Below the pieces are notes generated by a model. It searched no databases. It was not told where the DNA came from and saw only the letters and a list, made by a program, of their open reading frames with translations. This document shows positions 1-64,000 of a DNA stretch of 64,000 nucleotides, in pieces. The DNA comes from Herminiimonas sp. CN (lineage in GTDB: Bacteria; Pseudomonadota; Gammaproteobacteria; Burkholderiales; Burkholderiaceae_D). Both the position numbers and the translations under genes were made by a program. The stretch spans positions 1 through 64,000 of the forward strand of contig NZ_AVCC01000003.1 of NCBI RefSeq assembly GCF_000622895.1, in the 5' to 3' direction. Numbering within the stretch: position 1 is the stretch's first letter; every line of letters begins with the position of its first letter.

Positions 1-27
1 AGGCCGCGTTAAACGCGGCCTTTTTTT
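1..27 (+). terminator. Rho-independent terminator at window edge
   Basis: An 8-bp GC-rich stem (1-8 pairing with 14-21) with a 5-nt loop is followed directly by a run of seven T. In the plus direction this is a textbook intrinsic terminator, so it probably ends a plus-strand gene left of the window. It may also serve the minus-strand gene at 69-737, whose stop lies about 45 bp away. Confidence 0.85.
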
Positions 28-68
28 ATTGCTTCTCGCTTGCGTTACTACCTGCTTTTGGCTTGCCG

Positions 69-737
69 TTAGTTTGTTGCCGGCTCCGCAACGAAGATTT
101 CGACCCGGCGGTTTCTTGCCCGGTTGGCGGCGCTGTCGTTGGCTGTCAGCGGTTCATGCGAGCCGCGGCCATCGACGGTAAAGCGGTTGGCGGCAACGCC
201 GCGGGCTACCAGGTAGTCGCGCGTGTGCGCTGCACGGTCGCGCGACAGCGGCATGTTGACGGCGTCGGAGCCGGTGCTATCGGTGTGGCCGATGATGGTC
301 ACCGTGGTGGCGCGATTTTCATTCAGGCTGGCGGCGAAGCGATCGAGTATCGGGCGGAAGTTCGGCGCAATATCGGATTTGCCGGTATTGAAGGAGATGT
401 CGCTCGGGATGTCGAGTTTCAACTGGTTGTCGGCGGTCTGGCTGACCTGCACGCCGGTGCCGGCGGTGGCTTGTTCCATTGCCTTCTTCTGGTTTTCCAT
501 CCGGTTCGACCAGATGTTGCCGGCGGCAGCGCCGGCCAGGCCGCCAAGGACTGCGCCGGTAGCGGTGCGCCGCCCGCCGCCGCCGCCGGTGGCAGCGCCG
601 ATCACCGCCCCGGCCAATGCGCCGACGCCGGCGCCGGTCGCGGTGCCGCGCTGGGTGTTCGACATTTCGGGCATGTTGGCGCAGCCAGTCAATGCCAGGG
701 CGGCTATTAATGCCGAGAGAGTGAATTGTGTGCGCAT
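69..737 (-). CDS. OmpA-family lipoprotein with glycine-zipper region
   Basis: The 222-residue product has a short signal peptide ending in a lipobox (LTGC, Cys19), so it should be a lipoprotein anchored in the outer membrane. Residues about 34-75 are a Gly/Ala-rich glycine-zipper stretch. Residues about 105-220 form an OmpA C-terminal domain with the peptidoglycan-binding signature GHTDSTGS and a following NxxLSxxRA-like segment, so it likely tethers outer membrane to cell wall. The start at 737 is chosen because an AAGGGG ribosome site precedes it and the lipoprotein signal begins there; the frame stays open to 806 but without signal features. It resembles the YiaD/Pal-like lipoproteins of Proteobacteria. 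Confidence 0.9.
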   Translation of the reverse strand: MRTQFTLSALIAALALTGCANMPEMSNTQRGTATGAGVGALAGAVIGAATGGGGGRRTATGAVLGGLAGAAAGNIWSNRMENQKKAMEQATAGTGVQVSQTADNQLKLDIPSDISFNTGKSDIAPNFRPILDRFAASLNENRATTVTIIGHTDSTGSDAVNMPLSRDRAAHTRDYLVARGVAANRFTVDGRGSHEPLTANDSAANRARNRRVEIFVAEPATN

Positions 738-1050
738 GACGACCCCTTTTTTAATGAGAATGTTCATTCTTGCATGCAGGATCAGATGCCGGACGGAATG
801 TTTCATTTTTTAACATTCTTCCGCAATGTCCGGTCCTGCCCCAGACGACCGCCTGAGACGCTCTGCCGAAATTTAATACTGCTATTGGTATTCTTGCGGC
901 GGCAATGAAAACAATCGATAGCACTGATTTTTTGCCGATACCCTGCCTTATTTTTGATGTTTCAGAGCGTCATCAGAAGCCGGGCAAACATGTTCTCAAG
1001 ATAGCCGCTGCCATCGCGCCGGGGCTTGCGGGCGCGCAAACAATGGCCGG
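738..1050. other. Intergenic region upstream of the OmpA-family gene
   Basis: No convincing gene is seen. The stretch holds the leader of the minus-strand OmpA-family gene. It contains a 6-bp-arm palindrome at 757-770 (AGAATG/CATTCT), a 7-bp-arm palindrome at 796-818 (GAATGTT/AACATTC) and an imperfect palindrome at 876-891 reading ATACTGCTATTGGTAT. Any of these could be operators; no clear -35/-10 pair was found. Confidence 0.5.
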
Positions 1051-1563
1051 TTAGCGTGCGCCGCGGGTGCGGATCTCGGCGAACTCTTCGATGCTGCCCA
1101 GCTTGACGGTGATCGGGTTGAGCGTGATGGTCGGCTGCATCGGGCGCCAGGCGAACTGCCATGATTGCTGCGCCGCTTGCGCGGCCGGGCGGGTGAAGAT
1201 GGCGCCCAGCGGGCTGCGCTTGCCGTAGCTGACCGCGCCGTCGATGCCGGCCCAGTTCGGCAGCGCGCGTCCGACTGCGCGGTGCAGGCGCTCGCCGAAT
1301 GCTTCGGTGTTGTGTATCACCAGGCAGGCATCGCTGCCGGCATTGAACAGGCTTTCATCCCAGACCGGGGCGAAGCCGAGGGTCAGGAAGTTGGGCGCCA
1401 TGGCTGAATTGAGCCGGATGCCCGGTGCGTGCGCCAGCGCGCCGGGATTCTGGTCGGTGGCCGGCTGCAGGCGGAATTCGCCCAGGGTCAGGCAGTTTTG
1501 CAGCACGGCTTTGGGCCCGTACAGGTAGAGCGTGGCGGGGCGTTGGTAATCTTTGCTTGGCAT
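1051..1563 (-). CDS. Hypothetical protein, 170 aa
   Basis: I do not recognise this protein. It has no signal peptide, no membrane segment and no obvious catalytic motif. It is mixed alpha/beta in character, with a hydrophobic centre (around the NFLTLGFAPVW segment) and a Ser/Gly/Arg patch after residue 110. Codon use and GC content match its neighbours, and the frame is long relative to the antisense frames, so I accept it as a gene. It lies on the same strand as the NYN-domain gene upstream (61 bp gap) and may be its operon partner. Confidence 0.6.
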   Translation of the reverse strand: MPSKDYQRPATLYLYGPKAVLQNCLTLGEFRLQPATDQNPGALAHAPGIRLNSAMAPNFLTLGFAPVWDESLFNAGSDACLVIHNTEAFGERLHRAVGRALPNWAGIDGAVSYGKRSPLGAIFTRPAAQAAQQSWQFAWRPMQPTITLNPITVKLGSIEEFAEIRTRGAR

Positions 1564-1623
1564 GCGTGGTATCGGAAAAAATGAAAAGGGGGGGCGGCTG
1601 GATTCAATTGCGCTTATTGGGCA

Positions 1624-2454
1624 TCAGTCTTCCAGCGCCGGCAGGCGGATCGTGTACTGGCCGGATTTCTCGTCGCGTACCATGCTCAGCAGGTGCTGCT
1701 TTTGCGCGTCTTCGACCAGTTCGCGGAACGAGCGGTAGCCGTAGGCCGATTCGGTGAAGCCGGGCTTGCGCCGCTTCATGGTCTGCTTGACCATCGAGCC
1801 CCACAGTTTTTCTTCCTCGCCGCGCTCGGCGATCAGCGCTTCGATGGTTTCGACGATGAAATCGAGCGCTTCCTGCCGTTTGTCGTCTTCCTGCTTGATC
1901 GGCGCCGGCTTGGCCTTGTCGTTGCCGGCGGCCTTGGCCGGCGCCTTCTTCTCGGCCGGTTTGCGCTTCGGCCTGGCGTCGCGCACCAGGTCGTCGTAAA
2001 AGATGAATTCGTCGCAATTGGCCGACAGCAGGTCGGAAGTCGAACTCTTGACGCCGATGCCGATCACGTACTTGTTGTTTTCGCGCAGCTTCGACACCAG
2101 CGGCGAAAAATCCGAATCGCCGCTGATGATCACGAACGCGTCCACGTGCGCCTTGGTGTAGCACAGGTCGAGCGCATCGACCACCATACGGATGTCGGCC
2201 GAATTCTTGCCGGACTGGCGCACGTGCGGGATTTCGATCAGCTCGAACGCCGCTTCGTGCATTGCGCCCTTGAATTCCTTGTAGCGGTCCCAGTCGCAGT
2301 AGGCCTTCTTGACCACGATGCTGCCTTTCAGCAGCAGGCGTTCCAGCACCATGCGGATATCGAACTGCGGGAATTTGGCATCGCGCACGCCCAGCGCCAC
2401 GTTCTCGAAATCGCAGAACAATGCCATGTTGGTGACTTCCGGTTGACCTGCCAT
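1624..2454 (-). CDS. NYN-domain (DUF88/LabA-like) RNase-like protein with C-terminal OST-HTH-type domain
   Basis: The 276-residue product starts with an NYN/PIN-like fold (about residues 8-150): the first acidic residue sits in FCDFENV and the later pair in ISGDSDFSPL, the arrangement expected for a metal-dependent nuclease active site. A Lys/Ala/Pro-rich linker (about 160-190) leads to a C-terminal domain (about 195-270) with the GFTESAYGYRSFRELVE pattern typical of OST-HTH/LOTUS RNA-binding modules. Family knowledge suggests RNA processing or decay; the substrate is unknown. A GAAGGAA ribosome site precedes the chosen start. Confidence 0.88.
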   Translation of the reverse strand: MAGQPEVTNMALFCDFENVALGVRDAKFPQFDIRMVLERLLLKGSIVVKKAYCDWDRYKEFKGAMHEAAFELIEIPHVRQSGKNSADIRMVVDALDLCYTKAHVDAFVIISGDSDFSPLVSKLRENNKYVIGIGVKSSTSDLLSANCDEFIFYDDLVRDARPKRKPAEKKAPAKAAGNDKAKPAPIKQEDDKRQEALDFIVETIEALIAERGEEEKLWGSMVKQTMKRRKPGFTESAYGYRSFRELVEDAQKQHLLSMVRDEKSGQYTIRLPALED

Positions 2455-2470
2455 CGTGCATTCCTTCGTT

Positions 2471-2695
2471 TTATGGTTGCTGCCTGAGGCTCACGTAAAT
2501 CTGTTCGACCCGGCTCCTGGCCCACGGCGTCTTGCGCAGGAAGGTCAGGCTGGATTTGATGCTGGGCTCGCTCTTGAAGCAGCGCACATCGACCATCCGC
2601 GCCAGGCCGTCCCAGCCGTACTCAGATACCAGCGCGGTCAGCAGCGCTTCCAGCGTAACGCCTTGCAGCGGATTGTTCGATTGCGGCGTGCTCAT
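2471..2695 (-). CDS. VF530 family protein (DUF2132)
   Basis: The 74-residue protein matches the small VF530 family almost end to end: an N-terminal [13 protein letters not shown] segment, [15 protein letters not shown], and the diagnostic [16 protein letters not shown] motif. Members are compact alpha-helical proteins annotated as DNA-binding from structural work; a cellular role is not established. It sits 16 bp upstream of the NYN-domain gene on the same strand and 17 bp downstream of the radical SAM gene, so the three probably share a transcript. Confidence 0.88.
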
Positions 2696-2712
2696 GTTTT
2701 TGCCTGACGATT

Positions 2713-4995
2713 TTACTTGCGCCCGCTGCGCTGGGTGTTGCGCTGCACGTTGCCGATGCTGCTGGGATTCTTGCGTGGGGCGTGGCCGGCGGCCGATCTG
2801 GCCGGTGCCGGCTTGCCCTTCAGCGCGGCCTTGTCGACCGCGCGGCTGGTGGCCTGGCTGACCACCTTGCCGGCGCTGCGCTTGGCCGCGCCCGGGCCGC
2901 CGTCTTCGGCGGCGCTCCAGGCCGGGATCAGATGACGCGAACTATTGCCGATCAGGTCGGCGCGTCCCATGCGCTTCAGGCCTTCGTGCAGGATCGGCCA
3001 GTTGGCCGGGTCGTGGTAGCGCAGAAAAGCCTTGTGCAGCTTGCGCACCTGGCCGCTGCGCGCGGTTTCCACCAGTTCCGAATCCGCATCCACCTTGTGC
3101 AGCGGGTTCTTGCGGGTGTGGTACATGGTGGTCGCCATCGCCATCGGGGTCGGCATGAAGGTTTGCACCTGATCCAGCTTGAAATCGTTTTTTTTCAGCC
3201 ACAGCGCCAGATGCATCATGTCTTCATCGGTCGAGCCGGGGTGGGCGGCGATGAAGTACGGGATCAGGTATTGCTTCTTGCCGGCTTCCTTCGAGAAACG
3301 GTCGAACATTTCCTTGAAGGTGTCGTAGTTGCCGATGCCCGGCTTCATCATCTTCGACAGCGTGTTCTGTTCGGTATGCTCGGGCGCAATTTTGAGAAGG
3401 CCGCCGACATGGAAAGAAACCAGTTCTTTCACGTATTCGGGCGAACGCACCGCCAGGTCGTAGCGCAGGCCGGAGCTGATCAGCACCTTCTTGACGCCGC
3501 GGATCTCGCGCGCTTTGCGGTAGACCGAGATCAGCTTGCTGTGGTCGGTGCCGAGGTTGCTGCAGATGACCGGGTACACGCAGGATAGGCGGCGGCAGGT
3601 TTCCTCGATGCTCTTGTCCTTGCAGGCCAGCCGGTACATGTTGGCGGTCGGGCCGCCGAGGTCGGAAATGGTGCCGGTGAAGCCCTTGGTCTTGTCGCGG
3701 ATCTCCTCGATCTCGCGCAGAATCGACGGCTCGGAGCGGCTCTGGACGATGCGGCCCTCGTGCTCGGTGATCGAGCAGAAAGTGCAGCCGCCGAAGCAGC
3801 CGCGCATGATGTTGATCGAGAACCGGATCATTTCCCAGGCCGGGATGCGCGCATTGCCGTAGCTCGGGTGCGGGCCGCGCGCATACGGCAGGCCGTAGAC
3901 GCCGTCCATCTCGTCCATCGCCAGCGGCAGCGGTTGCGGATTGAGCCAGACATCGCGCTCGCCGTGGCCCTGCACCAGCGCCCGCGCGTTGCCGGGGTTC
4001 GATTCCAGGTGCAGGATGCGCGATGCGTGCGCGTACAGCACCGGATCGGCGCTGACCTGCTCGAACGACGGCAGCCGGATCACGCTCTTGCTGCGCTGCT
4101 CCTTCTGCGCGGCCTGGCGCTGTTCGCGGCTCAGGATCAGGATCGGCTTTTCGACCGCTGCCGCCGGTGCGCCGGATGCCGCGCTGGCGCAGCCGGTCTT
4201 GTCCTCGGTGCTGCCGTACGGATTGAGCGGCGCTTCGGCCCGGCCCGGGGTGTCGATCCGGGTCGAATCGGTTGCGCTCCAGTCGTCGGCAGGCAGCCAG
4301 CCGCGCGGCACCATGAAGGCGGTGCCGCGCAGGTTGCGGATCGCCTTGATCGGCTCGCCGGCCGCCAGCCGGTGCGTCAGGTCGACCAGCGCCCGTTCGG
4401 CATTGCCGAACAGCAGGATATCGGCCTTCGAATCCGGCAGCACCGAGCGCTTGACCTTGTCGGTCCAGTAATCGTAATGCGCGATGCGGCGCAGGCTGGC
4501 CTCGATACTCCCGATAACGATCGTTGTATCCGCATATGCTTCGCGGGCGCGCTGCGCATACACCACTACTGCGCGGTCTGGCCGCTTGTTCGGTTCGGCG
4601 TTCGCGGTGTAGGCGTCCTCGGAGCGGATCTTGCGGTCGGCGGTGTAGCGGTTGATCATCGAATCCATGTTGCCGGCGGTGATGCCGAAATACAGCTTCG
4701 GTTTGCCGAGCGCGCGGAACGCGTCGGCCGAGTGCCAGTCCGGCTGGCTGATGATGCCGACCCGGAAGCCCTGGGCCTCCAGCAGGCGGCCGATCAGCGC
4801 CATGCCGAAGCTCGGATGGTCGATATAGGCGTCGCCGGTAATCAGGATCACATCGCAGGCATCCCAGCCGAGCTGCTCCATCTCGGCGCGCGACATCGGC
4901 AGAAAGGGCGCGGCGGCGGCCCGTTCCGACCGTTTCGGCACGGTGGAAAACAGGTTGGTCGGGGCGAGGTTGGGGGTGATGGCAAGTGCGTTCAT
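2713..4995 (-). CDS. YgiQ-type radical SAM protein (UPF0313)
   Basis: The 760-residue protein has the YgiQ architecture: an N-terminal domain beginning with [16 protein letters not shown] and [17 protein letters not shown], followed by a radical SAM core. The Fe-S cluster cysteines are in GCFGGCTFC (C-x3-C-x2-C, near residues 395-403). A basic, low-complexity Ala/Lys/Arg tail follows after about residue 700, which is common in this family. The reaction is not known. Length agrees with typical YgiQ proteins (about 700-760). No strong ribosome site was seen before the start, but the N-terminus is conserved in character. Confidence 0.92.
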
Positions 4996-5040
4996 ATCGG
5001 TCGGATTGTACCGCAGCGCCGGTTTCCGCGACGGCCGCGC

Positions 5041-5247
5041 CTAATAATGCGGCGGCCGTTCGTTGGCGCCGTTGCCGTCCTGGTCGCCGGCCGGTTCCTT
5101 GACCAGCCGCGCCAGCGCTGCGCACAGGGTTTCCAGCCGGTCTATTTTTTGCTGCTGGCGATACACCAGCGTATTCAATTCTTCGAGCAAGTCTTCCTGG
5201 CGGGCGACCTTGATCTCGATTTCGATCATCCGTGCTTCGGGGCTCAT
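5041..5247 (-). CDS. slyX: SlyX family protein
   Basis: From the start at 5247 the protein is 68 residues, normal for SlyX, and begins MSPEARMIEIEIKVARQ, followed by a heptad-patterned coiled coil (ARQEDLLEELNTLVYRQQ and onward) and a Pro-rich end with the conserved RPPHY terminus. An AAGGAAA ribosome site lies about 8 bp upstream of this start, whereas upstream in-frame starts lack one. SlyX proteins are small coiled-coil proteins of unclear function often annotated near slyD. It is likely transcribed ahead of the ygiQ-like gene (45 bp gap). Confidence 0.85.
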   Translation of the reverse strand: MSPEARMIEIEIKVARQEDLLEELNTLVYRQQQKIDRLETLCAALARLVKEPAGDQDGNGANERPPHY

Positions 5248-5458
5248 CGGCGGTTTTTCCTTGCTAGGTTGATGCCGCAGCATTGCAGCAGAAGATTGGA
5301 GTATGACTGAAACCCGTGCATTCATCGCATGATTTTATTGCCATCATAAAATATACGGGGGCTCTGTATATGTTGCAGCCCGGAACCGCGGCGGGAGCCG
5401 CTTCAGGCCGTTGCGATTTGCGTTAACATGGCGGCTGCTCCTCATCCGATTCACCATC

Positions 5459-5659
5459 ATGGACAAACCAACTCCGCCGGCCGACGGCACCTGCTGCGAA
5501 AGCGGCTGCGATCCGTGCGTCTGGGATACCTATTATGCGGCGCTGCGGGCCTGGGAGACGCAACAGGCGGCAGCGGACGCAGCGGCACCCGGCATCGGTG
5601 CGCCGGCCGCTACGGACGGGCGTTTTTCGCCGGCGATGATTTCGATTTGCACGGCGTGA
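5459..5659 (+). CDS. Small oxidoreductase-like domain protein
   Basis: The 66-residue product carries CCESGCDPCVWDTYYAALRAWE, abbreviated here by its key residues Cys-Cys, Cys, Cys and the Trp-Asp-x-Tyr-Tyr block; this is the signature of the short oxidoreductase-like domain family, found alone in many proteobacteria. The cysteines suggest metal or redox chemistry, but no reaction is established. The sequence after the motif is low-complexity Ala. Start at 5459 is preferred because the motif follows within 20 residues. Confidence 0.7.
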   Translation: MDKPTPPADGTCCESGCDPCVWDTYYAALRAWETQQAAADAAAPGIGAPAATDGRFSPAMISICTA

Positions 5660-6183
5660 CCTGGCCGGAGTCGAAATGCATCGACCGCGCCGGCATCGTT
5701 TTCGGCATCGCCGGCCTCGGCCGGAACTACCGCATACCGCTGCTGCCGTCGCCGTGGGCGTATTCGACCTGTCGCGGCAGTTGATTTTCGTCAAAACTTA
5801 TGCAGCAAGTTCGTTCGCGGCAACTGTTGCGCTTAAAAATATACATGCACCTGTATATTTTTTTGTTCGCAGCTAAATCGTGCTTAAAACGATTGTTTTT
5901 GCATATACCCTAGATAATTCAGTTTAGTTGGGAAAAATGACTTGGCTCCGGCGCTGCGGGCCGGGTGTTTTGTTGTAAATACGTCATGTTTTGCATTCCT
6001 TTGATGTTAATCAATAGGCAACGTTTTTGAGATGAAATACTGGTTTCGCGGGGAGGTGAAAACAGTGCGACCGGAATCTTGACCCGGTTCCTGTGATCAA
6101 GCTGGATCCTGCAAACACAGTGGTCATGACTAGAAACACAAATCTCGCGTGATTCATCTTTTTAATCAAAAAAGGAGTTTGCC
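5660..6183. other. Long leader/promoter region of the Tad locus
   Basis: This 520-bp stretch has no convincing gene. It turns AT-rich after about 5785, unlike the flanking coding DNA, as expected of a control region for the highly expressed pilin at 6184. It holds a perfect 11-bp inverted repeat (5835-5862) and an AT-rich block with a possible TAGATAAT -10 element near 5910-5920. A strong AAGGAG-type ribosome site precedes the first pilin. Confidence 0.6.
5835..5862. promoter_or_regulatory. Perfect AT-rich inverted repeat (operator or weak terminator)
   Basis: Arms of 11 bp (5835-5845 and 5852-5862) flank the 6-bp centre TGCACC and are followed by more T residues. The core reads ATACA-N6-TGTAT. 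As RNA it could form an A/U-rich hairpin with a U tail; as DNA it looks like a dimer operator upstream of the pilin gene. The sequence alone does not decide between the two. Confidence 0.5.
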
Positions 6184-6375
6184 ATGAATGCCATCAAAAA
6201 TTTTATGCAGGATGAAGAAGGTGCTGTAGCGATTGAATATGCGCTGCTGGCGGCGCTGATAGCGATTGCAATCATCGCCGGCGCAACAACAGTGGGACAT
6301 TGTCTCAATAATACGTTCGTGAGTATCGCCAACGTTCTCAAGGGTCAGCCATGGGCTGCTCCGACTTGCACCTAA
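6184..6375 (+). CDS. flp: Flp/TadA-type IVb pilin, copy 1
   Basis: The 63-residue prepilin has a short charged leader ending at the Gly13-Ala14 junction, where the TadV/CpaA peptidase is expected to cut, then the EY motif (VAIEYALLAAL) and a long hydrophobic helix typical of Flp major pilins. The mature form is about 50 residues. Two cysteines occur, Cys40 just after the hydrophobic helix and Cys62 at the end, both conserved in copy 2. A good GGAG ribosome site precedes the start. It shares its first 45 residues nearly exactly with the second copy at 6607. Confidence 0.95.
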   Translation: MNAIKNFMQDEEGAVAIEYALLAALIAIAIIAGATTVGHCLNNTFVSIANVLKGQPWAAPTCT

Positions 6376-6388
6376 TCGTATTGACCTT

Positions 6389-6411
6389 CCTGCGCCCGTG
6401 ATGGGCGCAGG
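6389..6411 (+). terminator. Hairpin after the first pilin gene
   Basis: A perfect 9-bp GC-rich stem (CCTGCGCCC/GGGCGCAGG) with a 5-nt loop starts 14 bp after the pilin stop. There is no T run, so it more likely protects the pilin mRNA end or attenuates readthrough than acts as a full terminator. A shorter, degraded version of the same hairpin follows the second pilin near 6809-6837. Confidence 0.6.
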
Positions 6412-6473
6412 TGAACGTGCCAGCCAATTGCCATTAGACCCTAGATGTCGTTATTGCTTGGCGCGGCGTGAGA

Positions 6474-6587
6474 AGCCATCGCATCCCTGACCGGTTGGTG
6501 TTGTGCGGAGCGGGGCCGGGATTGCTCCTGAATAGGATGTTGCTGCAGGGATATGACTTTATCAGTTCGCTGCCGGGCGCGCCCGGC
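6474..6587 (+). pseudogene. Decayed 5' fragment of the prepilin peptidase gene
   Basis: These 114 bp align without gaps to 6971-7084 inside the intact prepilin peptidase gene with 23 mismatches by my count, about 80% identity. In the intact gene the segment encodes roughly residues 31-68, including the region right after the first catalytic Asp. In this copy in-frame stops interrupt the reading frame, so it is non-coding. It ends just before the ribosome site of the second pilin, which marks the junction of a tandem duplication. Confidence 0.8.
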
Positions 6588-6606
6588 TTCACAGAGGGAG
6601 TTTGCC

Positions 6607-6795
6607 ATGAATGCCATCAAAAATTTTATGCGGGATGAGGAAGGCGCTGTCGCCATTGAATATGGACTGCTGGCGGCATTGATCGCAATCGCAATCATTG
6701 CCGGCGCAACACAAGTAGGGACCTGCATCAATGGTCTCTTCACGAACGTTGCTGCGGTGCTCGCCGGGGGCACGTGGGCTCCTCCGACTTGCTAG
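6607..6795 (+). CDS. flp: Flp/TadA-type IVb pilin, copy 2
   Basis: The 62-residue prepilin is a paralogue of the one at 6184: same leader, same Gly13-Ala14 cleavage site, same IEY motif and hydrophobic helix, with Cys40 and Cys62 kept. Differences cluster in the last 25 residues, which would be surface exposed in the fibre. The start at 6607 is supported by a GGAG ribosome site and identity with copy 1; an in-frame start at 6553 lies inside the peptidase-gene relic and is rejected. One copy may be the major pilin and the other minor, or both may be expressed under different conditions. Confidence 0.94.
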   Translation: MNAIKNFMRDEEGAVAIEYGLLAALIAIAIIAGATQVGTCINGLFTNVAAVLAGGTWAPPTC

Positions 6796-6880
6796 TCGTC
6801 ATATTGCCTTCCTGCGCCAAAAATGAGTGCAGGAAAACGGGTTAGCCCATTTCGATAGCACATATATAAACAACATCATC

Positions 6881-7489
6881 ATGAATAATTTGTCACCCGC
6901 CCTGATTGCAGCTGTTGCCGTTAGCCCTCTGTTTGTTTTGGTGCTGGCTGCATTGTGGAGCGATGTCAAAAGCCATCGGATCCCGAACCGGCTGGTGTTC
7001 TGGGGTGCCGGGCTGGGATTACTGTTGAACAGTGTGCTGCCGCAAGGGTACGGCTTCATCAGTTCGCTGCCGGGCGCGCTCGGCCCCTGGAAGGCGCTGG
7101 CCGGCCTGGGTCTGGGCTTTTGCATCCTGTTGCCGATGTATGCGCTGCGCGCGATGGCGGCCGGCGACGTGAAGCTGATGGCGATGATTGGTGCATTCCT
7201 GGGGCCGAACGCGATCGTCGGCACCATTTTGATGACCTTCATCGTCGGCGGCCTGCTGACCTTGCTGGTGGTAGTGCGCAACGGCAGCGTGCGTCTGTTG
7301 CTGGGCAACCTGCGCACGATGTTGATGGTCAGTTTCATCAAGGGCACGGTGCTGCGCCAGTTGCCGACCGTCGATGCGGCGCCGGTCACGGCAGGCAAGC
7401 TGCCGTATGCGGTGGCGATCGCGCTCGGAACGTTCACTTACATCGCGCTGGAGCGCGCCGGACAGATGCAATTTTTGAAATTCTTTTGA
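6881..7489 (+). CDS. cpaA: Prepilin peptidase, A24 family (CpaA/TadV)
   Basis: The 202-residue integral membrane aspartic protease processes Flp prepilins and the pseudopilins TadE/TadF. The first catalytic Asp is in LWSDVKSHRIPNRL and the second in the GDVK motif (AAGDVKLMAMIGAFLG). About six hydrophobic segments are visible and there is no N-methylation domain, as usual for TadV. I chose the ATG at 6881, although its ribosome site is weak; a GTG at 6827 in the same frame would add 18 polar residues. Residues 31-68 are the source of the relic at 6474-6587. Confidence 0.93.
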   Translation: MNNLSPALIAAVAVSPLFVLVLAALWSDVKSHRIPNRLVFWGAGLGLLLNSVLPQGYGFISSLPGALGPWKALAGLGLGFCILLPMYALRAMAAGDVKLMAMIGAFLGPNAIVGTILMTFIVGGLLTLLVVVRNGSVRLLLGNLRTMLMVSFIKGTVLRQLPTVDAAPVTAGKLPYAVAIALGTFTYIALERAGQMQFLKFF

Positions 7490-7623
7490 TGCGGCACAAA
7501 GTCGCAACAGGGGTAGCGATACACAGTAGCAACAAGGTTGATGCAAGGTAACGATTCAATAAATCAAGTGGTTCGGCCGGACGGAGTACCCGCGGCTGAA
7601 AAACCATATACCAGGGGAGCGGC

Positions 7624-8988
7624 ATGACGACCATCAATTTGTTCGAGGATGCAGCCGGCGACGATGCCAGCCGGGTGCTGCCGGCATCGCCACGCACGGT
7701 GGAAGAAACCGGGCTGGATTTCCTGTTCCTGACCGAGTTGCTGTGCAAGATAATGTTCCTGCGCGGCCGCATCAGCCTGGCCGATATTTCCAACCACGTT
7801 AAATTGCCGGTCAGCGTACTGGAGAGCGTGCTCGACTTCATGCGCGCCGAGCATCTGTGCGAGCTGGCCAGCCGCGGCGACAACAGCGCCAGCACCTTCT
7901 TCCAGCTGTCCGATACCGGCCGGCTGCGCGCCGGCGACTACATGCGCCGCTGCCAGTACGCGGGCCCGGCGCCGGTCAGCCTGGATGCCTACTCGGCGCA
8001 GGTCCAGCGCCAGTCGATTCGCAACGTGCGCTACACCCGGGAAATCATGGCGGCCGGCTTCGACGGCTTCATCATCCGCAGCACCGTGCTGGATCAGCTG
8101 GGCGCCGCAATGAATTCCGGCCGCGCGATGATCATTTACGGCCAGCCCGGCACCGGCAAGACCTTCATCGCCGAGAACCTGACCCGGCTGATGCATGATT
8201 TCGTCGCGATCCCGTATGCGATCACGGTCGATAACGAAGTCATCCAGATGTATGACCCGCATGTGCATGAACTGATGCCGCACAAGGCTGCGGCTGCCAA
8301 CCTCGGTCGCAAGCATCTGGTCGATGCGCGCTGGCTGGCCTGCAAGCGGCCGATTGCGATTTCCGGCGGCGAGCTGACGCTCGACACCCTCGACCTCGAT
8401 TTCGATGACGGCACCCGTTTTTACCAGGCGCCGCCGCACGTCAAGGCCAACAACGGCTTGTTCGTGATCGACGACCTGGGCCGCCAGCTGGTGTCGCCGC
8501 AGGATCTGATGAATCGCTGGATCGTGCCGCTGGACCGCCGCCGCGATTACCTGACCCTGCACACCGGCTACAAATTCCAGATCCCGTTCGACGTGATCGT
8601 GGTGTTTTCGTCCAACATCGACCCGTCCGAACTGGCGGACGAAGCCTTCCTGCGCCGGCTCGGCTACAAGATCCATATCGGCGCGCTGTCCGAGGATCAA
8701 TACCGCCAGGTGTTCCGCCAGGTCTGCGACCAATTCGATATCCCGTTCATCGAGGATGCGCTGCAGCACCTGCTGCACGAATATCACTACAAGCAAGGCC
8801 GGCCGCTGCTGGCGTGCTATCCGCGCGATCTGCTGGGGCAGGTCAGGGATTTGGCCCTGTATGAAAGCCGTCCGCCGGCGCTCAGTGCGCAAATGCTGGA
8901 TTGGGCATGGAACAACTATTTCACGACCAACAGGCAGCTGGCGATCAAGCCCTCGCCGCAGGCGGGAGCGGGTGTAGCGGGTGTTTGA
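7624..8988 (+). CDS. AAA+ ATPase with N-terminal winged-helix-like region, Tad-associated
   Basis: The 454-residue cytoplasmic protein has a Walker A motif GQPGTGKT at residues 173-180, a Walker B-like LFVIDDLG further on, then a sensor-type FSSNID and an arginine-containing FLRRLGYKI segment, all of an AAA+ core. Residues about 30-100 (LADISNHVKLPVSVLESVL and nearby) look like a winged-helix module. It is not one of the standard Tad motor ATPases, CpaF and CpaE, both of which are present downstream. Its place between the peptidase and CpaB suggests a regulatory or remodelling role in pilus assembly, but that is inference. AGGGGAGC precedes the start. Confidence 0.85.
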   Translation: MTTINLFEDAAGDDASRVLPASPRTVEETGLDFLFLTELLCKIMFLRGRISLADISNHVKLPVSVLESVLDFMRAEHLCELASRGDNSASTFFQLSDTGRLRAGDYMRRCQYAGPAPVSLDAYSAQVQRQSIRNVRYTREIMAAGFDGFIIRSTVLDQLGAAMNSGRAMIIYGQPGTGKTFIAENLTRLMHDFVAIPYAITVDNEVIQMYDPHVHELMPHKAAAANLGRKHLVDARWLACKRPIAISGGELTLDTLDLDFDDGTRFYQAPPHVKANNGLFVIDDLGRQLVSPQDLMNRWIVPLDRRRDYLTLHTGYKFQIPFDVIVVFSSNIDPSELADEAFLRRLGYKIHIGALSEDQYRQVFRQVCDQFDIPFIEDALQHLLHEYHYKQGRPLLACYPRDLLGQVRDLALYESRPPALSAQMLDWAWNNYFTTNRQLAIKPSPQAGAGVAGV

Positions 8989-9064
8989 GGCGGCCGGGTG
9001 AGGGTGCTTACCGAAGGCGGAATTTTACGAAGTCCTACTTGAAGCAAATCAGCAGGGGGAAACC

Positions 9065-9931
9065 ATGAAAAACACCAGAGCCATTCTCATGATCGGGATC
9101 TCGATCCTGGCGGCGCTTGCGGCGGTCGTGCTGGCCTCGCGCTGGATCGCGCAGCAGAGCAATCTGACCACCAACAAGGTGGCGGTGGCCGTGGTCGACA
9201 TCAACCTCGGCACCCGCCTGACGCCGGACATGGTCAAGCTGACCGACTGGCCTGCCGGCAGCGTGCAGAAAGACAGCTTTACCGACCTCAAGGCGCTCGA
9301 TACCCGGGTGGTCAAGGTCAGCCTGCAGCGCGGCGAACCGCTGACCGAGGCCAAGCTGGCGCCGATAGGGGCCACCGGCGGCCTGTCGGCGGTGGTGGCC
9401 GAAGGCAAGCGGGCGATGACGGTGCGGGTCAATGACGTGATCGGCGTTGCCGGCTTCGCCCTGCCGGGAAATTTCGTCGATATCCTGGTCAGCACCCAGG
9501 AAGAAAACACGCAAAAAGCGGGTGGCAACAAGGATTTGAACATTTCCAAGCTGGTGCTGGAGCGGATTCTTGTGCTGGCAGTGGCGCAGGAATCGAGCCA
9601 GAACGACACCAAACCCAAAGTCGTCAGCGCGGTCACGCTCGAAGTCACGCCGCAGCAAGCCGAAAAGCTCGACCTGGCGCGCAGCGTCGGCCAGTTGTCG
9701 CTGGTCTTGCGCAACCAGATCGACCTGAAACCGGCCGATACCGACGGCGCCACCAAGCAAACCCTGCTGTATACACAGGCAGAGGCGCCTGCGGTGGTGT
9801 TGGCAACGGCGCCGGCCAAGGCCGTGGTGAAAAAAGTCAGCGTCAGAAAACCGATTCCTAAAAGCGCGCCGAAAGACGAGGTGTGCCAGCAAATCATCAC
9901 CGGATCAGGGCGCATCAGCCAGTGCTATTAA
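9065..9931 (+). CDS. cpaB: Flp pilus assembly protein CpaB/RcpC
   Basis: The 288-residue protein has one N-terminal membrane anchor (about residues 7-26), then a SAF-like domain (about 38-100, with VDINLGTRLTPDMVKL and RGEPLTEAKL) and an RcpC/CpaB domain (about 115-230, VRVNDVIGVAGFALPGNFVD). CpaB works in the periplasm with the secretin. A basic Lys/Pro tail ends in two cysteines, at CQQI and QCY. AGGGGG precedes the ATG. It is 76 bp after the AAA+ gene and 75 bp before the secretin gene. Confidence 0.93.
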   Translation: MKNTRAILMIGISILAALAAVVLASRWIAQQSNLTTNKVAVAVVDINLGTRLTPDMVKLTDWPAGSVQKDSFTDLKALDTRVVKVSLQRGEPLTEAKLAPIGATGGLSAVVAEGKRAMTVRVNDVIGVAGFALPGNFVDILVSTQEENTQKAGGNKDLNISKLVLERILVLAVAQESSQNDTKPKVVSAVTLEVTPQQAEKLDLARSVGQLSLVLRNQIDLKPADTDGATKQTLLYTQAEAPAVVLATAPAKAVVKKVSVRKPIPKSAPKDEVCQQIITGSGRISQCY

Positions 9932-10006
9932 GTAAGTAGTGCGGGCATGGAGGCCTGCACTACGGCAACAGAACAATAAGCCAATCGCTGGAACAGGGGG
10001 AATACC

Positions 10007-11641
10007 ATGAACAACAACAGGTCATCAGGTGTCGCGGTGGCGGTGCGGCGTGCCGGGTTTTCGGTGATGATGGGTGCGACTGCAGTGTTTATCATGCTGC
10101 CGTTTGCGGCGCAGGCGCAGGTGGCGGCTGAAACTGCGGTGCTCAGCAGCGCCAGCAAGCCGGCGGCTGCCGGCAGCAAGGTCAAAGCAGCCAAAACCGC
10201 CGTCGCACCGCGCAGCGCCTACACGCCGGTATGCGTAGGTGAATTTGCCCCTACCGTTAACGTCAATCTGCCGGAGGGCAAATCGGGCTTGCTCGACCTG
10301 CAGCAATTGCATGCGCCGTCGCCGGCCTGGCTGCGCAGTATCGGCGACCCCGAACTGCTGAAGATCGAGCCGCTGACATCGGCGACGCCGCGCAATATGT
10401 ATTTCCTGTTCGGACAAAAGGTCGGTTCGACCAATCTGATGTTCCAGAACAAGGAAGGGCGCTGCGTGATGGTGGAGGTGGCGGTCGGGGTCGATACCGC
10501 TGCGGTGCAGGCAAAATTGTCGCAACTGATGCCGGCTGAAAAGAATATCAGGATTGGCGCTGCCGCCGATTCGCTGGTGCTGAGCGGCATGGTGGCCGAT
10601 GCGATGGCAATCGATCAGGTGATGGCGATCGCCAGCGCCTATGTGCGCAAGGGCGGCGCGGGGGCAGCAAGCGGTGCCGGTGGCGGTAGTGCCGGCGGCG
10701 AGCGCATCGTCAACATGCTGTCGGTGGCGGCGCCGCAGCAGGTGATGCTGGAAGTCAAGATTGCCGAAGTATCGAAGTCGCTGCTCGACAAGCTGGGCGT
10801 CGGCACCACGCTGCGCACCACCAGCGGCAGCTGGGCGTATACGCTGCTGTCGAACTTCCTGTCCGGCACCGTCGGCGGCTTGCTCGACGCAACCAAATCG
10901 AACGGCTCGCAAATCACGCTGGAAGCCGAAAAACGCGACGGCCTGGTGCGGATACTGGCCGAGCCTACGGTGATGGCGATCAGCGGCCAGGAAGGCAGTT
11001 TTCTGGCGGGCGGCAAAATTTTCATTCCCGTTTCGCAAAGTGGAGCCAGTGGTGCCATCACGATCGCGCTGGAAGAGAAGGAATTCGGGGTCGGTCTGAA
11101 ATTTACGCCGACCGTGCTGGCCGGCGGGCGCATCAATATCCGGGTCGCGCCGGAAGTGTCCGAACTGTCGCGCGAGGGCGTCGGCATCAGCGCCACAGGG
11201 ATCGCCGGTACCAATATTCTGCCCTTGATCACCACCCGCCGCGCCGCTACCACGGTCCAGCTCAATGACGGGCAGAGCTTCGCGATCGGCGGCCTGATCA
11301 AGAACAACGTCACCGCCAACATCAAGGGCTTGCCGGTGCTGGGCGAAGTCCCGGTGCTGGGTGCGCTGTTCCGCAGCACCGACTTCCAGCAGGACAAGAC
11401 AGAACTGCTGTTCGTCATCACACCGCATCTGGTCAAGCCGCTGACGCCGAACTATGCGCTGCCGACCGATAACTTCACCGACCCCAGCCGCGCCGACGTT
11501 CTTCTGGGCGGGCGCCTGGAGGGCGGGCAATGGGTAGCACCGCCCGCCAGCGCACCGACAGCGCCTGCAGCACCGCCGGCCTCGGCAATGGATCAGGGCC
11601 AGGCACCGCAAACCGGCCCGGTTGGCTTCGAACTGAAATAA
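10007..11641 (+). CDS. cpaC: Tad secretin CpaC/RcpA
   Basis: The 544-residue outer-membrane secretin has a signal peptide (about 37 residues, ending near AQA), an N-terminal pilus-assembly domain (VNLPEGKSGLLDL, FGQKVGSTNLMF), a BON-like segment (ADSLVLSGMVADAMAI) and the secretin core from about residue 245 (VMLEVKIAEVSKSLLDKLG) to about 475 (ELLFVITPHLVKP). A Gly/Ser-rich insert lies before the core, and a Pro/Ala-rich tail follows it. It forms the channel through which the Flp fibre leaves. AGGGGG ribosome site; the next gene starts 10 bp after the stop. Confidence 0.95.
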   Translation: MNNNRSSGVAVAVRRAGFSVMMGATAVFIMLPFAAQAQVAAETAVLSSASKPAAAGSKVKAAKTAVAPRSAYTPVCVGEFAPTVNVNLPEGKSGLLDLQQLHAPSPAWLRSIGDPELLKIEPLTSATPRNMYFLFGQKVGSTNLMFQNKEGRCVMVEVAVGVDTAAVQAKLSQLMPAEKNIRIGAAADSLVLSGMVADAMAIDQVMAIASAYVRKGGAGAASGAGGGSAGGERIVNMLSVAAPQQVMLEVKIAEVSKSLLDKLGVGTTLRTTSGSWAYTLLSNFLSGTVGGLLDATKSNGSQITLEAEKRDGLVRILAEPTVMAISGQEGSFLAGGKIFIPVSQSGASGAITIALEEKEFGVGLKFTPTVLAGGRINIRVAPEVSELSREGVGISATGIAGTNILPLITTRRAATTVQLNDGQSFAIGGLIKNNVTANIKGLPVLGEVPVLGALFRSTDFQQDKTELLFVITPHLVKPLTPNYALPTDNFTDPSRADVLLGGRLEGGQWVAPPASAPTAPAAPPASAMDQGQAPQTGPVGFELK

Positions 11642-11651
11642 GGAGATCGCC

Positions 11652-11960
11652 ATGCGCACCTTCCACAATGATGCAGCCGGAGCCCAACGTCTCTGCCTGA
11701 AACTACTCGCTGTCAGCGCCGCCTGCCTGCTATCGGCCTGCGCATCCACCACGCCGCAGTGGGATGCCAATTTCGGCAACACGGTCAGAACCGCGTTCGC
11801 GCTGCAGGTACTGAACCCGGATGCGTCGCAAAATCCCGATCCGGTCAGCGGCATGGACGGCCGGGCCGCACGCGAAACGATCGACCGCTACCAGAAATCG
11901 TTCAAGGAGCCGGCACCGCAGCCGAACATATTTACCATCGGCGTCGGCGGTGGACAGTAA
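11652..11960 (+). CDS. Small Tad-locus lipoprotein
   Basis: The 102-residue protein has a signal peptide ending in a lipobox (LSAC, Cys30). The mature part contains the patterns PQWDANFGNTVRTA, LNPDAS and DGRAARETIDRYQKSF, which recur in short lipoproteins found after the secretin gene in betaproteobacterial Tad loci. It occupies the place where other Tad systems carry cpaD/rcpB, so it may be the pilotin or secretin partner; that is inference from position. An AAGGAG ribosome site sits within the 10-bp gap after the secretin stop. Confidence 0.75.
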   Translation: MRTFHNDAAGAQRLCLKLLAVSAACLLSACASTTPQWDANFGNTVRTAFALQVLNPDASQNPDPVSGMDGRAARETIDRYQKSFKEPAPQPNIFTIGVGGGQ

Positions 11961-11996
11961 CTCGGACAGCAATGCGAATCGGGGAGGACGGTCATC

Positions 11997-13268
11997 ATGA
12001 GGCGCTTATTCATCGGCAGACAGCATCAGCGCGGCGCCATCGCCATCATTGTTGCAATCTCAATTGCGGTCTTGATCGGGTTTGTTGGCCTGGCACTGGA
12101 TTTGGGCAAGCTTTATGTTGCAAAAACGGAATTGCAAAATAGCAGCGACGCTTGCGCGCTGGCCGCCGCGCGCGAATTGACCGGCACCAGCGCGACCCAG
12201 CTGACGATTGCCGAAGCAGCGGGGATCACTACCGGCAATCTCAATCGGGTCATCTTTCAAAGCGAACCGGTGGCTGTTAATGCCGACAGCAGCGTGACGT
12301 TCAGCCAGACGCTGAATGGATCGTATCAGCCGAAATTCGAAGGGGAGGCGGCAAAATTGATGAAGTATGCGCGTTGCACCGTGAATCGCACCAGCATAGC
12401 TAACTGGTTCGTTCAGGTACTCAATGTGTTACCCGGCGTTAGTATTGGTTCGCAGGCCGTGGCGGCGACCGCAGTCGCATCGGTGGTGGCGGCGCAGACC
12501 AATTGCGCGTTGCCGGTGGCCGTGTGCAAGGAAAAGCTGGATACGCTGAATCCGGGCGACTGGATTGCCGGCGCACTCGATCCGAATGGCGCTAACAAGG
12601 GCTCGTTTCGCTGGATCGATTTCGGCGACAAGGGGGGGGGCGCCCGCCAGATCAAGGACATCCTGTCCGGAACCGGGGTTTGCAATTTACCTGCGGTGGG
12701 TGACCCCATTCTTCTGAAACCGGGAAACAACAACGGCGTCGATGATGCATGGAATACCCGCTTTGGTTTGTATCACGGTGGGTACAAGGGGCCTGCGGAT
12801 GGCGTACCGGATTTCACCGGTTACTCGTATACGCCTTCATCCTGGTTACCCAGCCCGCCACATAATGCGTATGGCAACTTCAGGGATCAACGCAAAAACT
12901 ATGCGCCTTATCAGGGTGACGACCTGACAGGTCTGGACATCAAAGGCACTGCCAGCTCAGTGGCGACCCACAAGAACGGCGCAAACCGACGGATCGATCT
13001 GTTTCCGGTGATTAATTGTGCAACCTTTGATGCCAGTAAACAAGCGCCGCTGGCTTCCTGGGCCTGCATGCTGATGCTGCACCCGATCGGGCCGCAGAAA
13101 AAATCTGATCCGGTATGGTCGATCCCAGGCGAAGACCCGGTTACCGGCGTCAAGATGTATCTGGAATATCTTGGGCCTTCAAACGATCCGTCTAGCCCGT
13201 GCGCGACGGTTGGTCTGCCCGGCCCACCCGATGGCGCAGGTCCCAAAGTGCCGGTGCTGGTGCAATGA
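11997..13268 (+). CDS. tadG: TadG-like pilus assembly protein
   Basis: The 423-residue protein begins with a basic stretch, then RGAIAIIVAISIAVLIGFVGLALDLGKLY and NSSDACALAAARELTG features of the Tad-like N-terminal (TadG) domain; key residues are the Arg-Gly before the hydrophobic helix and the Asp-Ala-x-Ala-Leu-Ala-Ala-Ala block. One membrane anchor (about residues 12-34) would leave a large periplasmic domain with several cysteines. It overlaps the next gene by 4 bp (ATGA), indicating translational coupling. In the Tad system TadG is an envelope component of uncertain detail. Confidence 0.88.
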   Translation: MRRLFIGRQHQRGAIAIIVAISIAVLIGFVGLALDLGKLYVAKTELQNSSDACALAAARELTGTSATQLTIAEAAGITTGNLNRVIFQSEPVAVNADSSVTFSQTLNGSYQPKFEGEAAKLMKYARCTVNRTSIANWFVQVLNVLPGVSIGSQAVAATAVASVVAAQTNCALPVAVCKEKLDTLNPGDWIAGALDPNGANKGSFRWIDFGDKGGGARQIKDILSGTGVCNLPAVGDPILLKPGNNNGVDDAWNTRFGLYHGGYKGPADGVPDFTGYSYTPSSWLPSPPHNAYGNFRDQRKNYAPYQGDDLTGLDIKGTASSVATHKNGANRRIDLFPVINCATFDASKQAPLASWACMLMLHPIGPQKKSDPVWSIPGEDPVTGVKMYLEYLGPSNDPSSPCATVGLPGPPDGAGPKVPVLVQ

Positions 13269-13807
13269 TGGACGCCCTGCCCAAATCTAAATGCGGAACG
13301 AGAAAACTGCTTGCCGCTAAACCGGATGCAATGCGGGGTGCGGCGGCGGTGGAACTGGCCTTGTTATTGATACCGCTGGTGCTGTTGGTATTCGGTGTGG
13401 TTGAATTTGGCCGCGCACTTTACCAATACAACACGCTCGCCAAGGCGGTGCGCGATTCGACCCGGATGCTGTCGCAATACAACCCGGCTGACGCCGACTA
13501 CCCGCTAGCGGACGCAAAATGCCTGGCCGTGTATGGCAAGACCGCTTGCAGCGGATCTGATGTACCGCTTGCTCCTGGTCTGACGACGGCCATGGTGGCG
13601 GTATGCAACCCCGTCAGTTCGGCCGGATGCCCTAGTGGTGCTTACGCCAATGTGCCGACCGGCAGCGGCACTATCAATCTGGTCGAGGTCAGGATCACCG
13701 GTTACAGATTCAATTTTGCGTTCAATCCTGCTGCCCTGTTTTCCAGCAGCGCTGCCACCAGCTTTGTTTTTGGCGACATAAGCAGCACGATGAGGCAAAT
13801 ACTATGA
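13265..13807 (+). CDS. tadE: TadE-like pseudopilin
   Basis: The 180-residue protein has a leader followed by RGAAAVELALLLIPLVLLVF, the Gly-x4-Glu pattern that the prepilin peptidase recognises, and then EFGRALYQYNTLAKAVRDSTR, typical of TadE. Cysteines occur at four or more places in the C-terminal half. TadE is a pseudopilin needed for pilus biogenesis. The ATG at 13265 overlaps the TadG stop; the frame is open further upstream but lies inside tadG. Confidence 0.9.
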   Translation: MMDALPKSKCGTRKLLAAKPDAMRGAAAVELALLLIPLVLLVFGVVEFGRALYQYNTLAKAVRDSTRMLSQYNPADADYPLADAKCLAVYGKTACSGSDVPLAPGLTTAMVAVCNPVSSAGCPSGAYANVPTGSGTINLVEVRITGYRFNFAFNPAALFSSSAATSFVFGDISSTMRQIL

Positions 13808-14235
13808 ATACGAATTTATTGCCTCTTCGACGTGGTGAGCATGGCGCTGTTGCCGTGGAATTTGCGCTGGTTGCCTCCATTTTTTTTACGCTCCTGTTCG
13901 GAATCATGGAGATGAGCCGGGTTTTGTTTTACATGAACACGGCTGCCGAAGCCACAAGGTTGGGCGCACGGGTGGCTGTGGTATGCGACGTGAATACACC
14001 CGCAGTCAAGACGAAGATGATCAATATGCTGGGCATATTGAGTGCAGGCGATATCAGCGTTGATTACAAGCCCACGGGTTGCAGCAGCAGCACCTGCCAG
14101 TCGGTTACCGTCAGCGTTACCAAAAGCGTCAATACCTTCATACCCTTTGTGCCGTTGACGTTCAGCCTGCCGCCATTTGCCACGACGCTGCCGCGCGAGA
14201 GCCTGACCAGCGCCGATAACTCGATATGCAGCTAA
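13804..14235 (+). CDS. tadF: TadF-like (TadE family) pseudopilin
   Basis: This 143-residue paralogue of the previous gene has HGAVAVEFALVASIFFTLLF with the Gly-x4-Glu processing motif, followed by IMEMSRVLFYMNTAAEATRLGARVAV, a TadE-family hallmark. The C-terminal part has four cysteines (CDVN, CSSSTC, ICS). It overlaps the TadE stop by 4 bp, so TadG, TadE and TadF form one translationally coupled set. TadF is the second pseudopilin of Tad systems. Confidence 0.88.
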   Translation: MNTNLLPLRRGEHGAVAVEFALVASIFFTLLFGIMEMSRVLFYMNTAAEATRLGARVAVVCDVNTPAVKTKMINMLGILSAGDISVDYKPTGCSSSTCQSVTVSVTKSVNTFIPFVPLTFSLPPFATTLPRESLTSADNSICS

Positions 14236-14245
14236 TGCTGCGTTG

Positions 14246-15499
14246 ATGACAACAACTACAGGCCAAAAAATGAACAAGCCCGTGTTATCCGTCGTAGATA
14301 AAGAAGGAATGGACAAGGTGGCAGCCATGCATGACTTTCACATCACGGTGATTTCTCCCAGCAAACGCCATCTGGATGAAATCGTCGGCAATCTTCAGGG
14401 CGTCATTCTTGCGGCCAATATCGACACCATCGAGGGGCCGTTGCAGCAACTGGCGTCGCGGGTCAGCCAGGTGGTGCCGGATGTGCTGATCGTCGATAGC
14501 GCGTGCGATGGCCGCACCGACCTCGAGCCGCTGGAGCGGCTCGGGCAGATCTATCCGAACATGGCGTTCATCGTGTTGTGCGAGCAGCAATCGCCGGATT
14601 TCCTGATCCAGGCGATGCGGGCCGGCGTGCGCGAGGTGCTGCCGTTTCCGGCCAGTGCGGATGCGCTGAAAGCCGCGGTCGAACGGATCCGCCACAAGCA
14701 GGGGTTTGCGCCGACCAGGAAGGGTAAGGTGCTGGCCTTCATCTCGTGCAAGGGCGGCAGCGGCGCGACTTTTCTGGCGTCCAATCTGGCCTATGCGCTG
14801 GCGGCGCAGTCCGGCAAGAAGGTGGCGCTGTTCGATTTCAATTTGCAGTTCGGCGATGCGCTGCTGTTCTTGTCCGACCAGAAGCCGGCCACCACCCTGG
14901 CCGACGTGGCACGCGACATCCACCGGCTCGATGCGGCGATGCTGGCGTCCAGCATGGTGAACGTGGGGTTGAATCTGTCGGTGCTGGCCGCGCCGGAAGA
15001 CCCGGCGCACGGGATGGAGGTCAAGCCGGAGCATATCGATACCTTGCTCAAGCTGGCGCGCAATCAATACGACTTCGTGATTCTGGACGTGGGCCGCAAT
15101 CTCGATGCGCAAACCATCAAGGCGCTTGATAACGCGGACATGATTTTTCCGGTGTTGCAGATCACCTTGCCCTTTATCCGCGATGGCAAGCGCTTGCTGG
15201 ATGTGTTTCGCACCCTCGATTATCCGAAGGATAAGGTGCACCTGGTGGTCAACCGCTTTGAGAAGGGCGGCGATATCGGGTTGAGCGACCTTGAGCAATC
15301 GCTTGGATGCAAGGTGGAACGGACCATTCCGAATCATTTTGAAGCCGCCGCCGCCTCCGTGAACCAGGGCATACCGGTTGCCCGGCTGGCCCGCAGCAGC
15401 CCGATCACCAAGGCACTGAACGAATGGAGCGAGCAACTGGCGCGCGAGCCGGAGCAGGCCGGCAGCAGCTGGATTTCGCGCGTTTTCAAGCGCGCTTGA
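14246..15499 (+). CDS. cpaE: CpaE/TadZ-type ATPase, pilus localisation
   Basis: The roughly 417-residue protein joins an N-terminal receiver-like domain (about residues 30-150, without a clear phosphorylation set) to a ParA/MinD-like domain. The P-loop reads CKGGSGATF: the deviant Walker A lacks the usual Lys before Thr, which is a known trait of CpaE/TadZ proteins. These place the Tad machine at a cell pole. Start choice is uncertain: ATG at 14246 or at 14270; neither has a strong ribosome site. Confidence 0.9.
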   Translation: MTTTTGQKMNKPVLSVVDKEGMDKVAAMHDFHITVISPSKRHLDEIVGNLQGVILAANIDTIEGPLQQLASRVSQVVPDVLIVDSACDGRTDLEPLERLGQIYPNMAFIVLCEQQSPDFLIQAMRAGVREVLPFPASADALKAAVERIRHKQGFAPTRKGKVLAFISCKGGSGATFLASNLAYALAAQSGKKVALFDFNLQFGDALLFLSDQKPATTLADVARDIHRLDAAMLASSMVNVGLNLSVLAAPEDPAHGMEVKPEHIDTLLKLARNQYDFVILDVGRNLDAQTIKALDNADMIFPVLQITLPFIRDGKRLLDVFRTLDYPKDKVHLVVNRFEKGGDIGLSDLEQSLGCKVERTIPNHFEAAAASVNQGIPVARLARSSPITKALNEWSEQLAREPEQAGSSWISRVFKRA

Positions 15500-15502
15500 T
15501 TA

Positions 15503-15532
15503 CTCCCCTCTCCCGCCTGCGGGAGAGGGGAG
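15503..15532. repeat. Perfect hairpin repeat between cpaE and cpaF
   Basis: A perfect 14-bp inverted repeat (15503-15516 and 15519-15532) with a 2-nt loop sits 4 bp after the cpaE stop. Its C-rich/G-rich sequence (CTCCCCTCTCCCGC and complement) resembles interspersed palindromes common in proteobacterial genomes. There is no T run. In RNA it would form a very stable hairpin that could cut readthrough from cpaE to cpaF or protect mRNA ends. Confidence 0.75.
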
Positions 15533-15637
15533 GTTGCAGCGGCAGGCTTGGCAATAGCAGGTTAAACGGTTATTCAGGAAATGCAATACGGGCTTCATCG
15601 GGCCGCATCACGGTGTAAGAATCAGGGGAGAAGCATC

Positions 15638-17005
15638 ATGTCTTTACGGGACCGGCTGGAAACCAGCAATGGCGCAACGGGCACTTTCGGCTTTTCGGCT
15701 CAGACGGCCAAGGGCGTCGACAATCGCACCTACCGCGAACTGAAGGCGCGCATTCATGCGACGCTGCTCGATCAGATCGATCTGCAGGTGATGGAGAGCA
15801 TGACGCAGACACAGTTGCGCGATGAGCTGAAAAACCTGGTCGAAGAGCTGTTGCGCGCCGAGAACGTGGTTATCAACGAACAGGAACGCAAGAACCTGGT
15901 GCGCGACATCCAGTTCGAGATGCTGGGGCTGGGGCCGCTGGAGTTGTTGATGGCCGACCCTACCATTTCGGACATCCTGGTCAATACCTACAAACGGGTG
16001 TATGTCGAGCGCTTCGGCAAGCTGGAAATGACCGATGTCTGTTTCAACGACAACGCGCACCTGATGAAGATCATCGATAAGATCGTCTCGCGGGTGGGGC
16101 GGCGGGTTGACGAATCCAGCCCGATGGTGGATGCGCGCCTACCAGACGGCTCGCGCGTGAACGTCATCATTCCGCCGCTGGCGATCGACGGCCCGATCAT
16201 GTCGATCCGTCGCTTTGCCGTCACGCCGCTGACGATGGCGGATTTTTTGCAATACCAGAGCCTGACCCCGGCCATGGCGCAAGTGGTCGAAGGGCTGGCC
16301 AAGGCCAAGATTAACATGATCATTTCGGGCGGTACCGGCAGCGGCAAGACCACCATGCTCAATATCCTGTCCGGCTTCATCGGCGCCACCGAGCGCATCG
16401 TCACCATCGAAGATGCGGCCGAGCTGCAACTCCAGCAGCCGCATGTGGTGCGGCTGGAAACCCGTCCGCCGAATATCGAAGGCAAGGGCGAGATCACGCA
16501 GCGCGCGCTGGTGCGCAATGCGTTGCGGATGCGCCCGGACCGCATCATCCTGGGCGAGGTGCGCGGCGCCGAGGCAGTCGACATGCTGCAGGCGATGAAT
16601 ACCGGCCACGAAGGCTCGCTGGCGACCATCCATGCCAACACGCCGCGCGACGCGATCACCCGGCTGGAGAACATGATCGGCATGTCCGGCATGAATCTGC
16701 CGCCCAAGGTGGCGCGGCAGCAGATCAGTTCGGCCATTACCGTGGTGCTGCAGATTGCCCGGCTGTCGGACGGCAAGCGCAAGATGATCAGCTTGCAGGA
16801 GATCACCGGCATGGAAGGCGATGTCATCACGATGCAGGAGATTTTCGTATTCCGCCAGACCGGCGTTTCTGCGACCGGCGTGGTGCAGGGGCACTTCTGC
16901 GCTACCGGGGTGCGCCCGCGCTTCGTCGAACGCTTGCATGTGCACGGGGTCGAGTTGCCGGAAACGCTGTTCGATCCGGTCAAACTGTACGAAGTCAAGA
17001 GCTGA
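15638..17005 (+). CDS. cpaF: CpaF/TadA secretion ATPase
   Basis: The 455-residue cytoplasmic motor powers Flp pilus extension, and in some Tad systems retraction. It has an N-terminal helical part, then a VirB11/PulE-type core: Walker A GGTGSGKT at residues 231-238, an Asp box ([12 protein letters not shown]), Walker B-like [13 protein letters not shown], and a His box ([17 protein letters not shown]). Start at 15638 follows an AGGGGAG ribosome site; an upstream in-frame ATG lies in intergenic DNA. It is followed 13 bp later by tadB. Confidence 0.96.
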
Positions 17006-17018
17006 GCCGGGAGCCATC

Positions 17019-17996
17019 ATGGACACTCTCTATGTATTGTTCGGACTAGCCATCTTCATCGCGGTGGTGCTGCTGCTGGAAGGCGTGTATACCGCATGGA
17101 ACTCGTCGCGCGGACCGGAAGCCAAGCGGATTTCACGCCGCCTGCAACTGATGTCGGCTGGAGCGCATGCCGGCCAGCAGCGGGCGTCGATTCTGAAGCA
17201 GCGACTGTTGAGCGATACACCGGCCATACAGCGCCTGCTGACGGGCATGCCGAGAATGCACATTCTCGACAAGCTGATTGAGCAAGCCGGCATGAAGATC
17301 ACTGTTTCGCAATTTCTTCTGATGTCGTTTGCTTGCGGCTTTGTTGCTGCGGTGCTGGCGCTGGTGTTCCATTTGTCGCTGCTGATTGCAATCTTGCCGG
17401 GGGTGGCGGCAGCAGGCTTGCCGATGCTGTATTTGCTGCACAAGAAGCATCAGCGACTTAGGAAGATAGAAGAACAGTTGCCGGATGCGCTTGACCTGAT
17501 GAGCCGCGCGCTGCGCGCCGGCCATGCATTGCCGTCGGCGATCAAGATGGTCGGCGATGAAATGGCCGATCCGATTGCATCCGAGTTCAACATCATGTTC
17601 GACGAGGTCAACTACGGCATACCGATCGGGGATGCGCTCAGGAACCTGTCGGCGCGCGTCCCCAGTACCGATGTCGGTTATTTCGTGGTCGCGGTCCAGA
17701 TTCAGCGCGAAACCGGCGGCAATCTGACCGAGATTCTCGGCAATATCGCGGCTATCGTGCGCGAGCGGCTCAAGCTGTTCAGACAGATACGCACCTTTTC
17801 TGCCGAGGGGCGGCTTTCCGCCTGGATTCTTTGCCTGTTGCCGTTTTGCCTGGCGGCGGTAATCAATATCGTTAATCCGGGTTTCATGACAGTGCTGTGG
17901 ACCGATCCAGTCGGGCCCCGGATGCTCGGCGTGATGGCGGTGTTCATGGTGATTGGGATTTTCTGGATGCGGAAAATCATTCGCATCCGGGTGTGA
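17019..17996 (+). CDS. tadB: Tad inner-membrane platform protein TadB
   Basis: The 325-residue polytopic protein has an N-terminal membrane segment, a central pair of hydrophobic stretches near residues 95-145, and the T2SS-F domain signature (LPDALDLMSRALRAGHALPSA, abbreviated: Leu-Pro-Asp-Ala-Leu-Asp then Arg-Ala-Gly), followed by GNLTEILGNIAAIVRERLKL and two C-terminal membrane segments. It forms with TadC the inner-membrane platform driven by CpaF. The start at 17019 has a CGGGAG ribosome site; the open frame upstream lies within cpaF. Confidence 0.94.
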   Translation: MDTLYVLFGLAIFIAVVLLLEGVYTAWNSSRGPEAKRISRRLQLMSAGAHAGQQRASILKQRLLSDTPAIQRLLTGMPRMHILDKLIEQAGMKITVSQFLLMSFACGFVAAVLALVFHLSLLIAILPGVAAAGLPMLYLLHKKHQRLRKIEEQLPDALDLMSRALRAGHALPSAIKMVGDEMADPIASEFNIMFDEVNYGIPIGDALRNLSARVPSTDVGYFVVAVQIQRETGGNLTEILGNIAAIVRERLKLFRQIRTFSAEGRLSAWILCLLPFCLAAVINIVNPGFMTVLWTDPVGPRMLGVMAVFMVIGIFWMRKIIRIRV

Positions 17997-18018
17997 TTGC
18001 ACAGAAAGGGTAAATATC

Positions 18019-18966
18019 ATGTCCAGCCTCAGCATGATTTTTCTGGTGGTTGTTTTTTTAGCGGTGTTTGGTTTCGCATTCTTGATGATGCGGTATCTGA
18101 TGCCGACTTCGGTGCAGCAGCGGCTGCAGCAGTTCACTGCCGATGCCGGCAGCGGATCAAACAAACCGGCGAATGATTGGGTAGCCAGGATCGCGAAACT
18201 GTCCAGCCCGCTTGCCAAGCTGTCGGTGCCCGATGAAGGTTGGGAAAACTCGGCGTTGCGCGTGCGCTTCATGAATGCAGGTTTTCGCAGCGAACATGCG
18301 CAGATGATTTATTTCGGTGCCAAGACACTGCTGGCCATTGCGGCGCCGCTGCTGGTCTGGCTGGCCCTGCTGATCTTCAATGTGACGCCCACCACCAACA
18401 CCATGTTGATGTACCTGTTGCTGGCGTCGGCTATCGGGCTATACCTGCCAAACATTGTTCTTGGCAAAATGGTGCAGGCGCGGCAACTGGCAATCTTCGA
18501 GAATTTCCCGAATGCGCTGGATCTGATGACGGTCTGCATCGAAGCCGGGCTGGCGATCGATGCCGCCATCGCACGTGTTGCGCAGGAGATGGCAAGCAGT
18601 GCGCCGGCTGTGAGTGAAGAGTTGCATCTGGTGACGCTGGAACTGCGCGCCGGCAACAGCAAGGAAAAAGCACTGCGCAATCTGGCCATGCGTACTGGTG
18701 TCGAGGATGTCGAGACGCTGGTATCGATGCTGATCCAGGCCGAGCGTTTCGGTACCAGCATCGCCGATTCACTGCGCGTGCATGCGGAAGGCTTGCGTAT
18801 CAAGCGTCGCCAGAAAGCGGAAGAAACTGCCGCAAAGATATCTGTGAAACTGCTGTTCCCGCTGATTTTCTGCATCTTCCCGGCCTTGATGCTGGTATTG
18901 CTCGGTCCGGCGATGATCCAGATGTATCGCGTTTTGTTGCCGACCATGACCGGTGGCGGTCAATGA
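18019..18966 (+). CDS. tadC: Tad inner-membrane platform protein TadC
   Basis: The 315-residue paralogue of TadB has an N-terminal membrane segment, two central segments (about residues 95-150), a T2SS-F domain (FPNALDLMTVCIEAGLAIDAAI with the conserved Asp-Leu-Met and Glu-Ala-Gly) and a C-terminal membrane segment after FPLIFCIFPALM. GAAAGGG precedes the ATG. It is 22 bp downstream of tadB and ends 18 bp before the TPR gene, which fits one operon. Confidence 0.94.
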   Translation: MSSLSMIFLVVVFLAVFGFAFLMMRYLMPTSVQQRLQQFTADAGSGSNKPANDWVARIAKLSSPLAKLSVPDEGWENSALRVRFMNAGFRSEHAQMIYFGAKTLLAIAAPLLVWLALLIFNVTPTTNTMLMYLLLASAIGLYLPNIVLGKMVQARQLAIFENFPNALDLMTVCIEAGLAIDAAIARVAQEMASSAPAVSEELHLVTLELRAGNSKEKALRNLAMRTGVEDVETLVSMLIQAERFGTSIADSLRVHAEGLRIKRRQKAEETAAKISVKLLFPLIFCIFPALMLVLLGPAMIQMYRVLLPTMTGGGQ

Positions 18967-18984
18967 TTTGAAAGGGGAGCGATC

Positions 18985-20274
18985 ATGAAACTTGTACGCA
19001 TCATGCTGCCGCTGGTGTGCAGCGTCCCGGTATTGCTGGGTTGCTCCGCACCTGCGGTTGCGCCCACAACGGCGGCCACGGAGCTCAAGGTGCAGCCCTT
19101 GCTGCGGATCAGGGATTCCGCTGGCAGCGCGCGCGATTTTTATCAGCTGGGACGGTTTTATCAGGGCCAGAATCGTTTTGCGCAGGCAGCGGAGGCCTAC
19201 CGGCGGGCGCTGGAGTATCACAAGGACGACATCGAGGCGCGCAATGCGCTGGCCACCACCTATTCCGCGCAAGGCCGGCTGAATGAGGCGATTGCCGAAT
19301 TCGAGACGATCCTGAAAGTCACGCCGCAACTGGCGCACCTGCATAACAATCTGGGTTACGCCTATTACCTGCAAAACAACTTCGACAAGGCGATTGCCGC
19401 ATTCGAGACCGCAATCGCGCTGGAGCCGCGCAACCCGAGGGCCTACAACAATCTGGGTTTGGTGTACCGCAAGCGCGGCGATGCTGAAAAATCGCGCCTG
19501 GCCTTCGCCCGTGCTGCCGATTTGAACAGCGGCAGCGCCATCGCAGGCGCACCGCCTGAAGCAGTTGCCGCACCCGCTGCCGCTGGCAGTATTGCCAGCA
19601 TTGCTCCGTCGATTGCGCTACACAACAATGCCCCCCGTATCGATCTGCAACCGCCGTCCTCGCCGGCAGCCGCTCTCCCGCCCACCGGAGAGTGGAGCGA
19701 AGCGAGCCGCTATGCGCCTTCTGCGTTGACGGCAGCCAGCCCGGCTAAACCTGCCAGCCCCCTGTTGGCACCGGCCTCGCTGGCGCAGAAAGTTCTAGGT
19801 TCGATCACCTTGAGCACCAAGGGTTTGCTGACTGAAACCAATGGCGCCATCAGCGCTGCCGCTCCCGTTATTGCTGTACCGCAGGAGAACGATAGCGTTG
19901 TTGCCGTCTTTGCTGTCGACACTCCGTTCCGGTTTGAAATCGCCAACGGTAACGGCATCACCGGCCTGGCCAGAAAAGTGCGCGCCACCTTGGTGCAACA
20001 AGGCTTGCCGACATCGCATCTGACCAATCTGAAACCCTACCGGACGCTGGAAACCACGATCCAGTACCGCAGCGGCTTTCATGATGCAGCGCTGCGCCTG
20101 GGTCGCACCCTGAGCAAACCTGCGACCTTGGTCGGTAACGACCATTTGCGCCCCGGCGCCGACGTGCAATTGGTACTGGGAAAAGATGCCACAAGCACGA
20201 TGGCACTGTTTCGCGCCGATATCGGCACGGTAAAGCTGGCGAAAGAAGTGGTGAAGCAGGGCGATGCAGGTTGA
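18985..20274 (+). CDS. tadD: TadD-like TPR lipoprotein with LytR_C-type C-terminal domain
   Basis: The 429-residue protein has a lipobox (LLGC, Cys20). Residues about 45-165 hold three to four TPR units, with ALEYHKDDIEARNAL, HLHNNLGYAYYLQNNFDKA and AYNNLGLVYRKRGD as examples. A Pro/Ala-rich linker follows, then a C-terminal domain (about 310-405) with FEIANGNGITGLARKVRATL and GNDHLRPGADVQLVLG, the look of a LytR_C domain. TadD-type TPR lipoproteins support secretin assembly; the added LytR_C-like part suggests contact with the cell wall. GGGGAG ribosome site. Confidence 0.88.
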   Translation: MKLVRIMLPLVCSVPVLLGCSAPAVAPTTAATELKVQPLLRIRDSAGSARDFYQLGRFYQGQNRFAQAAEAYRRALEYHKDDIEARNALATTYSAQGRLNEAIAEFETILKVTPQLAHLHNNLGYAYYLQNNFDKAIAAFETAIALEPRNPRAYNNLGLVYRKRGDAEKSRLAFARAADLNSGSAIAGAPPEAVAAPAAAGSIASIAPSIALHNNAPRIDLQPPSSPAAALPPTGEWSEASRYAPSALTAASPAKPASPLLAPASLAQKVLGSITLSTKGLLTETNGAISAAAPVIAVPQENDSVVAVFAVDTPFRFEIANGNGITGLARKVRATLVQQGLPTSHLTNLKPYRTLETTIQYRSGFHDAALRLGRTLSKPATLVGNDHLRPGADVQLVLGKDATSTMALFRADIGTVKLAKEVVKQGDAG

Positions 20275-20398
20275 AGCAGCAGGTTGATGCCGCGAAAAGA
20301 GGGAGCGGGCGTGCATGAATGCAGTGTTTTCATGTGGCCCGATTAAAAAAGGCGATGCGGTGGCGTCATTTCCGCCGCAATTGAACAAAGGGGTGATC

Positions 20399-21985
20399 GT
20401 GAAAATTACAGCAATACATATCTTCAGGGTTTGCGCCTTGTTTGCGGCGCTGGCACTGACTGCATGCGGTGGCGGCAGCGATGAACCACAAGCGCGGACG
20501 CTATGTTCGGCCCAGAATCTGAGTGCATGCGGTGGCGGCGGAGGTTTGAGCGGCGGTGGTACGACCACGACCCAAAGCACTATGACGCTTTCCTTGCTGG
20601 ATCAAAGCGGTAATCCTGCGAATTTGCTGACCGGCGCTGGGTCTTTGAGTGCCAAGGCACGGGTTACGAATGCCGCCGGGCAGCCGGTATCGGGCGCTGT
20701 AGTGCAGTTCACCATCGGCGACGCCACATTAGCGACCATCAACCCCGCATCCGGCCTGACGGATAAGGATGGTATTGCACTTGTTACCATTACATTGGCG
20801 TCGCCCTCCGCTGTGGGGGCAACGACCATCAATGCGTCCGCCAGTTTTGATGATGCGGCGAATCCCGGCACAAAGATTTCCGTTTCCGGCAGTGCCAACT
20901 TCAAGGTGGGTGCCGCCATTCAGGATACGCCGGCGAGCATCGTTCTGGTATCGATCAGCCCTGCTGACAAATCGATTCTTCTGCAGGGGACGATTGGCAC
21001 GGGACGGGTACAAACGGCACAAGTGGTATTCAAAGTGACTGGTAAAAATGGGCAGGCCATCGCCAACCAGAAAGTCAAATTCGCATTCGTTCCTGCATCA
21101 GCCGATTTGACATTTGCCAGCGATAACGGTGTTTCCGGATTAAACGGGGAAGTTACTGCCATCGTGAATTCCGGTAATACCGTTACTGTGGCAGCCGTGA
21201 GGGTAAGCGTTGTCGATCAAAGCAATAATCCGGTTCTGGACCAGAACGGACTGCCCATCAGCGCGGTATCCGACCAGATTACAGTCACCAACACCACGTT
21301 GAATCCTAACGGCATTACGATATCCCAAGACCTATTTTCAATTGAAGGTTTAAACGTCGCTGGGAAATCCGCAAAAATTACCGTCTGGCTGAGCGACTTG
21401 CAGGGAGCCGCCATTACCGATGGCACCGCTGTCACCTTCACTACCAACGGCGGCGCGATTGTAGGGGATAACAATAGTGCGAAATGCACGACAAAGAATG
21501 GTTCTTGCTCCGTTTCTCTCTCCGGACAAAATCCGCAACCGCCGCTGGGCATTGCCGATGTCATCGCTTCCGTTCAGCTCAATGGCAGCATCGTCACAAG
21601 GCACGTATTTGTGGCGATGAGCGGTTCGTTTGCCGTGTTTTCAGGCGGTTTTTCGCTGAATTTCACCGGCCCGCCGGCCAGTTGCGATCCGCAAACCATC
21701 ACTTTCAATCTGGCCGATGTGAACGGCAACATCATGCCCGAAGGTTCCAAGCTGAGCATCCGGGCGCCGCTGAATGCGAGCGGAGTGCTGGTCAATGACA
21801 CAGTCAAGTATCAGGGCTCGCTGACCGGTGGAACCACGCATGCGCTCCAGGTGACTCCTGGCGGTGCCATCGCCTGCAATGCGGCAGGCACACGCACCGT
21901 GACCGGCAGCATGACGCTGGTGCTGACCACGCCTTATGGTATTGAGACAACGCAAGCCGTGACGGTGCAATACAGGGCAATGTAA
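20399..21985 (+). CDS. Ig-like (Big_1/invasin-type) repeat lipoprotein
   Basis: The 528-residue protein starts at a GTG with an AAAGGGG ribosome site 6 bp upstream. Its signal ends in a lipobox (LTAC, Cys23) followed by Gly-Gly-Gly-Ser. The mature part holds Ig-like repeats: DQSGNPANLLTGAGSLSAKA and GQPVSGAVVQFTI (about residues 65-180), a second repeat with GQAIANQKVKFAF (about 190-300) and a third with GAAITDGTAVTFTTNGG. Such modules form surface stalks. A terminator follows at 22020. It lies 125 bp after tadD on the same strand, so it may be a surface partner of the pilus, though the link is positional only. Confidence 0.82.
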   Translation: MKITAIHIFRVCALFAALALTACGGGSDEPQARTLCSAQNLSACGGGGGLSGGGTTTTQSTMTLSLLDQSGNPANLLTGAGSLSAKARVTNAAGQPVSGAVVQFTIGDATLATINPASGLTDKDGIALVTITLASPSAVGATTINASASFDDAANPGTKISVSGSANFKVGAAIQDTPASIVLVSISPADKSILLQGTIGTGRVQTAQVVFKVTGKNGQAIANQKVKFAFVPASADLTFASDNGVSGLNGEVTAIVNSGNTVTVAAVRVSVVDQSNNPVLDQNGLPISAVSDQITVTNTTLNPNGITISQDLFSIEGLNVAGKSAKITVWLSDLQGAAITDGTAVTFTTNGGAIVGDNNSAKCTTKNGSCSVSLSGQNPQPPLGIADVIASVQLNGSIVTRHVFVAMSGSFAVFSGGFSLNFTGPPASCDPQTITFNLADVNGNIMPEGSKLSIRAPLNASGVLVNDTVKYQGSLTGGTTHALQVTPGGAIACNAAGTRTVTGSMTLVLTTPYGIETTQAVTVQYRAM

Positions 21986-22019
21986 TACGGTCGCCGGCCG
22001 GCTTGATTTTTCCTGGTGC

Positions 22020-22060
22020 GGGATTGCAGCGCGTGACGGCGCTGCAATCCCGTTTGGTTT
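22020..22060 (+). terminator. Intrinsic terminator ending the Tad locus
   Basis: A perfect 13-bp stem (22020-22032 and 22039-22051) with a 6-nt loop is followed by GTTTGGTTTT. It separates the Tad locus from the ahpC promoter. Confidence 0.85.
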
Positions 22061-22127
22061 TGAGCCACCATTGAAACCATCGGGCTTGCCCGTGGCTCAG
22101 ATTGAATGCCGGACGCGTGGCATTTCG

Positions 22128-22164
22128 ATAGCTTTAATAAATCGTAACAATATAATTAATCGAT
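22128..22164 (+). promoter_or_regulatory. Putative OxyR binding site
   Basis: Laid on the OxyR consensus of four ATAG-type elements (ATAG-n-t-nnn-a-n-CTAT, 7-bp gap, repeated), this stretch matches about 15 of 20 defined positions by my count, starting with a full ATAG at 22128-22131 and ending with CGAT at 22161-22164. It abuts the -35 element at 22165, the position used at OxyR-activated promoters. Confidence 0.5.
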
Positions 22165-22193
22165 TTTACAAATAATTCAGATCAACCTATGAT
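22165..22193 (+). promoter_or_regulatory. Sigma70 promoter of ahpC
   Basis: TTTACA (22165-22170) and TATGAT (22188-22193) are separated by 17 bp. Each is one mismatch from consensus. The predicted transcription start is near 22200, giving a leader of about 30 nt before ahpC. Confidence 0.75.
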
Positions 22194-22228
22194 GAAATCT
22201 CATCATTTAACCCGTGAAGGAAATCACC

Positions 22229-22792
22229 ATGTCTCTCGTCAATACTGAAATCAAACCGTTCAAGGCAACCGCTTTCCACAATGGCAAATTCGTACCTGTA
22301 AGCAATGAAGACCTGAAGGGCAAATGGTCCGTATTCGTGTTCTATCCAGCCGATTTCACCTTTGTCTGCCCAACAGAACTGGGCGATCTGGCTGACAACT
22401 ATGCCGAATTCCAGAAGCTGGGCGTAGAAATCTACAGCGTGTCGACCGACACCCACTTCACGCACAAGGCATGGCACGATACTTCCGACACCATCGCCAA
22501 GATCAATTACCCGATGCTGGCCGACCCGACACTGGCGCTGTCGCGCAATTTCGAAGTGCTGATCGAAGAAGAAGGCCTGGCGCTGCGCGGCACTTTCGTC
22601 GTCAATCCGGAAGGCCAGATCAAGGTAATGGAAGTGCATGACAACGGCATCGGCCGCGACGCCAAGGAATTGCTGCGTAAAGTCCAGGCTGCACAATACG
22701 TCGCTTCCCATCCGGGTGAAGTGTGCCCCGCGAAATGGACTCCAGGCGCAGCAACCTTGACTCCATCGCTGGACTTGGTCGGCAAGATTTAA
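22229..22792 (+). CDS. ahpC: Alkyl hydroperoxide reductase subunit C (peroxiredoxin)
   Basis: The 187-residue typical 2-Cys peroxiredoxin has the peroxidatic cysteine in DFTFVCPTE (Cys47) and the resolving cysteine in GEVCPAKW near residue 165. It reduces hydrogen peroxide, organic peroxides and peroxynitrite, and is recycled by AhpF encoded next. Length equals that of the family. GAAGGAAA precedes the chosen ATG; an in-frame ATG 15 bp earlier overlaps this ribosome site. A promoter with an OxyR-like site lies upstream. Confidence 0.97.
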
Positions 22793-22810
22793 GCAAGGCA
22801 TCGTTGTAAA

Positions 22811-22844
22811 CCCGAGCGCCTGCGATAGCTTTTCAGCGCTCGGG
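22811..22844 (+). terminator. Intercistronic hairpin between ahpC and ahpF
   Basis: Perfect 9-bp arms CCCGAGCGC and GCGCTCGGG flank a 16-nt loop that includes TTTT. It lies in the 91-bp gap and would attenuate transcription, leaving more ahpC than ahpF mRNA. There is no T run after the stem, so termination would be partial. Confidence 0.55.
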
Positions 22845-22883
22845 TGCCGTTCCCGAAACCCTGTAGTGAAATGTGAGGCAGTC

Positions 22884-24446
22884 ATGCTAGACACCAATCT
22901 CAAGACCCAGTTGCAAGCCTATCTGGAAAAAGTGACGCAGCCGGTCGAGCTGGTCGCGTCCATCGATACGGGTGACACATCGCGTGAAATGCAGTCGCTG
23001 CTGCAGGAAATCGTTTCCTTGTCGGACAAGATTACTTTGATCGAGCGTTTCGATGATGCCGAGCGCAAGCCGTCGTTTTCGATCAATCGCCGCGGCGGCG
23101 ATGTCGGCATCCGCTTCGCCGGCATTCCGATGGGACATGAATTTACCTCGCTGGTGCTGGCGCTGCTGCAGACCGGCGGCCATCCGCCCAAGGTCGATGT
23201 CGATGTCATCGAGCAGATCAAGGCGCTCGACGGCGACTATCAGTTCGAGGCCTTTATTTCGCTGACCTGCCAGAACTGCCCGGAAGTGGTGCAATCGCTG
23301 AACCTGATGGCGGTGCTGAACCCGCGTGTGCGGTCGGTGGTCATCGACGGCGCACTGTTCCAGCACGAAGTCGAGCAGCGCCAAGTGATGGCGGTGCCGA
23401 CGATTTACCTTAACGGGCAGATGTTCGGCCAGGGCCGCCTCGGCGTGGAAGAAATCCTGGCCAAACTCGATACCGGTTCGGCCAGCCGCGAAGCGGAAAA
23501 AATCAATGCCAGAGCGCCCTACGACATGCTGATCGTCGGCGGCGGCCCGGCCGGCGCCGCCGCCGCCGTGTATGCAGCGCGCAAGGGCATCCGCACCGGC
23601 GTGGTGGCCGAGCGCTTCGGCGGCCAGGTGCTGGACACGATGGCGATCGAGAATTACATCTCGGTGCCGGAAACCGAAGGGCCGCGCTTTGCCGCCGACC
23701 TGGAGCGCCACGTGCGCAGCTACGATGTCGATATCATCAATTTGCAGCGCGCCGAAAAATTAGTGCCGGGCGAGCTGATCGAAATCCGGCTAGCCAGCGG
23801 CGCAGTGCTGAAAGCCAGATCGGTGGTGCTGGCCACCGGCGCGCGCTGGCGCAAGATCAACGTGCCCGGCGAGCAGGAATACCTGAACCGCGGCGTGGCC
23901 TACTGCCCGCACTGCGACGGCCCGCTGTTCAAGGGCAAGCGGGTGGCGGTGATCGGCGGCGGCAACTCCGGCGTCGAGGCCGCGATCGACCTGGTCGGGC
24001 TGGCCAGCCATGTCACATTGCTGGAATTCGGCGCCGAACTGCGCGCCGATGCGGTGCTGCAGCGCAAGCTGGGCAGCCTGCCGAACGTGACGGTGATCAC
24101 CAGTGTCCAGACCACCGAAGTGCATGGCGACGGCAAGAAGGTCATCGGCCTGTCCTACAAGGATTTGATTTCCGGTGAGCAAAAGCAGGTCGAACTGGAA
24201 GGCATCTTCGTGCAGATCGGTCTGGTGCCGAATACCGAGTGGCTCAAGGGCACGGTGGCGTTGACACCGCATGGCGAGATCGAGGTCGATGCGCGTGGCC
24301 AGACCTCGGTGCCCGGCGTGTTCGCTGCCGGCGACGCCACCACGGTGCCATTCAAGCAGATCGTGATTGCGGCCGGCGAAGGCTCGAAGGCCGCGCTCGG
24401 CGCGTTCGATCACCTGATCCGTTCATCGGCGCCTGCCGCAGCCTGA
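22884..24446 (+). CDS. ahpF: Alkyl hydroperoxide reductase subunit F
   Basis: The 520-residue flavoprotein transfers electrons from NADH to AhpC. An N-terminal double-thioredoxin-like domain (about residues 1-195) carries CQNC near residues 129-132. A linker leads to a thioredoxin-reductase-like part with the FAD motif [17 protein letters not shown], the redox pair CPHC (near 345-348), the NAD(P) motif [10 protein letters not shown] and the C-terminal GVFAAGD. Length matches AhpF. It follows ahpC after 91 bp containing a hairpin. Confidence 0.97.
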
Positions 24447-24853
24447 TTATTCGCGGATTGCGCGGCAAGGCAGCAGCTGCACCGGCTTTTGCGCTGACCG
24501 CATCTGATTACGGCCACCGAAACCGGATTGCGGGCGTTGCGCCCGTTGCCCGGGCATGAAAAGCGGGCGGTGCAGCTTGCGTCGCAACGCCAGAGAAGAA
24601 CGGCCCATGTCCGATGCCCGGTCGTCTGATGCGAATCAGCAACATGTTTCCAGTTGAAACAAAGCCGCGCAAAAGCTCTCCTTTTATCTATATTGGCAGT
24701 GGATCGTTATGTGCGTTCGCGCACGGACTCCTGGATTCTTTCTCGCTATATTCAAGCCGTGGTTACGCATCAGTCACAAAAAGCGGCAGTACCTTCATCC
24801 GATCTGTTCTCCATGCGCTGCATGCGCACTGTTTGCCAAACAAAGGAAATGTC
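24447..24853. other. Intergenic region before the DUF4382 lipoprotein
   Basis: This 407-bp stretch has no accepted gene. The frame of the downstream lipoprotein stays open back to 24614, but that extension has no signal-peptide or domain character and is read as chance. I see no strong terminator after ahpF. An AAAGGAAAT ribosome site at the right end belongs to the next gene. Confidence 0.5.
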
Positions 24854-26062
24854 ATGAAAAAAACACCACGAACACTCAGCCTGATCGCCAGCGTGTCGGC
24901 AGCTGCGGCACTCGCGGCCTGCGGAGGGGGCGGCAGCGGCGCTGCGCCCGGTACTCTGAGCGTGGCGATGACCGATGCGCCGTCCTGCGGCTATGACGCG
25001 GTCAATGTCACGGTGCAGAAAATACGCGTGCATCAAAGCGCAACGGCGGGCGAAAACGATGCCGGTTGGACCGACATCACGCTCAATCCGGCGCGCAAGA
25101 TCAATCTGCTCGACCTGACCAACGGCGCGCTGGAAGAACTGGGGCAGACGCCGCTGGCGGCCGGGCATTACACGCAGCTGCGGCTGGTGCTGGATGCCAA
25201 CACCGGTGCCAGCAAAGCCAACTCGATCATTTTGACCACCAGCCCGGCAAATGCCAATGAAATTGCGCTCGACACCCCAAGTGCGGTCCAGAGCGGCATC
25301 AAGCTCAACCATCCATTCGACGTCGCGCCCGGCCAGCGGGTCGATCTGGTGCTCGATTTCGATGCCTGCAAATCGATTGTGAAGCGGGGCAATAGCGGCG
25401 CTTACGGCTTGAAGCCGGTGGTCAGCGTGATCCCGACAGTCCTGAACGGCATCGACGGTTTCATCGATCCGGCCTTGCTGGGCAGCCATGTGCAGGTCTC
25501 GGCGCAGCAGAACGGCACGGTGGTGCGCTCCACAGTGCCGAATGCCAACGGTGAGTTCTTCCTGGCGCGATTGGCTCCGGGCAACTATGACGTGGTCATC
25601 ACCGCCGACGGCCATGCCGCAGCCGTGATCGGCACAGTACCGGTTGCCGATACCACCAGCGTGGTCAAGGTCAGCAGCACCGCGGTGCCAATCGGCCTGC
25701 AGGGTTCCGTTGCCGGAAGCATCAGCGGCACTGCGCTGCTGAATCCGGCCAGCGCGACCGAGGTCGCTTATGTCGCAGCCAAGCAGAGCTTCGCAGCCGG
25801 CCCGACGGTGACGATCAGGTACCAGGGCGCGGACCTGACAACCGGTGCGTACAGTTTGTCGCAACTGCCGGTGGCGGCGCCGTGGTTTGCGCCCTACAGT
25901 GCGGCGCTGCCGATCGTGTTCGCAGCGCAAACCAATACCACGCCGGGCACCGGAAAGTACCGTGTGGAGGCGTCGGCCAACGGCTATGCAACTCAGTTCA
26001 CGCCGTCGGTCGACATTACGACAGCCAACCAGGCTGGGGTCAACTTCACGCTGACACCTTGA
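24854..26062 (+). CDS. DUF4382 lipoprotein with carboxypeptidase-regulatory-like repeat
   Basis: The 402-residue protein has a signal peptide ending in a lipobox (LAAC, Cys23) and a Gly run. Residues about 33-170 match the DUF4382 pattern: LSVAMTDAPSCGYDAVNVTV, GWTDITLNP, LLDLTNGALEELGQTPLAAG and YTQLRLVLD. The second half has beta-sandwich features (NGEFFLARLAPGNYDVVITADG), typical of carboxypeptidase-regulatory-like modules. Function is unknown; it is probably a surface or periplasmic lipoprotein. AAAGGAAAT precedes the start. A strong hairpin follows at 26099. Confidence 0.85.
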   Translation: MKKTPRTLSLIASVSAAAALAACGGGGSGAAPGTLSVAMTDAPSCGYDAVNVTVQKIRVHQSATAGENDAGWTDITLNPARKINLLDLTNGALEELGQTPLAAGHYTQLRLVLDANTGASKANSIILTTSPANANEIALDTPSAVQSGIKLNHPFDVAPGQRVDLVLDFDACKSIVKRGNSGAYGLKPVVSVIPTVLNGIDGFIDPALLGSHVQVSAQQNGTVVRSTVPNANGEFFLARLAPGNYDVVITADGHAAAVIGTVPVADTTSVVKVSSTAVPIGLQGSVAGSISGTALLNPASATEVAYVAAKQSFAAGPTVTIRYQGADLTTGAYSLSQLPVAAPWFAPYSAALPIVFAAQTNTTPGTGKYRVEASANGYATQFTPSVDITTANQAGVNFTLTP

Positions 26063-26098
26063 CCGTGCAGTAAATCCCTGCAGTCCGGTCGACTGCAG

Positions 26099-26140
26099 GC
26101 AACAGCGCACACCGTGGCGGGTGTGCGCTGTTGCCGTTTA
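26099..26140 (+). terminator. Intrinsic terminator after the DUF4382 gene
   Basis: A perfect 15-bp stem (26099-26113 and 26120-26134) with a 6-nt loop is followed by CGTTTA. The T run is short, but the stem is very stable. Confidence 0.7.
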
Positions 26141-26207
26141 CGGACCGGACAAATGCACTCCGCTACAATGGAGACTTCCAGTTTTAGCCGATCGATCATC
26201 TCCCGCC

Positions 26208-27092
26208 GTGAAAATCCCTCTGCCGATCCGCGATGGCGTCGCGCCCAGTCGTGTGTGGCTGCAAAAAGGTCCGTGGCCGTCCATGCTGGATTTCCTGTGC
26301 GCGCGGTTTCCGGATGTGGCGGCGACCACCTGGCAAGAGCGCATGGCGCGCGGCGAAGTAGTCGATGGCGATGGCGTGCACCTGCTGCCGGACAGCAGTT
26401 ACCGCCCGGGCATTTGCCTCTTCTATTACCGCGAGCTGAGCGGCGAGACGCCGATTCCGTTCCGGGAGCAGATCCTGCACCGGGATGCGCACATCCTGGC
26501 GGTCGACAAGCCGCATTTCCTGCCGGTGATTCCGGGCGGGCGCTTTCTGCATGAAACCCTGCTGGTGCGCCTGAAGAAAAAGCTGCAGTTGCCCGATCTG
26601 ACGCCGATCCACCGGCTCGACCGCGAAACCGCCGGTGTCATTCTCTTTTCGCACAATGCCGGCAGCCGCGGCGCTTATCAGTCGCTGTTCCAGCAGCGCG
26701 CGGTGCACAAGGTGTACGAAGCGCTGGCGCCGACCCTGAACGGCCGCAGTTTCCCGTTTACCTATCGCAGCCGGATGGTCGACGGCACGCCGTTCTTCCG
26801 TATGCAGGAAGCGGCGGGCGAGCCGAATTCGGAAACCCGCATCGATCTGATCGAGCAGCGCGGCGCGCTCAGCCTGTATCAACTGCAACCCCTTACCGGC
26901 CGCAAGCACCAGTTGCGCGTGCATCTGGCCGCGCTCGGGGTTCCGATTGTCAATGATCCGTTTTATCCGCAAGTGCTGCCGTGCAAGGCCGACGACATCA
27001 CGCAGCCGCTGCAGTTGCTGGCGCGCGCGGTTGCTTTCGTTGATCCGATTACGGGCGACAGGCGGCATTTCGAAAGCGTGCGCAAGCTGTGA
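26208..27092 (+). CDS. RluA-family pseudouridine synthase
   Basis: The 294-residue protein has the RluA catalytic motif HRLDRETAG with the nucleophilic Asp at residue 138, an S4-like N-terminal part (MLDFLCARFPDVAATTW, MARGEVVDGDGV) and the conserved TGRKHQLRVHLAALGVPIVNDPFY stretch (key residues Gly-Arg-x-His-Gln-Leu-Arg). It converts specific uridines to pseudouridine in rRNA or tRNA; the target cannot be set from sequence. A GTG start at 26208 is chosen since the upstream extension crosses the terminator hairpin and looks random. Confidence 0.88.
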   Translation: MKIPLPIRDGVAPSRVWLQKGPWPSMLDFLCARFPDVAATTWQERMARGEVVDGDGVHLLPDSSYRPGICLFYYRELSGETPIPFREQILHRDAHILAVDKPHFLPVIPGGRFLHETLLVRLKKKLQLPDLTPIHRLDRETAGVILFSHNAGSRGAYQSLFQQRAVHKVYEALAPTLNGRSFPFTYRSRMVDGTPFFRMQEAAGEPNSETRIDLIEQRGALSLYQLQPLTGRKHQLRVHLAALGVPIVNDPFYPQVLPCKADDITQPLQLLARAVAFVDPITGDRRHFESVRKL

Positions 27093-27364
27093 GAAACGCC
27101 TGATTGTTTGGAGTATCGCGATAAATGCCAATTTTTCGCAATGAATTTATGGTTTTTTTAAAATACTCATGTTGCAATGTCATTGCCCGGAGATTTTCAT
27201 CCGGAAGTTTTCGCATTGTGCGGCGGGATTTTTGGTAAATTCTCGATAATGGTGTCGATTCGCAATGTTCGGCCGCCAGCCGGGTCAGAGCGTTGCACAG
27301 ATCGGAATCGCCCCAGCGCCGGTATCGCCATTGCCGGCGCCACCCGGCCGACCACTTGACTGGC

Positions 27365-30300
27365 ATGGAAAATATGTTTTCAAAGAATTTTTTGCCACTT
27401 AAGGTGCGTGCCCTGGCGGACCAATTGAGCCCTGCCGGCATTGCATTGCTGTATGCGGGCATTGCAGCGTTATGGATCGTGGCCTCCGGCCGGTTGCTGA
27501 CCTTTACCGTCGCGGACCCGGTGTTGCAGGGACGTATTGAACTGGCCAAGGGGCTGGCGTTTGTGCTGGTTACCAGCGGCTTGCTGTATCTGTTGCTGAA
27601 GCTGCGGCGGGCGCCGGCTCCCGCCTCCTTGCTGCGCAATAGTCCCTGGCTGCCCGCTGCAAACAGGTTGTTGCCGCTTTTCATTGCGCTGCTGCTGGTG
27701 GTGCCGCTGCTTGGCCTGGCGGTCGTCAAGCTGTATGGCCCGCAGTTGGAACGCAAGGCATACGGCAATCTGGCATCGCTGGCCTTGCTGCAGTCGGAAC
27801 AGATCGAGAACTGGCTGGCCGAACGGCATGACGATGGCGCAGCGCTGGCGGGCAACGCAGCGTTTGCGGCTCAGATCGGACGCCTGGTGCGGCAGAATGC
27901 ACCCGCAGCGCTGTTCAAACCGGTGCTGGCGCAGGTTGAGAATCTGCGTGCTGCGTATGGCTATGACAGCATCCTGCTGCTGGATTCCGGAGGAACCCTG
28001 CTGGCTGCGCTGGGCGACCGCAGCACGCTGTCGCCCGAGTTGCAGGCATTGCTGCGCCAGCCACTGGCCAGCCGGCAGGTGCAGCGCAGCAACCTGTATC
28101 TGGACCAGGCCGGGCGCATGCAACTGGACTGGGTGGTGCCGATAGCGGAACCGGGTTCGCAAGCTGGACCGGTGGTGGCGGCAGTGGTGTTGCGGGTGGC
28201 GCCGGAGCGCTTTTTGTTCCCGCTGATCCGGCGTTGGACTGAAAATAGCGCCAGCGGCGAAACCATGCTGGTGCGGCGCGATGGCGATGCTGCAACCTAT
28301 CTGAACACCTTGCGCCATGCCTGGAGCGCGACGCCGATCCTGCAGCGGCCGCTGACGGAATCAGAATTGCCGGCCGCCGTCTTCGTCGGTCAGGCCGGGC
28401 CGGGCACGATGCAAGGCCGGGATTATCGCGGCACGGCGGTGCTGGCGGCGCATCGCCCGGTGGCCGGCACCGATTGGCATCTGGTGGCCAAGATCGACCG
28501 TGCCGAAGTGCTGGAGCCGCTGTACACATTGGTGTTCTGGATCAGCCTGATTGCCCTTGCTGCGGTTATTGCCGTGAGTACGGCGATAGTGCTGCTATGG
28601 CGTCAGCAGCGCCATTTGCACGGACTGGCATTGCTGGCGCACCAGGCCAAGGCGGATCGCCTGCTGCGGCAGTTCTTCGATTTGCCGTTCATCGGCATCG
28701 CGATGATCTCGCCTTCGGCAAAAAACGTGGTCCAGTTCAACGACCATTTGTGCACCATTCTGGGCTACTCGCGGGAAGAACTGGCTGCCAGGAATTGGAT
28801 GCAACTGACCCACCCGGACGATCTTGCTGCCGAAACTTGCCAGATCGAACGCATCGAAAGCGGCGAATCCGAAGGGTATGCGCTGGACAAGCGCTTCATT
28901 TGCAAGGATGGGGCGGTCAGGTTCGCTACCGTTGATGTCAAATGCGTGCGCCAATCCGACGGCGCGGTGGATTTTTTCGTGGCTACCGTGGCAGACATTA
29001 CCGAGCGCCGTGCCGGCGAGGCTAAAATCCAGCGCCTGACCCAGTTCTACGCCGCACTCAGCCAGTGCAATCAAGCGATCGTGCGCTGTACCAGCGAAGC
29101 CGAGCTGTTCGCGCAGATCTGCTGCGACGCAGTACAACTGGGCGGCATGAAGATGGCATGGATCGGGCTGCTGGATCCGGTCAGCCGCCGGATCCAGCCG
29201 GTTGCTTCGTATGGCGATGGCACCGCCTATCTGGACGGCCTTGAAATTTCGGCCGATGATAATCAGGCGGCCGGTTGCGGCCCGACCGGTGCCGCCATCC
29301 GCGGCAATCAGCCGTACTGGTGCCAGGATTTCCAGAGCGATCCGCGCACTGCGTCGTGGCATGCGCGCAGCGAGCGCTTCGGCTGGCGCGCCTCGGCCGC
29401 GCTGCCGCTATGCCGCAACGGCGTCGTGATCGGGGTCTTTTCCCTGTATGCGGATGAAACCCATGTATTCGACGAAGCGGTGCGCAGCCTGCTGGTCGAA
29501 ATGGCGATCGACATCAGTTACGCGCTCGACAATTTCGCCCGTGAGACCGCGCGCCAGCAGGCCGAACAAGCGCTGCGCGATAGCGAGGAGCGTTATCGCG
29601 CGGTGACGCAATCTGCCAACGATGCGATTATCACATCCGATAAAGCCGGCAATATCGTCAGCTGGAACCAAGGCGCCGCAGCAATCTTCGGTTATGTCCA
29701 GGCCGAGGTTCTCGGTCAGCCGCTGACGCTGCTAATGCCGGAGCGCTACCGGCAGCGCCATCAGGCCGGCATGCGCCGGATCCAGTCCGGCGGCGCGCCG
29801 GAGATCGTCGGCAGAATGGTCGAATTGACAGGTGTGCGCAAGGATGGCAGCGAATTTCCGCTGGAGCTTTTGCTGGCCAAGTGCGAAGTGGCCAGCGGCT
29901 GGTTCATGACCGGCACCATTCGCGATATCAGCCAGCGCAAGCAGAACGAGGCCAAGCTCGGGCTGGCCGCTCAGGTATTCGAGCAGAGCGGCGAAGGCAT
30001 CATGATTACCGATGCGCATCATCGCATCGTGAGGATCAACCACGCATTCACTGCCATTACCGGTTACAGCGAAGCCGAAGCGCTGGACCAGAATCCGCGC
30101 ATGCTAAGTTCGGGCCGGCAGGATCAGGATTTCTATCGGGGCATGTGGGCTGTCATCAAAGCACAGGGCCACTGGCAAGGGGAAGTCTGGAACCGCCGCA
30201 AGGATGGCAGCGTGTATCCGGAATGGCTATCGATCAGCAAGGTGCTCGACAGCCAGGGCAACCTGACCAACTATATCGGCATCTTCAGCGACATCAGCCA

Positions 30301-31627
30301 GTACAAGGCGGCGCAGGAGCAGATCCAGCGGCTGGCGCACTTCGATGCGCTGACCGGATTGCCGAACCGTGTCTTGCTCAACGACCGCACCAGCCAGGCA
30401 CTCTCGATGGCGCATCGCAGCCATGCGCCGCTGGCGCTGATGTTTATCGATCTGGATCGTTTCAAGAATGTCAACGATTCGCTCGGCCATCGCATCGGCG
30501 ACGCCTTGCTGGTTGCGCTGGCCCAGCGCCTTTGCGCGGCAGTGCGCGAACAGGACACCGTATCGCGTCTGGGCGGGGACGAATTCATCCTGGTGCTGCC
30601 CGATACCGATGCCGATGGTGCGGCCCATATCGCGAAGATATTGCTGGAAACCGCGGTCCAGCCGTACCAGATCGAACAGCATGAACTGACCATCACGTCG
30701 TCGATCGGGATCGCCATGTACCCGGGCGACGGCGAGGATTTCGAGTCGCTCTCGAAGTGCGCCGATATTGCGATGTACCGCGCAAAACAGGACGGGCGCA
30801 ACAATTTCTGTTTTTTCACCTCGGAAATGCAGGCCCGCTCGGTGCGCACGCTGCAACTTGAAAACGCGCTGCGCCGGGCGCTGGAACGCGATCAGCTGGC
30901 GTTGCACTACCAGCCCCAGGTGTCGTTGCAGGACGGCAGCATCATCGGCGCCGAAGCGCTGCTGCGCTGGCAGCACCCGGAACTGGGTTGGATCCTGCCG
31001 GCCGAATTCATTCCGATCGCCGAAGACAGCGGCCAGATCCTGCAGCTCGGGGAATGGGTGCTGCGCACTGCAGCGCGCCAGTGCCGCGCCTGGATCGAAT
31101 CCATGCCGGGACCGCTGATGATGGCGGTGAACCTGTCGGCAGTGCAGTTCCGCCACCCGCACCTGCCGGAACTGGTGATGCAGATTCTCGAACAGGAAGG
31201 GTTGCCGCCGTCCTGCCTGGAGCTGGAGCTGACCGAAAGCGCGGCCATGGATAATCCGCTGGCTGCGGTGGTGGTCATGGACCGTTTGCACGCGTGCGGA
31301 ATCCGGATGTCGATTGACGATTTCGGCACCGGCTATTCTTCGCTCAGCTACCTGAAGCGTTTTCAGGTCTACAAACTGAAGATCGACCAATCCTTCGTGC
31401 GCGACATCTCGGCCGATCCGGAAGACGAGGCGATCGTCGGCGCCATCATCAGCATGGCCCGCAGCCTCGGCCTGCGCACCATCGCCGAAGGGGTCGAAAC
31501 CGAGCGGCAGCTGGCGTTCCTGCGTGAAAAAGGCTGCGACGAAGCGCAGGGTTACTACTTCGGCAAGCCGATGCCGGCGGAGCGGTTCGAGGCCGCATTG
31601 CGGCAGCGGCAGGATATTTCCGCCTGA
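27365..31627 (+). CDS. Membrane sensor diguanylate cyclase/phosphodiesterase (PAS-GAF-PAS-PAS-GGDEF-EAL)
   Basis: The roughly 1420-residue protein has three N-terminal membrane segments, a periplasmic sensing region (about residues 130-390), a fourth segment (about 395-420), then PAS (about 433), GAF (about 570-725), PAS (about 735), PAS-PAC (about 863), GGDEF (from about 993) and EAL (to the end). The cyclase site is intact (RLGGDEF), with a product-inhibition RxxD site (REQD) five residues before it. The EAL domain has EALLRW and DDFGTGYSS, so both making and breaking of cyclic di-GMP are possible. Start is uncertain, 27365 or 27374. It stands alone as a gene. Confidence 0.93.
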   Translation: MENMFSKNFLPLKVRALADQLSPAGIALLYAGIAALWIVASGRLLTFTVADPVLQGRIELAKGLAFVLVTSGLLYLLLKLRRAPAPASLLRNSPWLPAANRLLPLFIALLLVVPLLGLAVVKLYGPQLERKAYGNLASLALLQSEQIENWLAERHDDGAALAGNAAFAAQIGRLVRQNAPAALFKPVLAQVENLRAAYGYDSILLLDSGGTLLAALGDRSTLSPELQALLRQPLASRQVQRSNLYLDQAGRMQLDWVVPIAEPGSQAGPVVAAVVLRVAPERFLFPLIRRWTENSASGETMLVRRDGDAATYLNTLRHAWSATPILQRPLTESELPAAVFVGQAGPGTMQGRDYRGTAVLAAHRPVAGTDWHLVAKIDRAEVLEPLYTLVFWISLIALAAVIAVSTAIVLLWRQQRHLHGLALLAHQAKADRLLRQFFDLPFIGIAMISPSAKNVVQFNDHLCTILGYSREELAARNWMQLTHPDDLAAETCQIERIESGESEGYALDKRFICKDGAVRFATVDVKCVRQSDGAVDFFVATVADITERRAGEAKIQRLTQFYAALSQCNQAIVRCTSEAELFAQICCDAVQLGGMKMAWIGLLDPVSRRIQPVASYGDGTAYLDGLEISADDNQAAGCGPTGAAIRGNQPYWCQDFQSDPRTASWHARSERFGWRASAALPLCRNGVVIGVFSLYADETHVFDEAVRSLLVEMAIDISYALDNFARETARQQAEQALRDSEERYRAVTQSANDAIITSDKAGNIVSWNQGAAAIFGYVQAEVLGQPLTLLMPERYRQRHQAGMRRIQSGGAPEIVGRMVELTGVRKDGSEFPLELLLAKCEVASGWFMTGTIRDISQRKQNEAKLGLAAQVFEQSGEGIMITDAHHRIVRINHAFTAITGYSEAEALDQNPRMLSSGRQDQDFYRGMWAVIKAQGHWQGEVWNRRKDGSVYPEWLSISKVLDSQGNLTNYIGIFSDISQYKAAQEQIQRLAHFDALTGLPNRVLLNDRTSQALSMAHRSHAPLALMFIDLDRFKNVNDSLGHRIGDALLVALAQRLCAAVREQDTVSRLGGDEFILVLPDTDADGAAHIAKILLETAVQPYQIEQHELTITSSIGIAMYPGDGEDFESLSKCADIAMYRAKQDGRNNFCFFTSEMQARSVRTLQLENALRRALERDQLALHYQPQVSLQDGSIIGAEALLRWQHPELGWILPAEFIPIAEDSGQILQLGEWVLRTAARQCRAWIESMPGPLMMAVNLSAVQFRHPHLPELVMQILEQEGLPPSCLELELTESAAMDNPLAAVVVMDRLHACGIRMSIDDFGTGYSSLSYLKRFQVYKLKIDQSFVRDISADPEDEAIVGAIISMARSLGLRTIAEGVETERQLAFLREKGCDEAQGYYFGKPMPAERFEAALRQRQDISA

Positions 31628-31651
31628 AAATATAGCCTGCCGTATTTTCAG
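31624..31651. repeat. Inverted repeat over the stop of the GGDEF-EAL gene
   Basis: Perfect 9-bp arms CTGAAAATA and TATTTTCAG flank a 10-bp centre and include the stop codon at 31625-31627. It may form a 3' hairpin in the mRNA; it has no T run. Confidence 0.45.
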
Positions 31652-31912
31652 AATGCCATTGAAACATGGCGGATATATCACGGTTTTTTGATACCCCCCA
31701 ACCAATGCAACGCGTGCGGCAAGACCCGGCCAGCGCCCGTGCCGCGTTCGGCTTTGCTCCCTGGCATCCCGGCCTGATCGTGACGATGTCGGATTTTTTT
31801 GCAACATCCTTGCGGCCCGTCAACCGTTCCTGAGCGATTCGGCATCAAATATCAGATCGATAATCACGCAGCCGCTGCCCGGCCGCAATCGCTCATCCCG
31901 AAGGAGCATCCG

Positions 31913-34750
<2,838 letters not shown>

Positions 34751-34870
34751 GCGTCCTGCTGCTATGATCTGAGAAAACAGCTGGGTATGTGCAGAAATAC
34801 CTGCATTTACGCAAATAAACATGCGGTATTGAAAAATACTATAAGTAGTATGAATTTAAGGCAAATCGCA

Positions 34871-34903
34871 CCGCCGCCTGCCAAAAGCAGGCCGGCGGCT
34901 TTA
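34871..34903. terminator. Bidirectional-type hairpin between acnA and the next gene
   Basis: CCGCCGCCTGC and GCAGGCCGGCGG arms pair with one bulge around a CAAAA loop, followed by TTTAGTTT. Convergent genes flank it (acnA plus, 34933-35238 minus), so it may stop both transcripts. A small palindrome (ATACTA-TAAG-TAGTAT, 34836-34851) lies just before it. Confidence 0.65.
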
Positions 34904-34932
34904 GTTTGCGGTTGCGCGCGGCAGCCGGCCGG

Positions 34933-35238
34933 CTAAGCCCACTGCTTGCCGAGTTCCTCCAGCCCGGCCTGCTGCAGGTCCTGCGGCGTCATCGCGATGC
35001 GGAACTTGCATTCGGCATTAAAGTGCAGGAACCACGGCTCGGCCAGCATCGGGATCTGCGAATCGCGCTCGACCTGCACGACCAGGAAAGCGCCCCGGCG
35101 CCCGTTCTGCTCGGTGAAATAGGTCGCTTCCGGCTTGATCGCCTCCAGGATGCGGCCGATGATGGCCCCGACCGTGCCGTTGCGCACCGCGGTATTGAAC
35201 GGCTCGGGGGGGAATTCGACGTTGAGTATCATACGCAT
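34933..35238 (-). CDS. Conserved small hypothetical protein, 101 aa
   Basis: I recognise the type, a compact soluble alpha/beta protein, but not a function. It begins MRMILNVEFPPEPFNTAVR, has GTVGAIIGRILEAIKPEATYFTE and ends in a helix (MTPQDLQQAGLEELGKQWA). No signal peptide, membrane segment or catalytic motif is visible. It is convergent with acnA, separated by a hairpin, and lies on the same strand as the SnoaL-like gene upstream (83 bp gap). Confidence 0.75.
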   Translation of the reverse strand: MRMILNVEFPPEPFNTAVRNGTVGAIIGRILEAIKPEATYFTEQNGRRGAFLVVQVERDSQIPMLAEPWFLHFNAECKFRIAMTPQDLQQAGLEELGKQWA

Positions 35239-35321
35239 GACGCTTGACTCCTCTCGCTGGTTTTAGCGCGGCAGAGTGCGCATGGCACTCAGCGCCACGC
35301 TGGCGCCAGATGGAAATTGCA

Positions 35322-35708
35322 CTACAGCCCATAGCGCGCGGCAGTGTTGAAAAAACCCCGCCAGCGCGTGATTTTGCCGTTCCTTACCGTGAACACATGA
35401 ACCCATTCGGACGCAAAGTCTTCATTGGTGTCGAGCGCCGTTGATTGTTCCCAGCCGAGCACGATGACATGCTCGCCGGCCTCGATGAATTCGCGCGGCT
35501 CGAACACGTGAATCGCGTCGGCCAGCGGGAGCGCCGCAAAAAAAGCGGCCACCTCGATGTGGTCGCGCCGCAGTCCGGCATACGGCAAATTTTCAGAACC
35601 GACGAATTCCCAATCGACCTTCTCGGCCACCAGATCCAGGATCGCCGGTATATTTCCCTGGCCGAAAGCGGTATACGCCTGTTGCACGACAGCGGTAGCG
35701 GCGCCCAT
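35322..35708 (-). CDS. SnoaL-like (NTF2-fold) protein
   Basis: The 128-residue protein has the usual SnoaL/ketosteroid-isomerase-like layout: an N-terminal helix pair (VVQQAYTAFGQGNIPAILDL), VDWEFVG, a central helix (IEVAAFFAALP) and C-terminal beta strands ending WRGFFNTAARY. Family members range from cyclases and isomerases to binding proteins; no substrate can be assigned. Start at 35708 has an AGGAGG ribosome site, whereas the longer frame to 35789 does not. Confidence 0.85.
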   Translation of the reverse strand: MGAATAVVQQAYTAFGQGNIPAILDLVAEKVDWEFVGSENLPYAGLRRDHIEVAAFFAALPLADAIHVFEPREFIEAGEHVIVLGWEQSTALDTNEDFASEWVHVFTVRNGKITRWRGFFNTAARYGL

Positions 35709-35909
35709 GTTGATGCCTCCTGTTGGCAAACACTCCGGAAAATCGGGGTACAGCCATGCTGCCGCCGACGATGCCGCGTGCGGCAACACCGTAGCCGCAT
35801 CAAGAACCTTTACCCATTTTAAATTCTAGTATTTCCCGTTTCGAATACCATCCGCAAGCGCTGCGCCGTTGCGTTGCGTCAAACGACCGCAGGCAAAAGC
35901 CGGCCGCCG

Positions 35910-37253
35910 CTAGGGTTGCGGCCGGTCGCTGGCGGCGGCGCGCGCATGCACCATCCGGCCGGCCGCGTAGGTCGCGGCAACGCTGCGGTCGTCGCCTAGC
36001 AAGGCAAGCGCGAACAGCAACTCTTCCAGGCTATCGGTGCGTGCAGTGCGGCGCGCCAGCAACGGGGTCGCCTGCGGGTCAAGCACGATGAAATCGGCTT
36101 CAGCGCCGGGCGCGAAGCTGCCGATCGTGTCCTCCAGCTGCATGCTGCGCGCCGCGCCAAGGGTGGCGAGGTAGAACATGCGTAGTGCCGATAGCGTGGT
36201 GCCACCCATGCGCGCGACCTTGAAGGTCTCGTTCATGGTCTGCAGCATTGAGAATGCGGTGCCGGCACCGATGTCGGAGGCCAGCGACAGCGGCACCTGC
36301 GCCGCAGCTGCGCGGGCGAAATCGAACAGGCCGCTGCCGAGGAACAGGTTGGAAGTCGGGCAGACCGCGATAGCGGATTGGGTCTCGTTCATGCGCCTGA
36401 AGTCGGCGTCGTCGAGCCAGATGCCGTGGCCGTACATCGCGCGCGGGCGCAGCAGGCCGGCCCGGTCGTACACGTCCAGATAGCTGCGCGCGGTCGGGAA
36501 CAGCTGCCTGACCCACGCCACTTCGTCGGTGTTTTCGGCGACGTGGCTCTGGATATAGGTATCCGGATAGGCGCGCGCCAGTTCGCCGGCCAGCTGCAGC
36601 TGCGCATCGGTTGAGGTCGGCGCGAAGCGTGGCGTGATCGCAACCAGCTGGCGGCCGCGCTTGTGCCATTTCTTGATCAGTGCTTCGGTGTCGCGCGCGC
36701 CGCCCTCGGCCGTGTCGCGCAGGAACTCCGGGCAGTTGCGGTCCATCAGCACCTTGCCGGCCACCATCCGTAGGTTGCGCCGTTCGCTGGCGCTGAAAAA
36801 CGCCTCGACCGATTCCGGATGCACGGTGCAATACACCATCGCGCTGGTGGTGCCGCAGCGCAGCAGCTGGCCGATGAAGAATTCGGCCACTTCGGCCGCA
36901 TGTTCCGGCTCGGCAAAGCGGCGCTCGGCCGGGAAGGTGTACTGCTGCAGCCACGGCAGCAGGCCGGGCGCCGGCGAAGCAATGATGTCGGTCTGCGGGT
37001 AATGCAGATGGGTGTCGATGAAGCCGGGCACGATCAGCTTGCCGCGGTAGTCGATGACGACCGCATCCGGCGGCAGGCTGGCGTGCAGTTGCGCATAAGC
37101 GCCGGCAATCTGGACCTGCCCATCTGCGACGATCAGCAGCCCGTCCTGATGCCATTGGGCAGCATCCTGGTGCAAAGCCGGATCACCTGTGAAATGCAGG
37201 ATGCTGGCGCGGTAGACTTGCAGTGCAGGTAGCTCTGCGGCGGCGTTGCTCAT
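35910..37253 (-). CDS. guaD: Guanine deaminase
   Basis: The 447-residue amidohydrolase converts guanine to xanthine. It has the metal-binding PGFIDTHLHYPQTD (His-x-His), the GuaD-type YTFPAERRF segment, a further zinc His in SHVAENTDEVAWV and the catalytic Asp region SLASDIGAGTAFSML. Length matches guanine deaminases (about 430-450). The start at 37253 removes an upstream low-complexity extension. It is divergent from the aryl polyene operon across a 222-bp control region. Confidence 0.93.
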   Translation of the reverse strand: MSNAAAELPALQVYRASILHFTGDPALHQDAAQWHQDGLLIVADGQVQIAGAYAQLHASLPPDAVVIDYRGKLIVPGFIDTHLHYPQTDIIASPAPGLLPWLQQYTFPAERRFAEPEHAAEVAEFFIGQLLRCGTTSAMVYCTVHPESVEAFFSASERRNLRMVAGKVLMDRNCPEFLRDTAEGGARDTEALIKKWHKRGRQLVAITPRFAPTSTDAQLQLAGELARAYPDTYIQSHVAENTDEVAWVRQLFPTARSYLDVYDRAGLLRPRAMYGHGIWLDDADFRRMNETQSAIAVCPTSNLFLGSGLFDFARAAAAQVPLSLASDIGAGTAFSMLQTMNETFKVARMGGTTLSALRMFYLATLGAARSMQLEDTIGSFAPGAEADFIVLDPQATPLLARRTARTDSLEELLFALALLGDDRSVAATYAAGRMVHARAAASDRPQP

Positions 37254-37414
37254 GGTGTGTCCTTGCTGGTCAGGGGTGCTGGGCCGTGCGATGGCGACAT
37301 TATCGTCTGCCACAGCCTTTTCCTCATACTGCCGTGCCGCAACCGAAGCGGCGATCGCCCAAACGGGGATCCGGCGCTCCGGGGCAGGGGAAAAAGCATG
37401 GATTAATAGCGGGC

Positions 37415-37420
37415 TATAAT
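37415..37420 (+). promoter_or_regulatory. Candidate -10 element for the aryl-polyene operon
   Basis: A perfect TATAAT lies 55 bp before the acyl carrier protein start. No -35 element is visible 16-18 bp upstream (A-rich sequence only), so an activator may be needed, or this is chance. Confidence 0.4.
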
Positions 37421-37475
37421 ATGCGGCCGCGCTGAAACCGATAGTGCGCCGTTTGATTTACCCGTAAAGATAAAC

Positions 37476-37760
37476 ATGAAGTCTGAAAGCATAGCGACAT
37501 ACGATACCGACCTGCAGAACGAGGTCGCTGAACTGATCGTCCAGGGTTTGAGTCTGGACCAGAGCGCCGCTGCGATCGATCCCGACGAGCCGCTGTATGG
37601 CGATGGTTTGGGGCTGGATTCGATCGATATACTCGAGGTTTCGCTGTTGATTTCCAAGCGTTATGGGATCCAGTTGCGCGCCAACAACGATGACAATCAC
37701 CGCATTTTCAGTTCCCTGCGCAGCTTGACTGCATACATCAGCGCGCAGAGATCGGCCTGA
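37476..37760 (+). CDS. Acyl carrier protein of the aryl-polyene-type pathway
   Basis: The 94-residue acidic protein has the phosphopantetheine site GLGLDSIDILEV, with the attachment Ser at residue 49, and an overall ACP helix pattern. It would carry the growing polyene chain. It is the first gene of a plus-strand operon running to 48962, and its stop overlaps the start of the next gene by one base. Only this ACP is present in the window, while many aryl polyene clusters have two. Confidence 0.9.
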   Translation: MKSESIATYDTDLQNEVAELIVQGLSLDQSAAAIDPDEPLYGDGLGLDSIDILEVSLLISKRYGIQLRANNDDNHRIFSSLRSLTAYISAQRSA

Positions 37761-38398
37761 TGTCCGCGGCGGCCGGGTCAGGGCGCTGGATAGCACTTGT
37801 TGCGCTGGGCGTAGCGTATGCGTGTCTGGCGCACTACACGAATAGCCGCAATGGAACTGAAACGCTGGGTACCGTTTTGGCGCTGGCGCCGATTGTGCTG
37901 GTGCTGCTGTCGATGGCCTGGCAAGCGCGCCACCGGATTGCCGCGCTGCTGGTGTTTTGCATCGGCTGTGCCGCGCTGTATGCTGGATGGAGCATGTTAT
38001 CCCAGCACTTCGCCCGGATTTACTGGCTTGAACATGCTGGCTCCCAACTGATGCTCTGCCTGGGTTTTGCGCGCACGCTGGGTTCCGGCCGGGAACCGAT
38101 GTGTTCCTATTTTGCAAGAATGATCGAAGGTCCGCTAACGCCGCAGCTTGCGCGTTACACCAGACAGGTTACCGGGGCCTGGGCGGTTTTCTTTGCCTTG
38201 ATGGCGCTTGCTTCGACACTGCTTTTCCTGACGGTAGCGCAGTCGACATGGTCGGTATTCGCCAATTTCTTTACCGCGCCGCTGATAGTCCTGATGTTCG
38301 TGCTCGAGTATGGCGCAAGGAAATGCCTGCTGCCGAACATGCAGCACGGGCACATACTTGACGCCATGAAAGTGGTCTGGAAAGTGCCTTCCCGTTAG
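37760..38398 (+). CDS. COG4648-type membrane protein of the polyene cluster
   Basis: The 212-residue protein has about six hydrophobic segments (WIALVALGVAYACLA, TVLALAPIVLVLLSMAW, IAALLVFCIGCAALYAGW and others). It matches the ApeG/COG4648-like membrane protein that accompanies the ACP in aryl polyene clusters. Its role is not established; involvement in export or in anchoring the synthase at the membrane is possible. The start overlaps the ACP stop by one base. Confidence 0.8.
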   Translation: MSAAAGSGRWIALVALGVAYACLAHYTNSRNGTETLGTVLALAPIVLVLLSMAWQARHRIAALLVFCIGCAALYAGWSMLSQHFARIYWLEHAGSQLMLCLGFARTLGSGREPMCSYFARMIEGPLTPQLARYTRQVTGAWAVFFALMALASTLLFLTVAQSTWSVFANFFTAPLIVLMFVLEYGARKCLLPNMQHGHILDAMKVVWKVPSR

Positions 38399-38462
38399 TC
38401 ACGAATGTCACGCATGTCACGAAAATCACGTCCATCATGAGCGCGCGCCGAAACAAAATATC

Positions 38463-39827
38463 ATGCCAACCCTGCCCCTGATCACCCATGAACATGCCGA
38501 CAGCGTGATTGCCTGGCGCGACGGCTGTTCCGTGAGCGCCGCGCAATTTTTGTTCGACGTCGCGCAACTGCGCGAAAAATTGCCTGGCGGTAGCCACATG
38601 CTGAACGGCTGCAACGATCGCTACCGCTTCACCGTTGGGCTGGCTGCGGCACTGCTGAGCAAGAAGATAAGCTTGCTGCCGCCGGCGCAAACGCCGGAAA
38701 TGATGCGTCAATTGCAACTCTTTGCGCCGGATGCATTTTGCCTGACCGATCGCGCGGATTGTGCGATCGCGCTGCCGCAGCTGCAATTCCCCGCGCTGGC
38801 AGCGCTGCCGCAGGCAAAGGAGCCAGCCTTCGCGGTGCCTCAGGTCGATAGCGGGCAAGTGGTCGCCACCGTGTTTACCTCGGGTTCGACCGGGGTCCCT
38901 TGTGCGCATCCGAAAACCTGGGGTGCGCTGGTGCGTAACGTGCAGTCGGCAGCACGCCTGTGCGGCTTGCGCGATGGCCGTCGCCACACTGTGATCGGCA
39001 CCGTGCCGTCGCAGCACATGTTCGGCTTTGAATCGGCGGTACTGATGGCGATGCAAAGCGCAAATGCGCTGGCGGCCGGAGATGCGTTCTATCCGGCCGA
39101 TATTTGCCATGCCATCGCTGCGGCGCCACGGCCGCGGATGCTGGTATCCACGCCGGTGCATTTGCGCGCACTGATGCAGGCAGGATTGCCGGTCCCGGCG
39201 CTCGACCTGATCCTCTCGGCCACCGCGCCATTGTCATCGGCATTGGCAGAACAGCTGGAAGCTGCCTGCCGGGCACCGGTGCTGGAAATTTACGGCAGCA
39301 CCGAAACCGGCAGAATCGCCACCCGCAATCCGGCCCAAACCCCGCAGTGGCAATTGTCAGACGGCATCCGCCTGAACCGGCAAGACGGCGTCACTTGGGC
39401 TTTTGGCGCGCATATCGAATGCGCGACGCCGCTGCAGGATGTGATCGAGCCGATCGGCGAGGATCGCTTCCTGCTGCACGGCCGTACTGCCGACCTGATC
39501 AACATTGCCGGCAAGCGCAGCTCGCTGACGTATTTGAATGTGCAGTTGAATGCGATTCCCGGTGTTGTCGATGGCGCTTTTTTCATGCCGGACGAGGTGG
39601 GACCCGATGGCGTGACGCGACTGACCGCTTTTGTCGTCGCTCCCGGCTGCACGCCGGCGATGCTGATGACCGCGCTGCGGGCACGGGTTGATGCGGTGTT
39701 CCTGCCGCGTCCCCTGATCCTGGTCGACGCGCTGCCGCGCAATGCGAGCGGAAAATTGCCGCGCGCAGCGTTGCAATCGTTGGCGCTTGCCCAATCCGGG
39801 CCAGCCGCCAAGCAGGATGCAGCATGA
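38463..39827 (+). CDS. AMP-dependent acyl ligase (acyl-ACP/CoA synthetase-like)
   Basis: The 454-residue ANL-family enzyme has the ATP-binding motif TSGSTGVPCAHPKTW (residues about 140-155), IYGSTETGR and a C-terminal catalytic Lys in the NASGKLPRAAL segment. It would activate the aryl or fatty-acid starter for loading onto the ACP, as ApeH-like ligases do. The stop overlaps the next start by 4 bp (ATGA). The signature is shorter than in CoA ligases at 61379. Confidence 0.88.
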   Translation: MPTLPLITHEHADSVIAWRDGCSVSAAQFLFDVAQLREKLPGGSHMLNGCNDRYRFTVGLAAALLSKKISLLPPAQTPEMMRQLQLFAPDAFCLTDRADCAIALPQLQFPALAALPQAKEPAFAVPQVDSGQVVATVFTSGSTGVPCAHPKTWGALVRNVQSAARLCGLRDGRRHTVIGTVPSQHMFGFESAVLMAMQSANALAAGDAFYPADICHAIAAAPRPRMLVSTPVHLRALMQAGLPVPALDLILSATAPLSSALAEQLEAACRAPVLEIYGSTETGRIATRNPAQTPQWQLSDGIRLNRQDGVTWAFGAHIECATPLQDVIEPIGEDRFLLHGRTADLINIAGKRSSLTYLNVQLNAIPGVVDGAFFMPDEVGPDGVTRLTAFVVAPGCTPAMLMTALRARVDAVFLPRPLILVDALPRNASGKLPRAALQSLALAQSGPAAKQDAA

Positions 39828-40144
39828 CCGGCGGCCAGTTGCCATGCCAGTTACCATTGGTGATTGCGGCCGACCATCCGGTATTCGCCGGCCACTTTCC
39901 CGGCGCGCCGATCGTCCCTGGCGCCATGCTGCTCGACTTGGCGCTGCAGGCGATAGGCAAGCAGCTCGGAACCGACCTGTCTGCCTGTCAAATAAACGCG
40001 GTCAAGTTCCTCAGCCCGGTGCGCCCTGGCGAGCCGGCATCCGTGCGCTATGCAGCGCTGAACAATGGCGCGCTTCGGTTCGATATCCTGAGCGCTGCGC
40101 GTACCGTGGCGACCGGCACGATTCGTGTCGCGGCGCCGGAGTAG
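39824..40144 (+). CDS. Hotdog-fold 3-hydroxyacyl-ACP dehydratase (ApeI-like)
   Basis: The 106-residue protein has the FabZ/FabA-like HPVFAGHFPGAPIVPGAMLLDLAL stretch, with the catalytic His in GHFPG, and a short hotdog domain. It would remove water in each polyene elongation round. A second, unrelated-looking dehydratase sits at 47738. Translational coupling with the ligase gene is shown by the 4-bp overlap. Confidence 0.88.
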   Translation: MTGGQLPCQLPLVIAADHPVFAGHFPGAPIVPGAMLLDLALQAIGKQLGTDLSACQINAVKFLSPVRPGEPASVRYAALNNGALRFDILSAARTVATGTIRVAAPE

Positions 40145-40151
40145 CGTGCGC

Positions 40152-41084
40152 ATGAAGTCGCCCCAGCAAAATCAGGCTGACTGGCAACATGCGCCGGAGC
40201 GCAGCAACATGCTGATGCTGCGTGCGATGGCATGGATCTCGCTGCGCCTGGGCCGTCCTGCCGGCCGCGTGGTGCTGCACCTGATTGCCGGCTATTTCCT
40301 GCTGTTTGCTCCCGCCAGCAGAGCCGCTTCACGCGATTATCTGGGCCGCATCCTGCCGCGTCCGGTGCGCTGGACCGATATCTACCGTCATTTCTTTTGC
40401 TTTGCCTCTACCATCCACGACCGGATCTACCTGCTCAATCAGCGCTTCGACCTGTTCCAGATCGAGGTCGAGGGCGAACAGCTGCTCCGGCAAGCACTGG
40501 CGGATGGACAGGGCCTGTTCCTGGTGGGCGCCCACATGGGCAGCTTCGAAGTGATTCGTGCGCTGGGATGCCGGCATGCCGGGTTGCAGGTTGCGATGGT
40601 CATGTACGAAGAAAATGCGCGCAAGATCAACCGGATGCTGGCCGCCATCAACCCGGCAGCACAGCAGGATGTGATTGCACTGGGAAAAGTGGATTCGATG
40701 CTGAAAGTCAATGCATGCCTGGAACAGGGCAAGGTCATCGGAATGCTGGCCGACCGCACGCTGGATGACGACGCCGTGCAACCGGTGACGTTGCTGGGCA
40801 GCAGCGCGAACCTGCCGCTTGGGCCATTGCGGATGGCGGCCATCCTGCGCCGTCCGGTATTCTTCATGGCCGGTCTTTACCTGGGAGGGAACCGCTATCA
40901 GATACACTTTGAGCAACTCGCCGATTTTTCCGGCACTCCGCGAGGACAGCGGCAGCTTGAGATGCAGCGGGCGCTGGCACGGTATGCGCAATTACTGGAA
41001 AAATGCTGTCAGCGCGCGCCGTATAACTGGTTCAATTTTTTCAATTTCTGGCAATCTGCAGCAGCCAAAAGCAAACAGGACTGA
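40152..41084 (+). CDS. LpxL/HtrB-like lysophospholipid acyltransferase
   Basis: The roughly 310-residue protein has a hydrophobic N-terminal segment (about residues 30-45), the acyltransferase block GLFLVGAHMGSFEVIRALG with His near the expected HX4-type position (His-Met-Gly-Ser-Phe-Glu), and MLADRTLDDD. It belongs with LPLAT enzymes of aryl polyene clusters, which may acylate the lipid carrier. ATG at 40152 is used; a GTG at 40146 is a near alternative. It overlaps nothing but follows the dehydratase after 7 bp. Confidence 0.86.
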   Translation: MKSPQQNQADWQHAPERSNMLMLRAMAWISLRLGRPAGRVVLHLIAGYFLLFAPASRAASRDYLGRILPRPVRWTDIYRHFFCFASTIHDRIYLLNQRFDLFQIEVEGEQLLRQALADGQGLFLVGAHMGSFEVIRALGCRHAGLQVAMVMYEENARKINRMLAAINPAAQQDVIALGKVDSMLKVNACLEQGKVIGMLADRTLDDDAVQPVTLLGSSANLPLGPLRMAAILRRPVFFMAGLYLGGNRYQIHFEQLADFSGTPRGQRQLEMQRALARYAQLLEKCCQRAPYNWFNFFNFWQSAAAKSKQD

Positions 41085-41087
41085 CCG

Positions 41088-41693
41088 ATGAATGTTGCCG
41101 CGCTACCAGCGATTTTCCGCACTGCGATCGCATTTTTTCTGCTGGCTGTCGCCCTGCTGCAGCCGACGCACGCGCTCGCCGCAGGCTGGAACCTTGAGCA
41201 GCTGATGCAATCGCTGGCGCTGGCGAAGTCGGGCCGCGCCACTTTCGTCGAGAAAAAAACCATCGCGATGCTCGACCGGCCGCTGGAGTCTTCAGGCGAA
41301 TTGCAATATATCGCGCCCAACATCCTGGAAAAACGCACCGTCAAACCGAAACCGGAAACCATGCGGGTGGAAGGCGATGTTTTGACGATAGAGCGGGGGC
41401 GCCAGAAATTTACCTTGTCATTGCAAAATTACCCGGAAGTTGCCGGCTTCATCGACAGCATCCGCGGCACGCTGGCAGGCGACCGCAAGGCGCTGGAGCG
41501 CTCGTATAAACTGAAGCTGGAAGGCAACGCAGAACACTGGCTGCTGTCGCTGGCGCCAATCGACGCCAAAATGGCGACCCAGATTCATTTGATCCAGATC
41601 GCCGGCAGTGCAGATAATGTGCGCAGCATCAATGTCATCCAGACCGACGGCGATCGTTCGCTGATGACGATCGACCGGATCGCCGCACAATGA
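41088..41693 (+). CDS. LolA-like outer-membrane lipoprotein carrier
   Basis: The 201-residue protein has a signal peptide (about 32 residues, cut near ALA-A) and a LolA-like beta domain: ATFVEKKTIAMLDRPLESSGEL, YIAPNILEKRTVKPKPETM, VEGDVLTIERGRQKF. LolA-like proteins of polyene clusters probably shuttle the lipid-linked pigment across the periplasm from the MMPL exporter encoded next. The stop overlaps the next start (ATGA). Confidence 0.86.
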   Translation: MNVAALPAIFRTAIAFFLLAVALLQPTHALAAGWNLEQLMQSLALAKSGRATFVEKKTIAMLDRPLESSGELQYIAPNILEKRTVKPKPETMRVEGDVLTIERGRQKFTLSLQNYPEVAGFIDSIRGTLAGDRKALERSYKLKLEGNAEHWLLSLAPIDAKMATQIHLIQIAGSADNVRSINVIQTDGDRSLMTIDRIAAQ

Positions 41694-44101
41694 AGCGCTT
41701 GCAGTCGCGCCGGATGGCGCTCGCGGCCTGGCTGCTGGGGCTGGCAATGTGTTGCGTGGTGATTGCCCGCACCACATTCATCACCGATCTGTCGGGGTTC
41801 CTGCCGCAGTCGCCGACCAAGGAGCAGCGGGTATTGCTGGATCAGTTGCGGGAAGGGGTCGTATCGCGGCTGATCCTGATCGGGATCGAAGGCGGCGACG
41901 CGGCGTTGCGTGCGGCGCTGTCGAAAGAAACTGCCAAACGCTTGCGCGCCGCCCCGGCATTCGTGACGGTCAATAACGGCGAGCCGCTGAATGCCGAGCG
42001 GGATCAGGCGTTCCTGTTTGACAACCGCTATTTACTCAGTCCGGCGGTCACGCCCGATCGATTTTCTGTTGCCGGCTTGCATGCCGCAATCGGCGACACC
42101 ATCGATTTACTGGTTTCTCCGGCCGGCCTGTTGATCAAGCCGCTGCTGCCGCGCGACCCGACTGGCGAGATCGTGCAGCTGCTGGGACAGATGAACGGCG
42201 CCAATCAGCCACGCATGCAGTACGGCACCTGGGCCTCACACGATGCTGCGCGGGCGCTGCTGCTGGTGCAAACACGCGCTGCCGGCGCCGATACCGATGC
42301 TCAGGAGCACGCCATGCAGCAGATCCGGCAAGCCTTCGAAGCGGCACGCCGGCAACATGGTGCAAGCGGGGCGGCAGTCAAACTGGCGATGACCGGACCG
42401 GGCGTGTTCTCGGTGCTGTCGCGCCAGACCATCAAAAGCGAAGTCACCCGCCTGTCCGTCATCAGCACCGCCATCATCGTCGCTTTGCTGTGGCTGGTGT
42501 ACCGTTCCTTGACCGCGCTGGCGCTCGGACTGTTGCCGGTGATTTCCGGTGCCCTGGTGGCGGTGGTAGCGGTCAGTCTTGGATTCGGCGCGGTGCATGG
42601 CATCACGCTCGGGTTCGGCACCACGCTGATCGGTGAAGCGGTCGATTATTCGATCTATCTCTTCGTCCAGTCGCGGCAATCGAGTGCCGAAGGCAGTAGT
42701 GCCCGGCTGGACTGGGTCGCCGATTTCTGGCCGACGATCCGGCTCGGCGTGCTGACATCGGTCACCGGCTTTGCTTCCCTGCTGCTGTCGAGCTTTCCGG
42801 GGCTGGCCCAGCTCGGCCTGTATTCGATTGCCGGCCTGATCGCGGCCGCGGCGGTGACCCGATTCGTCCTGCCCCAGCTCTTGCACGACAACTTCCGGAT
42901 TCGCGACGTGTCCGCAATCGGATGCGGATTGTCCGGCGCGGCACGGCGGGCGAGCGCGTTGCGCTGGCCCTTGATCCTGCTGATCCTGGCGGCGGCGGGG
43001 GTCGTCGTGCTGCACCGCACTACGCTGTGGAATCCTGAACTGTCTTCCCTGAGCCCGGTGTCGCAGGCAGATCAGGCCACCGATGCCGGTCTGCGCGCGG
43101 ACATGGGGGCGCCGGACGTGCGTTACATGGTGGTATTGTCCGGCGCGGAGCGGGAAGCGGTATTGCAGTCAACCGAGAAAATTGCCGAACAATTGCAGCC
43201 GCTGGTGGATCAGGGCATCCTGGCCGGTTTTCAGAGTCCCAGCCAGTTTCTGCCTAGCGTGGCGGCGCAACGTGCGCGGCAAGCCAGTCTGCCGGCAGCG
43301 CAGCTGGCGCAGCGACTGCAGCAGGCAACCATCGGCCTGCCGGTACGGCCCGAACTGTTCGCGCCCTTCGTCGCCGATGTGGCAAAAGCCAAAAACCGCG
43401 CGCCGCTGCAACGCAGCGATTTAGACCATACCTCGCTGGCGCTGGCGCTCGATTCCTTGCTGTACCAGCGCGGCAGCAGCTGGAATGCGGTGCTGCCATT
43501 GACAGCCTCGGCGTCCGGCCAGTCGGCCGGGATTGCGACTGCGCCGGTGCGCGCCGCGCTTGCCTTGGCCGGCCAGCCGAATGCGCTGCTGGTCGACCTG
43601 AAAGCGGAATCCGATCATTTGTATCAGGGCTATCTGCGCGAGGCCGTCATGCTGTCGCTGGCCGGCCTGGCCGGCATCGTGCTGCTGTTATTGTTTTCCT
43701 TGCGTTCGCCGCTGGCGGTAATCCGCGTCATGGCGCCGCTGCTGGGCGCCATAGTCGTGGTCGTTGCCGGGCTGGCATTGTGCGGTCAGCGCCTGACGAT
43801 CCTGCATCTGGTCGGACTGTTGCTGATCGTTGCGGTCGGCTCCAACTATGCATTGTTTTTCAATCAGCCAGGCCGCGGCGCTGCGGGCATCACGCCGCAA
43901 ACCCTGACTTCTCTGGTGTTTGCCAATCTGACCACGGTGGCCGGCTTTGGCTTGCTTGGCTTCTCGACGGTGCCGGTACTGCAGGCGATCGGCAGCACGG
44001 TTGGGCCCGGCGCTGTGCTGGCACTGATTTTTTCGGCGGTTTTTGCCAGCCAGAAGATCGCCGGCAGGCAGCCTGAAAAGCAGCCCGGATCTGCGCGCTG
44101 A
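41690..44101 (+). CDS. MMPL-family exporter
   Basis: The 803-residue RND-superfamily protein has two MMPL domains. Twelve membrane segments can be counted roughly: one at the N-terminus, five around residues 265-420 (LSVISTAIIVALLWLVYRSL, GITLGFGTTLIGEAVDYSIYLF), one near 445, and five after about 650 (LSLAGLAGIVLLLLFSL, LLLIVAVGSNYALFFNQ). Charged residues in the DYSIYLF and SNYALFF segments fit proton coupling. It is the likely exporter of the polyene product, with the LolA-like protein as partner. Confidence 0.92.
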   Translation: MKRLQSRRMALAAWLLGLAMCCVVIARTTFITDLSGFLPQSPTKEQRVLLDQLREGVVSRLILIGIEGGDAALRAALSKETAKRLRAAPAFVTVNNGEPLNAERDQAFLFDNRYLLSPAVTPDRFSVAGLHAAIGDTIDLLVSPAGLLIKPLLPRDPTGEIVQLLGQMNGANQPRMQYGTWASHDAARALLLVQTRAAGADTDAQEHAMQQIRQAFEAARRQHGASGAAVKLAMTGPGVFSVLSRQTIKSEVTRLSVISTAIIVALLWLVYRSLTALALGLLPVISGALVAVVAVSLGFGAVHGITLGFGTTLIGEAVDYSIYLFVQSRQSSAEGSSARLDWVADFWPTIRLGVLTSVTGFASLLLSSFPGLAQLGLYSIAGLIAAAAVTRFVLPQLLHDNFRIRDVSAIGCGLSGAARRASALRWPLILLILAAAGVVVLHRTTLWNPELSSLSPVSQADQATDAGLRADMGAPDVRYMVVLSGAEREAVLQSTEKIAEQLQPLVDQGILAGFQSPSQFLPSVAAQRARQASLPAAQLAQRLQQATIGLPVRPELFAPFVADVAKAKNRAPLQRSDLDHTSLALALDSLLYQRGSSWNAVLPLTASASGQSAGIATAPVRAALALAGQPNALLVDLKAESDHLYQGYLREAVMLSLAGLAGIVLLLLFSLRSPLAVIRVMAPLLGAIVVVVAGLALCGQRLTILHLVGLLLIVAVGSNYALFFNQPGRGAAGITPQTLTSLVFANLTTVAGFGLLGFSTVPVLQAIGSTVGPGAVLALIFSAVFASQKIAGRQPEKQPGSAR

Positions 44102-44104
44102 CCG

Positions 44105-44812
44105 ATGCGCATCCTGTCCGACTTCGCGATTCCGGGCCAGCGCGCGCCAGCGCTGGCGATCCTGCTGCCGGGCGCGCTGCAGCAACCGGAAGACCTGGTG
44201 CGCGCCGGCTTCATCGAGACGGTACGCCAGCGCGCTGTGCCGCTCGACTTGGCGCTGCTCGATCTTGGCCTTGAATATATCGGTGACAGCACCGACGGCA
44301 CAGTTTTGCAGCGCATCCACGATCGCGTGGTGCAGCCGGCACGGCTTAATAATTATTGTGAAATCTGGCTGGTCGGGATCTCCATCGGCGGTTTCATGGC
44401 GATCTCTTATGCCGAGCGTTATCCCGGCCAGATCAGCGGATTGTGCCTGCTGGCGCCTTACCCCGGCAACCGCATTCTGACCGGCCAGATCAGGGCTGCC
44501 GGCGGACTGCAGCGGTGGCATGCAAATTCTGCGGCAGGCGATGATGCCGAGTGTCGGGTCTGGCGCTGGCTGCACACGCAGCGCACACAAACCGCAACTG
44601 CGCAGAGTCCGCAGATCCATCTGGGCTATGGCCGCGAAGACCGCTTCGGGTCAGGGCTGGACCTGATGGCCGACGCGCTGGCGGCGCATGCCGATACCGT
44701 TGCCGGCGGCCACGACTGGCAGGCCTGGCAGCAGTTATGGATCAATTTTATTGACCGGACAGCAACACGTTTCGGGCATGGCAACCGGATACCGTCGCAT
44801 GATGCACAATAA
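44105..44812 (+). CDS. Alpha/beta hydrolase in the polyene operon
   Basis: The 235-residue protein has the nucleophile elbow GISIGGFMA with Ser as nucleophile, an Asp in GYGREDRFGSG and a His in GGHDWQAW, forming a plausible Ser-Asp-His triad. The substrate is unknown; it could be a thioesterase releasing the chain or an esterase on the lipid carrier. It has no signal peptide. The start is 4 bp after the MMPL stop, and its end overlaps the deacetylase gene. Confidence 0.82.
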   Translation: MRILSDFAIPGQRAPALAILLPGALQQPEDLVRAGFIETVRQRAVPLDLALLDLGLEYIGDSTDGTVLQRIHDRVVQPARLNNYCEIWLVGISIGGFMAISYAERYPGQISGLCLLAPYPGNRILTGQIRAAGGLQRWHANSAAGDDAECRVWRWLHTQRTQTATAQSPQIHLGYGREDRFGSGLDLMADALAAHADTVAGGHDWQAWQQLWINFIDRTATRFGHGNRIPSHDAQ

Positions 44813-45638
44813 TTCATTGCGCTGGCGGCCGACAGCGCTGGTCAGCCTCACCATTTTGCTGCATGTGGCGCTGCTGGCGACGCTGGTTGCGGCGCCTCTG
44901 GCCGTGGCCCATGCCTGGCGCTGGGTACTGGCGATCATCTTGGCCAACCACTTCCTGATCACGCTGGTCGGCTTGTGGCCGCGCAGCACCTGGCTCGGTC
45001 CGAACTGGATCCGATTGCCGCCCGCTTCTGCTGCCCAGGGTGAAATTGCCTTGACCATTGACGATGGGCCGGATCCGGACGTGACGCCGCAGGTGCTCGA
45101 GATGCTGGATCGCTATGGCGTCAAGGCAAGTTTTTTTTGCATCGGCGACAACGCTGCCCGTTATCCCGACATGTGCAGAAACATCGTCGAGCGCGGGCAT
45201 ACGCTTGAAAACCATAGCCAGCGGCACCGCCACAATTTTTCGCTGCTCGGCCTGCGCGGCCTGCGGCGCGAGATACAGGCCGGGCAGAATACATTGAGCG
45301 CGATCACCGGCTGCGCACCCTTGTTTTTTCGGGCCCCGGCCGGCTTGCGCAACATCTTTCTGGCCCCGGTGTTGGCCGGGCTTGGATTGCATCTGGCGAC
45401 CTGGAGCCGGCGCGGTTTCGACACCAATACCGCAGATACTGCGCTGGTCTGCCGCCGGCTGACGCAGAATCTGAAAGCGGGCGACATCTTGCTGCTGCAC
45501 GATGGCAATTGCGCGCAGACCAGCGCCGGCGTGCCGGTGATCATCGCGGTGTTGCCGCTGCTGTGCGAAGCTGCTGCCAAGGCCGGATTGCGTTTCGTCA
45601 CGCTGCCGGATGCGCTGCAATCCGGATGCCGCGACTAG
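44799..45638 (+). CDS. Membrane-anchored polysaccharide deacetylase (NodB family) in the polyene operon
   Basis: The 279-residue protein has two N-terminal hydrophobic segments (about residues 10-60), then a NodB domain: TIDDGPDPDVTPQVL with the catalytic and zinc Asp, ENHSQRHRHNF with the two zinc His, the FFRAPAG segment and GDILLLHDGN. It would remove acetyl groups from an N-acetyl sugar outside or at the inner membrane face. Start is uncertain: ATG 44799 (GGATA 7 bp before) or 44778. It overlaps the hydrolase gene and is followed by a 100-bp gap before the ketosynthase. Confidence 0.85.
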   Translation: MMHNNSLRWRPTALVSLTILLHVALLATLVAAPLAVAHAWRWVLAIILANHFLITLVGLWPRSTWLGPNWIRLPPASAAQGEIALTIDDGPDPDVTPQVLEMLDRYGVKASFFCIGDNAARYPDMCRNIVERGHTLENHSQRHRHNFSLLGLRGLRREIQAGQNTLSAITGCAPLFFRAPAGLRNIFLAPVLAGLGLHLATWSRRGFDTNTADTALVCRRLTQNLKAGDILLLHDGNCAQTSAGVPVIIAVLPLLCEAAAKAGLRFVTLPDALQSGCRD

Positions 45639-45738
45639 ACAACCGGCCTGTCGTTACATCCGGTACCAACCGATCTGTTCAGCGCAACGATTTAGTTTGC
45701 TAGAATCGCGGCACAACCCACCAACGAGTCGCTTTTCC

Positions 45739-46932
45739 TTGAAACCGCTCTTTCTCTCGCACTTCACGACCACCAGCTGCCTCGGTCGCGGTCTGTCCCA
45801 GACCCTGGAGGCGTTGCGCCAGCGCCAAAGCGGCCTGATGCCCTGCGATTTCGATATCGTCGATCTCGATACCTACATAGGCGCGGTCGCCGGTGTCGAC
45901 GAGGTCAAGCTGCGGGCCGACCTGCAGGCGTTCGACTGCCGCAACAACCGTCTGCTGCAACTCGCGCTGGAGCAGGACGGTTTTGCCGACGCGGTAACAA
46001 CGGCTATCGGACGCTACGGCCGCCAGCGGGTCGGCGTGTTCCTGGGCACTAGCACCGCCGGCATCCTGCAAACCGAACTGGCTTACCGGCGGCGCGATAG
46101 CGTGACAAGCGCACTGCCGGCGGATTTTCATTATGCGGAAACGCACAATACTTTTTCTGCCGCCAATTTCATGCAGCGGTATTTCGGCCTGAGCGGGCCG
46201 GCAGCGGTGGTTTCCTCGGCCTGCTCCTCCAGCGCAAAGGTATTTGGTTCGGCGCGGCGCATGATCGAGGCCGGCATCATCGATGCCGCGCTGGTCGGCG
46301 GCGTCGATTCGCTGTGCCTGACCACGCTGTATGGCTTCAATTCGCTGGGCTTGCTCTCGGCGCAGCCTTGCCGTCCCTTTGATACGGAGCGCAATGGCAT
46401 CTCGATCGGCGAAGCTGCTGCGCTGGTGCTGCTGGAGCGGCTGCCGGACAGCGCCGATGCCGACGCCGTCCTGTTGCTGGGAGTGGGCGAGTCGAGCGAC
46501 GCTTACCACATGTCGTCGCCGCATCCGGACGGCCTGGGGGCGAAAATTGCCATGCAAAATGCCTTGCGCATCGCGCACCTGCTGCCCGAGCAGATCGATT
46601 ACATCAACCTGCACGGCACTGCCACTGTCAGCAATGACGCCGCGGAAGGCCGCGCGGTAGCCGCCTTGTTCGGTGCATCGACCCCGTGCAGCTCCACCAA
46701 GGGCGCCACCGGTCACACGCTGGGAGCCGCCGGCGGCGTCGAGGCGGTGATTTGTGCATTGGCACTGCAACACGGCTTGATGCCGGGAGGCATCAACACC
46801 AGCCAGTGCGATCCTGATTTGCCATTGCATTACTTGCTAGACAATGGTGCGCAACGCGTTGATCGCGTGCTCAGCAACTCTTTCGGTTTCGGCGGCACCA
46901 ATTGCAGCCTGATCTTCGGCCGCGCCAACTGA
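45739..46932 (+). CDS. Beta-ketoacyl-ACP synthase (KS-alpha, ApeO-like)
   Basis: The roughly 397-residue enzyme extends the polyene chain. The catalytic Cys162 lies in SSACSSSAK; the two His are in NLHGTATVSND and TGHTLGAAGG, and the C-terminus has SNSFGFGGTN. The reading frame starts with a TTG at 45739, since no ATG fits and the homologous core begins just after. It pairs with the chain-length factor encoded next, as in aryl polyene systems. Confidence 0.9.
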   Translation: MKPLFLSHFTTTSCLGRGLSQTLEALRQRQSGLMPCDFDIVDLDTYIGAVAGVDEVKLRADLQAFDCRNNRLLQLALEQDGFADAVTTAIGRYGRQRVGVFLGTSTAGILQTELAYRRRDSVTSALPADFHYAETHNTFSAANFMQRYFGLSGPAAVVSSACSSSAKVFGSARRMIEAGIIDAALVGGVDSLCLTTLYGFNSLGLLSAQPCRPFDTERNGISIGEAAALVLLERLPDSADADAVLLLGVGESSDAYHMSSPHPDGLGAKIAMQNALRIAHLLPEQIDYINLHGTATVSNDAAEGRAVAALFGASTPCSSTKGATGHTLGAAGGVEAVICALALQHGLMPGGINTSQCDPDLPLHYLLDNGAQRVDRVLSNSFGFGGTNCSLIFGRAN

Positions 46933-46946
46933 ATGAATTTCCCAGC

Positions 46947-47747
46947 ATGAATACTCTGACCGCTTACATCGACGGCATCGGGCTGCTCGGACCCGGATTC
47001 AAGGACTGGCCCAGCGGCCGCGCCATACTGGCCGGGCAGGCCGCCTACCTGCATCAGCCTACCGTGCTGCCGCCAGCAGCCGCGCTACCGCCGGCAGAGC
47101 GGCGCCGCTGCGGCCCGATCGTCAAACTGTCGCTGGCGGTCGGCTTCGAGGCCGCTGCTGCGGCCGGCCTGGACAGCGCCGGATTGCCGACCGTGTTTTC
47201 CGCTTCCAGCGGCGATGGCGATAATTGCCACCAGATTTGCCAGATGCTGGCTTCCGATGACCGGCAAATTTCACCGACCCGGTTCCACAATTCGGTGCAT
47301 AACGCGGCAGCCGGTTACTGGGCTATCGCGGCCAAGGCGATGGCGCCGTCATCGGTGTTGGGTGCGCATGACGCCAGTTTCGGCGCCGGCCTGCTGGAAG
47401 CCTTGAGCCAGGTGATGGTCGACCATGCCAGTACCTTGCTGATTGCCTGCGACAGCACTTATCCGGAACCGCTGCACCGGGCAAGGCCGGTTCCCGCTGA
47501 ATTTGGCATCGGATTGGTGCTGGCGCCACAGCGCTGCGCCAACTCGCTGGCCAGGATCCGGGTTGCGCTCACCTCCGCCAGTGCCGAGCAGATGGCCGAC
47601 AGGGTGCTGGAAAATCTCAGGGCAGCAATCCCGGCGGCGCGCGGCCTGCCGCTGCTGCATGCGATAGCGAACCGGGCCTCGACGAGGCTGGTGATCGATT
47701 ACCTCGACAGCACCCGGCTTGCGGTGGAAATCGACTCGTGGGCCTAG
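46947..47747 (+). CDS. Ketosynthase chain-length factor (ApeC-like, PF13723 type)
   Basis: The 266-residue protein is a truncated ketosynthase homologue with the FSASSGDGDNCHQICQML, RFHNSVHNAAAGYWAIA and ASTLLIACDSTYPEPL stretches typical of the beta-ketoacyl synthase chain-length-factor family. The usual active-site Cys position is not conserved (GAHDASFGAG), so it is a non-catalytic partner of the synthase encoded just upstream. Length, about 260, is normal for ApeC. It overlaps the following dehydratase by 10 bp. Confidence 0.86.
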   Translation: MNTLTAYIDGIGLLGPGFKDWPSGRAILAGQAAYLHQPTVLPPAAALPPAERRRCGPIVKLSLAVGFEAAAAAGLDSAGLPTVFSASSGDGDNCHQICQMLASDDRQISPTRFHNSVHNAAAGYWAIAAKAMAPSSVLGAHDASFGAGLLEALSQVMVDHASTLLIACDSTYPEPLHRARPVPAEFGIGLVLAPQRCANSLARIRVALTSASAEQMADRVLENLRAAIPAARGLPLLHAIANRASTRLVIDYLDSTRLAVEIDSWA

Positions 47748-48205
47748 ATCGCGCCTGGATTGCTGCGCACATCCCGCATCAGGGCGACATGTGCCTGCTG
47801 CAGCGGGTGGACGACTGGGATGCGCAAGGCGTGCGCTGCAGCGCAATCAGCCATCGCGCGCCCAACAATCCCTTGCGCGCGCATGGACGGCTGGGGGCTG
47901 CCTGCGGCATCGAATACGCGGCTCAGACCATGGCGGTGCATGGCGCGCTGCTGGCGTTGCAACAGGCACCGGCGCAGGCACCGGCGAAGGTCGGCTTCCT
48001 GGCCAGCGTGCGTGCGGCCAGATTGCATGTCGGCCGGCTCGACGATATTGCCGCCGATCTGACGGTGGAAGCCAGACAATTCAGCGGCGATGGCAATAAT
48101 GTTTTATACGATTTCTGGGTGCGCGCCGAGGGCCGTATCCTGCTGGAGGGCAGGGCTGCGGTGATCATCAATGCGGCTGCAGTCGCCCATCATGCAGAAC
48201 CATGA
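47738..48205 (+). CDS. Hotdog-fold dehydratase (ApeP-like)
   Basis: The 155-residue protein starts at a GTG that overlaps the previous gene. HIPHQGDMCLLQRVDDWD, followed by AHGRLGAACGIEYAAQTMAVHG, is the pattern of ApeP-type 3-hydroxyacyl-ACP dehydratases, and the histidine in the first segment is the expected catalytic one. Together with the smaller dehydratase at 39824 it would form the double-bond pattern in the chain. Confidence 0.85.
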   Translation: MGLDRAWIAAHIPHQGDMCLLQRVDDWDAQGVRCSAISHRAPNNPLRAHGRLGAACGIEYAAQTMAVHGALLALQQAPAQAPAKVGFLASVRAARLHVGRLDDIAADLTVEARQFSGDGNNVLYDFWVRAEGRILLEGRAAVIINAAAVAHHAEP

Positions 48206-48242
48206 CAAGAAAGCATCAACCGTTGCGATCGGAACCACAACC

Positions 48243-48962
48243 ATGAAACAGGCTCTTGTTACCGGCGGCAGTGGCGCCATCGGCGCCGCCATCTGCCGCG
48301 GTCTGGCGGCGGATGGCCACCATGTGCTGGTGCATGCGAATACCCGGCGCGCGGAGGCGCAACAGGTGGTGGACGCGATCAGCGCGCTCGGCGGCAGTGC
48401 CGAAGTGCTGGTATTCGACGTCACCGATGCGGCGGCAGTGGCTGCCAGTCTGCAGCCCCTGATTGAGGTCGCGCCGATCCAGATCCTGGTCAACAATGCC
48501 GGGATTCACGACGATGCAATATTCCCTGGCATGCAGTTCGATCAATGGCAGCGCGTGATCGACGTTTCGCTGCACGGTTTTTTCCACGTCACCCACACCT
48601 TGATGATGCCGATGATCCGCAGCCGCTGGGGCCGCATCATCAACATGTCATCGGTGGCCGCGCTCTGCGGCAATCGCGGCCAGGTGAATTATTCGGCCGC
48701 CAAGGGCGCACTCAACGCCGCCACCAAGTCGCTGGCGCTGGAAATCGCCAGTCGCGGTATTACCGTCAACGCGGTGGCGCCGGGGATTATCGACAGCGCG
48801 ATGAGCCAGAGCGCCTTTGATGCGCAGGCCATAGCCCGCATGGTGCCGATGAAACGCGCCGGCCAGCCGGAGGAAGTCGCCGACCTGGTATGTTTTCTGG
48901 CCTCGCCGCGCGCCGCGTACATCACCGGTCAAATCATCTCGATCAACGGCGGCCTGCTGTGA
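48243..48962 (+). CDS. 3-oxoacyl-ACP reductase (FabG-like, ApeQ)
   Basis: The 239-residue short-chain dehydrogenase has the NADPH motif VTGGSGAIGAAICRGLAAD, an NNAG segment (ILVNNAGIHDD), the catalytic Ser in INMSSVAALCG and Tyr/Lys in NYSAAKG. It would reduce each ketone during elongation. It is the last gene of the operon. An earlier in-frame ATG at 48192 would add 17 residues; the start used has a GGAAC-type ribosome site. The stop is 16 bp from the stop of the opposing gene. Confidence 0.9.
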   Translation: MKQALVTGGSGAIGAAICRGLAADGHHVLVHANTRRAEAQQVVDAISALGGSAEVLVFDVTDAAAVAASLQPLIEVAPIQILVNNAGIHDDAIFPGMQFDQWQRVIDVSLHGFFHVTHTLMMPMIRSRWGRIINMSSVAALCGNRGQVNYSAAKGALNAATKSLALEIASRGITVNAVAPGIIDSAMSQSAFDAQAIARMVPMKRAGQPEEVADLVCFLASPRAAYITGQIISINGGLL

Positions 48963-48978
48963 CGGCGACGATAGGCAG

Positions 48979-49734
48979 CTAGCGCAGCTTGCGCAGCAGC
49001 AGGTACGGCAGGCGCAGCAGGAACCCCAGCAGCAGGCGGCTGTGCATCCAGGTCAGAAGCAGGTTGTCGCGCAGATAGTTGAAATGCGACACGCCGCCTT
49101 CTGCGGCGCTGAAATAGCGCACCGGTGCCGCCAGATTGAGCGGTTTGACGCCGTGCCAGCACAGCCGCACCACCGCTTCCGGATCGAAGTCAAAGCGGCG
49201 CATCCAGGGCTGGCGCCGCATCACTGCGCGCAACGGCGCAATCGGATAGACCCGGAACCCGAACAGCGAATCGCCGATGCCGGCCCACAGGGTTTCCAGG
49301 TTGGCCCACCAGTTCGAGATCCGCCGCCCCTGGACCCGCAGGCGCGGCGCGCTGGCGTCGAACTGCGGCATGCCGAGCACCATGCAGCCGGGTTGGGTGT
49401 GCGATGCAGCCATGAAGGCGGGGATCAGCTCAGCCGGATGCTGGCCATCCGAATCCATCGTCAGCGCATGGGTGTAGCCAAGGGCGGCAGCCTGCTCCAG
49501 GCCATGCAATACCGCGGCGCCCTTGCCGCTGTTTTCCGGCAAGACAATCACCCGCAGGCCGGCATCGCTGGCCGCCATCGCCTGCAATGGCGCAGTGGTG
49601 CCATCGGTGCTGCCGTCGATTACGACCCATACCGGATTCCAGTATTGCCGTGCTGCCCGCACGGTTGCAACTACTTTCGGGCCAGGGTTGTAGCTTGGAA
49701 TCAACACCAGATGGGTCGGGGAGGGAGAAGTCAT
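48979..49734 (-). CDS. Family 2 glycosyltransferase beside the polyene operon
   Basis: The 251-residue GT-A enzyme has VLIPSYNPGPKVVATV near the N-terminus, the DGSTDGT segment, SGKGAAVLHG and the DSDGQHP metal motif. A C-terminal amphipathic or hydrophobic stretch (LLLGFLLRLPYLLLRKL) may tie it to the membrane. Glycosyltransferases of this kind occur in aryl polyene clusters and may add a sugar to the lipid carrier. It follows the acyltransferase gene by 26 bp on the minus strand. Confidence 0.88.
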   Translation of the reverse strand: MTSPSPTHLVLIPSYNPGPKVVATVRAARQYWNPVWVVIDGSTDGTTAPLQAMAASDAGLRVIVLPENSGKGAAVLHGLEQAAALGYTHALTMDSDGQHPAELIPAFMAASHTQPGCMVLGMPQFDASAPRLRVQGRRISNWWANLETLWAGIGDSLFGFRVYPIAPLRAVMRRQPWMRRFDFDPEAVVRLCWHGVKPLNLAAPVRYFSAAEGGVSHFNYLRDNLLLTWMHSRLLLGFLLRLPYLLLRKLR

Positions 49735-49760
49735 CGCAGCGAACGGTAAGGAGTGTTTGG

Positions 49761-50546
49761 TTAGGATGCGTCAGCGGCGGCTGCCGGCCCCGGTGGTGAT
49801 ACCGGTACGGCAAGCTGGCTGGCAAAATACTGGGCTAATTCCGCCATGAATGCGGCGCCGTTTTCAGGCGGCGGGAAACGCTTGCCCAGGCGCACCCGGT
49901 AATGCATCGGCAGACGCGGCTTTTTGAAGAGCGGCCATTGCTTGCTCAGAAACGGCGAGTCGGTTTCAATCAACACCGTCTGGATCGGCGTTTTTGCGCG
50001 GCAGGCGATCACGCCTATGCTGCCTTTCAGCGGGCCGATCGGGCGCTGCACGGTACGGGTTCCTTCCGGAAACAGCAGCAGGTGGCTGCCGCGCTGCAAG
50101 TTCTGCACCGCCTGCATGACCATCTGCCGTGGCGGAGCGTTGCTGATGTAGCGTGCCAGGCGGGCGCCGCCGCCGAGAAATATATTGCTGAGGATGTCGG
50201 CTTTCATGATGCAGGCAACGTCCGGCAGGCGCGAGGCAATCAGGACCACATCCCATAACGAAGGGTGATTAGAGGCGATGATCAGGGATTTATCCTTGCG
50301 CAGTGCATCCAGTTCGCGCAAGTCGAAATGGAAGCGGCCCGATAGCGTCAACGCAGCCAGAGTCAGCCGGAACACCGCCATGATCGCCAGACGCCCCAGC
50401 GCGCGCCCCAGTCGGGCCGGCAACAGCGGATGCAAAACCAGGGCAAGCAGCGACCAGAGCAGAAAAAACAGGCCGACCCAGAGCGAACCAAGGCAGCAGA
50501 CCAGGTATTCGTAAGCCGTCAGCAGGTTTCTCAGACAAAATTTCAT
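49761..50546 (-). CDS. PlsC-like 1-acyl-glycerol-3-phosphate acyltransferase
   Basis: The 261-residue membrane-associated enzyme has two N-terminal hydrophobic segments (about residues 10-45), the HX4D block IIASNHPSLWDVVLIASRLP (His then Asp five places on), and FPEGTRTV. It would acylate a lysolipid; being beside the glycosyltransferase and the polyene operon it may make the lipid anchor. The start at 50546 begins with a standard membrane-facing N-terminus. Confidence 0.87.
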   Translation of the reverse strand: MKFCLRNLLTAYEYLVCCLGSLWVGLFFLLWSLLALVLHPLLPARLGRALGRLAIMAVFRLTLAALTLSGRFHFDLRELDALRKDKSLIIASNHPSLWDVVLIASRLPDVACIMKADILSNIFLGGGARLARYISNAPPRQMVMQAVQNLQRGSHLLLFPEGTRTVQRPIGPLKGSIGVIACRAKTPIQTVLIETDSPFLSKQWPLFKKPRLPMHYRVRLGKRFPPPENGAAFMAELAQYFASQLAVPVSPPGPAAAADAS

Positions 50547-51159
50547 GGTTTTACTATGTTCTGTTAGTGCGCAACGTTTGCCTGTAAAAAAGCAATGAAT
50601 TCATCCTCTGCCAGATACTGCATGCCGCTGATTGCCAGCGGGCCGGATCGATAGCATGTGCTGCCGCGGATGCCGGCAGGCATGCCGCCACTGTGCGCAA
50701 ATCTGGATGCCGGGTTGGTCGGAGGGAAACCGGGGCGCTGTCGAACAATGATTTCTGATTGCTGCTGTCGTTCGGCAGAAGGGTCTTTTTGAATTCGGCA
50801 TGATACAACATGAAACGGATCCTGCTGCGACTAATTCCCTGGCAAATGGCGGAGACTATTGCGCAGCATTTCTGTTCGAACGGATGCGCGCAGCCAGTGG
50901 CGTCTCAATTTTCATGCGGGCCGTGGATGCTTTGTAAAAACAATGGGGTATGCCAGAAAAACGTGATTTATAGCAAGTATTTATTGCGTAATTGAAAATA
51001 CTGTCATATTTATAGGGATGGCAGAAATTGCCCTGGCGGCGCCAGGCCGGCCCGGGTTTGTGCTGGCACAGACGGTGCGTACCATTGCATTGACTTGCCA
51101 CAAGAGGCGGCGCGTCAAATGCAGCACACTTATCAAAAAAGCATGATAAGGAGCTGATC
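50547..51159. other. Intergenic region before the DUF3135 gene
   Basis: No convincing gene. Two short open frames (50554-50811 minus and 50810-50995 plus) lack ribosome sites and family resemblance. Part of the stretch is AT-rich (about 50930-51020) and holds an inverted repeat with arms AGTATTT (50976-50982) and AAATACT (50996-51002). A weak promoter-like pair, TTGCGT and TATTTA 17 bp apart, overlaps it. Confidence 0.5.
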
Positions 51160-51492
51160 ATGAGTCTTGACGTCCACCTTCCCGACTTCGATATGCTGGC
51201 GTCGCTGTATCGGGACGATCCGGAAGCCTTTGAAGCGTTCCGCCACCACTTGCTGGACGAGGCGGTGCATGCCGCGCCGCCGCTGCAGCGTCCCGCCCTT
51301 GAACTGCTGTTAAGCCGCATCGAGATCGCCCGCGCTGGCGCTGCCACGCCGATGGACGCGACAATCATCGCCTTTCGCCTGATGCAGGAGTCGGTGAGCC
51401 AGTTGCATACGCTCTGGCAGCAAGCACAGCAGGCGGTCGCCGGCGTGCAAGCCTCGATGCTGATTGCCCGCGTGCGCCGCTCACGCCGCTAA
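51160..51492 (+). CDS. DUF3135 family protein
   Basis: The 110-residue protein contains LPDFDMLASLYRDDPEAFEAFR, the hallmark opening of DUF3135 (Asp-Phe-Asp plus Asp-Pro-Glu-Ala-Phe), and LELLLSRIEIARAGAATPMD in the middle. It is helical and basic at its end. No function is known for the family. ATAAGGAG precedes the start. Confidence 0.8.
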   Translation: MSLDVHLPDFDMLASLYRDDPEAFEAFRHHLLDEAVHAAPPLQRPALELLLSRIEIARAGAATPMDATIIAFRLMQESVSQLHTLWQQAQQAVAGVQASMLIARVRRSRR

Positions 51493-51754
51493 TTCGATTG
51501 CATGCGTAACCGCGCTTTTGCTCGGTTTCTCTCGCCGGGCCCGGATGCGGCGGCGCCTGCGTGCGCACTGCAAGCGAGGGGCTCCGGTTTCAACTTTATG
51601 CATTCGTTTTGGATCTGGCGTTGCAGCAGATCGCCACGCCGACTATACCGGCCGGGCAGCCATCGGTTATCCTTGCGGTCGTTCCAATAACATCAGGGCC
51701 GCGCACTATTTGCATTTTCCCGCGCGCCCGCAACCTGCAAAAGACCCCGAAACC

Positions 51755-53422
<1,668 letters not shown>

Positions 53423-53456
53423 TTGCGTAGGGCGTAGTGGCGCAGGGTGTTATGGC

Positions 53457-53537
53457 GTAGGGCGGATGAGCGCAGCGTTATCCGCCGTATGTTTTACAGC
53501 AGTAACCGGCGGAAGGCGCTGCGCTTTTCCGCCCTAC
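53457..53537. repeat. REP-like palindromic element
   Basis: Left arm 53457-53477 (GTAGGGCGGATGAGCGCAGCG) and right arm 53517-53537 pair with two mismatches over 21 bp, so the element is an imperfect palindrome of 81 bp. Just before it, at 53426-53456, three GTAGGGCGTAG-like pieces repeat the arm's beginning. The sequence type (a TAGGGCGGAT-AGCGCAGCG arm) resembles short interspersed repeats of many proteobacteria. Confidence 0.7.
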
Positions 53538-53583
53538 ATACGCATTATTTAAAAAAACATGGGTATATGAAAAAGTAACATGT

Positions 53584-53608
53584 TTATCGCATATTTTATA
53601 TGCGATAA
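53584..53608. promoter_or_regulatory. Perfect inverted repeat upstream of the DUF2721 gene
   Basis: Arms of 11 bp (TTATCGCATAT and its complement) flank a 3-nt TTT centre. It lies about 65-90 bp before the start codon in AT-rich DNA; a second palindrome (53615-53630) and TATAAT (53630-53635) follow, so it may be an operator or hairpin in the control region. Confidence 0.5.
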
Positions 53609-53614
53609 GAAATA

Positions 53615-53635
53615 ATACATACCTATGTATATAAT
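53615..53635. promoter_or_regulatory. Palindrome with overlapping TATAAT before the DUF2721 gene
   Basis: ATACATA-CC-TATGTAT (53615-53630) is perfectly symmetric, and TATAAT occupies 53630-53635. The core ATACA-N6-TGTAT is shared with the repeat at 5835-5862. If TATAAT is the -10, a repressor at the palindrome would block the promoter. Confidence 0.5.
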
Positions 53636-53671
53636 AAATAACATTAACGGTAATGCAGGAAGGCAAGCGCC

Positions 53672-54121
53672 ATGAACATCCAGCTCAGCGATGTCAGCCA
53701 CATCATCCAGCTCTCGATTGCGCCGGTTTTCCTGCTGAGCGGCATCGCGCCGCAGTTGATCGTGCTGACCAACCGGCTGGCGCGCATCATCGACCGTTCG
53801 CGCAAGCTGGAAGACTGGCTGCTGCATGCCGAGCCGGCAGCCAAAGCCGAATATCTGGCCGAAATCGGAATACTGTACCGGCGCGCGCATCAGATCAATT
53901 ATGCGATCACCTTCAGCACCGCCTGTGCGTTGCTGGTGAGTCTGATCATCATGGCGCTGTTCATCGGCGATGCGCTGGGGCTGGCGCTGGATCGCCTGAT
54001 TGCGGTGCTGTTCGTGGTGGCGATGCTGGCGCTGATCGGCAGCTATTCGTTCCTGCTGCGCGAAATCTTCATCGCCACCCGGTCGCTGTCGATGCGGCAC
54101 ATGCTCAAATACCGGCCGTAA
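53672..54121 (+). CDS. DUF2721 family membrane protein
   Basis: The 149-residue protein begins MNIQLSDVSHIIQLSIAPVF and has TNRLARIIDRSRKLE, a DUF2721 hallmark, plus three hydrophobic segments (about residues 12-30, 80-105 and 110-130). No function is known. It is followed on the opposite strand by the patatin gene, 12 bp away. Confidence 0.85.
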   Translation: MNIQLSDVSHIIQLSIAPVFLLSGIAPQLIVLTNRLARIIDRSRKLEDWLLHAEPAAKAEYLAEIGILYRRAHQINYAITFSTACALLVSLIIMALFIGDALGLALDRLIAVLFVVAMLALIGSYSFLLREIFIATRSLSMRHMLKYRP

Positions 54122-54133
54122 CAAAACGGCGGT

Positions 54134-54997
54134 TCAATCCGTGTGCGGGCGCAACGCGCCGGGAATCCGGTATTGCGTCAGGCCGTCGTGGTCGAGCCAG
54201 CGCCGGGTGCTGCGGGCCGCGCGCTCGATCAGATCGCCGGCCTGCGAAAAGTCATACGGCGATACCGCCAGCGGGCACAAGGGCGGCACCGTGAATACCG
54301 CGACCCGGTCTGCCAGCAGCTCCAGATCCTGCACCAGCTGGTGCGCAATCAGCATGTTCAGCGCGTGCAGCGCGCAGCCTATCGCGCTGGCCGGCGGCGC
54401 CGTCATTGCGCAGGCATAGCCGGTCGGCAGCACGATCAGCCGGCTGGCGCCCAAGTTCACCGCAGCCATGACCGGAGTGTTGCTGGCGATGGCGCCGTCG
54501 ATCAGGTAATTGTCGCCGAGCAGCACTGCCGGGTACACCGCGGGAATCGCGCAACTGGCCAGTATCGCGTCGACCGCCGGCCCGCTGGAAAGCCGGACCG
54601 AGCTGCCGTGCAATTGTTCGGTGGCCATGACATGCACCGGGATTGCGGCTTCTTCCAGCCGCCGGTACGGCAGGTGGAACTCGATCAGCCGGCGCAGGCC
54701 GGATGCTTCGACCAGCGAGGACGCATGGGAAAACAGGCCGGCGATCCGGCCCAGGCTGACCGGAAACACATCGCGCCGCTTGAGCTGGCACCAGATCTGT
54801 TCGAGTCGGGCGACGCCGTCGAGGGTCGGATTGCCGGCGAAATACGCGCAATTGAGCGCCCCGACCGAAGCCCCCACCACCAGATCGGGGATGATGCCGT
54901 GTTCCACCAGCGCCCGCAGCATGCCGACCTGAATCGCGCCGAAGCTGCCGCCGCCGGCGAATACGAAAGCGGTCTTTCCTGTTGTCGTGTCCGTCAT
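54134..54997 (-). CDS. Patatin-like phospholipase
   Basis: The 287-residue protein has the oxyanion motif GGGSFGAIQVGML, the nucleophile GASVG with Ser, and the catalytic Asp in LIDGAIASNTP, giving the Ser-Asp dyad of bacterial patatins (RssA-like). It is cytoplasmic, with no signal peptide. The start at 54997 begins MTDTTTGKTAFVFAGG. A lipid hydrolase activity is likely but the substrate is unknown. Confidence 0.9.
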   Translation of the reverse strand: MTDTTTGKTAFVFAGGGSFGAIQVGMLRALVEHGIIPDLVVGASVGALNCAYFAGNPTLDGVARLEQIWCQLKRRDVFPVSLGRIAGLFSHASSLVEASGLRRLIEFHLPYRRLEEAAIPVHVMATEQLHGSSVRLSSGPAVDAILASCAIPAVYPAVLLGDNYLIDGAIASNTPVMAAVNLGASRLIVLPTGYACAMTAPPASAIGCALHALNMLIAHQLVQDLELLADRVAVFTVPPLCPLAVSPYDFSQAGDLIERAARSTRRWLDHDGLTQYRIPGALRPHTD

Positions 54998-55202
54998 TTC
55001 CGCCCCAGAATGGCGCAATCCATCTATCTTTCATCATAGGGCATTCAGGCCCGATTATCGATTGCTGCGGCAGTGCGCGGCACGCGCTGTTTGCCAAATT
55101 GGTTTGAATTGACGCGCATCAAAAACATTTGCCGGAACGCGCACAGACTGTTCTGAGCAGGGTTCCAATATCGACTGGATTGCATTGCCAGAGGAGATGG
55201 CC

Positions 55203-55628
55203 ATGAGCTATGAAGACGACGATCGCGATACGTACGGGATGTACAAGAGCGATACCGGCAAGGGCCCCGGACCTGAGCTGATGGGCGCACACACGCTCAT
55301 CGGGACCGATGTCTATAACGACAAGGACGAAGAGCTGGGCGACATCAAGGAAATCATGCTGGACATGCGCACCGGCAGGGTAAGTTATGCGGTGCTGGCG
55401 TTCGGCAGCTTTTTGGGAATGGGCGAAAAACTGTTCGCGGTGCCGTGGAATGCATTGAAGCTCAATACTTTCAACCAGCATTTCATCCTGAAAATCGATA
55501 AGGAGCGCTTCAAAAACGCGCCGGGATTCGATCCGGATCACTGGCCGGATATGGCTAGCCCGGCATGGATCGACAAGATTCATACCTATTACGGCACCCA
55601 GCCTTATTCGGATGATCCTGGCATCTGA
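55203..55628 (+). CDS. PRC-barrel domain protein
   Basis: The 141-residue protein holds a PRC-barrel: LIGTDVYNDKDEELGDIKEIMLD, GRVSYAVLAFGSFLGMGEKLFAVPW. Its N-terminal 25 residues are rich in Asp and Tyr, and the C-terminal part is Asp/Pro-rich. PRC-barrels link to RNA processing or membrane and stress roles; no specific task can be given. GAGGAG precedes the start. Confidence 0.85.
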   Translation: MSYEDDDRDTYGMYKSDTGKGPGPELMGAHTLIGTDVYNDKDEELGDIKEIMLDMRTGRVSYAVLAFGSFLGMGEKLFAVPWNALKLNTFNQHFILKIDKERFKNAPGFDPDHWPDMASPAWIDKIHTYYGTQPYSDDPGI

Positions 55629-55763
55629 TTTTGCATGCGGAATTGGATCAAGCACATCGAATATCGATCACGGTCGTGCGGTTTCATGAGTGCATTATGT
55701 ACCTGCTTTGAAAAACATGCCGATGGGCTGCTGTCGGCTATCCAATAAATAGAGGAGGCCATC

Positions 55764-55922
55764 ATGAGTATCGGAACCATCCTGCTGATCGTCTTGATCC
55801 TGATCCTGATCGGCGCGCTGCCGAGCTGGCCGCACAGCCAAGGCTGGGGCTATTTCCCGAGCGGAATTATTGGCATTGTGGTCGTGGTTCTGCTCATCCT
55901 GCTGCTGCTGGGGCGGCTCTGA
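55764..55922 (+). CDS. Small DUF3309-type hydrophobic protein, 52 aa
   Basis: The protein is almost all membrane segment: MSIGTILLIVLILILIGALP, then PSWPHSQGWGYFPSG and a second hydrophobic stretch (IIGIVVVVLLILLLLGRL). This two-segment design with the central Trp-Gly-Tyr-x-Pro-Ser-Gly is typical of DUF3309. An AGGAGG ribosome site lies directly upstream. Function unknown. Confidence 0.82.
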   Translation: MSIGTILLIVLILILIGALPSWPHSQGWGYFPSGIIGIVVVVLLILLLLGRL

Positions 55923-55957
55923 AGCCGGGGCCATTTTTTAACCGATGGAGGATGCGC

Positions 55958-56491
55958 ATGAATACCCTTTCAAGCAAACTGGCGCCTGCCTTGTTAAGCG
56001 CGCTAACCGTTATGGCGGCGGCCGGCTGTGCTTCCACTTCCAGCACGGGCATGCACGATGAACGCATGCAAGGCATGTACGGCGACCACATGCAAGGCAC
56101 GTACGGCGACAATGTGCATGGCATGCCAGGCGGCATGATGATGGGCAGGTCCAGCGTCAGACTGGATGGCAGCCATGAAGTACCTCCGGTCAACAGCGCC
56201 GCCATTGGCAGGAGCACGATTACGGTGTCGGCGGATAAAGCGGTACGCGGCAGCATCATGACCCAGGGCATCGACGCGACGGCTGCCCATATCCATGAGG
56301 GCGCTGCCGGCGTCAACGGCCCGGTTATCATTCCGCTGGCAAAAAATGCCGACAACGCATGGGCAGTCCCGGCAGGCGCGTTGCTGACCGATGCCCAATA
56401 CGCCAGTTATATGTCCGGCAACCTGTACGTCAACGTTCACAGTGCAGCCCATCCGGGGGGTGAAATTCGGGCCCAGTTGGCTCCCAAATAA
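55958..56491 (+). CDS. CHRD-domain lipoprotein with Met/His-rich repeats
   Basis: The 177-residue protein has a lipobox (AAGC, Cys24) and a Met/His/Gly-rich repeat region (about residues 31-63, with MQGMYGDHMQGTYGD as example) before a CHRD domain (about 65-177; LDGSHEVPPVNSAAIGRSTI, AAHIHEGAAGVNGPV, NVHSAAHPGGEIRAQL). GGAGG precedes the start at 55958; the ATG at 55952 would sit too close to it. The Met/His repeats could bind metal, which is inference. Confidence 0.85.
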   Translation: MNTLSSKLAPALLSALTVMAAAGCASTSSTGMHDERMQGMYGDHMQGTYGDNVHGMPGGMMMGRSSVRLDGSHEVPPVNSAAIGRSTITVSADKAVRGSIMTQGIDATAAHIHEGAAGVNGPVIIPLAKNADNAWAVPAGALLTDAQYASYMSGNLYVNVHSAAHPGGEIRAQLAPK

Positions 56492-56518
56492 TTCTGTGCA
56501 AGCCAACGGAGCATCGTC

Positions 56519-56842
56519 ATGGATCAGGTCCCGGAGCCACCACCCACCGCACAGGAACTGGATGCGCTGATGCAGAGAATCGATGCTGGCGAAGGCAGCT
56601 TCGCCCCTCTGAGCGACGAACAGCGCAGTCAGTTAAAGGCCAGCCTGAGCGAAGAATGGATCGCCGCCTTTCTGGATAAATACCCGGTGCCGATGGCGCT
56701 GGCAGCGGCAATCAGCGAATATCGCGCGATAGAAGCGGGAGCGCGATACCCGAACCTGCCGGAAAATGTGCGCGAAGACATCTTGCTGGAGTTTAATGAG
56801 CATCACGGCGAGGGCGGCCCCGATCACTGGTCAACGGTTTAA
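56519..56842 (+). CDS. Hypothetical acidic protein, 107 aa
   Basis: I do not recognise the protein. It is soluble, helical and acidic, with Pro-rich start (MDQVPEPPPTAQELDALM), a middle segment (LSDEQRSQLKASLSEEWIAAFLDKYP) and an ending in EHHGEGGPDHWSTV. It lies 27 bp after the CHRD gene on the same strand, so may be in its operon. The start is preceded by ACGGAGC. Confidence 0.65.
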   Translation: MDQVPEPPPTAQELDALMQRIDAGEGSFAPLSDEQRSQLKASLSEEWIAAFLDKYPVPMALAAAISEYRAIEAGARYPNLPENVREDILLEFNEHHGEGGPDHWSTV

Positions 56843-56898
56843 GATCCGGCGCCCGGCTGCCTGCTTGTTTAGCGACATTCTTTGGCCGGGCTGTACGC

Positions 56899-57474
56899 AT
56901 GACATACTTTTTCCTTCTTTTGGCGATCACTTGTAGCGCACTGGTATTGACCAAGGAAGGCGTGTCGAACGGCAGTGTCGAGGTCAGCGTCAGACGCAAC
57001 CGCAAAAGAGGCCGCATCTTGTTCGAGATTCAGGCGCAGGGCTTGATCCGCGCCACGCCGCAACAGACTTGGGCGGTGTTGACCGATTACGGCCGCTTGT
57101 CGGAGTTTGTGCCCGGCCTGCTATCGTCGAAATTGCTGTCGCGCCGTGGCAATGAAGTCGTCATCGAACAACAGGGCAGTATCGGCTTCGTGTTCGTGCG
57201 GCAAGCGATTCATCTGGTGGTACGCGTGACCGAGCAGCCCTTTTCAAGGCTCGACGTGGCGCTGCTGGCGGGCGACATGAGGCACTATGCCTCGCGCTGG
57301 GAACTGGCAGCGTCGCCATTGGACGGCGGCACCCGGATTGCCTACCGCGGTAGCCTGGAGCCGGATTTTTTCGTGCCCTTGCTGCTGGGGCGCGCGATAG
57401 TGCAGGCCGATGTGCAGAAGATGCTGGCGGCGGTGGTGGCCGAAGTCGAGCGGCGTTCCGGCGCGAGTCGCTAG
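56899..57474 (+). CDS. SRPBCC/START-like (polyketide cyclase type) protein
   Basis: The 191-residue protein has an N-terminal hydrophobic segment (about residues 1-18) that may act as a signal or anchor, then a SRPBCC fold: QAQGLIRATPQQTWAVLTDYGRLSEFVPG, VIEQQGSIGFVFVR and SRWELAASPLDGGTRIAYRG. Such proteins bind hydrophobic ligands or act as cyclases; no substrate can be assigned. The N-terminal stretch reads as a signal peptide, suggesting an envelope location. Confidence 0.82.
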   Translation: MTYFFLLLAITCSALVLTKEGVSNGSVEVSVRRNRKRGRILFEIQAQGLIRATPQQTWAVLTDYGRLSEFVPGLLSSKLLSRRGNEVVIEQQGSIGFVFVRQAIHLVVRVTEQPFSRLDVALLAGDMRHYASRWELAASPLDGGTRIAYRGSLEPDFFVPLLLGRAIVQADVQKMLAAVVAEVERRSGASR

Positions 57475-57574
57475 CGCGCCAATCGGGACCGGCCGGCGCG
57501 ATCCGGATGCAATATTTCGCTTTTCCGGCGCTACAGGATAAAATCGGCTGATCCAATTCTTTTCTGACGTCAAC

Positions 57575-57922
57575 ATGCACATTCGATTCTGGTACGTTCT
57601 TGGCGTTGCGCTGGCAACGAGTCTGACGTTGTCTTCCTGTGAGCGGCTGGGGATTGCCGATCCGGTCAAGGAGTCGGCCGGCCGCGATGCGGAATCCAGC
57701 GCTACCGGAGGCGCCTGCCGTCACGCCGGGCGGGCGATTGAAGATTGTTATGCGCGCAATCCCGAGGCCAAACGGGCTGCGGTTTTCAGCGGCTGGAAGG
57801 AGATGGACGGCTATATGCGCGAAAACAAGATTGAGGTCATCAAGCCGGAAGTCAAGCCGGAAGCGACCTTGCCTGCGGCCCAGGCAGCCGGGCTTGCGCC
57901 AAAGGAGGCAATTGTCAATTAA
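57575..57922 (+). CDS. Hypothetical lipoprotein, 115 aa
   Basis: A signal peptide ends in a lipobox (LSSC, Cys22). The mature part has CRHAGRAIEDCYARNPEAKRAAVFSGWKEMDGYM, with two further cysteines that could pair, and a Pro/Ala/Glu-rich end. No known family comes to mind. It stands between the SRPBCC gene and the transporter gene. Confidence 0.72.
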   Translation: MHIRFWYVLGVALATSLTLSSCERLGIADPVKESAGRDAESSATGGACRHAGRAIEDCYARNPEAKRAAVFSGWKEMDGYMRENKIEVIKPEVKPEATLPAAQAAGLAPKEAIVN

Positions 57923-58024
57923 CCGGAGTTTCGGTCGCGGCCAGCACCGTCCTGCGCCGTCATCCAATAACGTGCAACGGCAGTCGTTGCGATCCGCCGA
58001 CCACACCCAGCGCATCGGAACGTG

Positions 58025-58954
58025 ATGCCGCCATCCATGACAGAACTCCCTGAAGACCACGAGCACGATGCCCCGCACGCGCAGCAGGCGGCGCGGCGCA
58101 GCGTTTTGGTCAGCGTCTTTGTTAACCTGATCCTGACCGCGCTGCAGGTCGCGACCGGCCTGTTGGCCGGTTCGCAGGCACTGATTGCCGACGGCATCCA
58201 TTCGCTGTCGGATTTGCTGTCCGATTTCGTGGTCCTGCTAGCTAGCCACCACAGCAGCAAGGCGGCCGACGCCGACCATCATTATGGCCATCACCGCTAT
58301 GAAAATGCGGCCTCGCTGGTGCTGGGCGGGCTGTTGCTGGCGGTCGGCCTGGGCATGTTGTGGTCGGCCTTCATCAAGATCGAATCTCCACACACGATTG
58401 CCCAGGTTCATATGGTTGCCCTGTACGTGGCGTTGGGCGCCTTGTTGGCCAAGGAATTACTGTTTCGTTACATGCTGGCGATTGCCAAACGGCTGCGCTC
58501 CTCGCTGCTGGTAGCCAATGCATGGCATGCCCGTTCGGATGCGGCGTCTTCGCTGGTGGTGGCGATCGGGATCGGCGGCAACCTGCTGGGTTTTGCGCTG
58601 CTCGATCCGATCGCCGCGCTGGTGGTCGGTCTGATGGTGACCCGGATGGGCGCCATCTTTGCCTGGAATGCCTTGCACGATCTGATGGATCGCGCGGTGT
58701 CGGCAGAAGAGATCGCCGCCATCGAGCAGACGTTGCGCCAGACTCCCGGCGTGCTCGGCTTGCACGATCTGCGTACGCGCCGGGTCGGCGATCTGGCCAT
58801 CGTCGATGTGCATCTGGAGCTGGATGCCGGCATGACCGTGGTGCAAGGCCACGATATTGCAGTCGATGCGCGCCGGCGGGTGATGGCGCACCATGACGTG
58901 CTCAATGTGATGACCCACGTCGATCCGGTGGTGCCGAAAACGCGCAGCGCCTGA
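58025..58954 (+). CDS. Cation diffusion facilitator (CDF) transporter
   Basis: The 309-residue protein has a cytoplasmic N-terminus with a His-rich stretch (DHEHDAPH), six membrane segments, and the metal site residues in ADGIHSLSDLLSD and HARSDAASS. A His-rich loop (HHSSKAADADHHYGHHRYENA) lies after the second segment, and a C-terminal soluble domain follows. CDF proteins export Zn, Fe, Co or Mn against protons; the metal is not set by the sequence. Start is ATG 58025, the GTG at 58022 being an equal alternative. Confidence 0.9.
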   Translation: MPPSMTELPEDHEHDAPHAQQAARRSVLVSVFVNLILTALQVATGLLAGSQALIADGIHSLSDLLSDFVVLLASHHSSKAADADHHYGHHRYENAASLVLGGLLLAVGLGMLWSAFIKIESPHTIAQVHMVALYVALGALLAKELLFRYMLAIAKRLRSSLLVANAWHARSDAASSLVVAIGIGGNLLGFALLDPIAALVVGLMVTRMGAIFAWNALHDLMDRAVSAEEIAAIEQTLRQTPGVLGLHDLRTRRVGDLAIVDVHLELDAGMTVVQGHDIAVDARRRVMAHHDVLNVMTHVDPVVPKTRSA

Positions 58955-59076
58955 TCCTTGGTAGCTTCCGCTTACAAATGCAGCGCGCATGTAACACCTG
59001 AAACCCGTTCGCCGGACCTACCATAGGCGGAAAGTGCAGGCATCCTGCCGCAGCACCGGAAAGAAGAGGGTTCATT

Positions 59077-59562
59077 ATGAAAAAACAGCATGTTTTATTG
59101 GTCTGCGCGTTCCTGGCCGGCCTCGGTTTCGGCCTGCCTGCCGGAGCCGAACCGCCGCCTTGGGCTCCGGCCCACGGCTACCGTTCCCAGCACGCGCATC
59201 GCTATGTGTATTACCCGGCGCGCCAGGTATATTACGCACCGGAGACGCGCTCATGGTTCTGGTTCAGCGGCGGCAACTGGCAGGCCGGCGTGACGCTGCC
59301 GAGCCAATACCAGGCGTATGTCAGCAGCGGCGGAGTGTCGATCTCGCTCAATGCCAGCCGTCCGTATATCCAGCACGTCTATGTGGAAGAGCATTACGGC
59401 CGCCCCTGGCGCGCCGAGCACCGGCATGAAAGGCGCGGGCGCGAAGAATGGCGCCATAACGGTCATAACGATCAGCGCGGCTACGATGGCGATCATGGCC
59501 GGAATGATGACAGGCGCGATGGCGGCCGCGGCAACGGCCATGGACATGGCCGCCAGGATTAA
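59077..59562 (+). CDS. Exported His/Arg-rich protein, 161 aa
   Basis: A signal peptide (about 24 residues, cut near GAEPPP) precedes a Tyr-rich middle part (HRYVYYPARQVYYAPETRSWFWFSGGNW) and a C-terminal half very rich in His, Arg, Gly and Asp (EEHYGRPWRAEHRHERRGRE onward). It resembles small exported proteins with a YXXGxY-like surface motif. The His-rich tail could bind metal, and the gene follows a CDF transporter. GAGGG precedes the start. No function known. Confidence 0.75.
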   Translation: MKKQHVLLVCAFLAGLGFGLPAGAEPPPWAPAHGYRSQHAHRYVYYPARQVYYAPETRSWFWFSGGNWQAGVTLPSQYQAYVSSGGVSISLNASRPYIQHVYVEEHYGRPWRAEHRHERRGREEWRHNGHNDQRGYDGDHGRNDDRRDGGRGNGHGHGRQD

Positions 59563-59573
59563 CTGAAATCCTG

Positions 59574-60413
59574 TCAGAGCAGGCGCCGCTGCGCCAGCTG
59601 TCTGGTGGCGTCGGCCAGTGCTTCGTACAGCGTGCCGGCCGCGCCATCCCAGGCCGCGACTGCCGCTTGCTGTCTGGCCACGGTGGCCAGGTCGCCGCGC
59701 GCAATCGGCCCGGTTAGCGCCTGTTCCGGGCCGAGCCGGAAAATGTTCGCCAGGGTCTCGGCAATCAAGGGTTGCGCCATCCGGCGCGCCAGCTCGGGTT
59801 CGATGCCGGCGGCGCTGTATGCCCGCAGCGCGGTATCGACGACCGTCGTCAGGTAATTGCAGGCAAACACCGACGCCGCGTGATACAGCGTCTTGGCATC
59901 GGCATCGAGCGCCACCGGCTGCGCACCGATCGCCAGCAAGGCCGGCTGCAGCATCTGCAGCGCGCGCGCATCGCCCTCGATCCCGCAAAAAGTGCCGGCA
60001 AACTGCTGCGCGACCATTTCGGGATCGGCAAAGCTGCGCACCGGATGCACGCTGGCCACCGCCGCCCCGCAAGCGATTGCCGCTGACAATGCTTGTGAGG
60101 ACAGCGCGCCGCTGCAATGGAACACAATACTGTTCTGGCTCAGTAAGCCGCGGGCTGCCAGCGCCGCGCAGGCGGCAGCGATCCGGTCGTCCGGCACGCC
60201 CAGCAGCGTGACGTCGGCAATCCGCAGTGCCGCCATTTCGCTGCATGCAGCGCCGGCGCCGACGAAGGCCGCGGCGTCGGCGGCGCCGGCTTGGGAACGG
60301 GTCAGCACATCCTGCACCCGGAACAGGTTGTTGCGCCCAAGCAGGCGCCCCAGAACGCGCCCGACGCGGCCGCAGCCGACGATATTCAAAGTGGGCTTCA
60401 GATTGCCATTCAT
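59574..60413 (-). CDS. Rossmann-like/DUF2520 domain protein
   Basis: The 279-residue protein has an N-terminal NAD(P)-binding motif (LNIVGCGRVGRVLGRLLG), FHCSGALSS and SVHPVRSFADPE, with the C-terminal helical domain (YHAASVFACNYLTT) of DUF2520. It looks like a dehydrogenase of the ketopantoate-reductase-like group, but no substrate is known. It lies 97 bp from the end of the Crp/Fnr gene, same strand, and may follow it in the transcript. Confidence 0.88.
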   Translation of the reverse strand: MNGNLKPTLNIVGCGRVGRVLGRLLGRNNLFRVQDVLTRSQAGAADAAAFVGAGAACSEMAALRIADVTLLGVPDDRIAAACAALAARGLLSQNSIVFHCSGALSSQALSAAIACGAAVASVHPVRSFADPEMVAQQFAGTFCGIEGDARALQMLQPALLAIGAQPVALDADAKTLYHAASVFACNYLTTVVDTALRAYSAAGIEPELARRMAQPLIAETLANIFRLGPEQALTGPIARGDLATVARQQAAVAAWDGAAGTLYEALADATRQLAQRRLL

Positions 60414-60510
60414 TTTCGCATCATTTATATACTGATATTGGTATCTTTAAGTATCGCTTGTAATCCGGCTGAAATCGCAGTAAATAATGCCATACTCCCG
60501 CCAATAATAA

Positions 60511-61200
60511 TCAGGAGGCGTGGAAGGTGCGCAAGCCATCGAGGTCGACGATCTGGATGGCGCCGTAATCGACGCGCAGCAAGCCGGCTTTTTCCAGCAC
60601 TTGCAAGGCCTGGTTGGCGCGCTGGCGCGAAGTGCCGGACAGGTAGCCGATTTCTTCCTGCGAAATCTGCAGCTGGCTGGCGCTGCCCGGGTACAGGTGC
60701 GGATTGAACATGCCGGCCAGGCAGCGCGCGACCCGCGCATCGACATCGAGCAGGCGGTCGTATTCGACGGTGGCGATGAATTGCCCGAGCCGCTCGTTGA
60801 GCTGCATCAGCAGGAACTGGGTAAACGGCAGGCTGTGATCGAGCAGCCAGCGAAACGTGCTGCCGGGCATGCGCGCGATCGTGCTGTCGCGCAGGGCCAT
60901 CACGTCGTATTTGCGCGGCTCGTCCTTGAGCAGCGAGCCTTCGCCGAACCAGCCGCCGGTCGGGACACCGGTAAACGTCACCGACTTGCCGCTCGCCGAC
61001 AGGGTGTTAATCTTTACCAGGCCGTCGATGACGCCGACCCAGGCATCGGTTTTTTCGCCCTTGCGGCAGACGAAGCCGCCGGCCGGCACCTGCTGCTCGA
61101 TGATTTCGGTTTCCACATGCTGCATCTGCAGCGGAGTCAGGCACTGCGCCCAGATCGTCTGGTGTAGCGCATTCAAAAAGTTCGGGCGTGAGGTTGTCAT
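60511..61200 (-). CDS. Crp/Fnr-family transcriptional regulator
   Basis: The 229-residue protein has an N-terminal cyclic-nucleotide-binding-like beta barrel (CRKGEKTDAWVGVIDGLVKI, TGGWFGEGSLLKDEPRKYDV) and a C-terminal winged helix (QISQEEIGYLSGTSRQRANQALQVLEKAGLL). It lacks the Fnr cysteine set, so it is more likely a Crp-type sensor. It is divergent from the acyl-CoA ligase at 61379, so it probably regulates that promoter; this is inference from position. Start is ATG at 61200. Confidence 0.9.
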   Translation of the reverse strand: MTTSRPNFLNALHQTIWAQCLTPLQMQHVETEIIEQQVPAGGFVCRKGEKTDAWVGVIDGLVKINTLSASGKSVTFTGVPTGGWFGEGSLLKDEPRKYDVMALRDSTIARMPGSTFRWLLDHSLPFTQFLLMQLNERLGQFIATVEYDRLLDVDARVARCLAGMFNPHLYPGSASQLQISQEEIGYLSGTSRQRANQALQVLEKAGLLRVDYGAIQIVDLDGLRTFHAS

Positions 61201-61378
61201 GGTGCGTCGCAATATCGAAAGTCGCTAAATTGTCCTTGAAATGACAGCGGCATTACATCATGCCGCTTACTATCATCCCATAAATAAACGGTACGTTCCT
61301 TGTAGCGGATGCTGTAAGACCGACGTAAGCGTGCTGATCGAGACTGGCAGTGCGCACATACATAAAAGAGGTTGGACG

Positions 61379-63337
61379 ATGGTGGAGACAACACACGGTC
61401 CGGGGGGCATGACGTTTCCCCGACTATTGCTGCAGCATGCGCAAACCCGGCCGGGCAAACCCGCTTACCGCGAAAAGGATCTGGGCATCTGGCAAAGCTG
61501 GAGCTGGTTGCAGGTCAATGAAGAGGTGCGTGCGCTGGCCTGCGGCCTGGCGGCGCAGGGTTTCCAGCGCGGCATGCACCTGGCGATCGTCGGCGACAAC
61601 CGGCCGCGCCTGTACTGGGCGATGATTGCGGCGCAGTGCCTGGGCGGCATTGCGGTGCCGCTGTACCAGGATGCACCCGCCGCCGACATGGCGTATGTGC
61701 TCGACAATGCGGAAATCTCGTTCGTGGTGGTGGAAGACCAGGAGCAGGTCGACAAGCTGCTGGAGCTCAAGGCGCAATATCCTGGCGTGGCCCACATCGC
61801 TTTCGAGGACGAGCGCGGCATGCGCCATTACGCGCAGCCGGAGCTGATCTCCTACCGCAAGCTGCAGGATCTCGGGCGCGAGTTCGATCGCGCCCATCCG
61901 TCATTTTTTCCGGATGCCGTCAACGCCGGCCGGCCCGACGATGTGGCGGTCATGCTGTACACCTCCGGCACCACCGGCAAGCCGAAGGGCGTGTGCCAGA
62001 CCCATGCGGCGCTGATCGCGGCGGCGGCCGGCGGCGCTTCGTTCGACCGCCTGACCGAGAACGAAGACATCCTGTCCTACCTGCCGATGGCCTGGGTCGG
62101 CGACAACCTGTTTTCGTATGCGCAGGCGCTGGTCACCGGCTTCACCGTGAATTGCCCGGAATCCGGCGAAACCGTTCTGACCGACCTGCGCGAAATCGGC
62201 CCGACCTATTATTTCGCGCCGCCGCGGGTGTTTGAAAACATGCTGACTTCGGTGATGATCCGGATGGAAGACGCCGGCGCCATCAAGCGCCGGATGTTCC
62301 ATCATTTCATGGAGGTGGCGCGCCGGGTCGGAGTCGATATCCTCGACCGCAAGCCGGTCGGCATGCTGGAACGGCTGCAGTACGCGCTCGGCAATCTGTG
62401 CATTTACGGCCCGCTGAAAAACGTGCTGGGGCTGAGCCGGGTGCGGGTCGCGTACACCGCCGGCGCCGCCATCGGTCCCGACCTGTTCCGCTTTTATCGC
62501 TCGATCGGGGTCAACCTGAAGCAGTTGTACGGCGCCACCGAAACCTGCGCCTACGTCTGCCTGCAGCCGGACGGCAACATCAAGTTCGACAGCGTCGGCA
62601 TGCCGGCGCCGGGGGTCGAGGTCAAGATCGCCGGGAACGGCGAAGTGCTGGTCAAATCGGCCGCGATGCTCAAGGAATACTACAAGCGCCCGGATGCCAC
62701 GGCCGAGGTGATCGATGCGGAAGGTTACTTTCATACCGGCGACGCCGGCATCTTCGACGCCGAAGGCCATCTGAAGATCATCGACCGCGCGGCCGATGTC
62801 GGCAGGATGCACAAGGGCGACATCTTTGCCCCCAACTACATCGAAAACAAGCTCAAGTTCTTCCCCTTCATCAAGGAGGCGGTCGCCTTCGGCAGCGAGC
62901 GCGATACCGTGTGCGCGTTCATCAACGTCGACAGCACCGCGGTCGGCAACTGGCTGGAGCGGCGCGGCATTGCCTATTCCGGTTATGCCGACCTGGCCGG
63001 CAAGAAGGAAACCTACGACCTGATCAACGAATGCATCGAAAAGGTGAATGCCGACCTGGCCACCGAAGCGATGATGTCGGGCACCCAGATCCACCGTTTC
63101 CTGGTGCTGCACAAGGAGCTCGATCCGGACGACGACGAACTGACCCGTACCCGCAAGGTGCGACGCAAGTTCATCGCCGAAAAATACGCGGTGCTGATCG
63201 ATGCCCTGTACAGCGGCAAGTCCAGCCAGTTCATCGAAACCTTGGTGAAATTCGAAGACGGCCGCCAGGGCAAAGTCAGTGCGGATTTGCAGATCCGTGA
63301 CGCCAAGACCTTTCCGCCGCTGCATCAAGCGGCGTAA
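61379..63337 (+). CDS. Long-chain acyl-CoA synthetase (AMP-forming)
   Basis: The 652-residue ANL-superfamily ligase has the P-loop-like YTSGTTGKPKGVCQTH, the GATETCAYVCLQPD stretch and YFHTGDAGIFDAEGHLKIIDRAADV in its C-terminal part. The C-terminal catalytic Lys region is extended. It resembles long-chain fatty-acid or aromatic-acid CoA ligases that precede branched-chain-type ABC transporter genes. AAGAGGTTGG ribosome site; start chosen 47 residues after the upstream open-frame beginning, which lies in the divergent control region. Confidence 0.92.
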   Translation: MVETTHGPGGMTFPRLLLQHAQTRPGKPAYREKDLGIWQSWSWLQVNEEVRALACGLAAQGFQRGMHLAIVGDNRPRLYWAMIAAQCLGGIAVPLYQDAPAADMAYVLDNAEISFVVVEDQEQVDKLLELKAQYPGVAHIAFEDERGMRHYAQPELISYRKLQDLGREFDRAHPSFFPDAVNAGRPDDVAVMLYTSGTTGKPKGVCQTHAALIAAAAGGASFDRLTENEDILSYLPMAWVGDNLFSYAQALVTGFTVNCPESGETVLTDLREIGPTYYFAPPRVFENMLTSVMIRMEDAGAIKRRMFHHFMEVARRVGVDILDRKPVGMLERLQYALGNLCIYGPLKNVLGLSRVRVAYTAGAAIGPDLFRFYRSIGVNLKQLYGATETCAYVCLQPDGNIKFDSVGMPAPGVEVKIAGNGEVLVKSAAMLKEYYKRPDATAEVIDAEGYFHTGDAGIFDAEGHLKIIDRAADVGRMHKGDIFAPNYIENKLKFFPFIKEAVAFGSERDTVCAFINVDSTAVGNWLERRGIAYSGYADLAGKKETYDLINECIEKVNADLATEAMMSGTQIHRFLVLHKELDPDDDELTRTRKVRRKFIAEKYAVLIDALYSGKSSQFIETLVKFEDGRQGKVSADLQIRDAKTFPPLHQAA

Positions 63338-63361
63338 GCCAGAACCGGGACCACAAGCGTT

Positions 63362-64000
63362 ATGACGACACAAAACAGCATCGCCAGCGGGCGCAGGATC
63401 GGCGAAGTGATTCTCGACCTGCAGGGCATTTCACTTTCGTTCGGCGGCGTCAAGGCGCTGACGAATATTTCCTTCGATGTCAAGCAGCACGAAATTCGCG
63501 CCATCATCGGCCCCAACGGCGCCGGCAAGAGTTCGATGCTGAACGTGATCAACGGCGTGTATCACCCGCAGCAGGGCGATATCGTGTTTCACGGCGAGCG
63601 CCGCCGCGAGATGGATCCGACCAAGGCCGCGCGCCAAGGCATCGCTCGCACCTTCCAGAACATCGCGCTGTTCAAGGGCATGTCGGTGCTGGACAACATC
63701 ATGACCGGGCGCAATACCAAGATGCGCTCCGGCTTGCTGGCCAATGCGCTGTGGATAGGCCCGGCCCGCAATGAAGAAAACGCGCATCGCCAGAAGGTCG
63801 AGGAAGTGATCGACTTCCTGGAAATCCAGCACATCCGCAAGACCCCGGTCGGGCGCCTGCCCTACGGCCTGCAAAAACGGGTCGAGCTGGCGCGCGCGCT
63901 GGCCGCCGAGCCCAGCATGCTGCTGCTGGACGAGCCGATGGCCGGCATGAACGTGGAAGAAAAGCAGGACATGTGCCGCTTCATCCTGGATGTCAACGAC
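63362..64000 (+). CDS. livG: LivG-type ABC transporter ATP-binding protein, partial
   Basis: The 213 codons seen (the rest lies beyond the window) include Walker A GPNGAGKSS, a Q-loop segment (ARTFQNIALFKGMS), LPYGLQKRVELARALA with a modified ABC signature (GLQKRVE), and Walker B MLLLDEPMAGMN. This is the LivG group of branched-chain amino-acid/organic acid (HAAT) transporters. It follows the ligase gene by 24 bp, so the operon likely pairs uptake with CoA activation of an organic acid. ATG at 63362. Confidence 0.9.
   Translation, partial: MTTQNSIASGRRIGEVILDLQGISLSFGGVKALTNISFDVKQHEIRAIIGPNGAGKSSMLNVINGVYHPQQGDIVFHGERRREMDPTKAARQGIARTFQNIALFKGMSVLDNIMTGRNTKMRSGLLANALWIGPARNEENAHRQKVEEVIDFLEIQHIRKTPVGRLPYGLQKRVELARALAAEPSMLLLDEPMAGMNVEEKQDMCRFILDVND

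Follow-up and report, generated by a model that had tools for sequence, protein, structure and literature searches.

An arc-type aryl polyene operon of Herminiimonas sp. CN with a NodB-type deacetylase that may act on the sugar of the pigment's lipid anchor

Aryl polyenes (APEs) are described as the most widespread family of bacterial gene clusters, and the gene functions of the E. coli ape cluster, which serve as the basis of comparison here, are those of the same study, in which an apeK deletion reduced the pigment but did not abolish it (PMC8253772). A second source names N-acetylglucosamine as the sugar to which ApeJ joins the polyene in some products (PMC8776678). A different arrangement is on record for Azoarcus sp. 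BH72 (Schöner 2014). There, one locus carries arcP (exporter), arcO (hypothetical), arcN (PS-deacetylase) and arcM (methyltransferase), a second locus carries arcK, arcJ, arcI, arcH, arcE and arcD, formation of the pigment arcuflavin requires both loci, and the sections consulted assign arcN no role (PMC3949708). A direct search of the open literature returned no paper that discusses a deacetylase as part of APE biosynthesis.

The stretch of Herminiimonas sp. CN DNA analysed here (64,000 nucleotides; the window) contains a complete cluster at 37443-50546, which holds both an alpha/beta hydrolase and a deacetylase (Table 1). By its gene content this is an APE biosynthetic cluster: it has a ketosynthase and chain-length-factor pair, a ketoreductase, a dehydratase, an ACP and an aryl-ACP ligase, together with genes for LolA/MMPL export and for glycosyl- and acyltransferases of the ApeJ/ApeD type. 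An initial annotation had placed the hydrolase and the deacetylase within an aryl polyene operon, between the MMPL exporter and the ketosynthase, and the gene-by-gene match to ape, with all core polyene genes present, agrees with this on both points. The glycosyltransferase and two acyltransferases to which it drew attention are likewise present (GT2, PlsC-type and LpxL-type), but these are ordinary APE components and not additions. Family similarity of the ketosynthase begins at approximately residue 45 of its open reading frame, the start of which is probably over-extended, with the true start at about 45.7 kb. The resulting gap between the deacetylase stop and this probable start (45639-45735) contains a -10-like TAGAAT, and an internal promoter at this place is possible.

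Table 1. Genes of the aryl polyene cluster, with their positions in the window and the basis of each assignment.
Feature	Position	Strand	Basis
ACP (ApeE-like), GLDSID motif	37443..37757	+	44% to E. coli ApeE, E 4e-19
COG4648-type membrane protein (ApeG-like)	37760..38398	+	40% over 52 aa to E. coli ApeG, E 2e-5; position kept in relatives
AMP-dependent aryl starter ligase (ApeH/ArcT-like)	38463..39827	+	Pfam AMP-binding 3.6e-20; ApeH E 1.6e-18
Hotdog dehydratase (ApeI-like)	39824..40144	+	FabA-like domain; ApeI E 2e-6
LpxL-type acyltransferase, equivalent to ApeJ C-terminal half	40125..41084	+	Lip_A_acyltrans 1.9e-11; ApeJ residues 245-558, E 9e-35
LolA-like periplasmic carrier (ApeL-like)	41088..41693	+	LolA_3 7.7e-27; ApeL E 1e-8
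MMPL/RND exporter (ApeM-like)	41690..44101	+	MMPL 1.2e-13; ApeM E 5e-18
Alpha/beta hydrolase, triad S93/D179/H203; probably ArcO position	44105..44812	+	flanked by exporter and deacetylase in most relatives
CE4/NodB-type deacetylase (ArcN-like), N-terminal two-helix membrane hairpin	44799..45638	+	ORF open to 44688; homologue starts near 44799
Ketosynthase (ApeO-like; PRK09185 subfamily)	45610..46932	+	NF006618 568 bits; 46% to ApeO
Short ketosynthase / chain-length factor (ApeC-like)	46902..47747	+	Ketoacyl-synt_2 7e-27; ApeC E 6e-13
Second dehydratase (ApeP position)	47738..48205	+	position and conservation in relatives; no match in Pfam or in blastp with ApeP
Ketoreductase (ApeQ-like)	48171..48962	+	adh_short_C2 7.6e-53; 47% to ApeQ
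Family 2 glycosyltransferase (GT2), equivalent to ApeJ N-terminal half	48979..49734	-	41% to ApeJ residues 9-243, E 2e-56
PlsC-type lysophospholipid acyltransferase (ApeD-like)	49761..50546	-	Acyltransferase 6.8e-15; ApeD E 2e-26

The cluster of E. coli CFT073 has counterparts in the window for its ACP and for ApeG, H, I, J (both halves), L, M, O, C, Q and D, whereas ApeA, B, F, K, N and R are absent. Conversely, E. coli ape contains neither the hydrolase nor the deacetylase, and in the window this pair fills the slot between exporter and ketosynthase that ApeN (DUF3261) occupies in E. coli. In the gene list for Azoarcus, arcV (ACP), arcU, arcT (ligase), arcS (dehydratase), arcR (acyltransferase), arcQ (LolA), arcP (exporter), arcO and arcN (PS-deacetylase) occur in the same order as in the window, and arcK/J/I/H/E/D (ketosynthase, short ketosynthase, dehydratase, ketoreductase, glycosyltransferase and acyltransferase) all have counterparts there; ArcO is probably the window hydrolase, as its position suggests. 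In Azoarcus, however, the set is spread over two loci and, by the same list, is accompanied by the arcM methyltransferase, a XanB2-type chorismatase, a halogenase and dar genes. In view of the arc gene order listed for Azoarcus BH72, the window can be described, on gene content and order, as an arc-type (xanthomonadin-like) APE operon gathered at one locus, with one gene between the exporter and a PS-deacetylase, a single ACP, and no ApeK, ApeN or ApeR. This description extends to the gene order and not to the production of arcuflavin. The view of the initial annotation that the genes represent a distinct form of polyene-lipid pathway has to be given up, as the order had been tabulated in 2014 in the Azoarcus report (PMC3949708) and is common in Burkholderiales. 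What is proposed here for an arrangement already on record is a plausible role of the deacetylase in the lipid anchor of the pigment. Four loci (L074, L076, L078 and L080) have a class I SAM methyltransferase gene following the deacetylase, where arcM lies in Azoarcus; no methyltransferase stands between deacetylase and ketosynthase in the window or in L003, its close relative.

The deacetylase is encoded by a genuine open reading frame with a Polysacc_deac_1 match (E 8.8e-25). Residues T102, D104, D105, H155, H159, R194, W218, D224 and H250 (numbering from 44751) are invariant in 18 homologues, and thus the zinc and catalytic set of the CE4 family is intact, as had been noted initially. The motifs TxDDGP, HSxxH, RAPxG, WxxxGxD and LLHDG and the CE4 fold place the protein among the polysaccharide deacetylases (PF01522), but its scores lie below the cut-offs of both the NodB chitooligosaccharide deacetylases (TIGR04243; 104.1 against 240 bits) and the peptidoglycan GlcNAc deacetylases (96.7 against 400 bits). 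In the AlphaFold model (mean pLDDT 81) the CE4 domain is preceded by helices 27-47 and 55-75, which fit the two membrane segments described earlier. The closest solved structures to the CE4 domain are carbohydrate N- and O-deacetylases, namely acetylxylan esterase 7fbw as the top match and peptidoglycan deacetylases. Since the helical hairpin carries positive residues at both outer ends and has a short, mostly uncharged loop, the enzyme is predicted, from charge and hydropathy, to be anchored in the membrane with its catalytic domain facing the cytoplasm. The start at 44688 appears over-extended, with homologues beginning near the ATG at 44799/44802; the reported overlap with the hydrolase gene therefore exists, but amounts to 11-14 bp and not 125 bp.

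The hydrolase gene is also real and encodes a product of 235 residues. Its Ser93 (in GISIGG), Asp179 and His203, the set recognised in the initial annotation, are invariant in an alignment of 20-21 homologues. This triad, generic Pfam matches and a low-confidence fold model place it in the alpha/beta hydrolase superfamily; the Pfam matches are weak, and domain and fold comparison assigned no subfamily. The fold matches include hydrolases, but carry little weight because the model is poor (mean pLDDT 62). No hydrolase match was obtained in 5 of 26 deacetylase-bearing genomes (G053, G025, G050, G007 and G022, some of them incomplete or fragmented), among which G053 is a close relative, and an obligate hydrolase-deacetylase pair was therefore rejected. 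The hydrolase is missing as well from all three arc-type clusters that lack the deacetylase. Because of these two kinds of absence it is regarded as an accessory component, dispensable on comparative grounds and with a role less certain than that of the deacetylase. A hydrolase paralogue of approximately 38% identity occurs outside pigment clusters in L063-L069 and L093, and in L093 adjoins a PlsC-type acyltransferase.

A survey of the deacetylase-ketosynthase neighbourhood, as suggested in the initial annotation, covered 294 Oxalobacteraceae genomes, 26 of which contain a close homologue of the deacetylase and 27 of the ketosynthase. The deacetylase is present in 24 of the 27 ketosynthase-type genomes versus 2 of the 267 others (Fisher p ~1e-29, uncorrected for shared ancestry), and in nearly all of these 24 the two genes adjoin on one contig; the linkage is far beyond chance. 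The three exceptions with this ketosynthase (G087, G065 and G182) lack ApeK as well as the deacetylase. Approximately 100 further Oxalobacteraceae genomes have a distant, E. coli-like ketosynthase only. Neither the hydrolase nor the deacetylase was found within any of 16 E. coli-type APE clusters inspected in these genomes, nearly all of which have ApeK and ApeN and most ApeR and/or ApeB. Profile searches retrieved a deacetylase homologue from 45 genomes in a set of 300 from Burkholderiales, and from 23 in a class sample of 369. Of 47 loci with a strong deacetylase match (L079 duplicates L004), 35 have three or more APE genes within ~10 kb, and NodB homologues adjoin MMPL/KS1 in Burkholderiales and beyond. 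A set of 22 genomes was selected chiefly because no linkage could be seen; in 17 of them the close ketosynthase is located elsewhere in the genome. Since the linkage recurs so widely, its absence from related genomes, which had been named as the observation that would speak against the proposal, is not what is seen. Chance or an annotation artefact was rejected as an explanation of the two genes, on motif conservation and linkage. In L092 (G022) the deacetylase is kept beside a COG4648 gene, the arc-type ketosynthase is gone, and the only cluster left is one of the E. coli type elsewhere. Mixed clusters exist too: in L183 and L184, from distant class members, a 34% deacetylase homologue lies beside the ketoreductase, with E. 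coli-type ApeJ, ApeK and ApeN.

The distribution of the glycosyltransferase follows that of the deacetylase. All 24 Oxalobacteraceae genomes with the deacetylase and this ketosynthase contain the window GT2 at 66-100% identity, whereas the three deacetylase-less genomes have only a 30% relative or none, so that both genes are present in 24 genomes and neither in 3; genomes of the E. coli type have a version at 41-43%. Additional genomes in this comparison were chosen on the deacetylase or the ketosynthase, and the relatives are not independent. Four genomes beyond Burkholderiales (G791, G915, G595 and G747) have a more distant deacetylase homologue without this GT2 subtype. This co-variation is the principal indication from sequence that the deacetylase may act on the product of the glycosyltransferase, and it fits a route of glycosyl transfer, N-deacetylation, acylation and export, although it could also reflect the shared ancestry of a sub-clade. 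An argument from gene fusion, by which glycosyltransferase and LpxL-type acyltransferase, fused in E. coli ApeJ, would be split here so that the deacetylase can act, was dropped, because in most E. coli-type clusters of this family the two are separate genes as well.

Taken as a whole, the locus is best explained as an arc-type operon in which a NodB-type enzyme would N-deacetylate a GlcNAc-type sugar before acylation and export, a reading to which we assign a probability of roughly 0.55. With an ApeJ-type glycosyltransferase, a CE4 enzyme predicted to face the cytoplasm and two acyltransferases, GlcNAc transfer, N-deacetylation, acylation and export form the simplest reading. In this scheme UbiC-derived 4-hydroxybenzoate would be attached to the ACP and elongated into a polyene, and GT2 would transfer a sugar of the GlcNAc type to an acceptor, either lipid or polyene, at the inner membrane. 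The deacetylase, anchored in the membrane, would then remove the N-acetyl group on the cytoplasmic side, which is a plausible chemistry; the LpxL- and PlsC-type enzymes would acylate the resulting glucosamine lipid, for which the polyene itself may serve as the acyl group, and MMPL and LolA would move the acylated lipid to the outer membrane. The hydrolase may be an accessory esterase or thioesterase, perhaps replacing ApeK. UbiC is present in the genome of the window. A XanB2-type chorismatase (PF21168), which would supply 3-HBA/4-HBA in an arc-type cluster, was not found in this genome; this is a weak negative, as no control genome matched. The model does match a relative's protein. DarB was not found either in this genome (94% complete), which has one canonical FabH; by eye, the other two ACP_syn_III_C matches resemble a thiolase and an HMG-CoA-synthase-like protein that has a zinc ribbon. 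With UbiC present and XanB2 and DarB not found, the expected product is a polyene lipid started from 4-hydroxybenzoate and free of resorcinol.

More tentatively, and rather less likely than not, the product may be a distinct arc-type polyene lipid, the amino sugar of which is N-deacetylated on the cytoplasmic side and then N-acylated, perhaps as a polyene amide. Such an aryl-polyene glucosamine lipid would be unlike the N-acetylglucosamine-linked form of E. coli-type clusters and would be assembled in a Nod-factor-like order of glycosyltransferase, deacetylase and acyltransferase. In rhizobia, the glycosyltransferase NodC, the NodB-family N-deacetylase and the acyltransferase NodA act in this order, and NodB proper is a soluble enzyme that acts on chitin oligomers. 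The window genes would at most work alike, with the deacetylase at 104 bits against the NodB equivalog cut-off of 240. APE lipids in general can be made without the deacetylase, because it is absent from working E. coli-type clusters; its association with one subtype of glycosyltransferase divides the APE clusters into two groups, for which a difference in the anchor sugar is predicted.

The cytoplasmic placement of the CE4 domain by charge would also suit an ArnD-like enzyme whose substrate is a polyprenyl-phosphate-linked sugar, the product of the glycosyltransferase, with the trimmed sugar then transferred onto the polyene lipid. A soluble GT2 of modest size, with no obvious membrane part, and its strict co-variation with the NodB-type gene are in keeping with such a route, but the cluster has no ArnT-like or flippase gene and the NCBIfam matches are to NodB/PgdA-type models and not to a deformylase, so that we consider it rather unlikely. 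The predicted hairpin topology also bears on whether the enzyme could be a peptidoglycan deacetylase that rides in the pigment operon by chance. The GlcNAc deacetylases Bc1960 and PgdA are among its best sequence and fold matches; against this stand the predicted cytoplasmic domain, the score far below the family cut-off, and the tight linkage to APE genes in many families and to one glycosyltransferase subtype, which make the idea improbable.

The key addition could instead be the hydrolase, as a release thioesterase that replaces ApeK, with the deacetylase trimming a chain or lipid ester and not an N-acetyl group. ApeK is missing from all arc-type loci examined, the Ser-Asp-His set is invariant, and CE4 includes acetylxylan (O-)esterases, to which the top fold match belongs. 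That the hydrolase stands in for the missing ApeK is possible from its gene context. It is nevertheless lacking from part of the deacetylase genomes, including G053, and from the three deacetylase-less arc-type clusters, which also lack ApeK; moreover, a thioesterase is not essential, because E. coli retains reduced pigment on deletion of apeK (PMC8253772). We regard this explanation as a poor prospect. The gene order shared with the Azoarcus arc locus (PMC3949708) would accord with an arcuflavin-type product, a polyene/dialkylresorcinol ester to which the sugar genes are incidental; with no DarB found in the window genome, a dialkylresorcinol hybrid was rejected and a product of this type is very improbable.

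Xanthomonadin-like clusters of genus g22 share with the window the deacetylase, hydrolase, GT2, PlsC-type acyltransferase, ketosynthase pair and exporter in one neighbourhood, but possess in addition an FkbO/Hyg5-like chorismatase and tryptophan-halogenase-like enzymes, which the window cluster lacks. The deacetylase-bearing cluster is rearranged in L083, L084, L085, L087 and L090, and a scan of L083 revealed the chorismatase and two tryptophan-halogenase-like FAD enzymes; this gene content suggests a halogenated, xanthomonadin-like pigment. In these relatives the hydrolase gene lies between a halogenase-like gene and the chorismatase.
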